From Nocardioides ginsengisegetis (lineage in GTDB: Bacteria; Actinomycetota; Actinomycetes; Propionibacteriales; Nocardioidaceae), in assembly GCF_014138045.1 (NCBI RefSeq), contig NZ_JACGXA010000001.1, forward strand, positions 2,775,001 to 2,839,000: a DNA stretch of 64,000 nucleotides. The letters are read 5' to 3'. A program made the position numbers and the translations under genes. Each line of letters opens with the position of its first letter. Positions within the stretch are counted from its first letter, which is position 1. Below, piece after piece: positions 1-64,000 of the stretch. A model generated the notes under the pieces. The model made no database searches, was not told the origin of the DNA, and was given only the letters and a program-made list of their open reading frames with translations.

Positions 1-180
1 CCCGGAGAAGTCCATCATCGCCTCGAACGGGTCCATGTCCTCGCGGGGCACGGCCGCCTCGTTGCGCAGCAGCTCGACCAGCTGGGAGGCCAGGGAGCGC
101 AGCAGGTCGGCCTCGAAGCCGGTGAAGTTGGCGATGATCCGCTTGCTGCGGCGGTGCCACGCGAAGCCGCTCACGATCAT
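1..180 (-). CDS. DUF2017 family protein (partial, N-terminal part)
   Basis: The N-terminal 60 codons of a minus-strand gene that runs off the window edge. The ATG at 180 overlaps the clpS stop codon by 4 bp (ATGA), so the two are translationally coupled. The visible protein begins [15 protein letters not shown] and continues as a helical stretch with [13 protein letters not shown]. In actinobacteria a DUF2017 protein regularly follows clpS, and both position and sequence fit. No catalytic motif is visible in this part and the function of the family is not established. Confidence 0.75.
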
Positions 181-482
181 TCCGACTTCTCCATCGTGGC
201 CCACAGGCCGTACTCGTGCATCGCCTGGACGTCGCGCTCCATCTCCTCGCGCGAGCCGGTGCTCACCACGGACTTGCCGTCCTCGTGGACCTCCAGCATC
301 AGCTTCTCGGCCTGTCTCTTGGAGTAGCCGAAGTACTTCTGGAAGACGAAGGTGACGTAGGACATCAGGTTGACCGGGTCGTTCCAGACGATGGTCACCC
401 AGGGCTGCGCCGGGACGGTGATCTCGTCGGGAGTGAGGGTCGGCTCGACCTCGACCGGACTGGCGGCGGACACAGCGCCCAT
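177..482 (-). CDS. clpS: ATP-dependent Clp protease adaptor ClpS
   Basis: A 101-residue ClpS. The family delivers N-degron substrates to the Clp unfoldase. It has the core [20 protein letters not shown] that forms the N-end residue pocket, then a helix with [13 protein letters not shown] and the acidic C-terminal end of the fold. The N-terminal tail of about 25 residues is flexible and acidic/proline-rich, as in other ClpS proteins. The ATG at 482 gives the family's usual length. The gene is divergent from pncB with only 18 bp between the start codons, so the promoters must overlap. It is coupled to the downstream DUF2017 gene by a 4-bp overlap. clpS next to pncB is also the arrangement in mycobacteria. 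Confidence 0.95.
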
Positions 483-500
483 GTTGGCACACTGGCACCC

Positions 501-1790
501 GTGAGCCCGACGACAGCCTTGCTGACCGACCACTACGAGCTGACGATGCTGCAGGCCGCCCTGAAGTCCGGGACCGCCCACCGGCGTTCGGTCTTCGAGC
601 TGTTCCCGCGGCGACTCCCGGAGGGGCGTCGGTACGGCGTGGTCGCCGGCGTCGGGCGGGCGCTGGACGCGCTCGAGCGGTTCCGCTTCGACGCGGCCGA
701 CCTCGCCGTGCTGGCCGACGTGGTGGACGAGCCGACCCTGGCCTGGCTGGCCGACTTCCGCTTCACCGGCGACGTCTGGGGCTATGCCGAGGGCGAGGCC
801 TACTTCCCCTACTCCCCCCTGCTGGTCGTCGAGGCGAGCTTCGCCGAGGCGGTGCTGCTGGAGACGCTGTTCCTCTCGATCTACAACCACGACTCGGCGA
901 TCGCGTCCGCGGCCTCGCGCATGACGCTGGTCGCCGGCGACCGGCCGTGCATCGAGATGGGCTCGCGGCGCACGCACGAGGAGGCCGCGGTCGCGTGCGC
1001 CCGGGCGGCGTACATCGCGGGCTTCGCGACCAGCTCCAACCTGGCGGCCCGGAGCCGCTACGGCGTACCGACCGCGGGCACGAGCGCCCACAGCTTCACC
1101 CTGCTCCACGACTCGGAGGAGGAGGCGTTCCGCGCCCAGGTCGCTTCGCTCGGGACCGGCACGACGCTGCTGGTCGACACCTACGACGTCGCGGAGGCCG
1201 TGCGCGTGGGCGTCGAGGTCGCCGGGACCGGACTGGGCGCGGTCCGCCTCGACTCCGGCGACCTCGGCGTGCTCGCCCACGAGGTGCGGGCCGAGCTCGA
1301 CGCCCTCGGGGCCACGGGCACCCGGATCCTGGTGACCAGCGACCTCGACGAGTTCGCCATCGCCGGGCTCGCGGCCGCGCCGGTCGACGGGTACGGCGTC
1401 GGCACCCAGCTCGTGACCGGCAGCGGTCACCCCACCTGCGGGTTCGTCTACAAGCTCGTCGCCCGCGAGGACGATGCCGGGACCATGGTCGCGGTGGCCA
1501 AGCGCAGCAAGGACAAGATCTCGATCGGCGGCCGCAAGTACGCCCTCCGTCGGCGCGACGCCGCCGGCACCGCCGAGGCCGAGGTGATCGGCATCGGGGA
1601 GGCGCCGGTCGACGACGGGGACGACCGCTCGCTGCTGGTCCCGTTGGTCGAGGGCGGCCGGGTCGTGGGCCGCGAGCCGCTGGATGCCGCCCGGGCGCGC
1701 CACTCCGCTGCCCTGGCCGAGCTGCCGGTCGCCGTGCAGCAGATGTCGCGCGGCGAGGCCGTCATCCCGACGCTGCACGTGGGCGGCTGA
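501..1790 (+). CDS. pncB: nicotinate phosphoribosyltransferase
   Basis: A 429-residue enzyme converting nicotinate and PRPP to nicotinate mononucleotide in NAD salvage. Family signatures are the N-terminal [13 protein letters not shown], the [12 protein letters not shown] block, the [25 protein letters not shown] stretch with the conserved GTSAHSF, the RLDSGDL phosphate-binding segment and the GVGTQLVTG loop. The GTG at 501 is the first start that gives the canonical N-terminus. One base separates its stop from the next gene. It heads a compact plus-strand group with an esterase, nicotinamidase and enoyl-CoA hydratase. Nicotinamidase (third gene) makes its substrate, so the two salvage steps appear co-transcribed. 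Confidence 0.95.
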
Positions 1791-1791
1791 G

Positions 1792-2565
1792 ATGGCCGCG
1801 GTCACCTGCGACTTCTTCTCCGAGGTGCTCGAGGTCGGCACCTCGGTCTCGGTGGTCCTGCCGCAGGCCACCCAGGCGCAGATCGGCGTCTCCGCGGTCG
1901 ATCGCACCGGCGGTGACCTGCCCGTCCTCTACCTGCTGCACGGGCTCTCCGACGACCACACCGCGTGGACGCGCTACACCTCCATCGAGCGGTACGCCGC
2001 GGCCGCCGGGCTGGCCGTGGTGATGCCGGCCGTCGGGCGCAGCTTCTACGCCGACGAGCGGCACGGCCACCGCTACTGGGAGTTCGTCTCCGAGGAGCTC
2101 CCGCAGGTGATGGGCTCGTTCTTCCGGATCTCCTCGCAGCCGGCCGAGACCTTCGTGGCCGGCCTCTCGATGGGCGGCTACGGCGCCCTCAAGCTGGCCC
2201 TCACCCACCCCGGTCGCTTCGGCGCGGCCGCGTCCCTGTCCGGGGGTCTCGACGCGGCCGCGATCGCCGACTTCCCGCACCGGCGCGAGCTCTTCGAGCG
2301 GGTCTTCGGCGGCACGGTCGGCCCGGCCGACGACCTGTTCGCGCTGCTCGCCGCGGCACCGGCGAGCGACGTACCTCCCCTCTTCGTGTCGTGCGGCACC
2401 GAGGACGAGCTGCTGCCGTTCAGCCACCGCTTCGTCGACGAGGCCCGCGCCCGCGGCATCGAGGTGACCGCCGACTTCCGGCCCGGCGAGCACGAGTGGG
2501 GGCTGTGGGACACCGTCATCCGCGACGTCATCGCGTGGCTGCCCCGCGGCGCTGCCGCCCGCTAG
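1792..2565 (+). CDS. alpha/beta hydrolase, esterase D / tributyrin-esterase type
   Basis: A 257-residue serine hydrolase. It has an oxyanion region [12 protein letters not shown] near residue 45, the nucleophile elbow [14 protein letters not shown] (Ser at the centre), an Asp-bearing [11 protein letters not shown] segment and a C-terminal His in GEHEWGLW. This order matches S-formylglutathione hydrolase/tributyrin esterase (EstA) relatives. There is no signal peptide, so it is probably cytoplasmic; the substrate cannot be told from sequence. It sits between the two NAD-salvage genes with 1 bp before it and 3-9 bp after it, so it is co-transcribed with them, but a role in NAD metabolism is not implied by the fold. 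Confidence 0.85.
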
Positions 2566-2574
2566 CGTGTGACC

Positions 2575-3150
2575 ATGAAGCGCGCGCTGATCGTCGTGGA
2601 CGTGCAGAACGACTTCTGCGAGGGCGGCTCGCTGCCCGTGCCGGGTGGCGCCCAGGTGGCGCACGACATCGCCGAGGTCCTGCACCACTGGGTGATCCAG
2701 GACCCGAAGGCCCCCGACTACGCCCACGTCGTGGCGACCAAGGACCACCACGTCGACCCCGGCGCCCACTGGTCGCGCGACCCCGACTACGCCGAGTCGT
2801 GGCCGGTGCACTGCAAGGTCGGCACCGACGGCGAGGCGTTCCACCCCAACCTCGACCCGCAGCCCTTCGACGCGATCTTCCTCAAGGGCGAGCGCGAGGC
2901 GGCCTACTCCGGCTTCGAGGGCCGCACCACCGACGGCATCAGCCTGGCCGAGTGGCTGCGGGCCCGCGGCGTCACCGACGTCGACGTGTGCGGGCTGGCC
3001 ACCGACTACTGCGTGCGCCTCACCGCCCTGGACGCCGCCCGCGAGGGCTTCGTGACCCGGGCGCTGTCACGACTGTGCGCCGGGATCGCCCCCGACACCG
3101 TCGAGGCCGCGTGGGCCGAGATGCGGGCCGCGGGTGTGACCGTTGCCTGA
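2575..3150 (+). CDS. pncA: nicotinamidase
   Basis: A 191-residue isochorismatase-fold amidase converting nicotinamide to nicotinate, which feeds PncB upstream. Asp9 (VVDVQNDF) and Cys146 (CGLATDYCVRLTALDA) are the expected triad acid and nucleophile. A TKDHHVDPGAHW segment supplies metal-site residues and WPVHCKVGTDGEAFHP is typical of the family. Two in-frame starts lie 6 bp apart (GTG 2569, ATG 2575), and neither has a clear ribosome-binding site; ATG is chosen. The 3' end overlaps the next gene by 8 bp. PncA also activates the drug pyrazinamide in mycobacteria. Confidence 0.93.
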   Translation: MKRALIVVDVQNDFCEGGSLPVPGGAQVAHDIAEVLHHWVIQDPKAPDYAHVVATKDHHVDPGAHWSRDPDYAESWPVHCKVGTDGEAFHPNLDPQPFDAIFLKGEREAAYSGFEGRTTDGISLAEWLRARGVTDVDVCGLATDYCVRLTALDAAREGFVTRALSRLCAGIAPDTVEAAWAEMRAAGVTVA

Positions 3151-3913
3151 CCTCGAGACCCGCGTCGAGGACGGCGCGCTCTGGCTGACCATGAACCGCC
3201 CGGAGGTCTTCAACGCGCTCAGCGGCGAGATGGCCGTGGAGATCGCCGCCAGCATCGAGTCGGCCACGTCGCGCGACGACGTCCGGGTGGTGGTGCTGAC
3301 CGGCACCGGCCCGGCGTTCAGCACCGGCGCGGACATCGGGGGCGAGGACGCCCACGAGCGGTTCGACGTACGCGCCCTCGACGTGGCCAACCGGATCATC
3401 CGGGCCATCGTGGGCTGCGACAAGCCCGTCGTGGCCGCGGTCAACGGGATCGCCGCCGGGGTCGGCGCCTCCGCCGCCCTGGCCGCGGACATCATCGTGG
3501 CCCGCGAGTCGGCCTCGTTCCTGCTCGCCTTCGCCCGCATCGGCCTGATGCCCGACGGCGGCACCACCGCCACCGTCGCCGCCTCCCTCGGCCGGGCCCG
3601 CGCGATGCGGATGGCGCTGCTCGCCGAGCCGCTCACCGGGCAGGAGGCCTACGACGCCGGCCTGGTCACCCACGTCGTGCCCGACGCCGACTTCGACGCG
3701 CTCGTCGCCAAGCTCGCACGCCGGCTCGCCGCCGGCCCGCCCCTCGCCTTCGCCGCCACCAAGAAGGCGATCAACGCCGCCACCCTCACCGAGCTCGAGG
3801 GCGCCCTCGAGCGCGAGCGCTCCGGCCAGACCGTCCTGCTCCGCACCTCCGACGTCGCCGAGGGGATGCGGGCGTTCTCGGACCGGCGGCGGCCGGTGTT
3901 CCGCGGCGAGTAG
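3143..3913 (+). CDS. enoyl-CoA hydratase/isomerase family protein
   Basis: A 256-residue crotonase-fold protein. It has NRPEVFNALSGEM near the N-terminus, the oxyanion segment GTGPAFSTGADIGG, and the second oxyanion block VAAVNGIAAGVGASAALAADIIVA. The stretch FARIGLMPDGGTTATV follows; the position that is a catalytic Glu in classical hydratases reads Asp here (MPDGGTT), which is common in PaaG-like members. The substrate is uncertain. The start is TTG at 3143, inside the end of pncA (8-bp overlap), so translational coupling is likely. The match of sequence to the family N-terminus (MPDLETRVEDGALWLTMNRPE) supports this start. Confidence 0.88.
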   Translation: MPDLETRVEDGALWLTMNRPEVFNALSGEMAVEIAASIESATSRDDVRVVVLTGTGPAFSTGADIGGEDAHERFDVRALDVANRIIRAIVGCDKPVVAAVNGIAAGVGASAALAADIIVARESASFLLAFARIGLMPDGGTTATVAASLGRARAMRMALLAEPLTGQEAYDAGLVTHVVPDADFDALVAKLARRLAAGPPLAFAATKKAINAATLTELEGALERERSGQTVLLRTSDVAEGMRAFSDRRRPVFRGE

Positions 3914-3928
3914 GGGCGGCTCAGGGAA

Positions 3929-4453
3929 TCAGCCCCACTTGTCCGCGAGAGTTCTGATGACGTTCAGGTTGCGGTTGGTGGCCACGCCGAGGTGCTTCTC
4001 GACGGTGGCGTTCGTCAGCTTCGCCTCGTGGTAGTTCTCGCCCAGCAGCAGGTGGACGGCACGGCCGCCGACCTTGGCGACCTCGCCGTCGCTCGCGGCC
4101 GCCTGGAGGGCCTTGATCGCGGCCGCGGTCGGGGTCTCCTTGAGCAGCGAGACGTAATGCCGTCCGGAGTGGCCGAACGACTCCGCCTCCTCGGCGATCG
4201 CGACCAGCTCGCGCTGCGTGAAGACGATGGTCGGCACCTCGAAGCCCCGGTCGGCCTCGAAGGCCTCCTCGAGCGCGGCCTCGATCTTCGCCCGCGACCT
4301 CAGCGTCGTGTCGAAGCGGACGTTGCCGGTGTTGATGTGCGTCGCCACGTCGGTGAAGCCGGCCTTCTCGACGGCCGCGACGATGGCGTCCTTCGGGAAC
4401 TTCCGGTTCGCACCGAGGTTGATCGCCCGCAGGAACGCGATGTGGGTCGCCAT
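3929..4453 (-). CDS. DUF1697 domain-containing protein
   Basis: A 174-residue protein starting MATHIAFLRAINLGANRK, the hallmark of DUF1697, with the conserved THINTGNVRF segment and a C-terminal EKHLGVATNRNLNVIRTLADK stretch resembling the family's end (TxRNWNTV-like). It is probably cytoplasmic. The biochemical role of the family is unknown. It is convergent with the enoyl-CoA hydratase gene (15 bp apart) and divergent from the MarR regulator, so it is likely monocistronic. Confidence 0.88.
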   Translation of the reverse strand: MATHIAFLRAINLGANRKFPKDAIVAAVEKAGFTDVATHINTGNVRFDTTLRSRAKIEAALEEAFEADRGFEVPTIVFTQRELVAIAEEAESFGHSGRHYVSLLKETPTAAAIKALQAAASDGEVAKVGGRAVHLLLGENYHEAKLTNATVEKHLGVATNRNLNVIRTLADKWG

Positions 4454-4509
4454 GGCGGGATCATGCCAGCCGCCGGCCGTCCTGAGACCCGCGCCACAGG
4501 CCGTTCACA

Positions 4510-4528
4510 TACATAGGTTTCCTATGTA
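4510..4528. promoter_or_regulatory. Palindromic operator upstream of MarR-MFS genes
   Basis: A perfect inverted repeat, TACATAGG-TTT-CCTATGTA, with 8-bp arms and a 3-bp spacer. It ends 10 bases before the GTG start of the MarR gene. The region is markedly AT-rich against the surrounding DNA. A TAATCT hexamer at 4527-4532 lies 6 bases before the GTG and could be a -10 for a leaderless transcript. This is the usual place for autorepression by a MarR dimer; binding is inferred. Confidence 0.75.
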
Positions 4529-4538
4529 ATCTCGAGGG

Positions 4539-4988
4539 GTGCCCACCACCGCGCCCACCACCCTCGAGCTGAGCAGCGACCTCGCGACGTACGCCGCCCG
4601 CCTGGTGCGCGCGCTCCGCCGCAACAACGACCTCCCCGCCGGGGCCCGGATCGTGTCGCTGCTCGACGAGCACGGCCCGCTGGGCGTCTCGGCGCTGGCC
4701 ACGGCCGACCGCTGCTCGCAGCCCACGATGTCCGCGGCCGTCGCCGGCCTGGTCGAGAAGGGCTGGGTCGACAAGCTCCCCCACCCGGACGACGCCCGGA
4801 GCAGCGTCATCACGCTGACCGACGTCGGCCGCTCCGCGCTGGCCCACTTCCGGCGCGTCAACGGCACGACGGTGGCCGCGCGCTTCGAGGCGCACCCCAC
4901 CCACACCCCCGAGGACCTCGCCACGGCCGTCGCCGTGCTCCGCGACCTCCTCGACCCGACCTACGACCCCGAGAGAGGGACCCTGTGA
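4539..4988 (+). CDS. MarR family transcriptional regulator
   Basis: A 149-residue winged-helix regulator. Residues about 35-105 hold the DNA-binding domain: SVLATADRCSQPTMSAAVAGLVEKGWVDKLPHPDDARSSVITLTDVGR, with the wing arginine in the DDARSS turn and the LTDVG strand typical of MarR. It lies directly downstream of a perfect palindrome and its stop overlaps the start of an MFS exporter gene (GTGA). The usual logic of such pairs is ligand-released repression of its own operon including the transporter. No good ribosome-binding site precedes the GTG, so leaderless translation is plausible. Confidence 0.9.
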   Translation: MPTTAPTTLELSSDLATYAARLVRALRRNNDLPAGARIVSLLDEHGPLGVSALATADRCSQPTMSAAVAGLVEKGWVDKLPHPDDARSSVITLTDVGRSALAHFRRVNGTTVAARFEAHPTHTPEDLATAVAVLRDLLDPTYDPERGTL

Positions 4989-6238
4989 CCACGACCAGGA
5001 CGACCGAGACACCCACCAGCACCGGCTCCGGCGGCTTCTTCGACCAGCCCCGTGCCGTCTGGGCGGTGGCGTTCGCGTGCGTGATCTCGTTCATGGGCAT
5101 CGGCCTCGTGGACCCGATCCTCAAGTCGATCGCCGACCAGCTCGACGCCACGCCGAGCCAGGTCTCGCTGCTGTTCACCAGCTACATGGCCGTCATGGGC
5201 GTCGCCATGCTCGTCACCGGCGTCGTCTCCAGCCGGATCGGCGCCAAGAAGACGCTGCTGTCCGGCCTCGCCCTGATCATCGTGTTCTCCGCCCTGGCCG
5301 GGCTGTCCGACTCGATCAGCGCCATCGTCGCCTTCCGCGCAGGCTGGGGGCTCGGCAACGCGCTCTTCATCGCCACGGCGCTCTCCACGATCGTGACGGC
5401 AGCGCGCGGCTCGACGGCGCAGGCGATCATCCTGTTCGAGGCGGCCCTGGGCCTCGGCATCGCCACCGGCCCGCTCCTCGGCGGGGCGCTGGGCTCGATC
5501 TCCTGGCGCGCGCCGTTCCTCGGCGTCGCGACGCTGATGACGATCGCCCTGGTGGCCACGACGTTCCTGCTGCCGGCCACCCCGCCCGCGGGACGGCGTA
5601 CGTCGCTGGCCGACCCGTTCCGCGCGCTGAAGCACCCCGGCCTGCTGACCATCGCTCTGACGGCGCTGTTCTACAACATGGGGTTCTTCACCCTGCTGGC
5701 CTTCACGCCGTTCCCGCTGGACATGAACGCCCACCAGGTCGGACTGATCTTCTTCGGCTGGGGACTGCTGCTGGCCATCACCTCGGTCTGGGTGGCCCCG
5801 ATCCTCCAGCGCGCCATCGGCTCGGTGCCGACGGTGCTGGTCGCGCTCTCGCTGTTCGCGCTCGACCTCGCCGCCATGGCGATCTGGACCGAGGACAAGA
5901 CCGTCCTGGTCGTCGGCGTGATCGTCGCCGGCGCGTTCCTCGGCATCAACAACACGGTGATCACCGAGGCCGTCATGGGCGCCGCCCCGGTCGAGCGGCC
6001 GGTCGCGTCCGCCGCCTACAGCTTCGTGCGGTTCTCCGGCGGTGCCGTCGCGCCGTACGCCGCCGGCAAGCTCGGCGAGAACGTCAGCGTGCACGCGCCC
6101 TTCTGGATGGGCGCCGCGGCGGTGGCGGTCGCGATCGTGGTCCTGGCCCTCGGCTCGCGGTTCCTCCGGGAGCAGGAGCCTCCGCCGGCCCACAGCGAGC
6201 GCGAGGCGGAGGCCGAGCTGATCGGCGACCTGACCTGA
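4985..6238 (+). CDS. MFS transporter, drug/H+ antiporter type
   Basis: A 417-residue major facilitator with about 12 hydrophobic segments between residues 15 and 390 and a charged C-terminal tail. The loop after helix 2 reads GVVSSRIGAKKTLL, the cytoplasmic G-x-x-x-D/R-x-G-x-(K/R) motif A of the superfamily. The segment GLGIATGPLLGGALG matches the antiporter motif C (G-x(8)-G-x(3)-G-P-x(2)-G-G) in helix 5, which argues for efflux rather than uptake. It is translationally coupled to the MarR gene by a 4-bp overlap. Its substrate is probably the MarR ligand, but is unknown. Confidence 0.88.
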   Translation: MTTTRTTETPTSTGSGGFFDQPRAVWAVAFACVISFMGIGLVDPILKSIADQLDATPSQVSLLFTSYMAVMGVAMLVTGVVSSRIGAKKTLLSGLALIIVFSALAGLSDSISAIVAFRAGWGLGNALFIATALSTIVTAARGSTAQAIILFEAALGLGIATGPLLGGALGSISWRAPFLGVATLMTIALVATTFLLPATPPAGRRTSLADPFRALKHPGLLTIALTALFYNMGFFTLLAFTPFPLDMNAHQVGLIFFGWGLLLAITSVWVAPILQRAIGSVPTVLVALSLFALDLAAMAIWTEDKTVLVVGVIVAGAFLGINNTVITEAVMGAAPVERPVASAAYSFVRFSGGAVAPYAAGKLGENVSVHAPFWMGAAAVAVAIVVLALGSRFLREQEPPPAHSEREAEAELIGDLT

Positions 6239-6242
6239 CGGG

Positions 6243-6416
6243 TCAGGCGCGGGCGTCGAGGTCGTGCAGCACCCGCGCCAGATCGGTGTCGCGGGACAGG
6301 TCGGCGCCGAAGGACGCGTGGGGACGCTCGAGGTAGTGGTGGTGGGCCTTCTGGAGGAGGCCGACCACGAGCACGACGAGGCCGAGGGTCAGGTTGGCGA
6401 CAAGGATGGTGGTCAT
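6243..6416 (-). CDS. Small membrane protein, 57 residues
   Basis: A short gene starting MTTILVANLTLGLVVLVVGLL. One transmembrane helix (residues about 4-21) is followed by QKAHHHYLERPHASFGADLSRDTDLARVLHDLDARA, a soluble tail with a His triplet. A GGAG ribosome-binding site lies about 10 bases upstream on the minus strand. It is divergent from the GlxA-like regulator (74 bp between starts) and convergent with the MFS gene. No family is recognised. The hydrophobic-then-charged layout and clean start and stop support a real gene. Confidence 0.6.
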   Translation of the reverse strand: MTTILVANLTLGLVVLVVGLLQKAHHHYLERPHASFGADLSRDTDLARVLHDLDARA

Positions 6417-6490
6417 GGCAGTAAGTCTCCAACCGCAAGGATCACGCCACCAGTGGCGGTATTGACAGGGTTCGCATACTTCCTGCCATC

Positions 6491-7468
6491 ATGGGTGCCA
6501 TGACCCTCCGCACCGTGGCCATGGTGGTCCCCCACCGTCCCGGGCTCTTCGAGCTCGGCGTCGTGCAGGAGGTCTTCGGCATCGACCGGACCGACGACGG
6601 CGTCCCGCCGATCGACTTCCTGGCCTGCACCGAGCACCCGGGCACACCGGTGGAGCTCGCCAACGGGATGAGCATGTCGTTCCCCCACGGGCTCGACGCG
6701 GCCGACGCCGCCGACCTCGTCGTCGCACCGGCCTACGACTACGACCGGCCCCCGTCGGCCGCCCTCGTCGACGTCCTACGCCGCGCGCACGCCCGGGGGG
6801 CGTGGGTGCTGTCGGTCTGCTCCGGCGCGTTCCTCCTCGGCGAGGCCGGCCTCCTCGACGACCGCCGCTGCACCACCCACTGGCGCCACACCGACGAGCT
6901 GCGCCGGCGGCACCCCCGGGCCAAGGTCGACCCGGACGTGCTCTTCGTCGAGGACGACCGGGTGATCACCAGCGCCGGCACGGCGGCCGGCATCGACGCC
7001 TGCCTGCACCACGTGCGCTGCGAGCTCGGCGCGGCCGCGGCCAACCGGATCGCCCGGCGCATGGTGGTGCCGCCGCAGCGCGACGGCGGCCAGCGCCAGT
7101 TCATCGACCTCCCGGTGCCGGTGTGCGAGGCGGACAGCCTCGGCCCCCTCCTGGAGTGGATGAAGGCCAACCTCGCCGACCAGCTGTCGGTCCGCACCCT
7201 CGCGCGGCGGGCCGCGATGTCGGAGCGCACGTTCGCGCGGCGCTTCGCCGCCGAGACCGGCACGACGCCGGGCCAGTGGCTCCTGGCCCAGCGCCTGCAC
7301 CACGCGCGCGAGCTGCTCGAGTCCAGCGACCTGGCGGTCGAGAACGTCGCCGGGCGCGCCGGCTTCGGCTCGGCCGCGCTGCTGCGCCACCACTTCGGCA
7401 ACCACGTGGGGGTCTCCCCCGCGGAGTACCGCCGGACGTTCCGGCGGCCCGACGCCCGCTCCGCCTGA
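6491..7468 (+). CDS. GlxA family transcriptional regulator (DJ-1/PfpI domain plus AraC HTH)
   Basis: A 325-residue two-domain regulator. The N-terminal half (about 1-190) is a class-I amidotransferase-like DJ-1/PfpI fold with the nucleophile-elbow sequence VCSGAFLLGEAGLLDDRRCTTHW. The C-terminal half is an AraC/XylS double helix-turn-helix, seen in LSVRTLARRAAMSERTFARRFAAETGTTPGQWL and VAGRAGFGSAALLRHHF. Such regulators usually sense a small molecule through the N-domain. Two ATGs, at 6491 and 6500, are possible. It is divergent from the small membrane-protein gene at 6243-6416, a candidate target. Confidence 0.9.
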   Translation: MGAMTLRTVAMVVPHRPGLFELGVVQEVFGIDRTDDGVPPIDFLACTEHPGTPVELANGMSMSFPHGLDAADAADLVVAPAYDYDRPPSAALVDVLRRAHARGAWVLSVCSGAFLLGEAGLLDDRRCTTHWRHTDELRRRHPRAKVDPDVLFVEDDRVITSAGTAAGIDACLHHVRCELGAAAANRIARRMVVPPQRDGGQRQFIDLPVPVCEADSLGPLLEWMKANLADQLSVRTLARRAAMSERTFARRFAAETGTTPGQWLLAQRLHHARELLESSDLAVENVAGRAGFGSAALLRHHFGNHVGVSPAEYRRTFRRPDARSA

Positions 7469-7492
7469 CCGGCGTACGACGGGTCGGACTGC

Positions 7493-9301
<1,809 letters not shown>

Positions 9302-9305
<4 letters not shown>

Positions 9306-9937
9306 GACAGGCGCGAGGAGAACTCCGCGGCCGCGGCGGCCACGATCGGGCCGATGGTGGCCGCGTCGAGGTCGCCGAGCGTCACGATGCCGATGCTGGA
9401 CTCCAGTCCCTCGACGTTGCGCACGGGCGAGGCCAGCCCGCGGGCGCCCGCCTGCAGCTCGCCCGAGGTGACGGCGTACGGCGGGGCGTCGGGGCGGCGG
9501 CCCATCAGGATCGCCTTGCCGGCCGCACCGTGGGTCAGGGGGTGCCGCGAGCCGACCCGGTAGCTGACGTGGAAGTCGGTCCAGGAGGGCTCGACGACGG
9601 CCAGGGCCAGTCCCTCCTCGCCGTCGGCGACGGTGAGGTGCGCGGTGCAGCCGACCTGCTCGGCCAGGGCCCGCAGCACCGGCACAGCGAGGTCGCGCAG
9701 CACCGGCTGGACGGCCGAGGCGAGGTGCAGCACCCCGAGCCCGACGTGCAGGCGGCCGCGACTGTCCTTGCGCACCAGCGCGTGCTGCTCGAGCGTGCTG
9801 ACGAGCCGGTAGACGACAGTCCGGTTGACCTGGAGCCGGCCGGCGAGCTCGGTGACGGTCAGGCCGCCGGGGGACGCCGCGAGGACGTCGAGCACCCGAA
9901 GGCCCCGGTCCAGCGTCTGTGACGTCTCAGCCGGCAT
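9302..9937 (-). CDS. IclR family transcriptional regulator
   Basis: A 211-residue protein. It has an N-terminal winged helix (TLDRGLRVLDVLAASPGGLTVTELAGRLQVNRTVVYRLVSTL) and a C-terminal GAF-like effector domain with VGCTAHLTVADGEEGLALAVVEP and THGAAGKAILMGR. At about 211 residues it is shorter than typical IclR proteins (about 250), mainly because the last part of the effector domain is compact. The ATG at 9937 gives the standard N-terminus. It is convergent with the Lrp regulator. The target is unknown; the hppD neighbourhood makes an aromatic-catabolism role possible. Confidence 0.87.
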
Positions 9938-9983
9938 GCTCTCGAGTGTAGGGGCCGGGACCGTGCCGGGTCGTAGCCAGAAT

Positions 9984-11816
9984 CTAGGACGACTTGCGCG
10001 AGGCCCAGTCGCGGATCTGGTTGATCCGGGCGTGCAGCTGGTCGGCCGTGGCGACCGCGGCCGCGGGTCCGCCGCACTCCTTGCGGAGCGCCGCGTGGGT
10101 GATCCCGTGGCCCTGGCCGGTGCGGTGGTACCACGCCGCGACGAGACCGTTGAGCTCGCGGCGGAGGACGGCGAGCTGCTCGTGGGTGGACACCTCGGCG
10201 ACCGTGTCCGGCTCACTGGAGGCGGCCGACCGCGCCTTCTGCTTCTTGGCCCGGTCGCTCTGCCGCTGGTGCAGGAGCTCACGCATCTGGGCGGGCTCGA
10301 GCAGCCCGGGGATGCCGAGGAAGTCCATCTCCTCCTCCGAGCCGACGTGCACCTCCCCCGCGTGGCCGAACTCGCCGCCGTCGAAGAGCACCCGGTCGAA
10401 GCGGGCCTCGGAGCCGAGCGCCTCGAAGGACATCTCGAGCTCCGCCGAGGCCGCCTCGCTGGCGTTGGCCTGGGCGAGCAGGTCGTCCTCGGCGGCGAAG
10501 ATGTCGCCGTCGTCGTTGATCTTGCGACCCAGCACGTGGTCGCGCTGGACCTCCATCTCCGAGGCGAAGCCGAGCAGCGTGGGCACCGACGGGAGGAACA
10601 CCGACGCGGTCTCGCCCCGGGTCCGGGCGCGCACGAAGCGGCCGACGGCCTGGGCGAAGAACAGCGGGGTCGAGGTGGTGGTGGCATAGACGCCGACGGC
10701 GAGGCGCGGGACGTCCACGCCTTCGGAGACCATCCGCACCGCGACCATCCAGCGGCGGTCGCTCTCGGTGAACTCGGTGATCTTCTTCGACGCCGCCTTC
10801 TCGTCGGAGAGCACGACCGTGGCGGCCTCGCCGGTGATCTGGCGCAGGATCTTGGCGTAGGCGCGGGCCGAGTCCTGGTCGGTGGCGATGACCAGGCCAC
10901 CGGCGTCGGGCACGTGCCGGCGTACCTCCGTGAGGCGACTGTCGGCCGCGGCCAGCACCGAGGGTATCCAGGAGCCCTTGGGGTCCAGGGCCGTGCGCAG
11001 CGCCTGGTTGGTCAGGTCCTTGGTCAGCGGCTCGCCCAGGCGCGCGGCGATCTCGTCGCCGGCACGGGTGCGCCAGGTCATCTCGCCGGAGTAGGCCATG
11101 AAGAGCACCGGGCGGACCACGTGGTCGGCCAGCGCGTGGGCGTAGCCGTAGGTGTAGTCGGCCAGCGACCGCGGGATGCCGTCGTTGCCCGGCGCGTACT
11201 GGACGAAGGGGATCGGGTTGATGTCGGAGCGGAACGGCGTGCCGGTCAGGGCGAGCCGGCGCTGCGCGGGCTCGAACGCCTCGCGCACGCCCTCGCCCCA
11301 CGACAGGGCGTCGCCGGCGTGGTGCACCTCGTCGAGGATGACGAGGGTCTTGAAGCGCTCGGTGCGGATCCGCATGGCGAGCGGGTTGACCGCGACGCCG
11401 GCGTAGGTGACCGCGATGCCGACGAAGTCCTGCGAGGTCTTGCCCTTGCCCGCGGAGTACGTCGGGTCGATGGGGATGCCGGCGCGCGCCGCGGCCTCGG
11501 CCCACTGGAGCTTGAGGTGCTCGGTGGGCGCGACGATGGTGATCCGGTCGACCAGGCGGCGGCCGAGCAGCTCGGCCGCGACGCTCAGCGCGAACGTCGT
11601 CTTGCCGGCGCCCGGGGTCGCGACGGCCAGGAAGTCGCGCGGGAGGTCGGTGAAGTACTGCTGCATCGCCGCGGACTGCCAGGCGCGCAGCGACGGGGCC
11701 GTGCCCCAGGCCGCGCGGGCCGGGTAGGCGGGCGGGAGGGCGGGGCTGAGCTGGTCGAGCTGGGGGTCGTGCTGGGGGTCGTGGTGTGGCTGGTCCGGGT
11801 CGGGCCGTCCCGTCAC
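9984..11816 (-). CDS. DEAD/DEAH box helicase
   Basis: A 610-residue superfamily 2 helicase. Walker A is ATPGAGKTTFAL, the DExH box is VILDEVHHAG, motif III reads LTGTPFRS, and the second RecA-like domain ends with MVSEGVDVPRLAVGVYAT and the arginine-finger stretch QAVGRFVRAR. A C-terminal region of about 150 residues carries a charged linker (DRAKKQKARS). The architecture resembles the stand-alone DNA/RNA helicases conserved in actinobacteria next to DUF3039. The start is GTG 11816, overlapping the DUF3039 stop by 4 bp (GTGA), so the pair is coupled. The nucleic acid substrate is unknown. Confidence 0.9.
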   Translation of the reverse strand: MTGRPDPDQPHHDPQHDPQLDQLSPALPPAYPARAAWGTAPSLRAWQSAAMQQYFTDLPRDFLAVATPGAGKTTFALSVAAELLGRRLVDRITIVAPTEHLKLQWAEAAARAGIPIDPTYSAGKGKTSQDFVGIAVTYAGVAVNPLAMRIRTERFKTLVILDEVHHAGDALSWGEGVREAFEPAQRRLALTGTPFRSDINPIPFVQYAPGNDGIPRSLADYTYGYAHALADHVVRPVLFMAYSGEMTWRTRAGDEIAARLGEPLTKDLTNQALRTALDPKGSWIPSVLAAADSRLTEVRRHVPDAGGLVIATDQDSARAYAKILRQITGEAATVVLSDEKAASKKITEFTESDRRWMVAVRMVSEGVDVPRLAVGVYATTTSTPLFFAQAVGRFVRARTRGETASVFLPSVPTLLGFASEMEVQRDHVLGRKINDDGDIFAAEDDLLAQANASEAASAELEMSFEALGSEARFDRVLFDGGEFGHAGEVHVGSEEEMDFLGIPGLLEPAQMRELLHQRQSDRAKKQKARSAASSEPDTVAEVSTHEQLAVLRRELNGLVAAWYHRTGQGHGITHAALRKECGGPAAAVATADQLHARINQIRDWASRKSS

Positions 11817-12070
11817 TCGTCGCCCTCGTCGTCCCGCATGTTCTCCCACGCTTCCTTGCACTCGGGGCACACCGGGAACTTCTCCGGGGCCCGGCTGGGC
11901 ACCCAGACCTTGCCGCAGAGGGCGATGACGGGGGTGCCCATGACCATCGCCTCGGTGAGCTTGTCCTTCTCCACGTAGTGGGAGAAGCGCTCGTGGTCAC
12001 CCTCGTCTGTCGGGACCGTACGGCGGTCCTCGCGGACGTCCGTGTCTGTCGAGAATCCGATGGTGGTCAC
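11813..12070 (-). CDS. DUF3039 domain-containing protein
   Basis: An 85-residue protein of the actinobacterial DUF3039 family: GDHERFSHYVEKDKLTEAMVMGTPVIALCGKVWVPSRAPEKFPVCPECKEAWE. Cys in ALCGKVWVP and the CPEC pair look like a zinc-ribbon set. The start is uncertain between GTG 12070 and TTG 12079. It is coupled by a 4-bp overlap to the helicase, and that linkage is widespread, suggesting a shared process. The acidic tail DDEGDE is typical. Confidence 0.85.
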   Translation of the reverse strand: MTTIGFSTDTDVREDRRTVPTDEGDHERFSHYVEKDKLTEAMVMGTPVIALCGKVWVPSRAPEKFPVCPECKEAWENMRDDEGDE

Positions 12071-12098
12071 GAGGAGCAACTGTAGGCCAGATTGCCCG

Positions 12099-12665
12099 TC
12101 AGTTCAGATCCGGATCGACGGGTCGGGTGGAGTTCCACGCCAGCTCGCCGGGCTGGCGGCGCAGCACGTCGCGCCACAGGTCGGTGGGGTCGCAGCGGAA
12201 GACGTCGGGGGCCAGCGCGGGCACGACGTACCAGCTGCCCTCCTCGATCTCGCCCTCCAGCTGCTCGGCTCCCCAGCCGGCGTACCCGGCGAAGATCCGC
12301 AGCCCGTCGAGGCTGCCGTCGACCAGCTCGACCGGGGTGTCGAGGTCGACCAGGCCCAACCGCCCCTCGGCCCCGTCGACGGCCCGGAAGCCGACGGGCA
12401 CGTCGTCGTCGGCGCGCAGGAGCGCCACCGCCAGGGCGCCCTCGGTGCTGACGGGACCGCCGTGGAAGAGCACCTCGGGCTCGGCGACCACGTCACCCCA
12501 GTCGGCGAGCACCTCGGCCACCGGGACCCCCGAGGGCCGGTTGAGGACGACGCCGAGGGCGCCGTTCTCGTCGACGTCGAGCAGGAGCACGACGGTGTCG
12601 GCGAAGTTGGGGTCGAGGAGCGCAGGCGTGGCCACCAGGAGCATTCCCGCGCGTGCCTCGCTCAT
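12099..12665 (-). CDS. YqgE/AlgH family protein (UPF0301)
   Basis: A 188-residue protein with AGMLLVATPALLDPNFADTVVLLLDVDENGALGVVLNRPS, the defining N-terminal block of UPF0301, followed by VLFHGGPVS and the IFAGYAGWGAEQLEGEIEEGSWYVVPA motif. The family is widespread but has no agreed biochemical activity. It lies 28 bp upstream of the DUF3039-helicase pair on the same strand and may be co-transcribed. Confidence 0.92.
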   Translation of the reverse strand: MSEARAGMLLVATPALLDPNFADTVVLLLDVDENGALGVVLNRPSGVPVAEVLADWGDVVAEPEVLFHGGPVSTEGALAVALLRADDDVPVGFRAVDGAEGRLGLVDLDTPVELVDGSLDGLRIFAGYAGWGAEQLEGEIEEGSWYVVPALAPDVFRCDPTDLWRDVLRRQPGELAWNSTRPVDPDLN

Positions 12666-12814
12666 GGCTCCATCATCCCGCAATGGTCCCGCGCCAGACG
12701 CCCGGATCCCCCAAATGACGGACGACAGCCCCGGGGCCGACGCAGGGGGAGGGAGGTTCGCGGCGGGAGGACCGCGAGTGCGTCGGCAACCGGGGCTGCC
12801 TGGTCTGGGTGGTG

Positions 12815-13345
12815 TCAGGCGGCGAGCGCCGCCCGGATCCGGTCGAGGATGCCGGGCTCGGGGGCGGGCTGGGTGAACTGGCGGAACGGGCGGTACTTCG
12901 CGCGCGCCGAGGCCTCGATCCGGGCGCCCTCACGGGCGGCGGAAGCCTCGTCGTGGGCGCCGGCGCGGCCGGCCATCACGGCGAGGAGGACGTGCTCCTT
13001 GGCCGCGGCCTTGGCCATCGCCACGGCCATCCCCTCGTCGAGGGGCTGGTCGCGGTAGTGGTCGACGATCGAACGGACGCCGGGCAGCTCCTCGGCGGTC
13101 TGCTGCCATGCGGTGACCACGGCCTGCTCGAGGTCCATCGGCTGGTTCATCAGCTCGCGCTCGATGCGACCCGACAGGCGGGTGTGCCAGCGCAGCTGCA
13201 GGGCGCCGAGCAGGCTCAGCGCGTCGGGGAACGTCTCGGCCACGCCGTCGACGTCGAGAGGGAGGGTGCCGTCGCGTCGGGTGTCCGCGGCGGCGATCAC
13301 GGTGCGGAGGACTTCTCCGCGTCGGTGGAAGGACTTCCAGGTCAT
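12815..13345 (-). CDS. Hypothetical protein, 176 residues
   Basis: The gene starts at ATG 13345, chosen because AAGGAG lies 6 bases upstream; a second possible start 21 bases further upstream lacks this. The product is helical and soluble, beginning MTWKSFHRRGEVLRTVIAAADTRRDG, with a run of conserved-looking helices (ALQLRWHTRLSGRIEREL, MAKAAAKEHVLLAVMAGRAG) and ending GILDRIRAALAA. No enzymatic motif is recognised. It is divergent from a TetR regulator across an operator-rich 130-bp gap, so it is the likely regulated gene. Confidence 0.7.
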   Translation of the reverse strand: MTWKSFHRRGEVLRTVIAAADTRRDGTLPLDVDGVAETFPDALSLLGALQLRWHTRLSGRIERELMNQPMDLEQAVVTAWQQTAEELPGVRSIVDHYRDQPLDEGMAVAMAKAAAKEHVLLAVMAGRAGAHDEASAAREGARIEASARAKYRPFRQFTQPAPEPGILDRIRAALAA

Positions 13346-13371
13346 GGTCGGCTCCTTGGGCTTCACCTACA

Positions 13372-13416
13372 TACCGTTGGTACGTACTCAGAGTACGGAC
13401 CCATACCAAGAGTATG
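13372..13416. promoter_or_regulatory. Cluster of palindromes between TetR gene and its divergent neighbour
   Basis: Three inverted repeats follow each other in an AT-richer stretch. TACC-GTT-GGTA is at 13372-13382. CGTACTC-A-GAGTACG is at 13383-13397, perfect with 7-bp arms. CATAC-CAAGA-GTATG is at 13402-13416. The central one is the best TetR-type operator candidate. The position between the two divergent starts fits control of both genes. Confidence 0.65.
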
Positions 13417-13475
13417 CAATTCCGACGCGCGTGATCCCGACCACCCGTACCCGCGGTCGGTCCTAGACTCCGGGG

Positions 13476-14168
13476 ATGACCAAGTCCTCGGTGTCCAAGC
13501 TGGTCCCCAAGGTCCCCCACGTCGGGACCAGCCGCCGGCAGCAGTACTCCGCCTCGACCAAGCGGGCGCTGGTGGACGTCGCCGAGGAGCTGTTCACCGA
13601 GCTGGGCTACGCCAACGCCTCGCTCGACGCGATCGTCGCCGGCGCGCGCGTCACCAAGGGCGCGCTCTACCACCACTTCAGCGGCAAGCAGGCGCTCTTC
13701 GAGGCCGTCTTCGAGCGCGTCGAGACCGACGCCGCCCGGGCGATCCAGAAGTCCCTCAAGGGGCACAAGGACCCGTGGGAGAAGGCCATCGCCGGCCTGC
13801 GCGCCTTCCTCGAGGTCGTCCAGGAGCCCCGCTATCGGCGGATCGTGATCCAGGAGGGCCCGGCCGTGCTGGGCTACGAGCGCTACCGCGAGCAGGAGGA
13901 GCGCTCGACCTTCGCCAACGTCCTCGACATCGTCCAGGCCGTGCTGAGCGCCGGCGAGTGGAAGCTCGACGAGGACATGCAGCAGACGTTCGCGCGGATC
14001 TTCTTCGGCGCGATGTCCTCGGCCGGCGAGTCCGTCTCGGGCGCCGAGGACCCGATCGCGGCCGCCGCCCGGGTCGAGACGGCCATCGGCTTCATCCTGG
14101 CCGGCTTCCAGGCGCTGGCCGCGTCCGGCGTGGAACTGCCGAACGGCGAGGTCATCGAGTCCAAGTGA
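13476..14168 (+). CDS. TetR family transcriptional regulator
   Basis: A 230-residue regulator. Residues about 25-75 are the TetR DNA-binding domain: TKRALVDVAEELFTELGYANASLDAIVAGARVTKGALYHHFSGKQALFEAVF. The ligand domain is C-terminal. A 20-residue basic N-terminal extension (KSSVSKLVPKVPHVGTSRR) is unusual and may touch DNA. Upstream lies a set of palindromes shared with the divergent hypothetical gene, consistent with autoregulation. Confidence 0.9.
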   Translation: MTKSSVSKLVPKVPHVGTSRRQQYSASTKRALVDVAEELFTELGYANASLDAIVAGARVTKGALYHHFSGKQALFEAVFERVETDAARAIQKSLKGHKDPWEKAIAGLRAFLEVVQEPRYRRIVIQEGPAVLGYERYREQEERSTFANVLDIVQAVLSAGEWKLDEDMQQTFARIFFGAMSSAGESVSGAEDPIAAAARVETAIGFILAGFQALAASGVELPNGEVIESK

Positions 14169-14222
14169 CTCGACGGCCCCGCCGTCCGGTGTGGTCTCGC
14201 GGCGTACGGCCGCGTGGTCGGG

Positions 14223-15236
14223 CTACTTCTTGAACGTGACGTCGCCGGTCTTGGCCGGCACCAGCTCGATCCAGGTGTGGCCCGCGGGCACGGTCAGCTT
14301 GCCGGCCCGGGTGGACAGCTCGAGCGGCGAGCCGAGGTCCTTCTTGGTCCACGTGCCGCGCACGAGGTGGCCGCCGTGGAAGATCATCGCCTCGCCCTTG
14401 CCGGTGAACTTCGTCTCGGGGACCGGGTTGCCGGCCGGGTCGAGGTAGCCGGCGTCGCCGACCTCCACGCGGAGCACCAGCACCGTGTCGGCCGGGAACT
14501 CGTCACCCTTGGCGGCGTAGGTGTTCTGGTTGACGTAGCCGCCGCCCTGGTAGACCCAGTTGGTCGTGTGGCCGCCGGAGAACGTGGCCGCGATCGACGT
14601 GGCGGGCTGCCCCTTCGGGAAGTCCTTCTCGTCGCCCCACGGGAGGTAGTCGTCGGGGCGGGCGTCGTCCTGCTTGATCGTCGAGGCGACGTCGGTCAGG
14701 TTGGCGAAGAGGTTGTACGGCGCGCTCCGCGAGTTGTCGCGGGCGAAGCCGTGCGAGCCCTCGCCGAAGAACGTGATGCCGGCGCCCTTGATGCGGGCGA
14801 TCGTGCGGGCCGCGGCACCGCTGGTCACCACGTCGGCCTTGACCGGGGACACGATGCCGATGTCGCTGGCGCGCATCGAGCGGACCGGGCCGACGGTGCC
14901 GGGGATGTCGGAGTAGTAGAACGCCGCCAGGCGGGTCAGGCCGCCCTCGACGAGCTCCTCGACGACCATGTCCGCGTGGCTCAGGCCGAGCTGCGGGGCG
15001 CTGGAGTAGGTGTTGTCCATCTTCGCGACGAGCACCGGGTGGCTCGTCGAGGCGCTCTCGTCGCCGCTGACCTCCAGGCCGGTCAGCGGCCAGGTGGAGT
15101 CGAGCGTGGAGCCGCCGGCGATCTGCTGGGAGGCCGGGGTGTCATCGCCCGAGGAGGAGTCGTCTCCCCCGCCGCACCCGGCGAGCAGGAGGCTCGCGGC
15201 GAGCAGGACCGAGGCGGACAGGTGGGCACGGCGCAC
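14223..15236 (-). CDS. DUF3048 lipoprotein (YerB-like)
   Basis: A 337-residue exported lipoprotein. The signal peptide has a lipobox, SLLLAGCGGG, with the lipidated Cys about 22 residues from GTG 15236, followed by a Ser/Asp/Gly linker. The mature part matches DUF3048/YerB: WPLTGLEV, HPVLVAKMDNTYSSAPQLGLSHADMVVEELVEGGLTRLAAFYYS, GPVRSMRASD, and the C-terminal GTWTKKDLGSPLELSTRAGKLTVPAGHTWIELVP. It is anchored outside the membrane; the function is unknown. GGAG lies about 8 bases before the chosen GTG. Confidence 0.85.
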   Translation of the reverse strand: MRRAHLSASVLLAASLLLAGCGGGDDSSSGDDTPASQQIAGGSTLDSTWPLTGLEVSGDESASTSHPVLVAKMDNTYSSAPQLGLSHADMVVEELVEGGLTRLAAFYYSDIPGTVGPVRSMRASDIGIVSPVKADVVTSGAAARTIARIKGAGITFFGEGSHGFARDNSRSAPYNLFANLTDVASTIKQDDARPDDYLPWGDEKDFPKGQPATSIAATFSGGHTTNWVYQGGGYVNQNTYAAKGDEFPADTVLVLRVEVGDAGYLDPAGNPVPETKFTGKGEAMIFHGGHLVRGTWTKKDLGSPLELSTRAGKLTVPAGHTWIELVPAKTGDVTFKK

Positions 15237-15371
15237 GGGGGAGCTCCGTTCGTCTAGTGATCTGGTCGACTTCAAGTGTGCAACGCGCCCCGTCGACCGT
15301 GGGGAGGCGCGCCCGGGAGGACCCGGTCGGCGAACGTACCAGAGCACCGACGGGTCCTCCTCGCGCTTGTG

Positions 15372-15878
15372 TCAGAGGCCACGCAGGGTGCCCGCGAACC
15401 ACTGCGTGGTCCACGGGTGCTCGCGCCGGACGCGCTCGCCCTCCTGGGGCGAGTGCAGCATCAGCGCGCGACCGTTCACCCAGCGGAGGAAGACGCCGAC
15501 GTGGTAGACCCCGCCGCCGTCGGTGAAGAACATGAAGTCACCGCGACGCATGTCCTTCTTCCTGATGTGGCGCATGTGGGCGGCCTGCGCGTCCGAGGTG
15601 CGCGGCACGTGGCGGAAGCCCGCCTTGCGGAAGCTGTAGTAGATGAGCCCCGAGCAGTCGAAGCGACCCGGCCCGGCAGCGCCGTAGGCGTAGGGGTCGC
15701 CGATCTGGTTCAGCGCGATGTGACGGCCCTTCTGGATGTGCCAGTAGCGCCAGGTGTGATGACGGTGGTGCGCGCCACCCGCGTCGGCGGCCGGGGCGAT
15801 CGACATGGTGCCGGCCAGGAGGCCGGCCGTGACGACCGGGACCGCGACGAGGGAGCGCAAGCGTTTCGAGGTAGGCAT
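15372..15878 (-). CDS. NlpC/P60 family peptidoglycan hydrolase, secreted
   Basis: A 168-residue protein. It has a signal peptide (residues 1-33, cleaved after APAADA), a His-rich spacer (AHHRHH) and an NlpC/P60 domain with the catalytic Cys75 in GRFDCSGLIYY, His126 in GGVYHVGVF and a third polar residue, His143, in ALMLHSP. The triad is complete. It has no cell-wall-binding repeats, so it is a minimal endopeptidase of the D-Glu-diaminopimelate type. It lies on the same strand as the DUF3048 gene (135 bp away), but a shared transcript is uncertain. Confidence 0.9.
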   Translation of the reverse strand: MPTSKRLRSLVAVPVVTAGLLAGTMSIAPAADAGGAHHRHHTWRYWHIQKGRHIALNQIGDPYAYGAAGPGRFDCSGLIYYSFRKAGFRHVPRTSDAQAAHMRHIRKKDMRRGDFMFFTDGGGVYHVGVFLRWVNGRALMLHSPQEGERVRREHPWTTQWFAGTLRGL

Positions 15879-15972
15879 CCGGGCACGTTAGACAGCCCCG
15901 CGGGCCGGAAATCAAACCCGGAGGCGGTCTCCACGCGGGGCGGCGTGACCAGCCCCACGTGGAACCCGGGCG

Positions 15973-16731
15973 TCAGCCGAGCTTGGCGCCGCCGTCGACG
16001 TACAGCGTCTGGCCGGTGATGTACGACGCCTCGTCGCTGCACAGGAAGGCGGCGGCGGCCGCGATGTCCTCGGGGAAGCCGACGCGGCGGACCGGGTTGG
16101 CCTCGGCGTTGAGCCGGCGGAACTCCTCGACGTCCATCTTGAGGCGGGCGGCGGTGGCGTCGGTCATCTCGGTGGCGATGAAGCCGGGCGCGATCGCGTT
16201 GGCGTTGATGCCGAAGGGGCCGAGCTCGATGCCGAGCGTGCGGGTGAAGCCCTGGATGCCCATCTTGGCGGCGGAGTAGTTGGCCTGGCCGCGGTTGCCC
16301 AGCGCAGAGACGCTGGAGAGGTTGAGGATCTTGCCGTACTTCTGCTCCACGAAGTGCTTCTGGGCGGCCTTGGTCATCAGGAACGCACCCTTGAGGTGGA
16401 CGTTCATGACCATGTCCCAGTCGTCCTCGGTCAGCTTGAACAGCAGGTTGTCGCGGGTGATGCCGGCGTTGTTGACGAGGATGTGGATGCCGCCGAGCTC
16501 CTCGACGACGCGGGCGATCGCGGCGTCCACGGACTCCGCGTTGGCCACGTCGCAGCCGATGCCGATGGCCTTCGTGGCGCCGAGCTTGGCCGCCGCCTCC
16601 GCGGCAGCGGTCTCGTCCAGGTCGATGATCGCGACCGCCGCGCCCTCCTCGGCAAACCGCTTGGCGGTGCCGAACCCGATGCCGCGTGCGGCTCCGGTGA
16701 CGACTGCGACGCGCCCGTCGAAACGACCCAT
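15973..16731 (-). CDS. fabG: 3-oxoacyl-ACP reductase-like SDR
   Basis: A 252-residue short-chain dehydrogenase. Cofactor motif VVTGAARGIGFGTA is at the N-terminus. NNAG is present (ILVNNAGITRDNLLFKLTEDDWDMVMNVHLKGAF), the catalytic Ser is in NLSSVSALGNRGQ, and Tyr and Lys are in NYSAAKMG. The C-terminal GQTLYVDGGAKLG is standard. The sequence is close to FabG; whether it serves fatty acid synthesis or another beta-ketoacyl/3-hydroxyacyl oxidation is not decidable here, because no other fab genes are adjacent. Confidence 0.85.
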   Translation of the reverse strand: MGRFDGRVAVVTGAARGIGFGTAKRFAEEGAAVAIIDLDETAAAEAAAKLGATKAIGIGCDVANAESVDAAIARVVEELGGIHILVNNAGITRDNLLFKLTEDDWDMVMNVHLKGAFLMTKAAQKHFVEQKYGKILNLSSVSALGNRGQANYSAAKMGIQGFTRTLGIELGPFGINANAIAPGFIATEMTDATAARLKMDVEEFRRLNAEANPVRRVGFPEDIAAAAAFLCSDEASYITGQTLYVDGGAKLG

Positions 16732-16780
16732 GGTGAGACTCCTCTGTGCTGCTCGGTGGTGAAGTGCGGTGGACCGGTCG

Positions 16781-17194
16781 TCACTCTAGGGCGGCCCGCA
16801 GCAGGCCGGCGTAGTGGTCTCGGTCCGAGGGATCGGCGTACTTCGTCCGCGGCCAGAAGAAGCCGCGGAGGCCGTCGCCCTTGGTCCGCGGCACGACGTG
16901 CAGGTGGAGGTGGGGCACGGACTGGCTGACGGTGTTGTTGACCGCGACGAACGACCCCTGGGCGCCCAGGCCCGCGACGACGGCCGCGGCTATCCGCTGG
17001 GCGGCCGCCAGGAACCCGTCGCGCAGCTCGGCGGGCAGGTCCGGCAGCGTGACGACGTGCTGGCGCGGCACGAGGAGGACGTGACCTTTGAACACGGGCC
17101 GCTGGTCGAGGAACGCCACGAAGTCGTCGGTCGCCAGCACCACCTCGGCCTCGTGCTCGCCGGCCACGATGCCGCAGAAGACGCAGTCCTCCAT
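16781..17194 (-). CDS. HIT family protein
   Basis: A 137-residue histidine-triad nucleotide hydrolase or transferase. It has the zinc-type N-terminus MEDCVFCGIVAG, the KGHVLLVPRQHV strand, and the active-site triad HLHLHVVPR with the conserved SVPHLHLH. The start is ATG 17194. The C-terminal WPRTKYADPSDRDHYAGLLRAAL is typical of actinobacterial HIT proteins. It lies 10 bp downstream of the PP2C signalling gene and 49 bp upstream of the SDR gene on the same strand. Confidence 0.9.
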   Translation of the reverse strand: MEDCVFCGIVAGEHEAEVVLATDDFVAFLDQRPVFKGHVLLVPRQHVVTLPDLPAELRDGFLAAAQRIAAAVVAGLGAQGSFVAVNNTVSQSVPHLHLHVVPRTKGDGLRGFFWPRTKYADPSDRDHYAGLLRAALE

Positions 17195-17204
17195 CAGGCA
17201 CCCA

Positions 17205-19628
17205 TCAGCCGGAGACCCGCAGCGCCAGGATCGCCATGTCGTCGCTGGGCGGGACGTCGGCGAACTCGACCACGAGGCGGCGTACGCGCTCGGCCACCGT
17301 CTGCGCGGGCAGGTCACCGGCCCGCCGGAGCTCGGCCACGACGCCCTCGTCGTCGATCATGCGCCCACCGTCGCGGCGCTCCAGCACCCCGTCGGTCAGG
17401 GCGACCAGCAGCTCGCCCCGCTCGAGCACGTGCTCCTCGGCGAGGTAGTCGACCCGGTCGAGCACGCCGAGCAGCGGCTGGGGGGCACCGATCCGCCGTA
17501 CGTTGCCGTCGGCGGCGGTGACGAACGGCGCGGGGTGACCGGCGTTGACCAGGCTGAGGTGCAACCGGCCCCCCGAGATGCGGAAGATCCCGCAGACCAG
17601 GGTGAGGAAGCGGGACCGCTCCCCCTCGTCGAGGATCGCCGCGTTGAGCCGCTCGAGCATCGGGGCGACCGGGAAGCCGGCACGGGTCAGCGCGCGGATC
17701 GTGTGCCGTGCCAGCCCGGTCACGGCCGCGGCCTCCGCGCCGGTGCCGCAGACGTCGCCGACCACGAAGCACCACGTGCCCGCGTCGAGGGGGAACAGGT
17801 CGTAGAAGTCGCCGCCGGCGGCCGTGCCCTCACCCGCCGCGGCGTAGACGACGCCGACGTCGAGGCCGGTCACGTCGGGGAGCGAGGGCGGGAGCAGGCT
17901 GTTCTGGAGGGCCTGCCCGGTGCTCATCAGCGCGCCGTGGGCTCGGGCGTTGTCGATGGCCAGCGCCGCCCGTCGCGCGATCGAGTCGGTCACGAGCTTG
18001 ACGTCGTCGCGCAGCGGGTTGCCGGCGGGCCGGCCCAGCGTGAGGTGCCCGAAGCCACGGCCGCGGGCGACCAGGCGCAGCGTGGTCAGCTCCCCGGCGA
18101 GGACGGCGTCCTCGGTCCCGTCGAGCTCGTCGGGCCGCGCCTTGGCCAGCGAGTTGCGCAGGTCCTCGACGAGTCGCTCGTCGGCGTGCCACACCTGCTG
18201 CAGCACCGGCTCACCCCGGTCGTCGTCGAGGTAGACCGCACACCAGGTGGCCAGGCGGGGCACGACGATGTGGCCGGTCATCGCCATCGTCATCTCCTGG
18301 TCGAGCGAGGCGGCCAGCAGGTCGCCCGCCTCGGCCACGAACGTCAACCAGCCCCGCCTCTCGCGCTCGGAGGCTTGGAGGCGGGCCCGGTCGGCGGCCA
18401 GGGCGAGCGAGTCCGCGAGTTGCTGGAGCAGCACGCACTGGTCGTCGCTGAAGCCGTGGCGGGACTCCGAAGCGACACCCAGCGACCCGATCACCCGACC
18501 CGCCGCCACCACGGGCACCGCGACGAGCGACCGCGCCGAGGTGCCTTCCAGGAGGCGCACCTTGTCGTTGGCCGCGTCGTCCACGAGCACCGGCAGGTGC
18601 GGGCTGCGGGGGTCGGGGATGCCGGGCTCCCCCGCCACCAGCCGGGTGCCGCGCAGCGTGTCGGGCAGCCCGCTCACCGCGACCACCTCGAACGCGTCGT
18701 CGACCTCGTGCCCGATGAGGAGGTACGCCGCGTCCGCGTCGAGCGCGTCGCGCACCCGCTCGGTCGCGAGCGGGAGGTAGTCGTCGACCGCGAGCCGGAG
18801 CAGCGCGTCGTTGCGCAGCCGCAGCGGGTCGGCATCGCGCCTCGGCGTCGTCGACTGCGCGCGGGCCGGGTGCTCGATCAGGGCCCGGCGCTCCTCCGGC
18901 ACGAGGAGCACCGACGAGCCGTCACCGTGGCTGCTGGCCGCGTGCGAGGCGAAGACGGGAATCGGGACGCCCTCCGGTGAGAGCAGGGCGTAGGCCCCCT
19001 GCCAGGTGTCGGTGGTCACCGGACCCTCGGGCGGGCGCTCGCCGGCCACCGGATCGACGAGCTGGTGGAAGGCCCGGCCGACGACCTGCTCGGGCTGCCA
19101 GCCGAAGAGTCCGGTGGCGTCGGCGTTCCACGCGACGACGGTGCCGTCGCCCGCCAGCTCGACCACGCCGACGGTGGTCCCGTGCACCGCCACGGACTGC
19201 CGGGCCCGCGCGGGCGGCCCCTGTCGGCCCGGCGAACGCTCGCGGTCGCAGACCAGCCAGACGCGCTTGGAGACCGGGGTGTACTCGACGCCCCACGACG
19301 AGGCCAGGGACGAGGTGATCATCAGGCCGCGGCCACCCTCGGCGTCCGCGGGTGGCGTGCTCGTCCCGGTGGGCAGGGTGCGGGTGGGGTGCTGGTCGGC
19401 GACCTCGACGCGCAGCGACGCGGCGTCGAGGCGGAGGTCGACGACGGCGGTCGTGCCGGTGTGCACCACGGCGTTGGTCACCAGCTCGCTGACCACGAGC
19501 GCGGCGTTGTCGATCAGCTCGGGCGCGCCCCACTCCTCCAGCAGCTCGCGCGCGAAACGTCGTGCCTGGCCGACCGAGCGTGGGTCGGCGACGAAGCTGC
19601 GCCGGGCGCGTTGGGGAAGAGCGGACAT
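17205..19628 (-). CDS. Anti-sigma-type ATPase / PAS / GAF / PP2C (SpoIIE) signalling protein
   Basis: An 807-residue multidomain protein. Residues 5-135 form an RsbW-like ATP-binding domain (N-box SELVTNAVVHTG, lid GGRGLMI). Residues 150-255 are PAS-like (GTVVAWNADATGLFGWQPEQVVGRAFHQLVD). Two GAF domains follow (about 290-430 and 440-580). The C-terminal 220 residues are a SpoIIE PP2C phosphatase with metal Asp residues in GGDFYDLFPL, VVGDVCGTGAEAAA, TDGVLERR and SDDMAILAL. It probably dephosphorylates an anti-sigma antagonist and may also phosphorylate one. The ATG at 19628 is preceded by GAGG. It is divergent (84 bp) from a giant hybrid kinase, suggesting one stress circuit. Confidence 0.88.
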   Translation of the reverse strand: MSALPQRARRSFVADPRSVGQARRFARELLEEWGAPELIDNAALVVSELVTNAVVHTGTTAVVDLRLDAASLRVEVADQHPTRTLPTGTSTPPADAEGGRGLMITSSLASSWGVEYTPVSKRVWLVCDRERSPGRQGPPARARQSVAVHGTTVGVVELAGDGTVVAWNADATGLFGWQPEQVVGRAFHQLVDPVAGERPPEGPVTTDTWQGAYALLSPEGVPIPVFASHAASSHGDGSSVLLVPEERRALIEHPARAQSTTPRRDADPLRLRNDALLRLAVDDYLPLATERVRDALDADAAYLLIGHEVDDAFEVVAVSGLPDTLRGTRLVAGEPGIPDPRSPHLPVLVDDAANDKVRLLEGTSARSLVAVPVVAAGRVIGSLGVASESRHGFSDDQCVLLQQLADSLALAADRARLQASERERRGWLTFVAEAGDLLAASLDQEMTMAMTGHIVVPRLATWCAVYLDDDRGEPVLQQVWHADERLVEDLRNSLAKARPDELDGTEDAVLAGELTTLRLVARGRGFGHLTLGRPAGNPLRDDVKLVTDSIARRAALAIDNARAHGALMSTGQALQNSLLPPSLPDVTGLDVGVVYAAAGEGTAAGGDFYDLFPLDAGTWCFVVGDVCGTGAEAAAVTGLARHTIRALTRAGFPVAPMLERLNAAILDEGERSRFLTLVCGIFRISGGRLHLSLVNAGHPAPFVTAADGNVRRIGAPQPLLGVLDRVDYLAEEHVLERGELLVALTDGVLERRDGGRMIDDEGVVAELRRAGDLPAQTVAERVRRLVVEFADVPPSDDMAILALRVSG

Positions 19629-19712
19629 GTGGCCTCGAAGAGGTAGGCGTGCTCCGCACATGGTGACAGACTTGCCGTCTCAGGCGCACGGCCGAGACCG
19701 AGGAGGACCCTC

Positions 19713-25486
<5,774 letters not shown>

Positions 25487-25490
<4 letters not shown>

Positions 25491-26143
25491 TCGAACGCGC
25501 CAAGATCCTCCTCGTCGACGACCGGCCGGAGAACCTCCTCGCCCTCGAGGCGATCCTGAGCTCGCTCGACCAGACGCTCGTGCGCGCCGGGTCGGGCGAG
25601 GAGGCGCTGCGGGCCCTGCTCAAGGACGACTACGCGTTGATCCTGCTCGATGCCCAGATGCCGGGCATGGACGGCTTCGAGACGGCGGCCCGGATCAAGC
25701 GGCGCTCGCGCACCAAGGACGTGCCGATCATCTTCCTGACCGCGGCCGACAACGAGCAACGCAACTCCTACCGCGGCTACGCCGCGGGCGGGGCCGACTA
25801 CATCGCCAAGCCCTTCGACCCGTGGATCCTGCGGGCGAAGGTGCAGGTCTTCGTCGACCTCTGGGCCGCGGGCCGCAGACTGGCCAGCCAGGCCTCGTTC
25901 CTGCGCCGCCAGATCGACGACCAGGAGGACAGCGCCGACGTCCTGGGCGTGCTGCGCGACCAGGTCGCCGAGGTGTCCTCCGCGACCGAGGGGCTCGAGC
26001 AGGCCTTGACCGAGAACGACCTCGCCGGGGTCCGCGAGGCGACCGAGCGGGTCCGCCAGCAGGTCGACGACCTCCACGACAGCATCGCGGCGCTCCAGTC
26101 CACGGCGACCACGGCGGGGCTGACCCGGCGCGAGTTCGGCTGA
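25487..26143 (+). CDS. Response regulator with C-terminal coiled-coil extension
   Basis: A 218-residue protein. Residues 5-125 are a canonical receiver (acid pair Asp11-Asp12, phospho-acceptor Asp55 in LILLDAQMPGMDGF, Thr in FLTAAD, Lys in DYIAKPF). The remaining 90 residues are helical and charged (ASQASFLRRQIDDQEDSADVL, ATERVRQQVDDLHDSIAALQ) with no DNA-binding domain, so output is by protein contact. The ATG at 25487 overlaps the kinase stop (ATGA). The likely input is the upstream hybrid kinase. Confidence 0.9.
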
Positions 26144-26160
26144 CGCGCCCCTGATCAGCC
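26138..26160. terminator. Palindrome at convergent gene ends
   Basis: GGCTGA and TCAGCC are separated by 11 bases and contain the stop codons of the response regulator and LysR genes. It is a short hairpin that could terminate both transcripts. The evidence is weak because opposing stop codons contribute half of the pairs. Confidence 0.3.
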
Positions 26161-27084
26161 CGTCGAGCGCGCGATGGCGACCAGGTCGCGGACCGGGCCG
26201 GCCGGTGGCGTGGCCGAGCCGACCCACACCGCACGGAACGCCCGCTCGAGGTCGAGACCGGTGACCGGCACCTCGACGAGCTGACCGGCCGCGAGGTCGC
26301 GCTCGACGACCCGCCGGCTCAGGAAGGCCGGTGCGCTCCCTGCCCGGACGGCCTCGCGTACGGCCGTGGCCGTGGTCAGCTCGAGGGCGGGCGCGGCGCC
26401 GGTCAGCCGGTGCCGGGCCAGCGCGGCCTCGACCACCTCGCGGGTGCCCGACCCGGCCTCGCGGCCGGTGAGCGCGAGCTCGGCGACCTCGTCGGGCTCC
26501 AGCGGCGAGCGGCGCCGGGTCAGCGGCGTGCCGGGCGGTGCGACCAGCACGAGCCGGTCGCGGACCACGGTCCGGGAGCGCAGCCCCGCCGGCACGTCGA
26601 GGCCTTCCACGAACCCGACGTGCGCGGCTCCGCGGCGTACGGCGTCGACGACCTGCCGGGAGTTCCCCGCCGTCAGGCTGACCGCCGTCGGGCGGTGCCC
26701 GTCGGCGACCTGGCGCTGCCGGAGCAGCACGAGCCACCGCGGCACCAGGCTCTCGGCGACGGTCATGCTGGCGTGCACGGCCAGGTCGCGGCCGCGGGCG
26801 CTGCGCAGGCCGTCGATGGCGGTGTCGAGCTCGTCGGCCACGTCGAGCAGCCGGCCCGCCCACTCGACCAGCACGACTCCCGCGGAGGTGAGCTGGGAGC
26901 CGCGCGCACCCCGCTGCAGCAGGGTGAGGCCGACCTGCGCCTCGACCGCCCGGAGTCGCTCGGACGCGGCTTGCTGGGAGACGCCGGCCTCGCGGGCCGC
27001 TCCCCCGATGCTGCCGTGCCGGGCCACGCCGACCAGCAGCCGCAGGGCCGGCAGGTCCGGGACGTGGCTGGCGGGCTGGGTCAC
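26155..27084 (-). CDS. LysR family transcriptional regulator
   Basis: A 309-residue regulator. It has an N-terminal winged helix (LPALRLLVGVARHGSIGGAAREAGVSQQAASERLRAVEAQVGLTLLQRGARG) and a periplasmic-binding-like effector domain (LAVHASMTVAESLVPRWL, GFVEGLDVPAGLRSRTVVRDRLVLV). The SGTREVVEAAL element is common in CysB/CbbR-like members. It is divergent from a TDT-family transporter gene (93 bp between starts), the usual LysR-target layout. The effector may be the transported anion or a dicarboxylate. Confidence 0.9.
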   Translation of the reverse strand: MTQPASHVPDLPALRLLVGVARHGSIGGAAREAGVSQQAASERLRAVEAQVGLTLLQRGARGSQLTSAGVVLVEWAGRLLDVADELDTAIDGLRSARGRDLAVHASMTVAESLVPRWLVLLRQRQVADGHRPTAVSLTAGNSRQVVDAVRRGAAHVGFVEGLDVPAGLRSRTVVRDRLVLVAPPGTPLTRRRSPLEPDEVAELALTGREAGSGTREVVEAALARHRLTGAAPALELTTATAVREAVRAGSAPAFLSRRVVERDLAAGQLVEVPVTGLDLERAFRAVWVGSATPPAGPVRDLVAIARSTG

Positions 27085-27177
27085 AGGGCAGACCTTACGC
27101 CGGTCACAAGGATCCCCTGTGCATGCACAGGAACGTGACCGCTACTCGGGACGACGTACGCCGCCCACGCTGGAGCC

Positions 27178-28233
27178 ATGACCACCCTCCTGGCCGTCCG
27201 GCCGCTCGCTCCCGGGCGATCGAGCGTGCTCGACTCCTTCGGGCCCAACTGGTTCGCCACCGTGATGGGCACGGGCATCGTCGCGACTGCCGGTGCGACG
27301 CTGCCGTTCGTCGCGCCCGGGCTCGCGGACCTCACCGCGGCGGTCTGGGCGCTCGACGCCCTGGTGCTCCTGGTCGTGGGCGGCGCGACCGTCCGGCACT
27401 GGCTCCGCCGGCCTGACGTCGCCCGCGCCCACGCGTACGACCCCGCGATGGCGCACTTCTACGGCGCCCCGGCGATGGCCCTGATGACGGTGGGCGCCGG
27501 CGCCGTCCTGGCCGGGGAGCCGCTCGTCGGCACGCACGCCGCGGTGGCGCTCGACGCGTTGCTCTGGACGGCGGGCAGCGTGCTCGGCCTCGCCACCACG
27601 GTGCTGGTGCCGCGGGCCGCTCGCGCACGCGGCGACTACCGGCTCGAGGCCGCCTCGGCCACCTGGCTGATGCCCGTCGTGCCGCCGATGGTCAGCGCGG
27701 CCACCGGTCCCCTGCTCCTCTCCCACCTGCCCGACGGCCCGGCCCGGCGTGCGCTCGGGGCGGCCTGTGTCGCGATGTTCGCCCTGGCCCTGCTGGCCTC
27801 CATGCCGGTCGTGGCCGCGCTGCTGAAGCGCCTCGCCCGCCACGGGCGCGGCCCGGCGGCCACGGTCCCGACGCTGTGGATCGTGCTGGGCCCGCTGGGC
27901 CAGTCGGTCACCGCGGCCCACGCCCTGTCCGCCAGCGGGGCGATGCCCCCGTCGTTCGGGCTGCGCTACGGGCTGCCGACCCTGCTCCTGGCCGGGGCGT
28001 GGGCGACCTTCGCCGCCGCCGCCACGGTCCGGGCCGCGCGGGACGGCCTGCCGTTCACGATGGCGTGGTGGTCGTTCACGTTCCCGGTCGGCACGGTCGT
28101 GACCGGCACGTCGGCGCTGGCGGCCGCGACCGGCGCGCAGGCGCTGGCCGTCGCCTCCGGCGTGCTCTACCTGGCACTGCTCGCCGCCTGGGCCACCGTC
28201 GCGACCCGGACGCTGGGCTCCCTCCGGACCTGA
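27178..28233 (+). CDS. TDT/SLAC1 family transporter (TehA-like)
   Basis: A 351-residue protein with about ten transmembrane helices. The N-terminal signature FGPNWFATVMGTGIVATAG is diagnostic of the tellurite-resistance/dicarboxylate transporter family, and HFYGAPAMALMTVGAGAV and LWIVLGPLGQSVTAAHAL follow the family pattern. Members export malate, sulfite or other anions; the substrate is not assignable. It is divergent from a LysR regulator. Confidence 0.9.
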   Translation: MTTLLAVRPLAPGRSSVLDSFGPNWFATVMGTGIVATAGATLPFVAPGLADLTAAVWALDALVLLVVGGATVRHWLRRPDVARAHAYDPAMAHFYGAPAMALMTVGAGAVLAGEPLVGTHAAVALDALLWTAGSVLGLATTVLVPRAARARGDYRLEAASATWLMPVVPPMVSAATGPLLLSHLPDGPARRALGAACVAMFALALLASMPVVAALLKRLARHGRGPAATVPTLWIVLGPLGQSVTAAHALSASGAMPPSFGLRYGLPTLLLAGAWATFAAAATVRAARDGLPFTMAWWSFTFPVGTVVTGTSALAAATGAQALAVASGVLYLALLAAWATVATRTLGSLRT

Positions 28234-28245
28234 GGCGCGTCTCAG
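28230..28245. terminator. Palindrome at convergent gene ends
   Basis: CTGAG-GCGCGT-CTCAG has 5-bp arms that include the TGA of the TDT transporter and the TCA (TGA on minus) of the next gene. It is a possible minimal bidirectional terminator, with low confidence. Confidence 0.3.
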
Positions 28246-28583
28246 ACGTCGAGGCGATCGACGTACGACGCGGCGTCGTCGAGGCCGATCACGACCTGGC
28301 GGTACTTCGCACCGGTGAGGTCGAGCACGAGCGCGGGCTGGCCGCGGCGCACGGACACGAGGGACGAGCCGGCCCGCGAGCGCCAGGTGCCGATCTTGCG
28401 GACGAACGGGAGGCCGAGCCCGGGCGCCCGGAGCCCGCGCACGGCGCGCAGGCCGTCAGGCTCGACGCGCGCCGCCGCGATCGAGGAGACGGGGACGTCG
28501 AGGTCGCGGACGAGGCCGCCGAGCTTCTCGAGGGTCGTGAACCGGACGGCGAGGGTGCCGTCGTGCAGGGTGATCGTGGCCAT
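28242..28583 (-). CDS. Hypothetical protein, 113 residues
   Basis: A small soluble protein beginning MATITLHDGTLAVRFTTLEKLGGLVRDLDVPVSSIAAARVEPDGLRAVRG and ending with RQVVIGLDDAASYVDRLDV. The alternating strands and the pattern LDVPVSSIAAARV...PALVLDLTGAKYRQVVIGLDD look like a bacterial PH-type fold used for membrane or protein contact. This is a guess from pattern, with no catalytic residues. It is convergent with the TDT gene and divergent from the ArsR gene. Confidence 0.7.
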   Translation of the reverse strand: MATITLHDGTLAVRFTTLEKLGGLVRDLDVPVSSIAAARVEPDGLRAVRGLRAPGLGLPFVRKIGTWRSRAGSSLVSVRRGQPALVLDLTGAKYRQVVIGLDDAASYVDRLDV

Positions 28584-28619
28584 GGAGCCATTCTCCGGTC
28601 CACACCACCTCCGACCTTC

Positions 28620-28635
28620 ACAACTTATCTGTTGT
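28620..28635. promoter_or_regulatory. Inverted repeat upstream of ArsR gene
   Basis: ACAAC-TTATCT-GTTGT lies 31 bases before the ArsR start in an AT-rich island (CTTATCTGTTGTAAAAG). A further GTTGGTTGTG follows. It is a likely operator for the winged-helix repressor, inferred from symmetry and position. Confidence 0.55.
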
Positions 28636-28666
28636 AAAAGCAGTTGGTTGTGTCTAGGCTCCTGCC

Positions 28667-28993
28667 ATGACGGTCATGGAGGACGAGCTGAGCCGGGTCT
28701 TCGCGGCCCTGGCCGACCCCACCCGCCGCGCGATCCTGGCGCGGCTGGCACGGGGCGACGCCACGGTCAACGAGCTGGCCGAGCCGTTCGCGATCACCCA
28801 GCAGGCGGTGTCCCGGCACGTGAAGGTGCTCGAGCACGCCGGCCTGGTCTCGCGGTCGCGATCGGCCCAGTCCCGCCCCTGCGCCCTCGAGGCAGCCCGC
28901 CTCGACGACGCCGTCGGCTGGATCGAGCGACACCGCGCGACCTGGACCGAACGCCACGACCGCCTCGCCCACTACCTCAAGGAGCAGCAATGA
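28667..28993 (+). CDS. ArsR family transcriptional regulator
   Basis: A 108-residue winged-helix protein: LSRVFAALADPTRRAILARLARGDATVNELAEPFAITQQAVSRHVKVLEHAGLVSRSR. It has no metal-binding Cys motif (no ELCVCDL), so it belongs to the non-metal subgroup that is typically coupled to an SRPBCC/AHSA1 gene, as here. Two ATGs (28667, 28676) are possible. The stop overlaps the next start by 4 bp (ATGA). Confidence 0.9.
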   Translation: MTVMEDELSRVFAALADPTRRAILARLARGDATVNELAEPFAITQQAVSRHVKVLEHAGLVSRSRSAQSRPCALEAARLDDAVGWIERHRATWTERHDRLAHYLKEQQ

Positions 28994-29439
28994 CCGTCCA
29001 GACCGGAGAGCTCACGATCACGCGGGTGCACCGTGCCCCCGCCGAGCTCGTCTTCGACTGCATGACCACGCCGGAACACCTCACCCACTTCTGGGGGCCG
29101 ACCGGCACGACCACCCCCCTCGCCAACATCACCGTGGACCTGCGCCCCGGTGGCGTCTTCGAGACGGTCATGGTCAACGACTCCGACGGCGCGACCTACA
29201 CGATGCGGGCGGTCTTCGTCGACGTACGTCGCCCCGACCTGCTCTCGTGGGAGGAGCCCGACGTGGAGGGCGGGATGCGCACGACGGTCACGTTCGCCGA
29301 CCTCGGCGATGGGACCACCGAGGTGGTCACGCACCAGACCAACGTGCCGGAGATGTACCTCTCCCCCGAGGCGCAGGCCGGGATGCAGACCAGCCTGGAC
29401 CGCTTCGACGCCTACCTCGCGGAGCTCGCTGCGGGGTGA
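28990..29439 (+). CDS. SRPBCC (AHSA1-like) domain protein
   Basis: A 149-residue protein of the START/Bet v1-like superfamily: ITRVHRAPAELVFDCMTTPEHLTHFWGPTGTTTPLANITVDLRPGGVFETVMV, then RRPDLLSWEEPDVEGGMRTTVTFADLGDGTTEVVTHQTNVPEMY. It has a hydrophobic ligand cavity fold and no catalytic assignment. It is co-transcribed with the ArsR regulator through a 4-bp overlap; such pairs are common in actinobacteria and their physiological role is unclear. Confidence 0.9.
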   Translation: MTVQTGELTITRVHRAPAELVFDCMTTPEHLTHFWGPTGTTTPLANITVDLRPGGVFETVMVNDSDGATYTMRAVFVDVRRPDLLSWEEPDVEGGMRTTVTFADLGDGTTEVVTHQTNVPEMYLSPEAQAGMQTSLDRFDAYLAELAAG

Positions 29440-29442
29440 CGC

Positions 29443-30003
29443 TCACGCCTGCTGGTAGGCGCGCTCGTGCTGCGCGTCGTAGTCGTAGCACGCGTCGCCG
29501 ACCACGTCACTGGGCGCCTGGTAGCGCGCGAGGATCTTGCAGTCCCACAGCTCCTGGGTGCCGGCGACCTCCTTCCAGTGGCCGTCGACGACGGCCCACA
29601 GGGCCAGGTAGCCGCCACAGTCGTTGACGCCGCCGATCGCGAAGCCGTCGGTGCGCAGCGTCTGCACGGTCACGCCGACGTACCCGTCGGCGCAGCTGGA
29701 GGCGTCGGCGTTCTGCTGGGCGAGGTCGCCGATGAACTGCTTGAAGTCGGCAGGCGCGCCGGTGAGGTGGGCCGCGTCGCTGCGCTGCTTGACCTCGACG
29801 CCGGGCGACTCGCCGCCGGCGTACGAGATCAGCCGGGGGGCCTCCTCCTGCTGCGTGGGCGAAGCGCTGGTCGGCGCGGGTGAGGTCGGGGCGTCCGCGG
29901 CGGTGGCCGAGGTCTCGTTGCCGCAGGCGGCGAGCGCGAGCAGCGCCGTGGCGCCGAGGACGAGTCGAAGGGGCAGGGTCGCGGGTCGGTGTCCGAGAGT
30001 CAT
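29443..30003 (-). CDS. Hypothetical lipoprotein, 186 residues
   Basis: It has a signal peptide with lipobox (LLALAACGN), then an Ala/Thr/Pro/Ser linker and a globular domain with four Cys (SSCADGYVG, VNDCGGYLALW, ELWDCKILARY, DACYDYDA) that probably form two disulfides outside the cell. It contains GGYLALWAVVDGHWKEVAGTQELWDC, which resembles small actinobacterial ligand-binding lipoproteins. No family is recognised with certainty. It is convergent with the SRPBCC gene, 3 bp apart. Confidence 0.75.
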   Translation of the reverse strand: MTLGHRPATLPLRLVLGATALLALAACGNETSATAADAPTSPAPTSASPTQQEEAPRLISYAGGESPGVEVKQRSDAAHLTGAPADFKQFIGDLAQQNADASSCADGYVGVTVQTLRTDGFAIGGVNDCGGYLALWAVVDGHWKEVAGTQELWDCKILARYQAPSDVVGDACYDYDAQHERAYQQA

Positions 30004-30070
30004 ACCCCAGAGACGCCCGGGCGCCGGGGTTGGTTGCGAGCAGTCACCGGAAACTTTCCGGACGGACGCA

Positions 30071-30119
30071 ACAACGTGGAGGACCCGGCGCACGGGGTGC
30101 GCTGGATCCTCCACGTTGT
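30071..30119 (-). terminator. Strong hairpin terminator downstream of tmRNA
   Basis: The outer arms ACAACGTGGAGGA (30071-30083) and TCCTCCACGTTGT (30107-30119) pair perfectly over 13 bp. After one mismatch the stem continues with a further nine pairs, one of them a wobble, to a GGG loop. It begins 18 bases past the CCA end of the tmRNA on the minus strand. There is no U-tract, as usual in high-GC actinobacteria. It also separates tmRNA from the lipoprotein gene start at 30003. Confidence 0.85.
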
Positions 30120-30137
30120 CGTCAAGAGGTGATCGTG

Positions 30138-30508
30138 TGGTGGAGCTGGCGGGAATCGAACCCGCGTCCTCGAGCGTCGAACCAGGTCTTCTCCGGGTGC
30201 AGTCGGTGATGTCGCTTTTCTCGGCCCCGGCGCTCGCACAGACACGTCGCCGACAGGCTCAGTCAGGAAAAAGTCCCGATCAACCCTCCTGACAGAAGTT
30301 GACCAGCAAGTCTCCTAGATGACGCCAGGGTCCGGGACGGAGACGGATGCCCGGTCTGACGCTTCGATCACTGCTCAGGCAGCGAGAGCGAAGGAACTGC
30401 GCTTAGCGTTGGCAGTTATTGGTTTCCAGCGGTCGTTTACGAGATGACGCTGGCTCCTCGACCCGCTTCCCCTGGAACTAACGTCCCAAGTCGAAACCGA
30501 TCAGCCCC
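30138..30508 (-). ncRNA. ssrA: Transfer-messenger RNA (tmRNA)
   Basis: A 371-nt tmRNA that rescues stalled ribosomes and tags the nascent peptide. The 5' end GGGGCTGATCGGTTTCGACT is the canonical start and pairs with the 3' end CAGCTCC-ACCA. The T-arm CGGGTTCGATTCCCG is present and the CCA is encoded. The tag frame runs 30413 to 30375 and reads ANAKRSSFALAA followed by TGA, with the LAA-type degron typical of actinobacteria. The resume codon is GCC, after the ACTG that precedes it. smpB, its protein partner, lies 1.7 kb upstream on the same strand. Confidence 0.97.
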
Positions 30509-30545
30509 TCTTGAGTTGTGTACCTGCATGCACAGGCTATCCGAC

Positions 30546-31235
30546 TCAACCAGCGCGAGGCACCAGGGATTCCCGCGCCGGCGACAGCGTGGGCAGGAAC
30601 CAGACCGTGACGAGGCCGAGCACTGCCCCTGCCACGGCGCCCGTCACCAGACCGTCCACCAGCAGCCCGGCCATCGGCCAGCCCGCCCCGGGCACCGAGG
30701 CGCCCAGGAAGATCAGGCACATGGCCGGTGGCCAGGCCACCGTGTTGGCGCCGACCCAGCGCCACGGGTGGGAGGCCGCGCCGCGTAGGGCGACCGCCTG
30801 CGCGGACCCCAGCACGGGGCCCATCACCAGTCCCAGACCCGCGGCGCCGAGCAGCACCAGCGGCAGCGGCGGGGAGCTCCCGCCACCATCCCCCGTGTCC
30901 CCCGACAGGACGGCGGGCGCCGAGGCACCCGCCCATCCCAGGCCGGCGACCAGCACGGTCGCGAGCACGTAGCGTCCCCTCTGCAGCGAGGACAGCCAGC
31001 GCCCCAGGCCCCATGCCTGCGCCGACCCCAGGGCCACTCCTTCGACCAGCCCACCGAGCACCACGACACCCAGCGCCAGCCAGTCGCTGCCGAGCCCACC
31101 GGCTCGCGACGCGCCGGCCGCCGCCGTCATCCCGACGGCCTCGGCGGACGCGCAGAGCGCCACCCACACCGGGAGCGTGGGCGCCGACGTCGGGGCCTCG
31201 GCCCGGCGCAGGTCGGCGGGGTGCACGGTGTGCAT
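30546..31235 (-). CDS. Hypothetical integral membrane protein
   Basis: A 229-residue protein, about six hydrophobic helices (for example VLATVLVAGLGWAGAS, LPLVLLGAAGLGLVMGPVLGSAQAVAL, LLVDGLVTGAVAGAVLGLVTVWFLP) with small-residue-rich GSAQAxALRG motifs repeated twice (GVALGSAQAWGLGRWL and GPVLGSAQAVALRG), suggesting an internal duplication. No family is recognised. ATG 31235 follows GGGGG; a GTG 9 bases upstream is an alternative. It lies directly upstream of ssrA on the same strand (37 bp) and may share its promoter region. Confidence 0.7.
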   Translation of the reverse strand: MHTVHPADLRRAEAPTSAPTLPVWVALCASAEAVGMTAAAGASRAGGLGSDWLALGVVVLGGLVEGVALGSAQAWGLGRWLSSLQRGRYVLATVLVAGLGWAGASAPAVLSGDTGDGGGSSPPLPLVLLGAAGLGLVMGPVLGSAQAVALRGAASHPWRWVGANTVAWPPAMCLIFLGASVPGAGWPMAGLLVDGLVTGAVAGAVLGLVTVWFLPTLSPARESLVPRAG

Positions 31236-31307
31236 GGCCCCCACTTCACCCGCCCGACCCGGCGTCGGGCAGGGCCGAAGGTCCCGAGGTCGGCCCCGCG
31301 TCCGGGG

Positions 31308-32177
31308 TCAGCCGAAGAGCTCGACGCCGTTGTGCCAGCAGACCGCGCGCAGCCAGTCCTCCCCCAGACCGAGCCGCTCCAGACCCTCCAACTGGTGGGC
31401 GTAGGGATAGGGGATGGTCGGGAAGTCCGAGCCGAGCAGCACCTTGGGCTGGAGGTCGACCAGCCGCGGCACCAGCTCGGACGGGTACGGCGCCTCCTGG
31501 TCGAAGAAGTCGGTGAAGATCATCGTCGTGTCGAGCCGCACACGCTCGTGGCGCTCGGCGAGGTCGAGGAACTCGGCGTACTCCGGCGCCCCCATGTGCG
31601 CGACCACGACCGCGAGCCGCGGGAACCGCTCGAGCACCCGGGCCAGGGCGCCCGGGCCGGTGAACTCGTTGCCGACCGGGCCGGAGCCGGCGTGCGTGAC
31701 GATCGGGGTGCCGGCGTCCTCGAGGATCCCCCAGACCTTGTCCAGCTCGGGGTCGTCGAGGTGGAACTCCCCCACCTGCACGTGCACCTTGAACACCTCG
31801 ACGCCCGCCTCGATGCCGGCAGCGACGTAGGACGGCGCCTCCGGCTCGGGGTAGAACGTCGCCGACCACAGCGACTCGGGGACGTCGGCGGCGAAGCCGG
31901 CCGCCCAGTCGTTGAGGTAGGTCGCAACCCCAGGTCGGTGGGCGTAGGGCAGAGCCGAGAAGCGGCGTACGCCGAAGGAGCGGAGCTGCTCGACCCGCTC
32001 CTCGTGGCTGCCGCGGTAGCGGATCGGCCAGTCGCGCCCGATCTTCGGGCCGGCCTGGTCGAACTGCGCCCAGACCTTGGCCTGGATGTTCGGCGGCAGG
32101 AAGTGGACGTGGACGTCGAACAGCCCGGGCAGCCCGAGGTCCTGCCAGAAGGCGCGGACCGGACCCGAGTCAGTCAC
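31308..32177 (-). CDS. Amidohydrolase family protein (ACMSD-like TIM barrel)
   Basis: A 289-residue amidohydrolase-2 family protein. First metal motif [10 protein letters not shown] (H-x-H), second metal His in [11 protein letters not shown], further His in [11 protein letters not shown] and [14 protein letters not shown], and an Asp in [12 protein letters not shown]. All ligands for a mononuclear or binuclear metal site are therefore present. The nearest types are decarboxylase/hydrolase members such as ACMSD, but the substrate is not predictable. The GTG start at 32177 overlaps the smpB stop by 8 bp, so it is coupled to smpB, an odd functional partner. Confidence 0.87.
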
Positions 32178-32661
32178 CCATGCCCTTGAGGCGGCGGCCC
32201 ACGGCCTGCTCGGTCTCGCGGTTGGCCTGCCGCTCGGCGAGGGCGTGCCGCTTGTCCCACGACTTCTTGCCCTTGGCGAGGGCGATCTCGATCTTGGCCC
32301 GGCCGTCGACGAAGTAGAGCGACAGCGGCACGATCGTCAGGCCCTTCTCGTTGACCCGCCGCTCGATCTTGTCGATCTCGACACGGTTGAGCAGGAGCTT
32401 GCGCTTGCGGCGGGCGGCGTGGTTGGTCCAGGTGCCCTGGGCGTACTCCGGGATGTGCACGCCGTGCAGCCAGGCCTCGCCGCCGTCGATGTCGACGAAG
32501 CCGTCGACGAGGGAGGCGCGGCCCATCCGCAGCGACTTCACCTCGGTCCCCATGAGGACCAGCCCCGCCTCGAAGGTGTCCTCGATGAGGTAGTCGTGGC
32601 GCGCCTTCTTGTTCTGCGCAACCATCTTGCGCGGCGCGTCCTTCTTCGAGTCCTTCGGCAT
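32170..32661 (-). CDS. smpB: SsrA-binding protein SmpB
   Basis: A 163-residue Smp[58 protein letters not shown], then [58 protein letters not shown], and the C-terminal basic helix that enters the mRNA channel. It works with the tmRNA encoded 1.7 kb downstream on the same strand. It is usually next to ftsX/ftsE in actinobacteria, as seen here (M23, ftsX, ftsE upstream). Confidence 0.97.
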
Positions 32662-32717
32662 CCCGCCATCCTCTCAAACCCCGGCAAGCCGATTCCCCAT
32701 CGAGTCGGCGCTGGCTA

Positions 32718-32867
32718 TGGCGCCCGCGCGCGTGGGCGCCCTGGTCAACGGGAGCGGTGAGCTGTGAACCCTTTCCCTGCCCGGGTCGGTTCATGGCTCA
32801 CCGCCGGGTCGACCCGGCGGTGGGTGGTGAACCATTTCCCGGTCGGGTTCGGTTGCTGGCTCACCGC
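32718..32867 (+). repeat. Intergenic repeat element, copy 1
   Basis: About 150 bp between smpB and the M23 peptidase gene. It contains a GC-rich hairpin (GGCGCCC...GGGCGCC), then arms CGGTGAGC and GCTCACCG (32755-32762 and 32796-32803) with inner GAACC/GGTTC pairing. A 24-bp perfect palindrome follows, centred at 32810/32811 (32799-32822), and then a second diverged copy of the GTGAACC-TTTCC...TGGCTCACCG unit. The 32 bases at 32749-32780 are identical to the inverted copy at 55184-55215. No coding potential is seen. It resembles a REP- or MITE-like element; the rest of the 228-bp intergenic region has nothing else obvious. Confidence 0.75.
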
Positions 32868-32889
32868 TGGGGCAGCGATGCGTCTCCGC

Positions 32890-34140
32890 TCAGAACCAGC
32901 TGACGGGGTTCACCGGGGTGCCGTTGACCATGACGGTGAAGTGCAGGTGGCAGCCGGTCGACCAGCCGGTCGTGCCGACATAGCCGACGACGTCGCCGCG
33001 GCCGACGTGGGCACCGCTGCCGACGCGGTAGCGGGAGAGGTGGTTGTAGATGACGGTGACGTTGCGGCCGTTGAAGGTGCCGAGGTTGAGGTAGAGGCGG
33101 TTGCCCCAGACCGAGGAGTAGTACTCCGACATCACCGAGCCGCCGTTGACGGCGTACAGCGGCGCACCGCACGGAGCGCCGAAGTCGTCGCCGTCGTGCA
33201 GGCCCCAGTAGTGGTAGATCGGGTGCATCCGGTAGCCGAAGGGCGAGGTGATCGGCCCGTTGACCGGGTGCAGCAGGAGGCCGCCGGTCGGGCCGCGGTA
33301 GCCGCCGTGGGCACGGCGGGCCGCCGCGAGGATCTGCTGGCGGATCTGGTCCTCGCGCTTCTTCAGCCGCGCGAGCTGGACCTGGTCGTGCCGGCGCGCC
33401 TCGGTGGCGGCGTGCTGGGCGTCGCGGCTGCGGTTGACCAGGTCGCGGACCTTGATCTTGGCGTCCACGGACTGCTGGTGCAGGTCCTTCATCGTGACCA
33501 GGTGCTCGGCGGCCTGCTGGCGCTGCAGGGCGACCTCGTCGCGGGCGGACTGCACCTCGTCCTCGCGGACCTGGAGCAGCACCTCGGCGGCGTGCAGGTC
33601 GTCGTAGGCCCGGGTCTGGCGCCCGACGATGACGTTCTTGATCTCGGCCTGGCGGGTCAGGTCGGCCGGCGACTGGGCGTCGAGCAGCGCGGAGAACGCG
33701 AGCAGCTGCGGGTCACCCTCCTCGTAGATCGAGGTGATGGTGTCGGTGACGTTCTGGCGCTGGTCGTCCAGCGCCTGCTGCCCCTCGACGAGGTCGGCCT
33801 GGGCCGAGGCGAGCCGGGCGACGGCGGCGTTGAGCCTGGCCTGCATCTGGTTGTCGTAGATGCGGGCCGCCTCGAGCTTCGCGCGTACGGCGGTCAGCTC
33901 ACCCTTGGCGCCGGCGAGCTGGGTCCGGGCGCTGGCCAGGGCGGCGGAGGTCTTGCGCAGGCGGGCACTGGACTCGTCCAGGTCGTGGCCGGCGGCCTTG
34001 ATCTGGCTCTGCACGTGCTTCTGCTTGTGCTTGAGGTCGTCGGCGAACGCGTGAGGGACTGTCACAGCGCCCATCGCGATCGCGCAGGCCGCGGAGGCCG
34101 CCACGAGGCGATGGCGTGCGGCACGGGGGAAGAAGCGCAC
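32890..34140 (-). CDS. M23 family metallopeptidase with N-terminal coiled coil (EnvC/RipC-like)
   Basis: A 416-residue secreted protein. Signal peptide (residues 1-33, cleavage after AFA), then a coiled coil over residues 35-265 (LKHKQKHVQSQIKAAGHDLDESS..., repeated charged heptads), then an M23 peptidase domain (about 295-416) with metal motifs GLHDGDDFGA and HLHFTV and the GGSVMSEYYSS...GWSTGCHLHF pattern. Coiled-coil plus M23 proteins next to ftsEX are activated by FtsEX during division; in mycobacteria the partner is RipC (an NlpC/P60 protein), so use of M23 here is the EnvC-like solution. It is downstream of ftsX by 54 bp. Confidence 0.9.
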   Translation of the reverse strand: MRFFPRAARHRLVAASAACAIAMGAVTVPHAFADDLKHKQKHVQSQIKAAGHDLDESSARLRKTSAALASARTQLAGAKGELTAVRAKLEAARIYDNQMQARLNAAVARLASAQADLVEGQQALDDQRQNVTDTITSIYEEGDPQLLAFSALLDAQSPADLTRQAEIKNVIVGRQTRAYDDLHAAEVLLQVREDEVQSARDEVALQRQQAAEHLVTMKDLHQQSVDAKIKVRDLVNRSRDAQHAATEARRHDQVQLARLKKREDQIRQQILAAARRAHGGYRGPTGGLLLHPVNGPITSPFGYRMHPIYHYWGLHDGDDFGAPCGAPLYAVNGGSVMSEYYSSVWGNRLYLNLGTFNGRNVTVIYNHLSRYRVGSGAHVGRGDVVGYVGTTGWSTGCHLHFTVMVNGTPVNPVSWF

Positions 34141-34194
34141 CGGTCTGCCTTCGATGTTCGGGGAAGTGAACGGCTCGACCGTAACCCGCGGCGA

Positions 34195-35106
34195 TCAGAC
34201 TTTGAGGTATTTGCGCGTCAACACGAGTGTCGGGATCAGCGTGAGCACCGGACCGAGGATCGCCATGCAGATGACGGCGACGACGTACTCGGGCATTCCG
34301 ATCCACGGCATGAACTTCAGACCGGTCGCGGCGCGCTGGTCGATGCCGAAGTACATGAAGGCGCCCAGGGCCCCCGAGGCGAGCGCGACGCCGAGCAGGG
34401 CGGTCACCAGCGCCTCGAGGAGGAAGGGCAGCGCGATGTACATCGTGGAGGCACCCACGAGCCGCATGATGCCGATCTCCTTGCGGCGCGCGAACGCCGC
34501 GAGCCGGATGGTGTTGCCGACCAGGAGCAGCGCCGCGAACACCAGGAAGCCGGCCGTGCCGAGCGCTCCCCACTGGAGCGCGTTGATCGAGCCGTAGATC
34601 GGCTTGAGCACCTCACGCATGTCGCGGATGCCCGAGACGCCGTCGAGGCCGACCACGGCGCTCTCGATGCCCTTGTACTGGTCGGGGTCCTTGAGCTCGA
34701 TCCACACCGACTGCGGCATGTCCGCGGCGGTGGCGGCCGGGTTGGGGCCCTCGAACTTGTCCGGGCCGAGGAGCTCCTTGACCTTCTCGAAGGCCTGCTC
34801 CTTGGACTCGGTGTGGTAGTCCGCGACCTCGGGGCTGCTGCTGACGACCTTCTCGATCGCCTGCTTCTGGGTGTCGGTGACCTCACCGGTGCAGGCGGGG
34901 TTGTCGTCCTTGTCCTTGCACAGCCACACCGTGATCTGGAGCTGGCTGCCCCAGTGCTGGGCGGCCTTGTCGGCCTGCTGGTTGAGGAGGACGCCGAGGC
35001 CCACGAGGGTCAGCGAGACGAACAGGGTCAGGATCACCGCGATGTGCATCGACAGGTTGCGACGAAGGCCCTGGCCGAGCTCGGAGAAGACGTAACGAAG
35101 CTGCAT
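34195..35106 (-). CDS. ftsX: Cell division protein FtsX
   Basis: A 303-residue permease-like protein. The N-terminus MQLRYVFSELGQGLRRNLSMHIAVILTLFVSLTLVGLGVLL is the conserved cytoplasmic patch plus first transmembrane helix. A large extracellular domain (about 45-170, with a Cys pair at CKDKDDNPAC) follows, then three helices. The ARRKEIGIMRLVGAS segment is characteristic of FtsX/MacB. It pairs with FtsE and transmits ATP-driven signals to the peptidoglycan hydrolase encoded next. Confidence 0.95.
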   Translation of the reverse strand: MQLRYVFSELGQGLRRNLSMHIAVILTLFVSLTLVGLGVLLNQQADKAAQHWGSQLQITVWLCKDKDDNPACTGEVTDTQKQAIEKVVSSSPEVADYHTESKEQAFEKVKELLGPDKFEGPNPAATAADMPQSVWIELKDPDQYKGIESAVVGLDGVSGIRDMREVLKPIYGSINALQWGALGTAGFLVFAALLLVGNTIRLAAFARRKEIGIMRLVGASTMYIALPFLLEALVTALLGVALASGALGAFMYFGIDQRAATGLKFMPWIGMPEYVVAVICMAILGPVLTLIPTLVLTRKYLKV

Positions 35107-35136
35107 GAGGGAAGAGGCTCTCTTCGGGGTCGAGGA

Positions 35137-35826
35137 TCAGTGCTGGAAGCCGTAGACGCCTTGCGCCTGGTCGCGGACGACTCGGCCGTCCTCGAGCTCG
35201 ATGACGCGCTTGCGCATCTGGTCGACGATGCCGGCGTCGTGGGTGGCCATCAGCACGGTGGTGCCCGTGCGGTTGATGCGGTCGAGCAGCTTCATGATGC
35301 CGACCGAGGTCGTGGGGTCGAGGTTGCCGGTGGGCTCGTCGGCGATGAGGATCATCGGGCGGTTGACGAAGGCGCGGGCGATGGCGACGCGCTGCTGCTC
35401 ACCACCGGAGAGCTCGTCGGGCATCCGGTCGCCCTTGCCCTCCAGCCCGACCAGCTCGAGGGTCTCGGGGACCACGCTGGCGATCTCCTTGTGGCCCTTG
35501 CCGATGACCTGGAGCGCGAACGCGACGTTCTCGCTGACGGTCTTGTTGGGCAGCAGGCGGAAGTCCTGGAAGACGGTGCCGATCGAGCGGCGCAGCCGCG
35601 GCACCTTCCAGGCGGCGAGGCGGTTGATCTCCTTGCCGGCGACGTAGACACGGCCGGACGAGGGGCGGTGCTCCCGCAGCACGAGCCGCAGGAACGTGCT
35701 CTTGCCGGACCCCGAGGCCCCGACGAGGAAGACGAACTCGCCCTTCTCCACGTCGACCGTCACCTGGTCGAGTGCAGGGCTCCCCTGTCCTGGGTAGGCC
35801 TTGGAGACCTTTTCGAAGCGGATCAC
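35137..35826 (-). CDS. ftsE: Cell division ATP-binding protein FtsE
   Basis: A 229-residue ABC ATPase, the exact length of mycobacterial FtsE. Walker [11 protein letters not shown]-loop VFQDFRLLP, signature LSGGEQQR, Walker [14 protein letters not shown] and H-loop ATHD are present. GTG 35826 gives the family N-terminus [21 protein letters not shown] lies 7 bases before this GTG and no SD is present, which suggests a leaderless transcript. It is the first gene of the ftsE-ftsX-M23 operon. Confidence 0.95.
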
Positions 35827-35910
35827 TGGATCGAGGGTAGTCGAGAGCCCCTGAGCGGCCCCGCACCCCGTCGCGAGCGTCACATCGGGGTGTTGCGGCT
35901 CACGTCCGGG

Positions 35911-37824
<1,914 letters not shown>

Positions 37825-37857
37825 TCAAGCGCACCGGACGCCGATATGTTGAGGCCC

Positions 37858-38487
37858 ATGTCCGACCTGCGGCTCCTCGCGCCTGCCGCCGTCGTGGCCG
37901 TGCTCGCCCTGGTGGGCATCAGCTCGTGCGACGACGGCTCCTCGTCCCCCGACGCCGCGCCGACCGCGTCCGTGACGAAGCTGTCCGACCTCGACACCAC
38001 CGCGATGGTGGTGGCGCGCGACGCGTTCTGCTCGGGCATCGGCCCCGACACGCTGCAGGCCGCGCTCGGCACCACGAAGTACGACGGCCTGGCCTACAAC
38101 AACGGCGAGCACGCCCGGCTCGTCAAGGGTGTCCGCGACGTCGCCCACGAGTACGACTGCACGTGGCGCGCCCAGGACGGCTCCGTCGCCCGGGCCTGGG
38201 TCTTCGCGCCGCCCGTCACCGTCGACCGAGCGACCCAGCTGCGCGACGCGGCCGTCGGCCGGGGCTGTCAGGGCACGAACGACGCCGGTTTCGGCAAGCC
38301 CTCGGTCGCCACCCGCTGCGGCACGCCCCGCGGGCACTTCCAGGGCTACTACGGGCTGTTCGGCGACGCGTGGCTCAGCTGCACGCTGGCGGTCCCCGGC
38401 AAGCAGGAGCCGGCCGACCTCACCGAGCGGGCCAGCGACTGGTGCGCCGCGGTGGCGCTGGCCGCGTCCGGCCAGACCGCCGGCTGA
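37858..38487 (+). CDS. Hypothetical lipoprotein, 209 residues
   Basis: A signal peptide with a lipobox-like ISSC at about residue 24, followed by a Ser/Ala/Pro linker and an extracytoplasmic domain with several Cys (FCSGIG, YDCTWR, GCQGTND, RCGTPRG, SCTLAV, WCAAVAL). It resembles the DUF3558-type secreted lipoproteins of actinobacteria in size, Cys content and final WCAAV helix, but the match is loose. Divergent from the amylosucrase gene with only 33 bp between. Confidence 0.7.
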   Translation: MSDLRLLAPAAVVAVLALVGISSCDDGSSSPDAAPTASVTKLSDLDTTAMVVARDAFCSGIGPDTLQAALGTTKYDGLAYNNGEHARLVKGVRDVAHEYDCTWRAQDGSVARAWVFAPPVTVDRATQLRDAAVGRGCQGTNDAGFGKPSVATRCGTPRGHFQGYYGLFGDAWLSCTLAVPGKQEPADLTERASDWCAAVALAASGQTAG

Positions 38488-38587
38488 CTAGTCAGGCGCT
38501 CCCCAGAAGTGGTGAGGGGTCCCTGAACCCCGCACCGCACCCTTCCCCCCACCTCGACGCTGGAGTCGGGTTCTAGGGGGGAACACG

Positions 38588-39925
38588 ATGGGAGCAGGAG
38601 CCTCTGATCGACGGCTGCGGACGGGTGCCAGTGCACTCGTCGGGGCGGCGTTCACCGGCGCGACCCTGCTCGCATCCCTCGGGGCCGGCCCCGCCACCGC
38701 GGCGGGACCGGCCCCTGCTCCGTCCCCTGCCCAGCTGGGGCACCAGCTCGTCCGCGACCCCGTCCCGCGGGTCGACGTCCACGCCCGGACGGCCGCCGCG
38801 GACCGGGCGCTGGTACGGCGGGCGCCGTATCCGTTGGCGGACACGTTCGCGCTGCACAGCCTGCCCGGCTCGGCGCACACGATCCTGCTCGACTTCAACG
38901 GCGACGACGTCTCCGGAACGGCCTGGAACGCCCCCGACCTCGGCCTGCCGGACGGGCGCTACCGCGGCTGGAGCCTGGACGGCGACCCCGCCTTCAGCGA
39001 CGTCGAACGCGCCGCCGTGCAGGACATCTGGCAGCGGGTCGCCGAGGACTTCGCGCCCTTCGACGTCGACGTCACGACCCAGGACCCCGGCCCGGACGTC
39101 CTGGACCGCAGCAGCCCCGACGACCCGACCTACGGCACCCGGGCCGTGATCACGTCGAGCCAGGCGGCGGCGCGGGCGATCTGCCCGGACGGCTGCTCGG
39201 GGATGGCGTTCTTCGACGTGATGGACCTCGCCGTCGACCACGCGGCCTACCAGCCGAGCTGGGTCTTCTCCGACATGGTCGGCAACGACCTCAAGGACAT
39301 CGCCGAGGTGGTCAGCCACGAGGTGGGCCACAACGTCGGGCTGCTGCACGACGGCACCACGACGCAGGAGTACTCCTTCGGACAGGGCAGCTGGGCGCCG
39401 ATCATGGGCGGCGGCTTCTCGCGCCCGATCGTGCAGTGGAGCCGCGGCGCCTACGCCGGAGCCAACAACCCGCAGGACGACCTGGCACTCATCGCCGCCA
39501 ACGGGGCGCCGCTGCGCGCCGACGAGGCCGGGGACACCACGGCCGGGGCCGGACCGATGCCGGCGGGACCGGCGTACATCACGAGCGATGCCGACACGGA
39601 CGTGTGGTCGCTCGGCGCCTGCAGCGGCTGGGTGCACGTCGCGGCCCGGCCGGCGCCGCGGTCGCCGAACCTCGACATCCTGCTCCGGCTCCTCGAGCCG
39701 GACGGGACCATCGTCGCGTCGGCCAACCCGCCCTCACGCGAGGTCACGCGCGACCGGGCGACCGGCATGGGCGCGTGGCTCACACTGCGGCTGCCACCGG
39801 GGAGGTACGACGTGTCCGTCGAGGGGGTCGGCCACGGGGGCGCGCTGCACGCGTACGACGGCTACGGCAGTGTCGGCGCCTACACCGTGCGGGCGTCCGG
39901 CTGCGCTGCGTCACTGCGGCGGTAG
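38588..39925 (+). CDS. Secreted zinc metalloprotease (metzincin-like)
   Basis: A 445-residue exported protein. It has an N-terminal signal segment (residues 1-38), a propeptide-like region, and a peptidase domain with the extended zinc motif HEVGHNVGLLHD (His244, Glu245, His248, His254) and a downstream Met-turn IMGGGFS. The third ligand and the Met-turn make it a metzincin. A C-terminal beta-rich domain (about 330-440) resembles pre-peptidase C-terminal modules (LEPDGTIVASANPP, LTLRLPPGRYDVSVEGVG). It probably digests proteins outside the cell; targets are unknown. Confidence 0.88.
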   Translation: MGAGASDRRLRTGASALVGAAFTGATLLASLGAGPATAAGPAPAPSPAQLGHQLVRDPVPRVDVHARTAAADRALVRRAPYPLADTFALHSLPGSAHTILLDFNGDDVSGTAWNAPDLGLPDGRYRGWSLDGDPAFSDVERAAVQDIWQRVAEDFAPFDVDVTTQDPGPDVLDRSSPDDPTYGTRAVITSSQAAARAICPDGCSGMAFFDVMDLAVDHAAYQPSWVFSDMVGNDLKDIAEVVSHEVGHNVGLLHDGTTTQEYSFGQGSWAPIMGGGFSRPIVQWSRGAYAGANNPQDDLALIAANGAPLRADEAGDTTAGAGPMPAGPAYITSDADTDVWSLGACSGWVHVAARPAPRSPNLDILLRLLEPDGTIVASANPPSREVTRDRATGMGAWLTLRLPPGRYDVSVEGVGHGGALHAYDGYGSVGAYTVRASGCAASLRR

Positions 39926-39943
39926 CGCCGGATCAGTTGGCCT

Positions 39944-41062
39944 CTAGTTGGCGTCGGCCTTGTCGGCGCCCCGACGCCAGCGGATACCGGCCTCGAGGAA
40001 GCCGTCGAGATCGCCGTCGAAGACCGCCGAGGGGTTGCCCACCTCGTAGCCGGTGCGCAGGTCCTTGACCACCTGGTAGGGGTTGAGGACGTAGTTGCGC
40101 ATCTGGTCGCCCCAGCTGGCCTGGACGTCGCCGCGCAGGCCGTCGAGGTGGGCCTTCTCCTCGGCCTTCTTCAGCGCGAGCAGCTTGGCCTTGAGCACGA
40201 CCATCGCGCTGGCCTTGTTCTGGAGCTGGCTCTTCTCGTTCTGGCAGGAGACCACCGTGCCGGTGGGGATGTGCGTGAGGCGGACCGCCGAGTCGGTGGT
40301 GTTGACCGACTGGCCGCCGGGACCGCCGGAGCGGTAGACGTCGACGCGGATCTCCTCGTCGGGCACGTCGATCTCGTCGGTCTGCTCCAGCACCGGGACG
40401 ACCTCGACCGCGGCGAAGCTGGTCTGGCGGCGGCCCTGGTTGTCGAAGGGGCTGATCCGCACGAGGCGGTGGGTGCCGGCCTCGACGGACAGGGTGCCGT
40501 AGGCGTAGGGCGCGTGGATCGCGAAGGTGGCGGACTTGAGCCCGGCCTCCTCGGCGTAGGAGGTCTCGAAGACCTCGACGGGGTACTTGTGCTGCTCGGC
40601 CCAGCGGACGTACATCCGCATCAGGGTCTCGGCGAAGTCCGCCGCGTCGACGCCGCCGGCGCCGGCGCGGATCGACACGAGCGCCTCGCGGGCGTCGTAC
40701 TCGCCGTTGAGGAGGGTGCGGATCTCGAGGGTCTCGACGGACTTCTTGATGCGGGTGAGCTCGCGGTCGGCGTCGGCCATCGCGTCGGCGTCGCCCTCCT
40801 CCTGGCCGAGCTCGACCATGATCTCGAGGTCCTCGATGCGCGAGATGAGGGAGTCGAAGCGGTCGACCTCGCCCTGGAGCGCGGAGAGGCGGCCGGTCAC
40901 GCGCGTGGCGTTGTCCTGGTCGTCCCAGAGGTCGGGGGCGGCGACCTGCTCGCCGAGGTCGGCGATCTCCCGGCGCATCTCGTCAACGTCGAGCACCTGC
41001 TCGATGGTGCGCATCGTCGCCAGAAGGGTCTTGATCTCTACGTCGAAGTCGATGCCTGCCAC
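39944..41062 (-). CDS. prfB: Peptide chain release factor 2
   Basis: A 372-residue RF2 recognising UAA and UGA. The anticodon-mimicking SPF tripeptide is in [13 protein letters not shown] and the GGQ loop in [21 protein letters not shown] 41062 gives the standard N-terminus ([16 protein letters not shown]). The gene is one continuous frame, so the programmed +1 frameshift of enterobacterial prfB is absent, as in many actinobacteria. In mycobacteria prfB neighbours ftsE/ftsX/smpB/ssrA; here the same set is in the vicinity with amylosucrase, lipoprotein and protease genes between. Confidence 0.97.
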
Positions 41063-41073
41063 AAGAGCCAAGG

Positions 41074-41997
41074 TTACGTGGCCGCGGGAGGAATGGACGA
41101 ACCGCTCTCCCCCACGTCGGCCACGGCGTCCACCGGGTGGGGCACGGGGCAGCCGGCCGGGAACGTGCCCATGCGCTCCACGTCGTAGCCGTCGGGGTAG
41201 CTGCGGATCCACTTGAGGTCCTGCACGGTCTGGGCGCGGGTGCGGGCGGGGAAGGCGCGCAGGGCCAAACCGCGGGCCTTCAGCGCGCCGCGCGAGGCCC
41301 GCTCGACGAGGGGGTGCGGGGCGGCGTACCGGAACGCCTCGCGGAGCGGCGGGTCCATCAGCGCACGGGAGAACACCTCCACACCCCGGGCGGCCGGGCG
41401 CGGGTGGAAGGTGAGCATCAGCGCGAGGGTGGCGTCCGCGACCCGGCGCGCGCCCTCGTCGTAGGCGAAGTGCTCGGCCTCGTAGTCGTCCATCAGCCGG
41501 GCGAAGTCGTCGTAGGTCTCCGGGATGTCGGGGATGTTCATGTGCCTGCCGAGGGTCCGGTAGTAGTTGACCGACGCCCGCAGCTCCGTGGGCGTGAGCG
41601 GGCGCTTGCCGTAGTCGTCGAGCCAGCGCTTGGGGACCACCACGAACGTCGAGAGCACGTAGCGGAACTCGTGGTCGGGGATGTCGTAGGCCTTGTGCAT
41701 CTGGTTGATGCGCCGGACCGCGGCCCGGCCCTGCGGGTGGTCGAAGCCGAGCCGGAAGGGCTGCTCGAGCAGGATCGCGGTGTCGTCGTACCGCTTCTGG
41801 ACCGCGCCGGTGAACTCGCCGGTCTGGTCGAGGAGGCGGCCGATTCCGGGCACGGCGTAGGTGCGGAAGAGCGCGAAGCTGAGCGCCTGGTTCATGTCCC
41901 AGGGGAACTCGTACATCACGACGTTGCGGTAGATCTCGGTGAACTGGGTCTCGGGATCCATGGAGTCGTTGACGAGCTTCCAGTGGTCGCGCCTCAT
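41074..41997 (-). CDS. DUF2236 (MpaB/Lcp-like) oxygenase family protein
   Basis: A 307-residue helical protein of the DUF2236 family, related to latex-clearing protein and MpaB oxygenases that bind b-type haem. [43 protein letters not shown] opens the domain, and [42 protein letters not shown] is the core that supplies the haem-binding His in the family. ATG 41997 is taken as start; GTG 42003 is an alternative. It is divergent from a TetR regulator across a perfect 16-bp palindrome. Confidence 0.87.
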
Positions 41998-42009
41998 GCC
42001 CACCGATAG

Positions 42010-42025
42010 TAGAGCGAGCGCTCTA
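42010..42025. promoter_or_regulatory. TetR operator palindrome
   Basis: TAGAGCG-AG-CGCTCTA is a perfect inverted repeat with 7-bp arms and a 2-bp spacer. It is centred between the divergent starts of the DUF2236 gene (41997) and the TetR gene (42045). The form (TAGAGCGAGCGCTCTA) matches operators of TetR regulators that control fatty-acid or aromatic functions in actinobacteria. Control of both genes is inferred. Confidence 0.8.
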
Positions 42026-42044
42026 ATCTGGCTAGGGTGGCGGT

Positions 42045-42683
42045 GTGCGCACTCCCCTGCAGTCCCGCAGCTCGACCTCCGCCGACCGGATGCTCGACGC
42101 CACGCTGGCGCTGCTCGCCTCCGGCGGGCTGTCGGCGGTGACCGTCGCGGCGGTGGCGGCGGAGGCCGGGACGTCCAACGGGTCGCTCTACCACCGCTTC
42201 CGCGACCGGACCGGACTGCTCCTCGCCGCCCAGGACCGGGCGCTCGGGGCGATCGAGGCGGCGACGGCCGCGGCGTTCGCGCGCGCCGACGCGGAGCCGT
42301 CGGACGGCGAGGCGCTGGCCCTGCTCTGCCGGGCGGCGCTGGAGATCTTCGAGCGGCACCACGGCGCGATGCGGGCCTTCCTGGTCGAGGCGCAGGGCCA
42401 GCCGGAGTTCGAGCCGCGCACCCGGGCCGCCTCCCACCTGCTCGCCACCACCGTCACGGGCTGGCTCCAGCGCCGGCTCGGTACGTCGCCCGCCGACGCC
42501 GAGGCCGCCTGGCGGGTCCTCTTCGCGATCGGGGCGGCCCAGGCGCTCTTCGCCGACGAGGACGTCTCCCCGGGGCGGGTCTCCCCCGACGAGCTCGCCT
42601 CCGCGCTGACCCGAGCGGTCGCGGCCGTGGTCGGTCAGCCCGTCGAGACGATCGCGGACGCCTCGGAGCCGACGACGGGGTGA
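42045..42683 (+). CDS. TetR family transcriptional regulator
   Basis: A 212-residue regulator. The DNA-binding domain is SADRMLDATLALLASGGLSAVTVAAVAAEAGTSNGSLYHRFRDRTGLL; the C-terminal domain has the SPADAEAAWRVLFAIGAAQALFAD helix used for dimerisation. A perfect palindrome lies 20 bases upstream. Its 3' end overlaps the convergent Tad-locus gene by 49 bp, so readthrough would produce antisense RNA to that gene. Confidence 0.9.
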   Translation: MRTPLQSRSSTSADRMLDATLALLASGGLSAVTVAAVAAEAGTSNGSLYHRFRDRTGLLLAAQDRALGAIEAATAAAFARADAEPSDGEALALLCRAALEIFERHHGAMRAFLVEAQGQPEFEPRTRAASHLLATTVTGWLQRRLGTSPADAEAAWRVLFAIGAAQALFADEDVSPGRVSPDELASALTRAVAAVVGQPVETIADASEPTTG

Positions 42684-43075
42684 GCCGGCGAGCCGGGCAC
42701 GGTCAGCGGCAGGTCGAGCGGGGCGTGCACGGCGACGGTGACGGACTGGGTGGTCGCGTCGACGCCGACGTCGTACGTCAGCCCGGGGTAGGTCCGGTAG
42801 GCGCCGATCGCCAGCAGGTAGTCGTGGACGGAGGCCCGCACACGCGCCTCGGTGAGCGCGAGCCGGTCGTCAGGGACGCCATCGAGGTAGGTCTCCCGGC
42901 CGGTCGCGCCGAGGTCGGCGCCCTGCAGGGCGGCCCCGTCGGCGATGGTGTCGAGGCCCTGCCGCTGGAGGTAGGCGGCCGAGGCATCGACGACGAGGAC
43001 CACCGCCATCGCCAGCACGAAGGCGAAGCCGATGATCATCAGCGTCACCGTCCCGCGCTCGTCGCGGCGGCTCAC
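42635..43075 (-). CDS. TadG-like pilus assembly protein
   Basis: A 146-residue protein. After SRRDERGTVTLMIIGFAFVLAMAVVLVVDASAAYLQRQGLDTIADGAALQGAD, the hallmark TadG/TadE-like N-terminal helix with class III signal features, comes a beta-rich domain. It is the last gene of the Tad operon. GTG 43075 overlaps the upstream stop by 4 bp. The 3' end runs 49 bp into the end of the convergent TetR gene. Confidence 0.85.
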   Translation of the reverse strand: MSRRDERGTVTLMIIGFAFVLAMAVVLVVDASAAYLQRQGLDTIADGAALQGADLGATGRETYLDGVPDDRLALTEARVRASVHDYLLAIGAYRTYPGLTYDVGVDATTQSVTVAVHAPLDLPLTVPGSPAHPVVGSEASAIVSTG

Positions 43076-43503
43076 GGGACCTCCTGGAACTGGCCGATCG
43101 GGACGGTGTGGCTCGCGTCGAGGGCGAAGCCGGGGGCGCTCCCGCCGAGCGCGCTGGGCAGCAGCGGCAGGTCCACCCGCGAGCGGACCACGACCGTGAT
43201 CACCGAGGTGCCGGCGTGGCAGTCGTGGGGGTAGGGCGTGCAGCTGACCGCGATCGACAACGGTCCGGCGTGCAGGCCCTGGTCGTCGAGCGCCTGGCGA
43301 GCCGCCGCCTCCGCCCGCGCACGACCGATGCCGTCCGACGGCGCCAGGGCGTAGGCGCGGCCGGCGGCGCGAGCGGCGGCGCTCACCGCGAACGCGCCGC
43401 GCTGCACCTCGAAGGCGCTCATCAGGATCCAGAGCATCGGCACCAGCAGCAGGATGCCGAGCCAGCTCATCTCGACGAGGGCGCTCCCCCTCTCGGACTT
43501 CAC
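43072..43503 (-). CDS. TadE family pilus assembly protein
   Basis: A 143-residue pseudopilin-like protein. It starts KSERGSALVEMSWLGILLLVPMLWILMSAFEVQRGAFAVSAAARAAGRAYAL, the TadE pattern of a short basic leader, a Glu at position 5 of the mature helix and a hydrophobic stretch. Two Cys (SCTPYPHDCH) can form a disulfide in the extracellular domain. The GTG at 43503 overlaps the previous stop by 4 bp. Confidence 0.87.
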   Translation of the reverse strand: MKSERGSALVEMSWLGILLLVPMLWILMSAFEVQRGAFAVSAAARAAGRAYALAPSDGIGRARAEAAARQALDDQGLHAGPLSIAVSCTPYPHDCHAGTSVITVVVRSRVDLPLLPSALGGSAPGFALDASHTVPIGQFQEVP

Positions 43504-43886
43504 GGCGCCTCCTCCGAGACGGCGTGGCCGGCGACGTCGAGCGAGACGGCCGGGCCGCCGATGCCGAGCGCGGGCACCCGCGCATGCACCACGATCTCGA
43601 TGCCGGGCGCGCCGTCGACCATCACGCGGCGTACGTCGATGTCCTGGGCGAAGCGACCCGCGACCACACCGGCGATCTGCGACCGGGTCCGGGCGACACC
43701 GTCGGCCGGACCGCGCCCCTGCACCGCGGCGTACCGCGCGCCCTCGGAGGCAGCCGCCGCGAGGGTGTTGCGCACGAGCAGCACCAGCCCCACCTGCAGG
43801 ATGCCGAGGAAGAGCGGCACGAGGACGGCGAGCACCAGCACGAAGTCCACGACGGCGGACCCGCGTTGCGATGCTCGACGGCGCAC
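43500..43886 (-). CDS. TadE family pilus assembly protein
   Basis: A 128-residue protein with RRRASQRGSAVVDFVLVLAVLVPLFLGILQVGLVLLVRNTLAAAASEGARYAAVQ, the TadE-like helix preceded by a G-S prepilin-peptidase-type site. Here Asp replaces the usual Glu at position 5 (GSAVVDF). It is coupled by 4-bp overlap to the following TadE gene. GTG start at 43886. Confidence 0.87.
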   Translation of the reverse strand: MRRRASQRGSAVVDFVLVLAVLVPLFLGILQVGLVLLVRNTLAAAASEGARYAAVQGRGPADGVARTRSQIAGVVAGRFAQDIDVRRVMVDGAPGIEIVVHARVPALGIGGPAVSLDVAGHAVSEEAP

Positions 43887-43895
43887 GGCTGGGGC

Positions 43896-44102
43896 CTAGT
43901 TGTGCACGGAGTTCAGGGCGTCGCGGAGCATTTGGGACAGCTGGTCGCGTGCGACGCCCCAGATGACCATGACCAGGCCTGCGGTCATGACCGTGATCAA
44001 GACCCAGCCGGGCACGTCGCCGCGGTCGTCGCGGTCGGCGCGGTGACGGGGCTGCACGAGCGCGGCGTGGAGCCGCAGGAGGGTGAGGGGCAGCTGGTGC
44101 AT
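43896..44102 (-). CDS. Small Flp-like pilin candidate
   Basis: A 68-residue protein with an N-terminal basic leader (HQLPLTLLRLHAALVQPRHRADRDDRG) and a hydrophobic segment (VPGWVLITVMTAGLVMVIWGVARDQLSQMLRDALN). The length, single helix and place between tadC and the TadE genes are those of the major Flp pilin. A possible prepilin cleavage is after RGD-like Gly (DDRG/DVPGW). The usual Glu at position 5 is not evident, so the assignment is tentative. Confidence 0.6.
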   Translation of the reverse strand: MHQLPLTLLRLHAALVQPRHRADRDDRGDVPGWVLITVMTAGLVMVIWGVARDQLSQMLRDALNSVHN

Positions 44103-44126
44103 GGTCGTTCCGTTCTCTCGAGTGAC

Positions 44127-45068
44127 TCAGGGCGCGGTCAGGTGGAGCCCGACGACGCCGGGCCAGAAGGCGAAGAGGATGGTGATCGGGAGGACGAGGA
44201 AGACGACCGGCACCATCATGAAGACCTCCTTGCGGGCGGCGACCTCGATCAGCTCGCGACGTCCGGCCTCGCGGACGTCGGTGGCCTGGGCGTGCAGCAC
44301 CTCGGCGAGCGGGGTGCCGCGCTCGACGGCGACGGCGATGCCCTGGGCGAAGCGCGCGACCAGCGGCAAGCCGGTCGTGGCGGCCATCCGGTCGAACGCC
44401 GCGCCCACCGGCTCACCCGTGCGGACGGCGGCGAGGACCCGGCCGAGGTCGGAGGAGAGCTCCCCGCCCGATCGCTTCACGACCCGGTCGAGCGCACCGA
44501 CCGGACTCTCCCCCGCGGCCACGGCCAGCGCGAGGAGCTCGGCGACGGTCGGGAACTCCGCAAGGATCCGGCGCTCCCGCGCCTTCACCTGCCCCGACAG
44601 GTGGTTGTCGCGGGCGAGCACGCCGGCCACAAAGGCGACGAGGCACAGCAGCAGGCTGGACAGCCCCGCGCCGGGGTCGGCGAGGGTGCGGAGGACGGCG
44701 TACGCCGCGGCGATGGCGAACGCGCCGAGCCCCCACATCACCTGCTCCACGCGGAACTCGTGGACGGTCTTGTCGATGTCGGCGCGCTCGAGGCGGCGGC
44801 GCACCGACGCCGCGCCGCCGAGCACCCGCTCGACCGTGTCGGCGGCCGAGCGCAGCACCGGGCCGAAGATGCCGGCCGCTGCCGACGTCGGGGAGGACGA
44901 GGCGACCCGGAGGGCGGGGGTGCGGCCGACGTGCGGGAGGTCGCGGACGTAGGGAAGGACGCGTACGGCGATCTGGGTCCGCCGGATCACCCGGACGCGG
45001 GACGCGGCGACGAGCAGGCCGCCCGCGCACACCGCGCCGAGGAGGGCGCCCCACCAGGCCGGGGTCAC
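44127..45068 (-). CDS. tadC: Tad secretion platform protein TadC
   Basis: A 313-residue type II secretion system F-domain protein with hydrophobic helices at the N-terminus, middle and C-terminus (VFMMVPVVFLVLPITILFAFWPGVV). The F domain reads EFPTVAELLALAVAAGESPVGALDRVVKRSGGELSSDLGRVLAAVRTGEPVGAAFDRMA. It forms the inner-membrane platform with TadB. Overlap of 4 bp with tadB (GTGA). Confidence 0.88.
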   Translation of the reverse strand: MTPAWWGALLGAVCAGGLLVAASRVRVIRRTQIAVRVLPYVRDLPHVGRTPALRVASSSPTSAAAGIFGPVLRSAADTVERVLGGAASVRRRLERADIDKTVHEFRVEQVMWGLGAFAIAAAYAVLRTLADPGAGLSSLLLCLVAFVAGVLARDNHLSGQVKARERRILAEFPTVAELLALAVAAGESPVGALDRVVKRSGGELSSDLGRVLAAVRTGEPVGAAFDRMAATTGLPLVARFAQGIAVAVERGTPLAEVLHAQATDVREAGRRELIEVAARKEVFMMVPVVFLVLPITILFAFWPGVVGLHLTAP

Positions 45069-45919
45069 GACAGGATCCGTCGCTCGACGGGGAGCCGGCC
45101 AATCCGCATCATCAGCCGGTAGGCCACCACGCACGCAGCCGCGCCGATGGCCAGCACGATCACGCCGCCGGTCGACGCATAGCGGTGGATCACCTCGGAC
45201 TGGAAGGACATGAAGAGGAGCACGATCCACGGCGCGGCCACGGCGAGCCGGGCGCCGTTGATGGTCCAGGCCTGGCGCGACTCCATCTCCGAGCGGGTGC
45301 GGGCCTCGTCGCGGAGGTACCCGGACAGGTTGCGCAGCAGCCGGCCGAGCTCGCCGCCACCGACCTCCCGGGCGATGCGCAGCCCCTCCACCACGCGGTC
45401 GCCGACCGGGTCGGCGAGCCGGACCTTGAGCCGGTCGAGGCACTCCCCGAACCGTCCGGTCACCTGGTAGTCCAGCGCGAACTCGTCGAACGCCTCACGC
45501 AGCGGCTCTGGCCCGCGCGTGCCCAGGGCCGCCAGCGCGTCCGGGAGCGAGAGACCGGCGCGGACCGCGCTCGCGAGGTTGTCGACCGCCTCGGGCCAGA
45601 CCTCGGCGAACTCCCGCTGCCGCCGACGTGCACGCCCCGACACGATCGCGACCGGCAGCCACGCACCCATCACCCCGAACGTGAAAGCGACCGGCGGCGT
45701 CCCCGACACCACCTCGACCACGAGCGTGGCCACCACACCGGTGACGACGCAGACGATCGCGAAGCCCGTCGGCGAGACCGACCCGAGGCCGGCGCGGGCG
45801 AGCAGCTGGGTGGCGCGGCCGTCAGTCCGACGCGGCCTGGACGGCTGCCGGGGCAGGAAGAACGCCGACCAGACGAGCAGCAGCCCGGTCCCGACGCCCA
45901 GTCCCACCAGCGCCCCCAT
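45065..45919 (-). CDS. tadB: Tad secretion platform protein TadB
   Basis: A 284-residue F-domain membrane protein: FAEVWPEAVDNLASAVRAGLSLPDALAALGTRGPEPLREAFDEFALDYQVTGRFGECLDRLKVRLADPVGDRVVEGLRIAREVGGGELGRLLRNL. Two helices at the N-terminus and two at the C-terminus. It partners TadC around the TadA ATPase. The start ATG shares one base with the tadA stop (TGATG). Confidence 0.9.
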   Translation of the reverse strand: MGALVGLGVGTGLLLVWSAFFLPRQPSRPRRTDGRATQLLARAGLGSVSPTGFAIVCVVTGVVATLVVEVVSGTPPVAFTFGVMGAWLPVAIVSGRARRRQREFAEVWPEAVDNLASAVRAGLSLPDALAALGTRGPEPLREAFDEFALDYQVTGRFGECLDRLKVRLADPVGDRVVEGLRIAREVGGGELGRLLRNLSGYLRDEARTRSEMESRQAWTINGARLAVAAPWIVLLFMSFQSEVIHRYASTGGVIVLAIGAAACVVAYRLMMRIGRLPVERRILS

Positions 45920-47184
45920 CAGCGGGCCTCGCTCAACAGACGGTGTACGTCGATCCCCGCGCGCTCGAACAGCTCGGGGCGCGGCGCCGCGCCGCCGGTG
46001 CGGGCGAGCTCCCCGCCGCGGCGGGTGAAGATCGGCTCGGTCTCGATGATGTCGTTCTCGACCCGGCCGGGGACGCCGACGATCTCGTTGACGCGGCGCA
46101 CACCGTGGGGATCGAGCCCGAGGTGGACCACGAGGTCGACGCTGGCCGCGACGGTCGGCACGACGAAGCGGGCGCTGATGTTCTCGCCGGCGAGGAGCGG
46201 CAGCGTGCAGACCTTGACCAGCGCCTCCCGGGCGCTGTTGGCGTGGATCGTGCACATGCCGGGCAACCCCGCGTTGAGGGCCAGCAAGAGGTCGAGCGCC
46301 TCCTCGGAGCGGACCTCGCCCACGATGATCCGGCTGGGTCGCATTCGCAGGCTCTCCTTGACCAGGTCGCGCAGCCGGATCTCGCCGGTGCCCTCGAGGC
46401 CGGACTGACGCGTCTGGAGCGGCACCCAGTCGGGGTGCGGGAAGCGCAGCTCGAAGACCTCCTCCGCCGAGATCACCCGCTCGCCGCCGGGGATCGCTGC
46501 CGCAAGACAGTTGAGCATCGTGGTCTTGCCGGCCTGCGTGCCGCCCGCGACCAGGATGTTGAGACCCGCCCGCACGCTGGCCTCCAGGAACGCCGCCGCG
46601 CGCGGCGACAGGCTGCCCAGCTCGACCAGGTCGTGGAGCCTGGCCGCGCGCAGCACGAACTTGCGGATGTTGACCGCGCTGAAGCCCCGGCTGATCCCCT
46701 CGAGCACGACGTGCAGCCGGTGCCCCTCGGGCAGCATCGCGTCGACGAACGGCTGGCTGATGTCGATGCGCCGGCCGCTGGACTTGAGCATCCGCTCGAC
46801 CAGCTCCTGCACCTGCGCGGTGCTGAGCATCAGGTTGGTCAGCTCGTGGCGGCCGTTGCGGGCGATGAAGACCCGGCTCGGGTCGTTGATCCAGATCTCC
46901 TCGACCGACGGGTCGTCGAGGAACGGCTGCAGCGCCCCGAAGCCCGACACCCGCGCGACCAGCTCGCCCACCACCGCGTCGATGTCGGTGACCGGAGCGA
47001 CGGCGCCGGTGAGGCTCCGCTCGTCGTGGGCGCGTACGACGCCCTCCGCGAGCCGGCGTACGAGCCCGGCGTCGCGCTGGGGGTCGACGCCCTCGCGACG
47101 CACCAGCTCGCGCACGTGCTGGTCGAGCTGCTCCACCAGCCGGGCGTGCGCCTCGGCGTGCCCGTCGGCGTGCTTGACGACCAT
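45919..47184 (-). CDS. tadA: Tad pilus ATPase TadA (CpaF family)
   Basis: A 421-residue secretion ATPase. Walker A VAGGTQAGKTTMLNCLAA, Asp box RVISAEEVFEL, Walker B RPSRIIVGEVRSEEALDLLLALN, His box MCTIHANSAREALVKV. The CpaF-specific N-domain reads IDAVVGELVARVSGFGALQPFLDDPSVEEIWINDPSRVFIA. It powers Flp pilus assembly or secretion. It is the first gene of a seven-gene minus-strand operon. No TadZ/CpaE, TadV prepilin peptidase or RcpC gene lies within the window. Confidence 0.93.
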   Translation of the reverse strand: MVVKHADGHAEAHARLVEQLDQHVRELVRREGVDPQRDAGLVRRLAEGVVRAHDERSLTGAVAPVTDIDAVVGELVARVSGFGALQPFLDDPSVEEIWINDPSRVFIARNGRHELTNLMLSTAQVQELVERMLKSSGRRIDISQPFVDAMLPEGHRLHVVLEGISRGFSAVNIRKFVLRAARLHDLVELGSLSPRAAAFLEASVRAGLNILVAGGTQAGKTTMLNCLAAAIPGGERVISAEEVFELRFPHPDWVPLQTRQSGLEGTGEIRLRDLVKESLRMRPSRIIVGEVRSEEALDLLLALNAGLPGMCTIHANSAREALVKVCTLPLLAGENISARFVVPTVAASVDLVVHLGLDPHGVRRVNEIVGVPGRVENDIIETEPIFTRRGGELARTGGAAPRPELFERAGIDVHRLLSEAR

Positions 47185-47431
47185 GGAACCTCCCCCGAGT
47201 GAGGCGTCAGTCCGAACCTAGGTGCTGGTCGTCCTACCCACGAGGGGGCGAGAGCAATCTGTGGACAAGGCAAAGACCCCGGGCGGACCAGACCGGCGAC
47301 CCTCCCCGATCTCCCCCGGATTCGACTCGCGCAACGCCCCCGCACGGGCGCACACTGTCTCTGGGGCAGGGGGTCCGTCGGGGCGACTCGACGGATTGGG
47401 CGCATGTGCGTTGCAAGGGGTGGGGTTCGCT

Positions 47432-49231
47432 GTGCCGACGATGCCGCTGGTGGGTCAGGAGTTTGCCGGGTTCCGTCTGCGTGCCGTGATCGGCCGGGGC
47501 GGCATGAGCGTGGTCTACCAGGCGGAGAACCCCCGGATCGGCAGCCTGGTCGCGCTGAAGATCCTCGCGCCCGAGCTCGCGACCAACGACGACTTCCGCG
47601 CCCGCTTCCTCCAGGAGTCGCGCATCGCCGCGTCGCTGAACCACCCCAACGTCATCCCGATCTATGACATGGGGCCCGAGGACGACCTGCTCTACATCGC
47701 CATGCGGTACGTCGCCGGCAGCGACCTGCGCGCGATCCTCAAGGCCCGCGACCGGCTCGACGCCGCACAGTCGATCATGCTGCTCCAGCAGGTCGCCCGG
47801 GCCCTGGACAACGCGCACCGGCACGGCCTGGTGCACCGCGACGTCAAGCCCGCCAACATCCTCGTGCAGCGCGGCACCGACGAGGACCCCGACCACGTCT
47901 ACCTCGTCGACTTCGGCATCAGCAAGCACGCGCTGTCGCACAGCGGGCTCACCGCGACCGGGGAGTTCCTCGGCACCGTCGACTACATCGCGCCCGAGCA
48001 GGTGCAGGGCCACGACGTCGACGGCCGGGCCGACGTCTACGGCCTCGCCTGCGTGCTGTTCGAGACGCTGACCGGTCGGGTCCCCTTCAAGAAGGAGGCC
48101 GACGCCGCGGTCATCTTTGCCCACGTCGAGGAGACGCCCCCGCGGCCGTCGGACCTCAACCCGGACCTCCCCTCGGACATCGACGACGTCCTCGCGGTCG
48201 GCCTGTCGAAGAACCCCGACGAGCGCTACGGCACCTGCCACGCCCTCATCGACGACGCCGCACGCGCCCTGGGCGAGCTCGGGCAGGCACCGCGCACCGT
48301 CATGGTGCCACCCGGGGAGAACCAGCGTGTCGTACCGGGCGACCACCGGCAGCGAGCTCGCTCGGGCTCCGGCCCCAAGCCGACCGGTTCCAAGGCAACC
48401 GCCGGCCCCCGTGGGGGCGGACTCCCTCCGGGAGCCGGCGGCTCGGGTCGGCCCGGCGGTCGGGGCGGGCCGGACGACGCCGACGAGACGCGGGGCGGCC
48501 GTCGTACTGTCCTGGCGGTCCTGGGCTCGGCGCTCGCCGTCCTCCTGGTGGTCGGCCTCGGCGTCGCCTGGGCGCTGCTCCGCGACGACGGGTCGCCGGT
48601 CGCGGGCCCCGCGGGCGCAGCGTCCACGAGCGCGGCACCCGACAACCACATCCTCGACGAGGTGGCCGCGGCCTACACGAGCGGTGCGTTCGCCAAGGGG
48701 ATCCTGTCGCCGTCGGACTGCGAGGCGATGAGCGCCACCGAGGTGCACTGCACCATCCCCGGCGACAGCGCCAACGACGTCGTGCTGCGGACCTACAAGA
48801 GCCTCCCGGCCCTCTACCACGCGTACAAGGCGGAGGCCGAGCGCGAGTCCGGGCGGATGTTCATGGAGAACACCCCCGACGGTGACTGTCGGCGGACCCA
48901 GTCCAACGGCGAGGTCAGCTGGAACCACGAGTTCGAGCACCCGAAGACCTTCTCGATCAAGGACCACGAGTCGGGGCACCTGAACCCGGACACCCAGGCC
49001 GGTGGCCGCGTCTGGTGCATGGTCGACCGGCACTCCGTCATGCACATCGTCTGGACCGAGAACTCCGCGATGCTGCTCGGCGTGGTGACCGGCAAGCCCC
49101 ATGCGCTCTTCATCGACTTCTGGAAGCCCTTCCACCACGACCTCATCCCCGACGAGATGCACATGGGCGACGAGAGCAGCGGGACGACGGACATGGCCAG
49201 CCCGACCGACTCGGCCAGCCCCCACATGTAA
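47432..49231 (+). CDS. Serine/threonine protein kinase with single TM and extracellular domain
   Basis: A 599-residue receptor kinase. Kinase domain residues about 14-280: Gly loop VIGRGGMSVVYQAE, Lys43 in VALKIL, HRDVKPANIL, DFGISKHAL, APEQVQGHDVDGRADVYGL. A Gly/Pro/basic linker follows, then one transmembrane helix (about 359-384), then an extracellular domain of about 210 residues with three Cys (SDCEAMSATEVHCT, GDCRRTQ, VWCMVDRHS) and no PASTA repeats. It ends in a Ser/Thr-rich tail. The ligand is unknown. GTG 47432 is chosen after a GGGG run; ATG 47441 is possible. It abuts the cyclase gene. Confidence 0.9.
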   Translation: MPTMPLVGQEFAGFRLRAVIGRGGMSVVYQAENPRIGSLVALKILAPELATNDDFRARFLQESRIAASLNHPNVIPIYDMGPEDDLLYIAMRYVAGSDLRAILKARDRLDAAQSIMLLQQVARALDNAHRHGLVHRDVKPANILVQRGTDEDPDHVYLVDFGISKHALSHSGLTATGEFLGTVDYIAPEQVQGHDVDGRADVYGLACVLFETLTGRVPFKKEADAAVIFAHVEETPPRPSDLNPDLPSDIDDVLAVGLSKNPDERYGTCHALIDDAARALGELGQAPRTVMVPPGENQRVVPGDHRQRARSGSGPKPTGSKATAGPRGGGLPPGAGGSGRPGGRGGPDDADETRGGRRTVLAVLGSALAVLLVVGLGVAWALLRDDGSPVAGPAGAASTSAAPDNHILDEVAAAYTSGAFAKGILSPSDCEAMSATEVHCTIPGDSANDVVLRTYKSLPALYHAYKAEAERESGRMFMENTPDGDCRRTQSNGEVSWNHEFEHPKTFSIKDHESGHLNPDTQAGGRVWCMVDRHSVMHIVWTENSAMLLGVVTGKPHALFIDFWKPFHHDLIPDEMHMGDESSGTTDMASPTDSASPHM

Positions 49232-51907
49232 GTGGAGACGTCCCCGCTGCCCACCGGCACGGTGTCGCTGCTTTTCTCCGACATCGAGGGATCGACGGCG
49301 CTGCTGTCCCGGCTCGGCGCGAGCTACGCCGACGCGCTGACGGGTCAGCGTCGGGTCCTGCGCGCGGCGTGGGCGGCGTACGACGGCACCGAGCTCGGCA
49401 CGGAGGGCGACAGCTTCTACGTCGTCTTCTCCACGGCCGGCGCGGCGGTCGCCGCCGCGACGCGGGCGCAGCGCGATCTCGCCGCCTTCGCGTGGCCGGG
49501 CGGGGAGCAGGTCCGGGTCCGGATCGGCATCCACACCGGGTCGCCCGAGCTGCACGAGGGAGCCTACGTGGGCATGGACGTGCACCGCGCCGCGCGGATC
49601 GCTGCGGCCGCGCACGGCGGTCAGGTGGTCGTCTCGGAGTCGACCGCCTCGCTCGTGGCCGGCAGCCTCCCCGCGGACGTGGCGCTGCGCGACCTCGGGT
49701 CGCACCAGCTCAAGGACATCCCCCGGGCAGCCCACCTCTTCCAGGTGTCGGTGGCCGGCCTGCAGGTCGACTTCCCTCCGCTCAAGACCCTGGGCGCCGT
49801 GTCGAGCCTGCCGACGCCGACGACGTCGCTGGTGGGTCGCGACGCCGAGCTCGCCGACCTCGTCGCGCTCGTGCGCTCGCCCGGGCTGCGGCTCGTCACC
49901 CTGACCGGCCCGGGCGGGGCGGGCAAGACCCGGCTGGCCATCGGGGCGGCGGCGAGGCTCATGGAGACCTTCCCCGACGGCGTCTTCTTCGTCCCGCTGG
50001 CCGCGGCGACGACGCCCGAGGTGATGTGGATGACGATCGCCGAGGTGCTCGGCGCACCCGCGGAGACCCGCCTCCCTCCGGCGTTCCTCGAGCACGTCGC
50101 GCACCTGTCGGCGCTCCTCGTGCTGGACAACCTCGAGCAGCTCCCCGGCGCCGACGCGGTCGTCTCGCAGCTGCTCGGCTCCTCGCCCCGCACGGTCGTG
50201 ATCGCCACGTCCCGGCGGCCCCTGCACGTGGCGGGCGAGCACGAGCACCCGGTGCCCACGCTCGAGCTGCCGGACCGGCCGGCCCTGGCGGAGGCTGCGC
50301 AGTCCGGCGCCGTGCAGCTGTTCGTCCAGCAGGCGTCGATGGTCCGCCCCAGCTTCGCGCTCTCCGACGACAACGTCGGCGACGTGGTCGAGGTCTGCCG
50401 CCGGCTCGACGGGTTGCCGCTCGCGATCGAGCTGGCCGCGGCCCGCTCGAAGCTGCTCACCCCCGCCGCCCTCCTGGCCCGGCTCGGCACCGCCCTCGAG
50501 CTCCGCGACCCGGGGGTGGACCGGCCGACCCGGCAGCAGACGCTGCGGGCGACGATCGGCTGGTCACACGACCTCCTGCCCGCGACGCAGCAGGCGGTCT
50601 TCTGCCGGCTGGGTGTGTTCGCGGGCGGTGCCGACCTCGAGGGCGTCGAGGCCGTGTGCGCCGACCGTCTCGGAGACACCGATCCCCTCGACGTCGTCGC
50701 CGACCTGGTCGACGCCAGCCTCGTGAGCGTCGGCCAGGGCCCCGGCGGGGAGCCACGGGTCTCGATGCTGGAGACCGTCCGGGTCTACGCCCTGGACGAG
50801 CTGCGGGCGACGGGCGAGCTCGACGACGTACGCCGCCGCCACGCGGCGTACGTCGTGGCCGTGCTGGAGGCGCTGGAGGCACTGCAGCGCGGCGCCGTGG
50901 ACCGGTTGCTGGAGGGCCGACAGCGCTTCGAGACCGAGCACGACAACGTGCGCGAGGCGCTGGCCTGGGCCCTGGAGGCGCCGGGGACCGACCCGACGCG
51001 TGCCGCCCTGGCCATGCGCCTGTGCCTCGGGGCGTCCGGGTGGTGGCAGGACTGCGGCTGCTACTCCGAGGCCCGCGGGTGGCTCGAGCGCGCCATCGCG
51101 CTGGCCGGCCACGACGAGAGCCCGGAGCTGGCGGGGTGCCTCACCGCGCTGACCACGGTCTTCGGCATCCAGTGCGACTTCGCGCGCGCCCACGGGACCG
51201 CCACGCGCAGCGTCGCGGTCTGGCGGCAGCTGGCCGAGGACGGACGGGGCGACAACGAGCGGCTCTCCTCGGCGCTGCGTGCGCTGGGGTCGTGCGAGCT
51301 CAACCTCGGCCACGCCGACGCCGCCCGCGCGGCCCTGCAGGAGGCGGTCTCCGTGGCTGCTGTGGTCGGAGACCGCGGCGCCGTCGCGGACGCGCTGCGG
51401 GTGCTGGCCTTCGTCGAGGCCTCGGAGCAGGACCTCGAGCGCGCGGTGGAGCTGGCCGAGGACGCGATCACGCTCTACGACGACCTCGGCGACGAGCACG
51501 GCGCCATGCGGCTGCGGCACAGCCACGCCTGCTACCTCCGGCTGATCGGGCGCGCGGACGAGGCCCAGCGCCGGATGCAGGACCTGGTCCCCGACGTGTT
51601 GCGGCTCGGCGACGCCGGCGCCCTGCTCGTCCTGGCCGAGGACTACGGAGCGGTGCTCGCCGAGGTCGGCCACCACCACGAGGCCGCGCTGCTGCTGGGC
51701 GCTGCCGACACGGCGCGCGCCCGCGAGGGCGCCCCGCGCGAGCCACCCCAGCAGGCCCAGATCGAGGCGCCGTACGCCGTCGCGCGGGTGGCCCTGGCCG
51801 ACGCCTGGGACCGCAGCTATGCGTCCGGACGGGCGATGGGCATCGAGGACGCGTTGTCCTCGTTGCCCGACATCACGCCGTCGGCGCCTCGCTCCCCATC
51901 GGCATGA
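49232..51907 (+). CDS. Class III adenylate cyclase fused to NB-ARC-like ATPase and TPR-type helical repeats
   Basis: An 891-residue protein. Residues 8-170 form a class III cyclase domain with metal Asp17 (LFSDIEGST) and Asp60 (EGDSFYVVF). Residues about 200-470 form an AfsR-like STAND ATPase with Walker A TGPGGAGKTRLA and Walker B LLVLDNLE, and GLPLAIELAAARS. The C-terminal 400 residues are TPR-like helices (DAARAALQEAVSVAAVVGD...). There is no helix-turn-helix, unlike LuxR relatives. It probably links ligand or partner binding to cyclic-nucleotide production. GTG 49232 starts on the base after the kinase stop (TAAGTG), indicating tight coupling. Confidence 0.88.
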   Translation: METSPLPTGTVSLLFSDIEGSTALLSRLGASYADALTGQRRVLRAAWAAYDGTELGTEGDSFYVVFSTAGAAVAAATRAQRDLAAFAWPGGEQVRVRIGIHTGSPELHEGAYVGMDVHRAARIAAAAHGGQVVVSESTASLVAGSLPADVALRDLGSHQLKDIPRAAHLFQVSVAGLQVDFPPLKTLGAVSSLPTPTTSLVGRDAELADLVALVRSPGLRLVTLTGPGGAGKTRLAIGAAARLMETFPDGVFFVPLAAATTPEVMWMTIAEVLGAPAETRLPPAFLEHVAHLSALLVLDNLEQLPGADAVVSQLLGSSPRTVVIATSRRPLHVAGEHEHPVPTLELPDRPALAEAAQSGAVQLFVQQASMVRPSFALSDDNVGDVVEVCRRLDGLPLAIELAAARSKLLTPAALLARLGTALELRDPGVDRPTRQQTLRATIGWSHDLLPATQQAVFCRLGVFAGGADLEGVEAVCADRLGDTDPLDVVADLVDASLVSVGQGPGGEPRVSMLETVRVYALDELRATGELDDVRRRHAAYVVAVLEALEALQRGAVDRLLEGRQRFETEHDNVREALAWALEAPGTDPTRAALAMRLCLGASGWWQDCGCYSEARGWLERAIALAGHDESPELAGCLTALTTVFGIQCDFARAHGTATRSVAVWRQLAEDGRGDNERLSSALRALGSCELNLGHADAARAALQEAVSVAAVVGDRGAVADALRVLAFVEASEQDLERAVELAEDAITLYDDLGDEHGAMRLRHSHACYLRLIGRADEAQRRMQDLVPDVLRLGDAGALLVLAEDYGAVLAEVGHHHEAALLLGAADTARAREGAPREPPQQAQIEAPYAVARVALADAWDRSYASGRAMGIEDALSSLPDITPSAPRSPSA

Positions 51908-52325
51908 GCCCGAGCTGCACCATCAGCCCGGCCACGTCCGGGTGGGAGCTGAACCGGCTGACCTTGCCGTCACTGTTGAGCTGCACGAAGTAGGACCCGC
52001 GCCCGACGACGCTCTTGCCGGTCGGGGGGATCGTCGCCCCACCCATGTCCAGCGGGCCGGTGTTGGTGCCGGTGAACTCCAGCTCCACCCCGGCGCCGTC
52101 CTCGCCGACGACCCGGTGGGTGGCGCGCGCCCGCATGTCCGGGAACGCCGTGAACCAGCTGGTCATGTACTGCCGGACCTCGTCGGCCGTGGTCATCGGC
52201 TGGGGCAACGTGAGGTCCTCCCACACGAAGCTGTCGGCGAAGAGCGCCAGGAGCGCGTCGGGGTCGTGCTCGTCCCACGCCTTCAACCCCAGGTCGTCCA
52301 GCCTCTCGATCTCCTGCCTGTCCAT
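51873..52325 (-). CDS. SnoaL-like / NTF2-like polyketide cyclase-fold protein
   Basis: A 150-residue protein: DLGLKAWDEHDPDALLALFADSFVWEDLTLPQPMTTADEVRQYMTSWFTAFPDMRARATHRVVGEDGAGVELEFTGTNTGPLDMGGATIPPTGKSVVGRGSYFVQLN. This is the SnoaL ester-cyclase/steroid isomerase-like fold. GGGAGG lies ahead of ATG 52325. The substrate is unknown. Its 3' end overlaps the cyclase gene on the other strand by 35 bp. Confidence 0.87.
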   Translation of the reverse strand: MDRQEIERLDDLGLKAWDEHDPDALLALFADSFVWEDLTLPQPMTTADEVRQYMTSWFTAFPDMRARATHRVVGEDGAGVELEFTGTNTGPLDMGGATIPPTGKSVVGRGSYFVQLNSDGKVSRFSSHPDVAGLMVQLGLMPMGSEAPTA

Positions 52326-52461
52326 GGTGCCTCCCACCACTCGGAATTCGACCTCCATCGTGTCCCGGCTCCCCCGGGCGCGCATGACCCGAACGGGCGG
52401 GCCCGGCAATGCCCCGACTTTGGGGACGACACGTCCCACCGCCCGTCCGACGGTGGACACG

Positions 52462-52899
52462 ATGCAACGGAGCGCGGGAAGGACCCGGACACGGATGGTC
52501 GCCGCCGTCGTGGCGGTGACCTTCGTGGCGATCTGGTACGGCGTCCGCAGCCAGGACGGCGAGGGCGCCGACACCGGCTGCGCCCTGACCGGGGCCGGCC
52601 TGGTGGCGCTGTCGGCCGCGCTGACCAAGGGCGACACCAGCGAGGAGGTGATCCGGCTCGTCGGCCCGCGGATGGACGACGCCGAGTGCCGGGCGGCGGT
52701 GCGACACCTCGTGGACGACGGCGCCGCGACGGTCGACGTACAGGGCCCGAACGGCACGACCGAGCAGTTCATCACCTACCCCGAGCTGACCCACCCGGCG
52801 ACATCGGCGCTGGTCGACGAGACCGCGCGCTGCGACGGATGGCGCATCATCGACATCGCCTTCCAGCTCTGCCTCAACGGCGACCTCGGGCCGCGGTGA
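52462..52899 (+). CDS. Hypothetical membrane-anchored protein, 145 residues
   Basis: One N-terminal transmembrane helix (MVAAVVAVTFVAIWYGV) is followed by a globular region with three Cys (TGCALTGAG, DAECRAAV, ARCDGWRIIDIAFQLCLNG). The start is ambiguous: ATG 52462 is used; ATG 52384 would add 26 residues. It may be exported as an anchored sensor or enzyme; no family is recognised. It is divergent from the SnoaL gene and convergent with the P450 gene, 3 bp apart. Confidence 0.65.
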   Translation: MQRSAGRTRTRMVAAVVAVTFVAIWYGVRSQDGEGADTGCALTGAGLVALSAALTKGDTSEEVIRLVGPRMDDAECRAAVRHLVDDGAATVDVQGPNGTTEQFITYPELTHPATSALVDETARCDGWRIIDIAFQLCLNGDLGPR

Positions 52900-52902
52900 A
52901 CC

Positions 52903-54315
52903 TCAGGCGCCGACCTGCTGCACCACCCGCGGGCGCAGCGTCAGCTCGAGGCCCCTCGGCATCATCGTGAGCCGCTCGGTCACCTTCAGCTCGTACGCCG
53001 GGTCGCCGGCCAGGTCGAAGCGGTGCACCAGCCGCGCGAGCACCAGCACGGCCTCGTGCAGCGCGAACTGCCGGCCGATGCAGGCCCGCTCGCCCGTGCC
53101 GAAGGGCTTGTAGCTGTGCGGCAGCCGGCCCTTGGACCGCTCGGGCAGGAAGCGGTCGGGGTCGAACTCCTCGGCGTCCTCGCCCCACACCGCGGGGTCG
53201 CGGTGCACCATCGGCAGCAGCACGATGGCCCAGTCCTGCGGGCGCATGCGGTAGCCGCCGACGGTCGTCGTCTCGCGCGGGCTGCGGGCGAAGCCGGGCG
53301 CGGTCGGCCACAGCCGCAGCGACTCGTCGAGCACGCGGCGCAGGTAGCGGAACTTCGCGACCTGCTCGAAGGTCGGCTCGGCGTCGGGGTCGCTGCCGAG
53401 GATGGCGTCGGTCTCGGCACGGGCCGCGGCCAGCACCTGCGGGTGCTTCGCGAGGTAGTGCAGCGCGAAGGTCAGGGCACCCGACGTCGTCTCGTGGCCG
53501 GCGACGAGGAAGGTCAGGATCTGGTAGCGGATCGCCCGGTCCGAGAGCCGCTCGCCGGTCTCGGGGTGCGCCTGCTCGAGCATGATGCCGAGCAGGTCGT
53601 CGGGCGCTCCCGGCGTACGCGCTCCCGCCCGGCGCTCGGCGATGAGGTCGTCGAGCATGGTGTCGATGTAGGCCTGCTGGCCGGCGTTGCGGCGCCTGAG
53701 TCGACGCCGGACGATCCCCGAGCCGGGCAGGCTGGACAAGGCGCCCATCCGGCGGCCGGTCTCCAGCGCGGTCACCATGGCGGGCACGAACGGGTGCGGC
53801 TCGACCTGCGTGAACGACCCGAAATCGTGGCTGAAGGCCGCCCGCGCGATGGTCTCCATCGTCAGCTTGGTCATGTACGTCGCCACGTCGACCGGCCGGT
53901 CGTCGGGCAGCACCTCGAACAGCTCGCGGACGGCCTCGAGCATCACGCCGTGGTAGCGCTGCATCGCCGGCCGGGTGAACGCGGGCATCAGCAGGTCGTG
54001 GGCGAGCTGCCAGGTCGGCTCGTCGTTGTGAGCGGTGAACAGCCCGTCACCCGCGAACTCCCGCAGCGCCTCCAGTGCCGGCGGCAGCGCCTTCTCGAAG
54101 CGCTGCTCGTCGCACAGCTCCGCGCACAGCCCGGCCCCGGTCACGAAGACGAACTTCGTGCGGAACACGTGCTGCTCGAGCAGCGGCCGGTAGGACGCGG
54201 CCCGCTGCATGATCGTCTGCACCGCGGTGTCGGGCCGCAGGTCGCCGACGTCGCCGACGATCCGGCGGCGCCCCGGCGGGTGCGGGAGGACCTGGCCGGA
54301 CCAGTCGTTGCGCAT
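52903..54315 (-). CDS. Cytochrome P450, CYP102 (BM3)-like haem domain without reductase
   Basis: A 470-residue P450. I-helix AGHETTSGALTFALHYL, ExxR in DESLRLWPTAP, haem loop FGTGERACIGRQFALHEA with Cys412 as thiolate ligand. Blocks such as EKALPPALEALREFAGDGLFTAHNDEPTWQLAHDLLMPAF, IRYQILTFLVAGHETTSG and ACIGRQFALHEAVLVL follow P450-BM3 closely, pointing to fatty-acid hydroxylation. The protein ends after the haem domain, so a separate reductase is needed; none is in the window. It is divergent from a TetR regulator. Confidence 0.9.
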   Translation of the reverse strand: MRNDWSGQVLPHPPGRRRIVGDVGDLRPDTAVQTIMQRAASYRPLLEQHVFRTKFVFVTGAGLCAELCDEQRFEKALPPALEALREFAGDGLFTAHNDEPTWQLAHDLLMPAFTRPAMQRYHGVMLEAVRELFEVLPDDRPVDVATYMTKLTMETIARAAFSHDFGSFTQVEPHPFVPAMVTALETGRRMGALSSLPGSGIVRRRLRRRNAGQQAYIDTMLDDLIAERRAGARTPGAPDDLLGIMLEQAHPETGERLSDRAIRYQILTFLVAGHETTSGALTFALHYLAKHPQVLAAARAETDAILGSDPDAEPTFEQVAKFRYLRRVLDESLRLWPTAPGFARSPRETTTVGGYRMRPQDWAIVLLPMVHRDPAVWGEDAEEFDPDRFLPERSKGRLPHSYKPFGTGERACIGRQFALHEAVLVLARLVHRFDLAGDPAYELKVTERLTMMPRGLELTLRPRVVQQVGA

Positions 54316-54346
54316 GGGTGCTCCTGCGGGCAGGCAATTGGATGTG

Positions 54347-54374
54347 GGTTCAATAGTTCTCCGCCTACTGAACC
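54347..54374. promoter_or_regulatory. Inverted repeat between P450 and TetR genes
   Basis: GGTTCAATAG and CTACTGAACC form 10-bp arms with one mismatch and an 8-bp spacer. The site lies midway between the P450 start (54315) and the TetR start (54396). It is the expected location of a shared operator, and the AT-rich loop fits a promoter. Confidence 0.6.
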
Positions 54375-54395
54375 GCTGTCAAGTAGTCTGTCCGC

Positions 54396-55022
54396 GTGAC
54401 CCGCACCCGCCTCTCCCCCGAGGAGCGCTCCCAGCAGCTGCTCGACCTGGGGGCCGAGCTGTTCGCGGCGACGCCGTACGAGGACGTCCACATCGAGCGG
54501 GTCGCCGAGCTCGCAGGAGTCTCGCGCGGGCTGCTCTACCACTACTTCCCGAGCAAGCGCGCGTTCTTCGCCGCCCTCGTACGCCGGCAGGCCGAGGTGA
54601 TGGCCCGCGAGACCGCGCCCGACCTGACCCTGTCGCCGGTCGAGCAGCTCGGGCACGGGGTCGAGGCGTTCCTGGACCACGTCGCCCGGCACCAGCACGG
54701 CTCGCGGGCCGCGCACCACGGTGGCGCCTCCGCCGACCCGGAGGTCCGCGCGATCATCGAGGAGTCGATGCGGCTGCACGAGCAGCGGATCCTCGACGTG
54801 CTCGCGCCCGACGCACCCTCCCCCGAGCTGCTCCGCGTCGCCGTGCGCAGCTGGCTGGTGATGCTGCGCAGCATCGGCCAGGAGTGGATCGACCGGCCGG
54901 AGCTGGGGCGCGACGCCGTCCGCGACGTCTGCGTCGGCGCGTTCGTCGGCATGGTGCAGGGGGTCCCGGTCGACCAGCGGGGCGAGCACCTCGACCGGCT
55001 GGTCAGGGAGCTCGTCGGCTGA
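54396..55022 (+). CDS. TetR family transcriptional regulator
   Basis: A 208-residue regulator. DNA-binding domain: SPEERSQQLLDLGAELFAATPYEDVHIERVAELAGVSRGLLYHYFPSKRAFFAALV. The C-terminal domain belongs to the TetR_C type common near P450 and lipid genes. It is divergent from the CYP102-like gene. An acyl or fatty-acid ligand is plausible by analogy to BM3 regulators, but unproven. GTG start. Confidence 0.9.
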   Translation: MTRTRLSPEERSQQLLDLGAELFAATPYEDVHIERVAELAGVSRGLLYHYFPSKRAFFAALVRRQAEVMARETAPDLTLSPVEQLGHGVEAFLDHVARHQHGSRAAHHGGASADPEVRAIIEESMRLHEQRILDVLAPDAPSPELLRVAVRSWLVMLRSIGQEWIDRPELGRDAVRDVCVGAFVGMVQGVPVDQRGEHLDRLVRELVG

Positions 55023-55096
55023 GGCGGCTGAGTCAGGCCGCGGGAGGGCGGGGCTCCGCTGCCGCCCCGCCCCAGGCGCACCCCCGAACGGCCTTA

Positions 55097-55254
55097 GCGG
55101 TGAGCCATCAACCAAATCCCACCTGGAAAAGGTTCACCACCCACCGCCCGTCCGACCCGACGGTGAGCCATCAACCGAACCGAGCAGGGAAAGGGTTCAC
55201 AGCTCACCGCTCCCGCCGCCAGGGCGCCCGCGCATGCGGGCGGCGCGGGCGCCA
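55097..55254 (-). repeat. Intergenic repeat element, copy 2 (inverted relative to copy 1)
   Basis: The reverse complement of this stretch aligns with 32718-32867. It shares a 32-bp identical core (55184-55215), a GC hairpin (GGGCGCC...GGCGCC), two GTGAACC-TTTCC units and TGGCTCACCG ends. The central palindrome is diverged here. It lies in the gap between the TetR gene (ends 55022) and the original end of the HAD gene (55289). 55023-55096 shows nothing else recognisable. Confidence 0.75.
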
Positions 55255-55325
55255 CAGTCGGCCGGCAGTTGCGCCGACTCAACCCCTCTCAGCCCGGCAG
55301 TTGCGCCAGTGAGACTTGTCTCGGT

Positions 55326-55510
55326 GTCGTGGAGGACGTGCTGACCCGAGTTGCGCCCTGTCGTCGCTGACTGACTTTGAGTCGATTCGATCGCGCGTTC
55401 TCCACGACCCAGCTCGATGCGCATTCAGGGCGCGCCGGCCGGGCTCGTGACTTGATAGGAGCCTGGCTGAGGTCTCATCACTGGTTTGTCCGTGACCCGG
55501 CTCGGCGCGC
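55326..55510 (+). ncRNA. Predicted IS110 bridge RNA
   Basis: Stem-loop 1: 55326-55341 pairs with 55393-55408 over 16 bp (two G-U wobbles). Its 51-nt loop holds AGTTGCGCC (55349-55357), identical to the left flank plus core C (55299-55307), and GAGTCGAT (55379-55386), complementary to core A plus the right flank (56647-56654). Stem-loop 2: 55430-55443 pairs with 55496-55510 (14 bp, bulged T 55502). Its loop holds ATAGGAGC (55455-55462), identical to the right end plus core C (56639-56646), and GTCTCAT (55472-55478), which pairs with the left end GTGAGAC (55309-55315, one G-U). Target loop before donor loop matches known IS110 bridge RNAs. Transcript ends are not determined. Confidence 0.82.
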
Positions 55511-55537
55511 TGTCCCTGTTGAAAGGACGGCACCAGC

Positions 55538-56632
55538 ATGACTCACAACCACACACAGATCGAGTCCGCCCAGGTCGGGATCTACGGCGGCGTGGACACC
55601 CACCTGGACTTCCACGTCGCGGCCGCGGTCAACGCACTCGGCGCGCTGCTGGGCACCGCGGTCTTCGCGACCACGGTCCAGGGCTATGCCGAACTACTGG
55701 CCTGGCTCCGCGCCTGGGGACCACTGGCCCAGGTCGGGGTCGAGGGAACCGGCTCCTACGGCGCCGGCCTGGCCCGTCACCTGCACCGCCACGATGTCGA
55801 GGTTCTCGAGATCAACCGGCCCGACCGGGCCAGCCGCCGACGCCGCGGGAAGACCGACGCCTACGACGCCGAGGCAGCCGCCCGGACCGCGTTGGCCGGT
55901 CACGCCCGAGCCGCCAAGATCAACACCGGGGCCGTGGAGTCGCTGCGGATGCTGAAGCTGCAACGCGACTCCGCGGTCAAGCAGCGCACCGCCACGCTCA
56001 ACCAGATGCACCAGCTCAGGGTCACCGCGCCCCAAGAACTCCGCGAACAACTGACCGGCCTGACCAAACACACCCTGGCCACCCACTGCGTGCGGTTCCG
56101 CGTCACCCGCGACACCAACAGACTCACCGACCCCGTCCAGGCCGCCAAGAAGGCCCTGCATGGACTGGCCCGCCGAGTCCTGGCGCTCACCGCGGAGATC
56201 ACCGAACTCGACGCCGACATCGCGGCCCTGACCAGGGCCATCGCCCCGGCCACCAGTGCCGCGGCCGGTGTCGGGGCCCAGACCGTGGCACAACTGCTGA
56301 TCGCCATCGGCGAGCAACCCGAACGGTTCCACAGCGAGGCCGGCTTCGCCGCCCTCTGCGGCACCAGTCCAATCCCGGCCTCCTCGGGGAAGACCCAACG
56401 TCACCGCCTCAACCGCGGCGGGAACCGACAAGCCAACAGTGCCCTGCACATGGCCACCCTCAACCGGCTCTGCCACCACCCACCGACCAGGGCCTACATC
56501 GCCGCCCGCACCACCGATGCCAAGTCGGACCCCCACCTGCGCCGCAAGCTCAAGCGCTACCTCGCCCGCGAACTCTTCACCCTGCTGCGACAAGACCTAC
56601 GAGCCCTCAACACCCCCGACATCGCGGCTTGA
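55538..56632 (+). CDS. IS110 family transposase (DEDD recombinase)
   Basis: A 364-residue recombinase. The N-terminal RuvC-like domain carries a DEDD tetrad readable as Asp20 (YGGVDTHLDFHV), Glu69 (VGVEGTGSYG), Asp107 and Asp110 (KTDAYDAEAAAR). The C-terminal Tnp domain has CGTSPIPASSGKTQRHRLNRGGNRQANSALH, where Ser282 or Ser283 is the candidate nucleophile. A coiled-coil segment (about 190-230) links them. All catalytic residues are present, so the element may be active. Ribosome-binding site GAAAGGA lies about 14 bases upstream of ATG. Confidence 0.95.
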   Translation: MTHNHTQIESAQVGIYGGVDTHLDFHVAAAVNALGALLGTAVFATTVQGYAELLAWLRAWGPLAQVGVEGTGSYGAGLARHLHRHDVEVLEINRPDRASRRRRGKTDAYDAEAAARTALAGHARAAKINTGAVESLRMLKLQRDSAVKQRTATLNQMHQLRVTAPQELREQLTGLTKHTLATHCVRFRVTRDTNRLTDPVQAAKKALHGLARRVLALTAEITELDADIAALTRAIAPATSAAAGVGAQTVAQLLIAIGEQPERFHSEAGFAALCGTSPIPASSGKTQRHRLNRGGNRQANSALHMATLNRLCHHPPTRAYIAARTTDAKSDPHLRRKLKRYLARELFTLLRQDLRALNTPDIAA

Positions 56633-56636
56633 CGCG

Positions 56637-57452
56637 TCATAGGAGCATCGACTCGACGGGGGTGACGGGCTGACCCACCCAGTCCACGACGTCGGCGATC
56701 GACTCGACCACGCGGGTCGGGCGGTAGGGGAAGTGCTCGACGTGCTCGGCCTTGGTGGAGCCGGTCGTGACCAGGATGGTGCGCAGGCCCGCCTCGAGGC
56801 CGCTGATGATGTCGGTGTCCATCCGGTCGCCGATCATCACGGTCGTCTCGGAGTGCGCGTCGAGGCGGTTCAGCGCGCTGCGCATCATCAGCGGGTTGGG
56901 CTTGCCGATGTAGTAGGGCTTGCGGCCCGTGGCGGTGCTGATCAGCGCGGCGACCGAGCCGGTCGCGGGCAGGGTGCCGTGCACGCTCGGCCCGCTGACG
57001 TCGGGGTTGGTCGCGATGAAGCGGGCGCCCGCCTCGATCAGGCGGATCGCGCGGGTGATCGCCTCGAAGGAGTAGGTGCGGGTCTCCCCCAGCACGACGT
57101 AGTCGGGGTCCCGGTCGGTCATCACGTAGCCGATGTCGTGCAGGGCCGTGGTCAGCCCGGCCTCGCCCACGACGTACGCCGTGCCGTGCGGACGCTGGTC
57201 GGCGAGGAACTGCGCGGTGGCCAGCGCCGAGGTCCAGATCGCCGACTCGGGGACGTCGATGCCGCTGCCGAGGAGCCGGGCGCGGAGGTCGCGCGGGGTG
57301 AAGATCGAGTTGTTGGTGAGGACCAGGAAGCCGAGCCCGGACTCCTTGAGCCGCTCGATGAACTCCTGCGCGCCCGGGATCGGCACCTCCTCGTGCACGA
57401 GCACGCCGTCCATGTCGGTCAGCCAGGTCTCCACGGAACGCGAGGGGTTCAT
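56637..57452 (-). CDS. HAD-IIA family phosphatase (NagD-like), 3' end replaced by IS110
   Basis: A 271-residue HAD hydrolase. Motif I is WLTDMDGVLVHE (nucleophile Asp and Asp+2), motif II LVLTNNS, motif III Lys in YIGKPNPLMM, motif IV MIGDRMDTDIISGLEAG. The catalytic set is complete; NagD relatives dephosphorylate nucleotides or sugar phosphates. The last codons (ATG CTC CTA TGA) come from the IS right end. Joining 55307 to 56648 across the element gives ESMAQLPG and TGA in frame, so the native protein had 274 residues. Loss of AQLPG in favour of LL is probably harmless. Confidence 0.9.
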   Translation of the reverse strand: MNPSRSVETWLTDMDGVLVHEEVPIPGAQEFIERLKESGLGFLVLTNNSIFTPRDLRARLLGSGIDVPESAIWTSALATAQFLADQRPHGTAYVVGEAGLTTALHDIGYVMTDRDPDYVVLGETRTYSFEAITRAIRLIEAGARFIATNPDVSGPSVHGTLPATGSVAALISTATGRKPYYIGKPNPLMMRSALNRLDAHSETTVMIGDRMDTDIISGLEAGLRTILVTTGSTKAEHVEHFPYRPTRVVESIADVVDWVGQPVTPVESMLL

Positions 57453-57474
57453 GGGGCCATCATGCTGGACGAGC

Positions 57475-58692
57475 TCACCTGCGGGGCAGCAGGACCTCGA
57501 GGCCCTGGGCGGGGTCGTCGCCGGAGATCCGGCCGCCGAGCGCCGCGACGACGGTGCGGGCCTCGTCGAGCCGGCTCAACTGCTCCGACTCACCGTTCCT
57601 CGGCCGGGGCACGACGCCCTCGCTGGCGACGCGCACTCGCAGGTGACCGCCCTCCTGGCCGGAGAAGATGATCCGGACCGCGCCGGTGCCGCGCCGGACC
57701 ACCTCGGCGAGGACGAGGTCGAGGACGTGCTCGACCGGCCCGGGCGTGTAGGTGAGCTCGAGGTCGCCCTCGGCGGAGGCCGTCAACGCACGGTCGCGCG
57801 CGGCGAGCCGGTCGGCCCAGCGCTGGGCGAGCTGCGTGGCGAGGTCGACGAGCGGCAGCTCGGCGCCGGCGACGAGGCTGCCGGACCGGGCCAGCTCGAC
57901 AAGGTCACCGGCCACCTGGTTCATCCCGTCCACGGTCTTCATGGAGCGGACGGCGGTCTGCCGCACGTCGGCCGGGACGTCCTCGCGCAGGGCGAGCTCC
58001 TCCATCTCCAGCCGCAGCCCGGTGAGCGGCGTGCGCAGCACGTGGGAGGTGTGCTCGGCGAAGTCGCGCTCGCGCCGGAGCCGGTCCTCGAGCTGGGTCG
58101 CGCTGGTGCCGAGGGCGAGCGCGATCGCACGCGCCTCGGGGATCTTCGTCTCGGGCAGGTCGAGGTCGAAGCGGCCCCGGCCGAGCGCCGCCGCGGCCGT
58201 GGCGAGCTGGCGGAACGGCGCCGACAGCCAGCGGGAGAAGAAGAACCCGCACAGCCCCGCGACGGCACCGATCAGCAGGAACAGCGCCAGGACCGAGCTG
58301 ATGTCGCGGTAGAGGATGTCCTTGATGACCTCGGGCGACTGGCTCACCGTGACGTCGCCGCCGGCGACCTCGGAGGACGAGGCGATGTCCTTGGCCGGGT
58401 CGTTGCTGTCGTCGTACGTCGAGCCGTGCACCTCGACGGCCGGCGCGCCGTGCGGGGAGTAGACGAGGCGGTCGTCGGCGCCGACCAGACCGCGGAGGAA
58501 CGTCTCGTCGACCTTCCCGCCCTCGGCCTGCCGGCGGTCGACGATGTCGGCGATCAGCACCGACTCCTCGTGCACGTGCGCGCTCTCCTGCTCCCGGATC
58601 AGGTCGCGCAGGATGAACGAGCGCAGGATGCCCGCACCGAGCAGGAGGCAGACGGAGAGGACGATGAAGGCAAGGGTGAGGCGGTTACGCAT
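57475..58692 (-). CDS. Sensor histidine kinase with degenerate ATPase domain
   Basis: A 405-residue membrane sensor. TM1 is residues 7-29, an extracytoplasmic domain spans about 30-130, TM2 is 131-153, then HAMP (154-206) and HisKA with His217 (EHTSHVLRTPLTG). The ATPase region lacks recognisable nucleotide motifs: the N-box position reads VLAEVVRRG, the G1 box DxGxG reads ASEGVV and there is no GxGLGL. Autokinase activity is therefore doubtful; it may act as a phosphatase or be phosphorylated by another kinase. It overlaps the response regulator stop by 8 bp. Confidence 0.88.
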   Translation of the reverse strand: MRNRLTLAFIVLSVCLLLGAGILRSFILRDLIREQESAHVHEESVLIADIVDRRQAEGGKVDETFLRGLVGADDRLVYSPHGAPAVEVHGSTYDDSNDPAKDIASSSEVAGGDVTVSQSPEVIKDILYRDISSVLALFLLIGAVAGLCGFFFSRWLSAPFRQLATAAAALGRGRFDLDLPETKIPEARAIALALGTSATQLEDRLRRERDFAEHTSHVLRTPLTGLRLEMEELALREDVPADVRQTAVRSMKTVDGMNQVAGDLVELARSGSLVAGAELPLVDLATQLAQRWADRLAARDRALTASAEGDLELTYTPGPVEHVLDLVLAEVVRRGTGAVRIIFSGQEGGHLRVRVASEGVVPRPRNGESEQLSRLDEARTVVAALGGRISGDDPAQGLEVLLPRR

Positions 58693-59386
58693 CGGAGGGG
58701 CCGCCTTCGAGGCGGAACCCCACGCCTCGAACAGCCACCACGCGCTCCGTCACACCGACGCTCTCGAGCTTCTGGCGCAACCGACCGATGGTGACGTCGA
58801 GCGTCTTGGTCGAGCCGTACCAGTTCTCGTCCCACACGTCGGCCATCAGCCGACCGCGCGACACGACCTTGTCCCGGTTGGCGGCGAGGATGTTCAGGAC
58901 CTCGAACTCCTTGCCCGTCAAGGGGACCTCGTCCTCGCCGGCGTAGACGCGCCGGGCCGCCACGTCGATGCGCAGGCCCTCGCCGTGCGCCTGGTCGGCG
59001 GCGGCGGATCCGTTGGCCGAGGTGGTGCGGCGCAGCAGGGCGCGCACGCGCGCCTGCAGCTCGGCCAGCCCGAACGGCTTGGCCAGGTAGTCGTCGGCCC
59101 CGTAGTCGAGACCGACCACGCGGTCGAGCTCGCCGGCACGCGCGGTGACGATCATGATCGCCCCGCCGTAGCCGGCGTCCCGGGCCCGCCGACAGACCTC
59201 GAGCCCGTCGAAGTCCGGGAGTCCGAGGTCGAGGATCACGACCTCGACAGGATTCGAGGTGAGCGAGTCGAGGGCCTTCTGCCCGTTGTCGACCCAGGTC
59301 ACGTCGTACCCCTCACGCTCCAGCGTGCGGACAAGGGGGAACGCGATGTCCTCCTCGTCCTCGACCACCAGAACTCGCTGCGCCAT
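58685..59386 (-). CDS. Response regulator, OmpR/PhoB family
   Basis: A 233-residue regulator. Receiver: acid residues Glu9-Asp10, phospho-acceptor Asp53 (VVILDLGLPDFDG), Thr in IVTARA, Lys in DDYLAKPF. The C-terminal winged helix reads LTGKEFEVLNILAANRDKVVSRGRLMADVWDENWYGSTKTLDVTIGRLRQKL. ATG 59386 is used; TATGCT lies 7 bases upstream without an SD, suggesting a leaderless start. It is cognate with the degenerate kinase encoded downstream (8-bp overlap). Confidence 0.92.
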   Translation of the reverse strand: MAQRVLVVEDEEDIAFPLVRTLEREGYDVTWVDNGQKALDSLTSNPVEVVILDLGLPDFDGLEVCRRARDAGYGGAIMIVTARAGELDRVVGLDYGADDYLAKPFGLAELQARVRALLRRTTSANGSAAADQAHGEGLRIDVAARRVYAGEDEVPLTGKEFEVLNILAANRDKVVSRGRLMADVWDENWYGSTKTLDVTIGRLRQKLESVGVTERVVAVRGVGFRLEGGPSDA

Positions 59387-59439
59387 GGTGAGGAGCATAG
59401 AGGGCATGTGCCCCCGAACATCGGCAATCCCGACGCCGG

Positions 59440-59970
59440 TCACGGTGGATCGCGCCGTGACCGGTGACGCCCGCTCGACCACGCCAGGCCGAAGGCCAGC
59501 GCGGCGAGCAGCACCAGGGCCACGCCGCCCCAGGCTCCGGGTCGCACGAGCGCAAGGTAGAGGAAGCCGACCTCCGGCACCGACCACACGACCCGCGACA
59601 CGGTCGTGCCGCTCGTGGGCACCGGCCACGGGTCGATCTGCGGGTTGGCGTCGCCCTGGGTGAGCAGGTGTCTGCCGTGCGCGGAGACGATCCGGTGGGT
59701 CACGTTGCCCTCGACCCCGGACGAGGCGGGCGGGACGTAGGTGACCACGTCGCCCACCCGCAGGTCGCCGACCGGCACGGCGCGCTCGAGCACGACGGCA
59801 CCGCGCGGGATCCCCGGGGCCATGTCGTCGGTGCGCACGACGTAGCGCTCCAGCCCCAGGCCGATGGGCAGCAGCGCGAGCACGGTGACGGGAGCGAACA
59901 CGGCGAAGCCCACCAGCAGGCGGCTGCGGAGCGAGGGGGCCGGCTGGTAGGGGGCGGTGACGATCTCCAT
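59440..59970 (-). CDS. Signal peptidase I-like (S26) membrane protein lacking the catalytic serine
   Basis: A 176-residue protein with TM helices at about 20-40 and 140-165. The S26 fold is recognisable: DDMAPGIPRGAVVLERAVPVGDLRVGDVVTYVPP, GNVTHRIVSAHGRHLLTQGDANPQIDP. In active enzymes the residue before Met in the S-M-x-P motif is Ser; here it is Asp49 (TDDMAP). His92 in THRIV, the base in SipW/ER-type enzymes, is kept. It is likely inactive or altered in chemistry. It is not obviously linked to a neighbouring substrate. Confidence 0.82.
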   Translation of the reverse strand: MEIVTAPYQPAPSLRSRLLVGFAVFAPVTVLALLPIGLGLERYVVRTDDMAPGIPRGAVVLERAVPVGDLRVGDVVTYVPPASSGVEGNVTHRIVSAHGRHLLTQGDANPQIDPWPVPTSGTTVSRVVWSVPEVGFLYLALVRPGAWGGVALVLLAALAFGLAWSSGRHRSRRDPP

Positions 59971-60329
59971 TCGAGCCTCTTGTCATTCCCGAGAGATGAG
60001 TGTGGACGGGCCTCGCAACGGGCTGCCCGCCCAGCGTCCCCCCGGTCGCCGAGCGGGCCTCTCCCGTCCGGACCGGTGCGGAGGCACTCCCTCCCCGGGT
60101 GCCTCCGTACCGACCGTGTCCCCCCATGTATCACTTCCGGTGACCGCGTTCCCCCCAGGTCCGCGACCGCCGTGTCCCCCGTCGAGCCGTGGTCGTCGAC
60201 ATCGGCGACCGGGGCTCGAGCCTTAGGAAAAGACCGTCGTTCCACCCCCAAGGTAGAACCGGCCGGGCAACGGCCGATCCACAGGCGATCCACCGTTCGG
60301 TAACAACCGGCGGTGCCCACGGTGGTGCC
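59971..60329. other. Non-coding region with hairpin and repeated C-runs
   Basis: 359 bp without a supported gene. It holds a strong hairpin: CGGTGCGGAGGCAC (60074-60087) pairs with GTGCCTCCGTACCG (60099-60112), 14 bp with one G-U, 11-nt loop. Runs of five or six C recur at 60038, 60120, 60151 and 60176 in TCCCCC contexts. GATCCAC repeats at 60276 and 60287, 11 bp apart. The hairpin could end the LigD-type transcript (minus, ends 60330); the other motifs could belong to the promoter of the signal-peptidase-like gene. Confidence 0.5.
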
Positions 60330-61244
60330 TCACGAGGCGAACAGGTCGCCGTGGTCGGCGATCCGCTCGAGCACCTCGTCGAAGCGGAACTGCTCCAGCC
60401 CGAGCGGGTCCTCGGCCCCCTCCGCGACCTCGTCCCAGGTGACCGGCGTGGCGACGTAGGGGCGCTCCCGGCCGCGCAGGGAGTACGGCGAGATCGTGGT
60501 CTTCGAGCCGGCGTTCTGCGACCAGTCGAGGAACACCTTGCCGCCGCGCTTGGCCTTGGTCATGGTCGCCGTGACCAGCTTCGGGTGCGCGGCCTGGAGC
60601 TCCTCGGCGACCTCCTTCGCCAGGGCGGTCGAGTCGTCCGACGGCATCCGGCCCGGGAGGTCGGCGTACAGGTGCAAGCCCTTGCTGCCGCTGGTGACCG
60701 GCTTGGCGACGAGGTCGCGCTCGGCCAGCTTGTCGCGGACCAGCAGGGCCACGCCGCAGCACTCGTGCAGCCCGGCCGGCTCGCCCGGGTCGAGGTCGAT
60801 GACCAGCCGGTCGGCGTTGCGCGGCCGGCCGTTGCGGCCCACCGTCCACTGGTGCACGTGCAGCTCGAGGGCGGCGAGGTTGACCAGCCACGTGAGCGTC
60901 GCGAGGTCGTCGACGATCGGGAAGACGAGCGTGTCGCCGCCTCCGGCCTCGACCGAGCGCGCGGCGCGGGACCCCGTCGTGGGGACCCGCGCCGTGCGCA
61001 CCCAGCTCGGCGTGCCGGCGGGTGCGTTCTTCTCGAAGAAGCTGTCGCCCTGCACGCCGTGCGGCCACCGGATCCGGGTCACCGCGCGGTCCTTGAGGTG
61101 CGGCAGCAGGGTGGGTGCGACCTGGGCGTAGTAGTTGAGCACCTCGCCCTTGGTCGTGCCGGTGCGCGGGTAGAGCACCTTGTCGAGGTTGCTGATCCTG
61201 AGCGTGCGGCCCTCGACGTCGACGAGGAGCTCCTGGCCGGCCAT
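60330..61244 (-). CDS. LigD-type DNA polymerase/primase domain protein
   Basis: A 304-residue stand-alone polymerase domain of the archaeo-eukaryotic primase superfamily, as in bacterial non-homologous end-joining LigD. Catalytic Asp pair in DRLVIDLDPGE; SGSKGLHLYADLPGR with the nucleotide-binding His; third Asp in KVFLDWSQN; TTISPYSLRGRERPYVATPVTW. No ligase or nuclease domain is fused, as with the separate PolD proteins of mycobacteria. Ku is not present in the window. ATG 61244 is taken; TTG 61253 is possible. Confidence 0.9.
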   Translation of the reverse strand: MAGQELLVDVEGRTLRISNLDKVLYPRTGTTKGEVLNYYAQVAPTLLPHLKDRAVTRIRWPHGVQGDSFFEKNAPAGTPSWVRTARVPTTGSRAARSVEAGGGDTLVFPIVDDLATLTWLVNLAALELHVHQWTVGRNGRPRNADRLVIDLDPGEPAGLHECCGVALLVRDKLAERDLVAKPVTSGSKGLHLYADLPGRMPSDDSTALAKEVAEELQAAHPKLVTATMTKAKRGGKVFLDWSQNAGSKTTISPYSLRGRERPYVATPVTWDEVAEGAEDPLGLEQFRFDEVLERIADHGDLFAS

Positions 61245-61263
61245 GGGCCACAACCTAATCGGA

Positions 61264-61842
61264 TCAGTGGTGGTGGGCGTGCTTGTCGTCCAGCGGGATG
61301 TCGCCGCACTGCGGGCCCTGCGGCGGCAGCTCCTGGACGTCGTCGCGCGACGCCCAGCCGCTCGTCACCGGCGGGGTCACCGACTCGACGAAGACCCGCC
61401 CCTGACGCAACTGGCGCACCACGACGATGGTGCCGCCCTCACGGGACCGGCCGTCGATGCTGGACGCGCACGACGGAGCCTTCCCGACCAGCCGGACCTC
61501 GCCCCGCAGGAAGAAGTCGTCGACCCAGCCGATGGCCGGACGGCCCTCGACGGTGCGGACCTGGAGCATCTGGCCGTCGATCGAGAGCACCTCGGCCAGC
61601 GTGCCGTCGTAGACCGCGTCGACCTGGTGGGCGGCGTCCGGGCCGTCGTACAACGGCACCTTCTCCTCGGCCACCATGCCGTGGTCGTCGCGCCCGGAGA
61701 CCATCACCAGCCGGGGCTTCTCCACCACCGACGGGGTGCCCATCGACGCGGGGGCCGCGCTGCTGCCGCCGAGGCCGTGCAGGCCCACGGCGACGAGCAG
61801 CGCGGCCGCGCCGAGCGGCGCACCGATGCGGACGAGCCTCAC
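61264..61842 (-). CDS. Secreted hypothetical protein with SH3-like segments
   Basis: A 192-residue protein. The N-terminus has a signal-like hydrophobic stretch (IGAPLGAAALLVAVGLHGLGGSSAA), followed by beta-rich sequence EEKVPLYDGPDAAHQVDAVYDGTLAEVLSIDGQMLQVRTVEGRPAIGWVDDFFLRG that reads like a bacterial SH3 domain, and a His-rich tail (DDKHAHHH) that may bind metal. GTG 61842 overlaps the upstream stop by 4 bp, coupling it to the metallo-beta-lactamase/lamin-tail gene. It may assist or retain that enzyme at the wall. Confidence 0.75.
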   Translation of the reverse strand: MRLVRIGAPLGAAALLVAVGLHGLGGSSAAPASMGTPSVVEKPRLVMVSGRDDHGMVAEEKVPLYDGPDAAHQVDAVYDGTLAEVLSIDGQMLQVRTVEGRPAIGWVDDFFLRGEVRLVGKAPSCASSIDGRSREGGTIVVVRQLRQGRVFVESVTPPVTSGWASRDDVQELPPQGPQCGDIPLDDKHAHHH

Positions 61843-63572
61843 GGGCACGTCGTGGGGTTGGCGGTCCCCTTGCTCAGGTTGGTGGAGATCGTGCCGCACC
61901 ACGCTCCCCCGTCTCCCTGGCGGTGGAACACCTTGTCGGACTGGGTGCTGCCGAGGTTGTAGGACCAGGAGTCGTAGGTGACCTCGCTGGCCCCCGTCCC
62001 GGAGAGGAATCGCACGGTCTCCGCCCCGGTGTTGTTGAGGAAGCCGGACGCGATGTCCATGACGTAGCGGCCACCCGCGGGGATGACGGTGCCGGCCGGG
62101 ATCTGCTTGGGCGCCCCGCCGCCACCGGCGACGTCGTCGATGTAGAAGCCGCTGACGTCCACGGGCGCGGTGAGCGGGTTGTAGAGCTCGACCCACTCGG
62201 TGCCCGTGCCCGAGGGGGCCATGAGGAACTCGTTGACCTTGACCTGGGTCGGGTCGCCGTTGGTGCCGGTGCCCGCGCCGGTGACGTAGCTGCGGGTACC
62301 GGTGTCGTAGGTGACGGTGTAGCCCGAGCCGTTGGTGCCCGTCGTGACCAGGTGGATGGTGCCGCCGTGGTTGAACGTGCCCGAGTAGTCGATGGCCGCG
62401 CCGGTCGTGTCCGTGGTGTCGCAGGGGTTGTTCATCATGTAGATGTCGGCCGCGATCGCCCGGTAGGTGTTGAGGGTGCGGTTGCCCGGGTGGCCGAACG
62501 AGTTGGTGCCGCACGAGATCACGGTCATCTGCGGGTCCAGCGCGTTGACGTAGTTGGCCGACGAGGAGTGCGCCGAGCCGTGGTGGTTGGCGCGGAGGGT
62601 CTCGACCTTGCCCATCTTGGTCAAGAGCTGCGACTCGACGTCGTTGTAGGTGTAGCCGTTGACCGACGAGGAGTACTCGCCGTCGCTGTCGCCGGCGGTC
62701 GCGTAGTTGTAGGCGCCGTAGGTGAACTTCACGCCGATCGAGTAGTCGTTCTCGCTCGGCGGGTTGGCGTCGGTGGAGTGGTTGCCGCTGACCGGCGTGG
62801 TGCCGTCGGCCTGCATCACGCCCTTGGCGTTGGCCTCCTCGATGGTGCCGGTGGCGCCGCCGAGGTCGATGCCCGGCCAGGTGCCGGTGTTGGTCAGGGT
62901 GACGACCTTGCCCTCGATGTTGGCCCGGTCGGCCTGGCCGGCGGGTCCGTAGAGCCAGCAGATGAAGCGCTGGCCGGTCATGCTCGTGGTGCCGACGTTG
63001 TGCCAGGCCACCTCCGGCTCGGGGGCCGTCGAGGTGCCGGTGTCGCACTTCCCGTTGGAGTTCGCATCGGTCCAGGTGCCGCCGTCGTGGTCGATCAGGC
63101 TGCCGACGGTGAAGCCGAGGCCGCCGATGCTCGTCGGCGTCAGCAGCTGGTAGAGCCCGTTGCTGTAGGCCTGCGTGTCACCGGGGTTGCCGGCGTAGCC
63201 GATGTGGTCGAGGTGGTGGTGGCTGGCCATCACGTAGTCGAGGTGCACCGGGTTGGCGCCGGTGCCGCAGATCCCGCGGATCTGGGTGGCCACCGCGGTG
63301 GCGTTCGTGTTGACGCCCTTGGTGTTGTAGGCGTTCTCGCCCAGGTCGATGAGCATCGTCTTCCCGGTCGGGCCGACGAGGAGCTGGCTGTCGCCCTGGT
63401 CGACGTCGAACCAGTAGATGTTGAGCTGGCCCGGCGTCCACGTGCCCGAGGTCGAGCAGGCGGCCGCGTTGGGCACGGCCGCGTCCGCGGTGGAGGTGGG
63501 CACGAGGAGGGCGAGGAAGCCCAGAGCGAGGCTCAGGGCAAGCGTGATCGACACGCGCTGTGCACGAGGCAT
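61839..63572 (-). CDS. Secreted metallo-beta-lactamase-fold protein with C-terminal lamin-tail domain
   Basis: A 577-residue exported protein. Signal peptide residues 1-31 (cleavage near ADA). MBL domain of the ComEC/Rec2 type: LNIYWFDVDQGDSQLLVG, metal motif ASHHHLDHIGY (HxHxDH), LRANHHGSAHSSS and MTVISCGTNSFGHPG. A C-terminal lamin-tail domain (about 440-577) reads VKVNEFLMAPSGTGTEWVELYNPLTAPVDVSGFYIDD. It could be an extracellular nuclease, since ComEC-type MBL and lamin-tail domains both occur in secreted nucleases. GGGAGA precedes ATG 63572. Confidence 0.87.
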   Translation of the reverse strand: MPRAQRVSITLALSLALGFLALLVPTSTADAAVPNAAACSTSGTWTPGQLNIYWFDVDQGDSQLLVGPTGKTMLIDLGENAYNTKGVNTNATAVATQIRGICGTGANPVHLDYVMASHHHLDHIGYAGNPGDTQAYSNGLYQLLTPTSIGGLGFTVGSLIDHDGGTWTDANSNGKCDTGTSTAPEPEVAWHNVGTTSMTGQRFICWLYGPAGQADRANIEGKVVTLTNTGTWPGIDLGGATGTIEEANAKGVMQADGTTPVSGNHSTDANPPSENDYSIGVKFTYGAYNYATAGDSDGEYSSSVNGYTYNDVESQLLTKMGKVETLRANHHGSAHSSSANYVNALDPQMTVISCGTNSFGHPGNRTLNTYRAIAADIYMMNNPCDTTDTTGAAIDYSGTFNHGGTIHLVTTGTNGSGYTVTYDTGTRSYVTGAGTGTNGDPTQVKVNEFLMAPSGTGTEWVELYNPLTAPVDVSGFYIDDVAGGGGAPKQIPAGTVIPAGGRYVMDIASGFLNNTGAETVRFLSGTGASEVTYDSWSYNLGSTQSDKVFHRQGDGGAWCGTISTNLSKGTANPTTCP

Positions 63573-63697
63573 GGGGATCTCCCGAGAGATGGCGCGGCGC
63601 GGGGGTACACCGGCGAGCCAGATCGTGGCGCATGCAGGGGGTCGTCGTACAGGGGTTGGGCGGTGCGAATTCGTGAACTTCGTGTGACGCGCGTGGG

Positions 63698-64000
63698 TCA
63701 GCGGCCGATCGCGATGACCGGGACCCGGGCCGGGTCGAGCCGGGCCATCAGCCTCCGGATGAAGGGGCGGGGCGCGCTCACGCAGCCGCCGGTCGCGCCG
63801 GAGCCGTTGACGTGCAGGAAGATCCCGGCGCCACGGTGCCGGACCTGGCGGTGGTTGAAGCTGGTGACGATCGACCACTCGTACTGCCGGGGGTAGTCCG
63901 TGAGCCGCTCGGAGGAGTTCGCGTCGCTGGCCGGGAGCCGCCAGCGGAAGCCGCCCTGCTCCTGGTTGCGGTAGCGGTTGTAGAAGTCCGAGGCGTTGTC
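63698..64000 (-). CDS. L,D-transpeptidase (YkuD-type), partial (C-terminal 100 residues)
   Basis: The C-terminal part of a minus-strand gene entering from the right edge. It reads YEWSIVTSFNHRQVRHRGAGIFLHVNGSGATGGCVSAPRPFIRRLMARLDPARVPVIAIGR, with the YkuD catalytic pattern HVNGSGATGGC (His and Cys present). This family makes 3-3 cross-links in peptidoglycan or attaches proteins to it. The upstream part, including any signal peptide, is outside the window. No direct functional link to the MBL/lamin-tail gene is apparent. Confidence 0.85.
   Translation of the reverse strand, partial: DNASDFYNRYRNQEQGGFRWRLPASDANSSERLTDYPRQYEWSIVTSFNHRQVRHRGAGIFLHVNGSGATGGCVSAPRPFIRRLMARLDPARVPVIAIGR

Follow-up and report, generated by a model that had tools for sequence, protein, structure and literature searches.

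Two IS110-family elements, IS621 and ISEc21, are among the closest described systems. In the cited passages of the IS621 work (PMC11208158), the cut in the top strands follows core position 9; once strands have been exchanged, guide bases 81-82 and 166-167 form pairs with the other DNA at its positions 6-7, and exchange was hindered in pre-handshake variants. The first core base is there said to be the less conserved of the two. For ISEc21, the cited passages of PMC11187229 place the targets, in some IS3 members, at the codons surrounding the second D of DDE. Here we describe an IS110-group element in a 64,000-nucleotide stretch of Nocardioides ginsengisegetis DNA (the window), in which positions 55308-55537 very probably specify a bridge RNA whose target loop is directed at the repeat AGTTGCGC-C-GACTC and whose donor loop is directed at the joined ends of the element. 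A bridge RNA in this left end had been proposed in an earlier sequence-only reading; the fold, the swapping of guides and stems among relatives, and the flanks of the element's copies all support it. Defined ends, five repeat-bordered copies, empty repeats, fitting stem arms and four guides that follow flanks and ends are all present. Because one loop matches the repeat bordering all five copies and the other matches the element's own ends, the RNA likely steers the element into that repeat.

The element and its gene are as follows.
55308..56649, + strand: IS110-group element, 1342 bp, beginning at the first base of the left end and closing with the right copy of the shared C, delimited by comparison of five copies
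55538..56632, + strand: IS110 recombinase, 364 aa (D20, E69, D107, D110, S283)

The recombinase carries both domains of the IS110 family, the DEDD RuvC-like domain (Pfam DEDD_Tnp_IS110, PF01548, 2.2e-22) and Transposase_20 (PF02371, 3e-18), each above its cut-off, and it matches the solved ISCro4 and IS621 recombinases by sequence (3.2e-09 and 7.5e-08). The catalytic D, E, D, D and S of the family are all found: E69, D107, D110 and S283 align with IS621, and D20, which lies in a VDTH motif outside that alignment, is assigned by motif only. Non-coding DNA amounts to 230 nt upstream of the gene and 17 nt downstream of its stop codon; with this long upstream non-coding end and short right end the element belongs to the IS110 group and not to IS1111. 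Five near-identical copies occur in the genome, and the recombinase protein is 100% identical in 5/5. Among records of named plasmids, all 1223 with a match fall below 60% identity, Streptomyces and Mycobacterium being among the top-ranked, and a scan of a collection of genome contigs returned one distant locus.

Several features of the surroundings are recorded here in their own right. A convergent gene at 56637-57452, which we take to be HAD-like, terminates within the element: its stop codon falls in the right end, and the insertion therefore altered the end of that protein. This neighbouring gene is present in 6/6 relatives; none of the six has an orthologous empty site beside it, and the repeat was found in 0/6 from 60 bases before to 400 bases after the stop codon. 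Another dispersed repeat, some 50 bp long (CGGTGAGC...CTCACCGC, with inverted ends), lies at 55098-55147, 55161-55210 and 32755-32804; it adjoins the target repeat, and partial matches to it occur at about twenty more places in the genome. Elsewhere in the window, at 20168-22675, a unit of 276 bp (92 codons) is directly repeated nine times, the copies being 67-73% like the first one; these are perhaps repeated HAMP-type domains of a sensor protein.

The sites that the element occupies, and the ends that it brings to them, can be read directly.
55299..55307, + strand: left target half AGTTGCGCC, its last base the shared core C; in 4/5 copies, one base off in the fifth
56649..56656, + strand: right target half CGACTCGA, its first base the shared core C; in 5/5 copies
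55264..55280, + strand: empty copy of the target repeat; the occupied copy lies 32 bp downstream
56639..56649, + strand: right-end donor sequence ATAGGAGCATC; 88/88 distinct insertions end in A, G or T followed by TC
55308..55312, + strand: left-end donor sequence AGTGA, which changes together with the right donor guide across 23 elements

Next to the element, the left flank reads CAGTTGCGCC in four of the five copies and CAGCTGCGCC in the remaining one. The left half AGTTGCGCC is also seen in unoccupied repeats, and the uninterrupted string GTTGCGCCGACTC (GTTGCGC-C-GACTC) has 20 unoccupied copies in the genome, compared with 1 for a reversed control. Allowing a spacer, GTTGCGC-N(0-8)-CGACTC has 26 genome matches, the 20 copies of GTTGCGCCGACTC among them, compared with 2 for the reversed control. 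These repeats stand singly, in 32-bp tandem pairs or in inverted pairs. Comparison of empty and filled sites thus places insertion at AGTTGCGC-C-GACTC, with the single base C shared.

The sequence-only reading had proposed a core CA, a bipartite target AGTTGCGC-CA-TCGACTC and a right donor guide GTCTCAT. There is a basis for this: CA is present at both junctions, GAGTCGAT pairs with ATCGACTC, and within the window element GTCTCA pairs with TGAGAC. The CA-T form of the target, however, is absent from the genome, whereas the version without the A and T is the one with 20 unoccupied copies; a search for GTTGCGCCATCGACTCGA gave 0 exact matches and, at up to 3 mismatches, 2 matches versus 7 for its reversed control. 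The supposed core A and the T after it are part of the element's right end and not of the target, since A, G or T and then T precede the right C in all 88 distinct insertions despite many different flanks (ATC 53, GTC 31, TTC 4); this count covers loci with TTGAC and TAGG[AG][GC]C in the right end and leaves the next three bases free. The GTCTCAT register, moreover, is lost in relatives. We therefore regard the reading in its unchanged form as very unlikely. Its core and target were misassigned because handshake bases, which match the element's right end, were taken for target guide.

It might also be supposed that the half-sites belong to the element, or that the copies spread together with the repeats, the match between guides and flanks being inherited and unused for targeting. 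The five copies do have near-constant half-sites, and a longer stretch of repeat sequence is common to L001 and L002 and again to L003 and L004. The flanks past the repeat nevertheless differ among the five: as the comparison of copies bore out, their wider surroundings vary, and the half-sites adjoining the element and the loops stay the same. The half-sites occur without the element at the 20 places noted above, and a longer string, GGCAGTTGCGCCGACTC, is found 17 times in the genome and in 6/143 other genus genomes searched. At E 1e-30 the recombinase has no relative in any of those six genomes, and the repeat therefore exists independently of the element. Relatives with other guides, in turn, occupy other sites that match them. 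Inheritance without targeting is thus an improbable account, and we retain the reading of the repeat as a target.

For comparison among relatives, 136 loci were scanned, many of them repeat retrievals of one place, which gave 29 distinct left ends selected by a loose form of the left donor guide. Six were omitted as near copies (L116, L117, L119, L153, L159 and L185), and the 23 kept, namely the window element and 22 left ends from recombinases 44-55% identical to it, were aligned. One of them (L160) is without a right end, so that n = 22 in some counts. The left flank of L206 and the target-loop boundaries of L183, L123 and L109 were set by hand. L206 also has, at 1205-1387, a tandem copy (51 bp apart) of the left end and the left part of the target loop.

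The left end is predicted to form two stem-loops.
55323..55410, + strand: predicted target-binding stem-loop in the MFE fold, arms ~55323-55341 and ~55391-55410
55432..55508, + strand: predicted donor-binding stem-loop in the MFE fold, arms ~55432-55444 and ~55496-55508

Folding of 55308-55537 confirmed the two long stem-loops (MFE -106.3 kcal/mol, z -3.08), and 0/200 shuffles were equally stable. A search of the left end against Rfam gave no family match. RNAalifold on a MAFFT alignment recovered 15 pairs only and blurred the stems; because a plain alignment blurs them, the arms were tested by swapping, each 5' arm being paired with every 3' arm. Across the 23 elements, own arms averaged -39.6 kcal/mol for the target stem and -36.9 for the donor stem, compared with -23.9 and -29.3 when swapped, and for either stem 0/20000 permutations reached the observed sum. 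The target guides lie in the first stem-loop and the donor guides in the second. The fold and the swap tests support the order originally proposed, in which the target loop precedes the donor loop and each left guide its right guide, as in known bridge RNAs. The letters first reported for the four guides do stand at the coordinates given. That all four can be read holds once they are corrected: the core, the bipartite target and the right donor guide had been misassigned.

The first loop contains the two target guides.
55349..55357, + strand: left target guide AGTTGCGCC, matching the left target half letter for letter
55377..55384, + strand: right target guide TTGAGTCG, pairing with CGACTCGA over 8 pairs, one of them G-U

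The 9-mer said to be identical to the left flank is so. Dinucleotide shuffling of the left end reproduces it in 12/5000 cases, and the pair of target guides in their order in 1/5000. The 8-mer said to be complementary to a core A plus the right flank stands in part: GAGTCGAT does pair with ATCGACTC, and its bases 55385-55386 belong to a predicted handshake guide instead. Across 22 elements, left target guides scored a mean of 19.5 against their own left flank and 11.1 against swapped ones, and right target guides 14.7 against 11.2. On each side 0/20000 permutations reached the observed sum (here, as in all the permutation tests, relatives are treated as independent although some are close kin), and wrong-strand controls were null (4566/20000 on the left and 14267/20000 on the right reached the sum). 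For the window element, no swapped flank equalled the score of its own flank on either side. The own flank was strictly the best match in 16/22 elements on the left and in only 7/22 on the right. Two loci with similar bridge RNAs in different genera, L098 and L158, have left target guides one base apart (CGTTTGCGC and CGTTTCCGC), and this one-base difference is repeated in their left flanks, a natural single-base retargeting.

The second loop contains the two donor guides.
55455..55462, + strand: left donor guide ATAGGAGC, an exact repeat of right-end bases 56639-56646
55478..55484, + strand: right donor guide TCACTGG, pairing with left-end AGTGA, the shared C and the C at target position 8

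The identity of the 8-mer ATAGGAGC with the element's right end was confirmed, and the left donor guide equals the own right-end 8-mer in 22/22 elements, in three variants (GAGC, GGGC and GACC), a match that is partly ascertained in that the relatives were found through a loose form of this guide. More distant relatives show one mismatch between left donor guide and right end, and a set of them has the right end ATAAGAGC in place of ATAGGAGC. The right donor guide pairs at 113/115 of the five left-end positions (10-14) in the 23 elements, a figure reached by 0/20000 shuffles, with changes on both sides of the pairing: TCACT/AGTGA, TCACA/TGTGA, TCGCA/TGCGA, TCTCT/AGAGA and TCCAT/ATGGA. The corrected anchor of the G097 donor heptamer was used in these counts. 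The guide had originally been placed at 55472-55478 (GTCTCAT), a candidate that we rejected: GTCTCA pairs 6/6 with TGAGAC in the window element, but in relatives that register gives 68/138 Watson-Crick and 8 wobble pairs, compared with the 113/115 of TCACTGG at 55478-55484.

A quite different account would make the left end a cis-acting or translation-control structure only, from which no guide RNA is produced. The fold does sit directly upstream of the recombinase gene, as such a structure might; a control structure, however, leaves unexplained why loop letters track flanks and ends strand by strand across elements, and we consider it extremely unlikely. The bridge RNA remains our reading of 55308-55537.

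Next to the right target guide lie two bases predicted to have a different partner.
55385..55386, + strand: predicted target-loop handshake guide (A, T), fitting right-end positions 8 and 7 (T, A)

This handshake role is predicted by analogy with IS621 as the cited passages of PMC11208158 describe it. In IS621 numbering, the shared C falls at position 9; at position 8 the target has C where the element has T. The target-loop A opposite position 8 fits the element's T in 22/22 elements and the target's base in 2/22; this A and the element's T are invariant, and the pair alone is no evidence because neither side ever varies. The donor-loop base, by comparison, fits position 8 of the target in 21 elements with 2 wobbles out of 23, versus 2 fits and 1 wobble out of 22 for the element. 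At position 7, 17 of 22 target loops fit the element and 2 more wobble (U-A, A-T and C-G pairs), versus 7 fits and 8 wobbles for the target; three related elements misfit. A wider set of 38 donor halves gave 31 Watson-Crick and 5 wobble position-8 pairs and 2 absences, one of the two failures (L105) resembling a false left-end hit. That set was drawn from 112 loci of at least 42% identity, of which 85 were tested, 10 had no recognised donor loop and 17 had no left-end hit. Because most targets carry A at position 8, 345/100000 shuffles equalled the observed fit, which varies in few lineages.

A shared core dinucleotide of the IS621 type is not found here: the right end reads TC in 88/88 insertions, and target position 8 is T in 2/22 elements with both ends and C in the window element. 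As a description of sequence, the one-base shared core (C) is firm. Whether the subfamily also works with it is a more tentative matter; we put slightly less than an even chance on the proposal that the first classical core position has become a handshake position, mismatched until exchange and paired only after it. No description of a one-base core was found in the cited passages of the bridge-RNA literature.

Flanks of each relative locus were translated separately, and ten of the 13 loci examined are inserted between D and N codons, in [Y/F]D/N...E, on both sides.
L117, L119, L121, L122, L124, L125, L159, L166, L224 and L225: relatives in [Y/F]D/N...E codons, read on both flanks

Of the others, L160, without a right end, reads D on its left flank, and L123 and L173 lie in TNGK[A/V]/ERF, one of the two with two extra left bases. 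Transposases of the IS3 and IS481 type carry YD-N..AE and TNGK-ER motifs, the E being catalytic. The 100 codons upstream of the relatives' sites matched the rve integrase core in 4/4 sent for search, and in part of the loci the target guides match these rve-domain transposase genes. In these relatives, then, a mobile element is directed against a conserved motif of a second mobile element. The codon-targeting habit was already known because it has been published for ISEc21, at an exact place that differs. Among the relatives, guides have been rewritten many times, toward dispersed repeats and toward the conserved codons of other mobile elements.

By analogy with IS621, the element would be excised as a circle whose junction forms a promoter.
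56629..56634, + strand: TTGACG, possible -35 box of a putative circle-junction promoter
55311-55316, + strand: GAGACT, possible second promoter box, 18 nt from TTGACG in the circle

GAGACT is a weak box, three of its six bases fitting the usual consensus. TTGAC precedes the right end in the 88 insertions, where it is part of the search motif; G381 is without it. Guided by the RNA, the recombinase would next recombine the circle with one of the repeats, as in IS621 and ISEc21, the left guides pairing with bottom strands and the right guides with top strands. On the IS621 model, top strands would be cut after the shared C and exchanged, and bottom strands would be resolved afterwards. The base before the shared C may be read in swapped fashion, the target loop fitting the donor's base and the donor loop the target's; such swapped position-8 pairs would form only after strand exchange, as a handshake.

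The element is a well-supported member of the IS110 bridge-RNA group, ordinary in kind, slightly unusual in guide layout and modestly informative about mechanism. It adds a predicted bridge RNA remote in sequence from the two solved IS110-family recombinases found. Its target, donor and handshake guides could be assigned by comparison with real empty sites and relatives, a prerequisite for reprogramming the enzyme. If the one-base core holds, a target would have to supply a single fixed C, which, should experiment agree, leaves one fixed base fewer in target choice; such elements would also offer a natural series for testing the directionality of strand exchange.

Set beside known systems, the element resembles IS621 of E. 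coli, as the cited passages of PMC11208160 and PMC11208158 present it, in its IS110 group, its left-end bridge RNA with (as predicted here) handshake guides, and the sequence in which its loops (target, donor) and its guides (left, right) follow one another. Insertion in dispersed repeats is common to both, 144/173 experimental IS621 sites lying in REP elements according to the same passages. It departs from IS621 in the core: those passages give IS621 a CT core in target and donor with handshake positions 6-7, whereas the window element shares only the C of position 9, and its position 8 is handshake-like together with 7. The recombinases, too, are only remotely similar (7.5e-08).

ISEc21, with its seekRNA, is likened here by description. 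The cited passages of PMC11187229 describe an IS110-family element with an upstream non-coding region in which the bottom-strand match comes before the top-strand match, and a transposase of intermediate size (a cluster of 345-385 aa, compared with 364 in the window element). They report no target-base duplication, as here, and they describe targeting of IS3-family transposases, as among the window element's relatives. The window element itself, unlike ISEc21, targets a dispersed repeat of non-coding type, and its relatives target YD/N codons whereas ISEc21, in those passages, targets codons of the second D.

A literature search found nothing on REP-associated IS110 elements in Actinobacteria, and we do not claim REP status for the window element's repeat, which stands singly or in 32-bp tandem or inverted pairs. 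The nearest parallels in habit are ISPa11, ISPpu9 and ISPpu10, which live in other hosts and in other repeats, theirs being REP. In the cited passages of PMC1525189, all copies of these elements lie in a dispersed short repeat (6/6, 7/7 and 7/7), as do 5/5 here.
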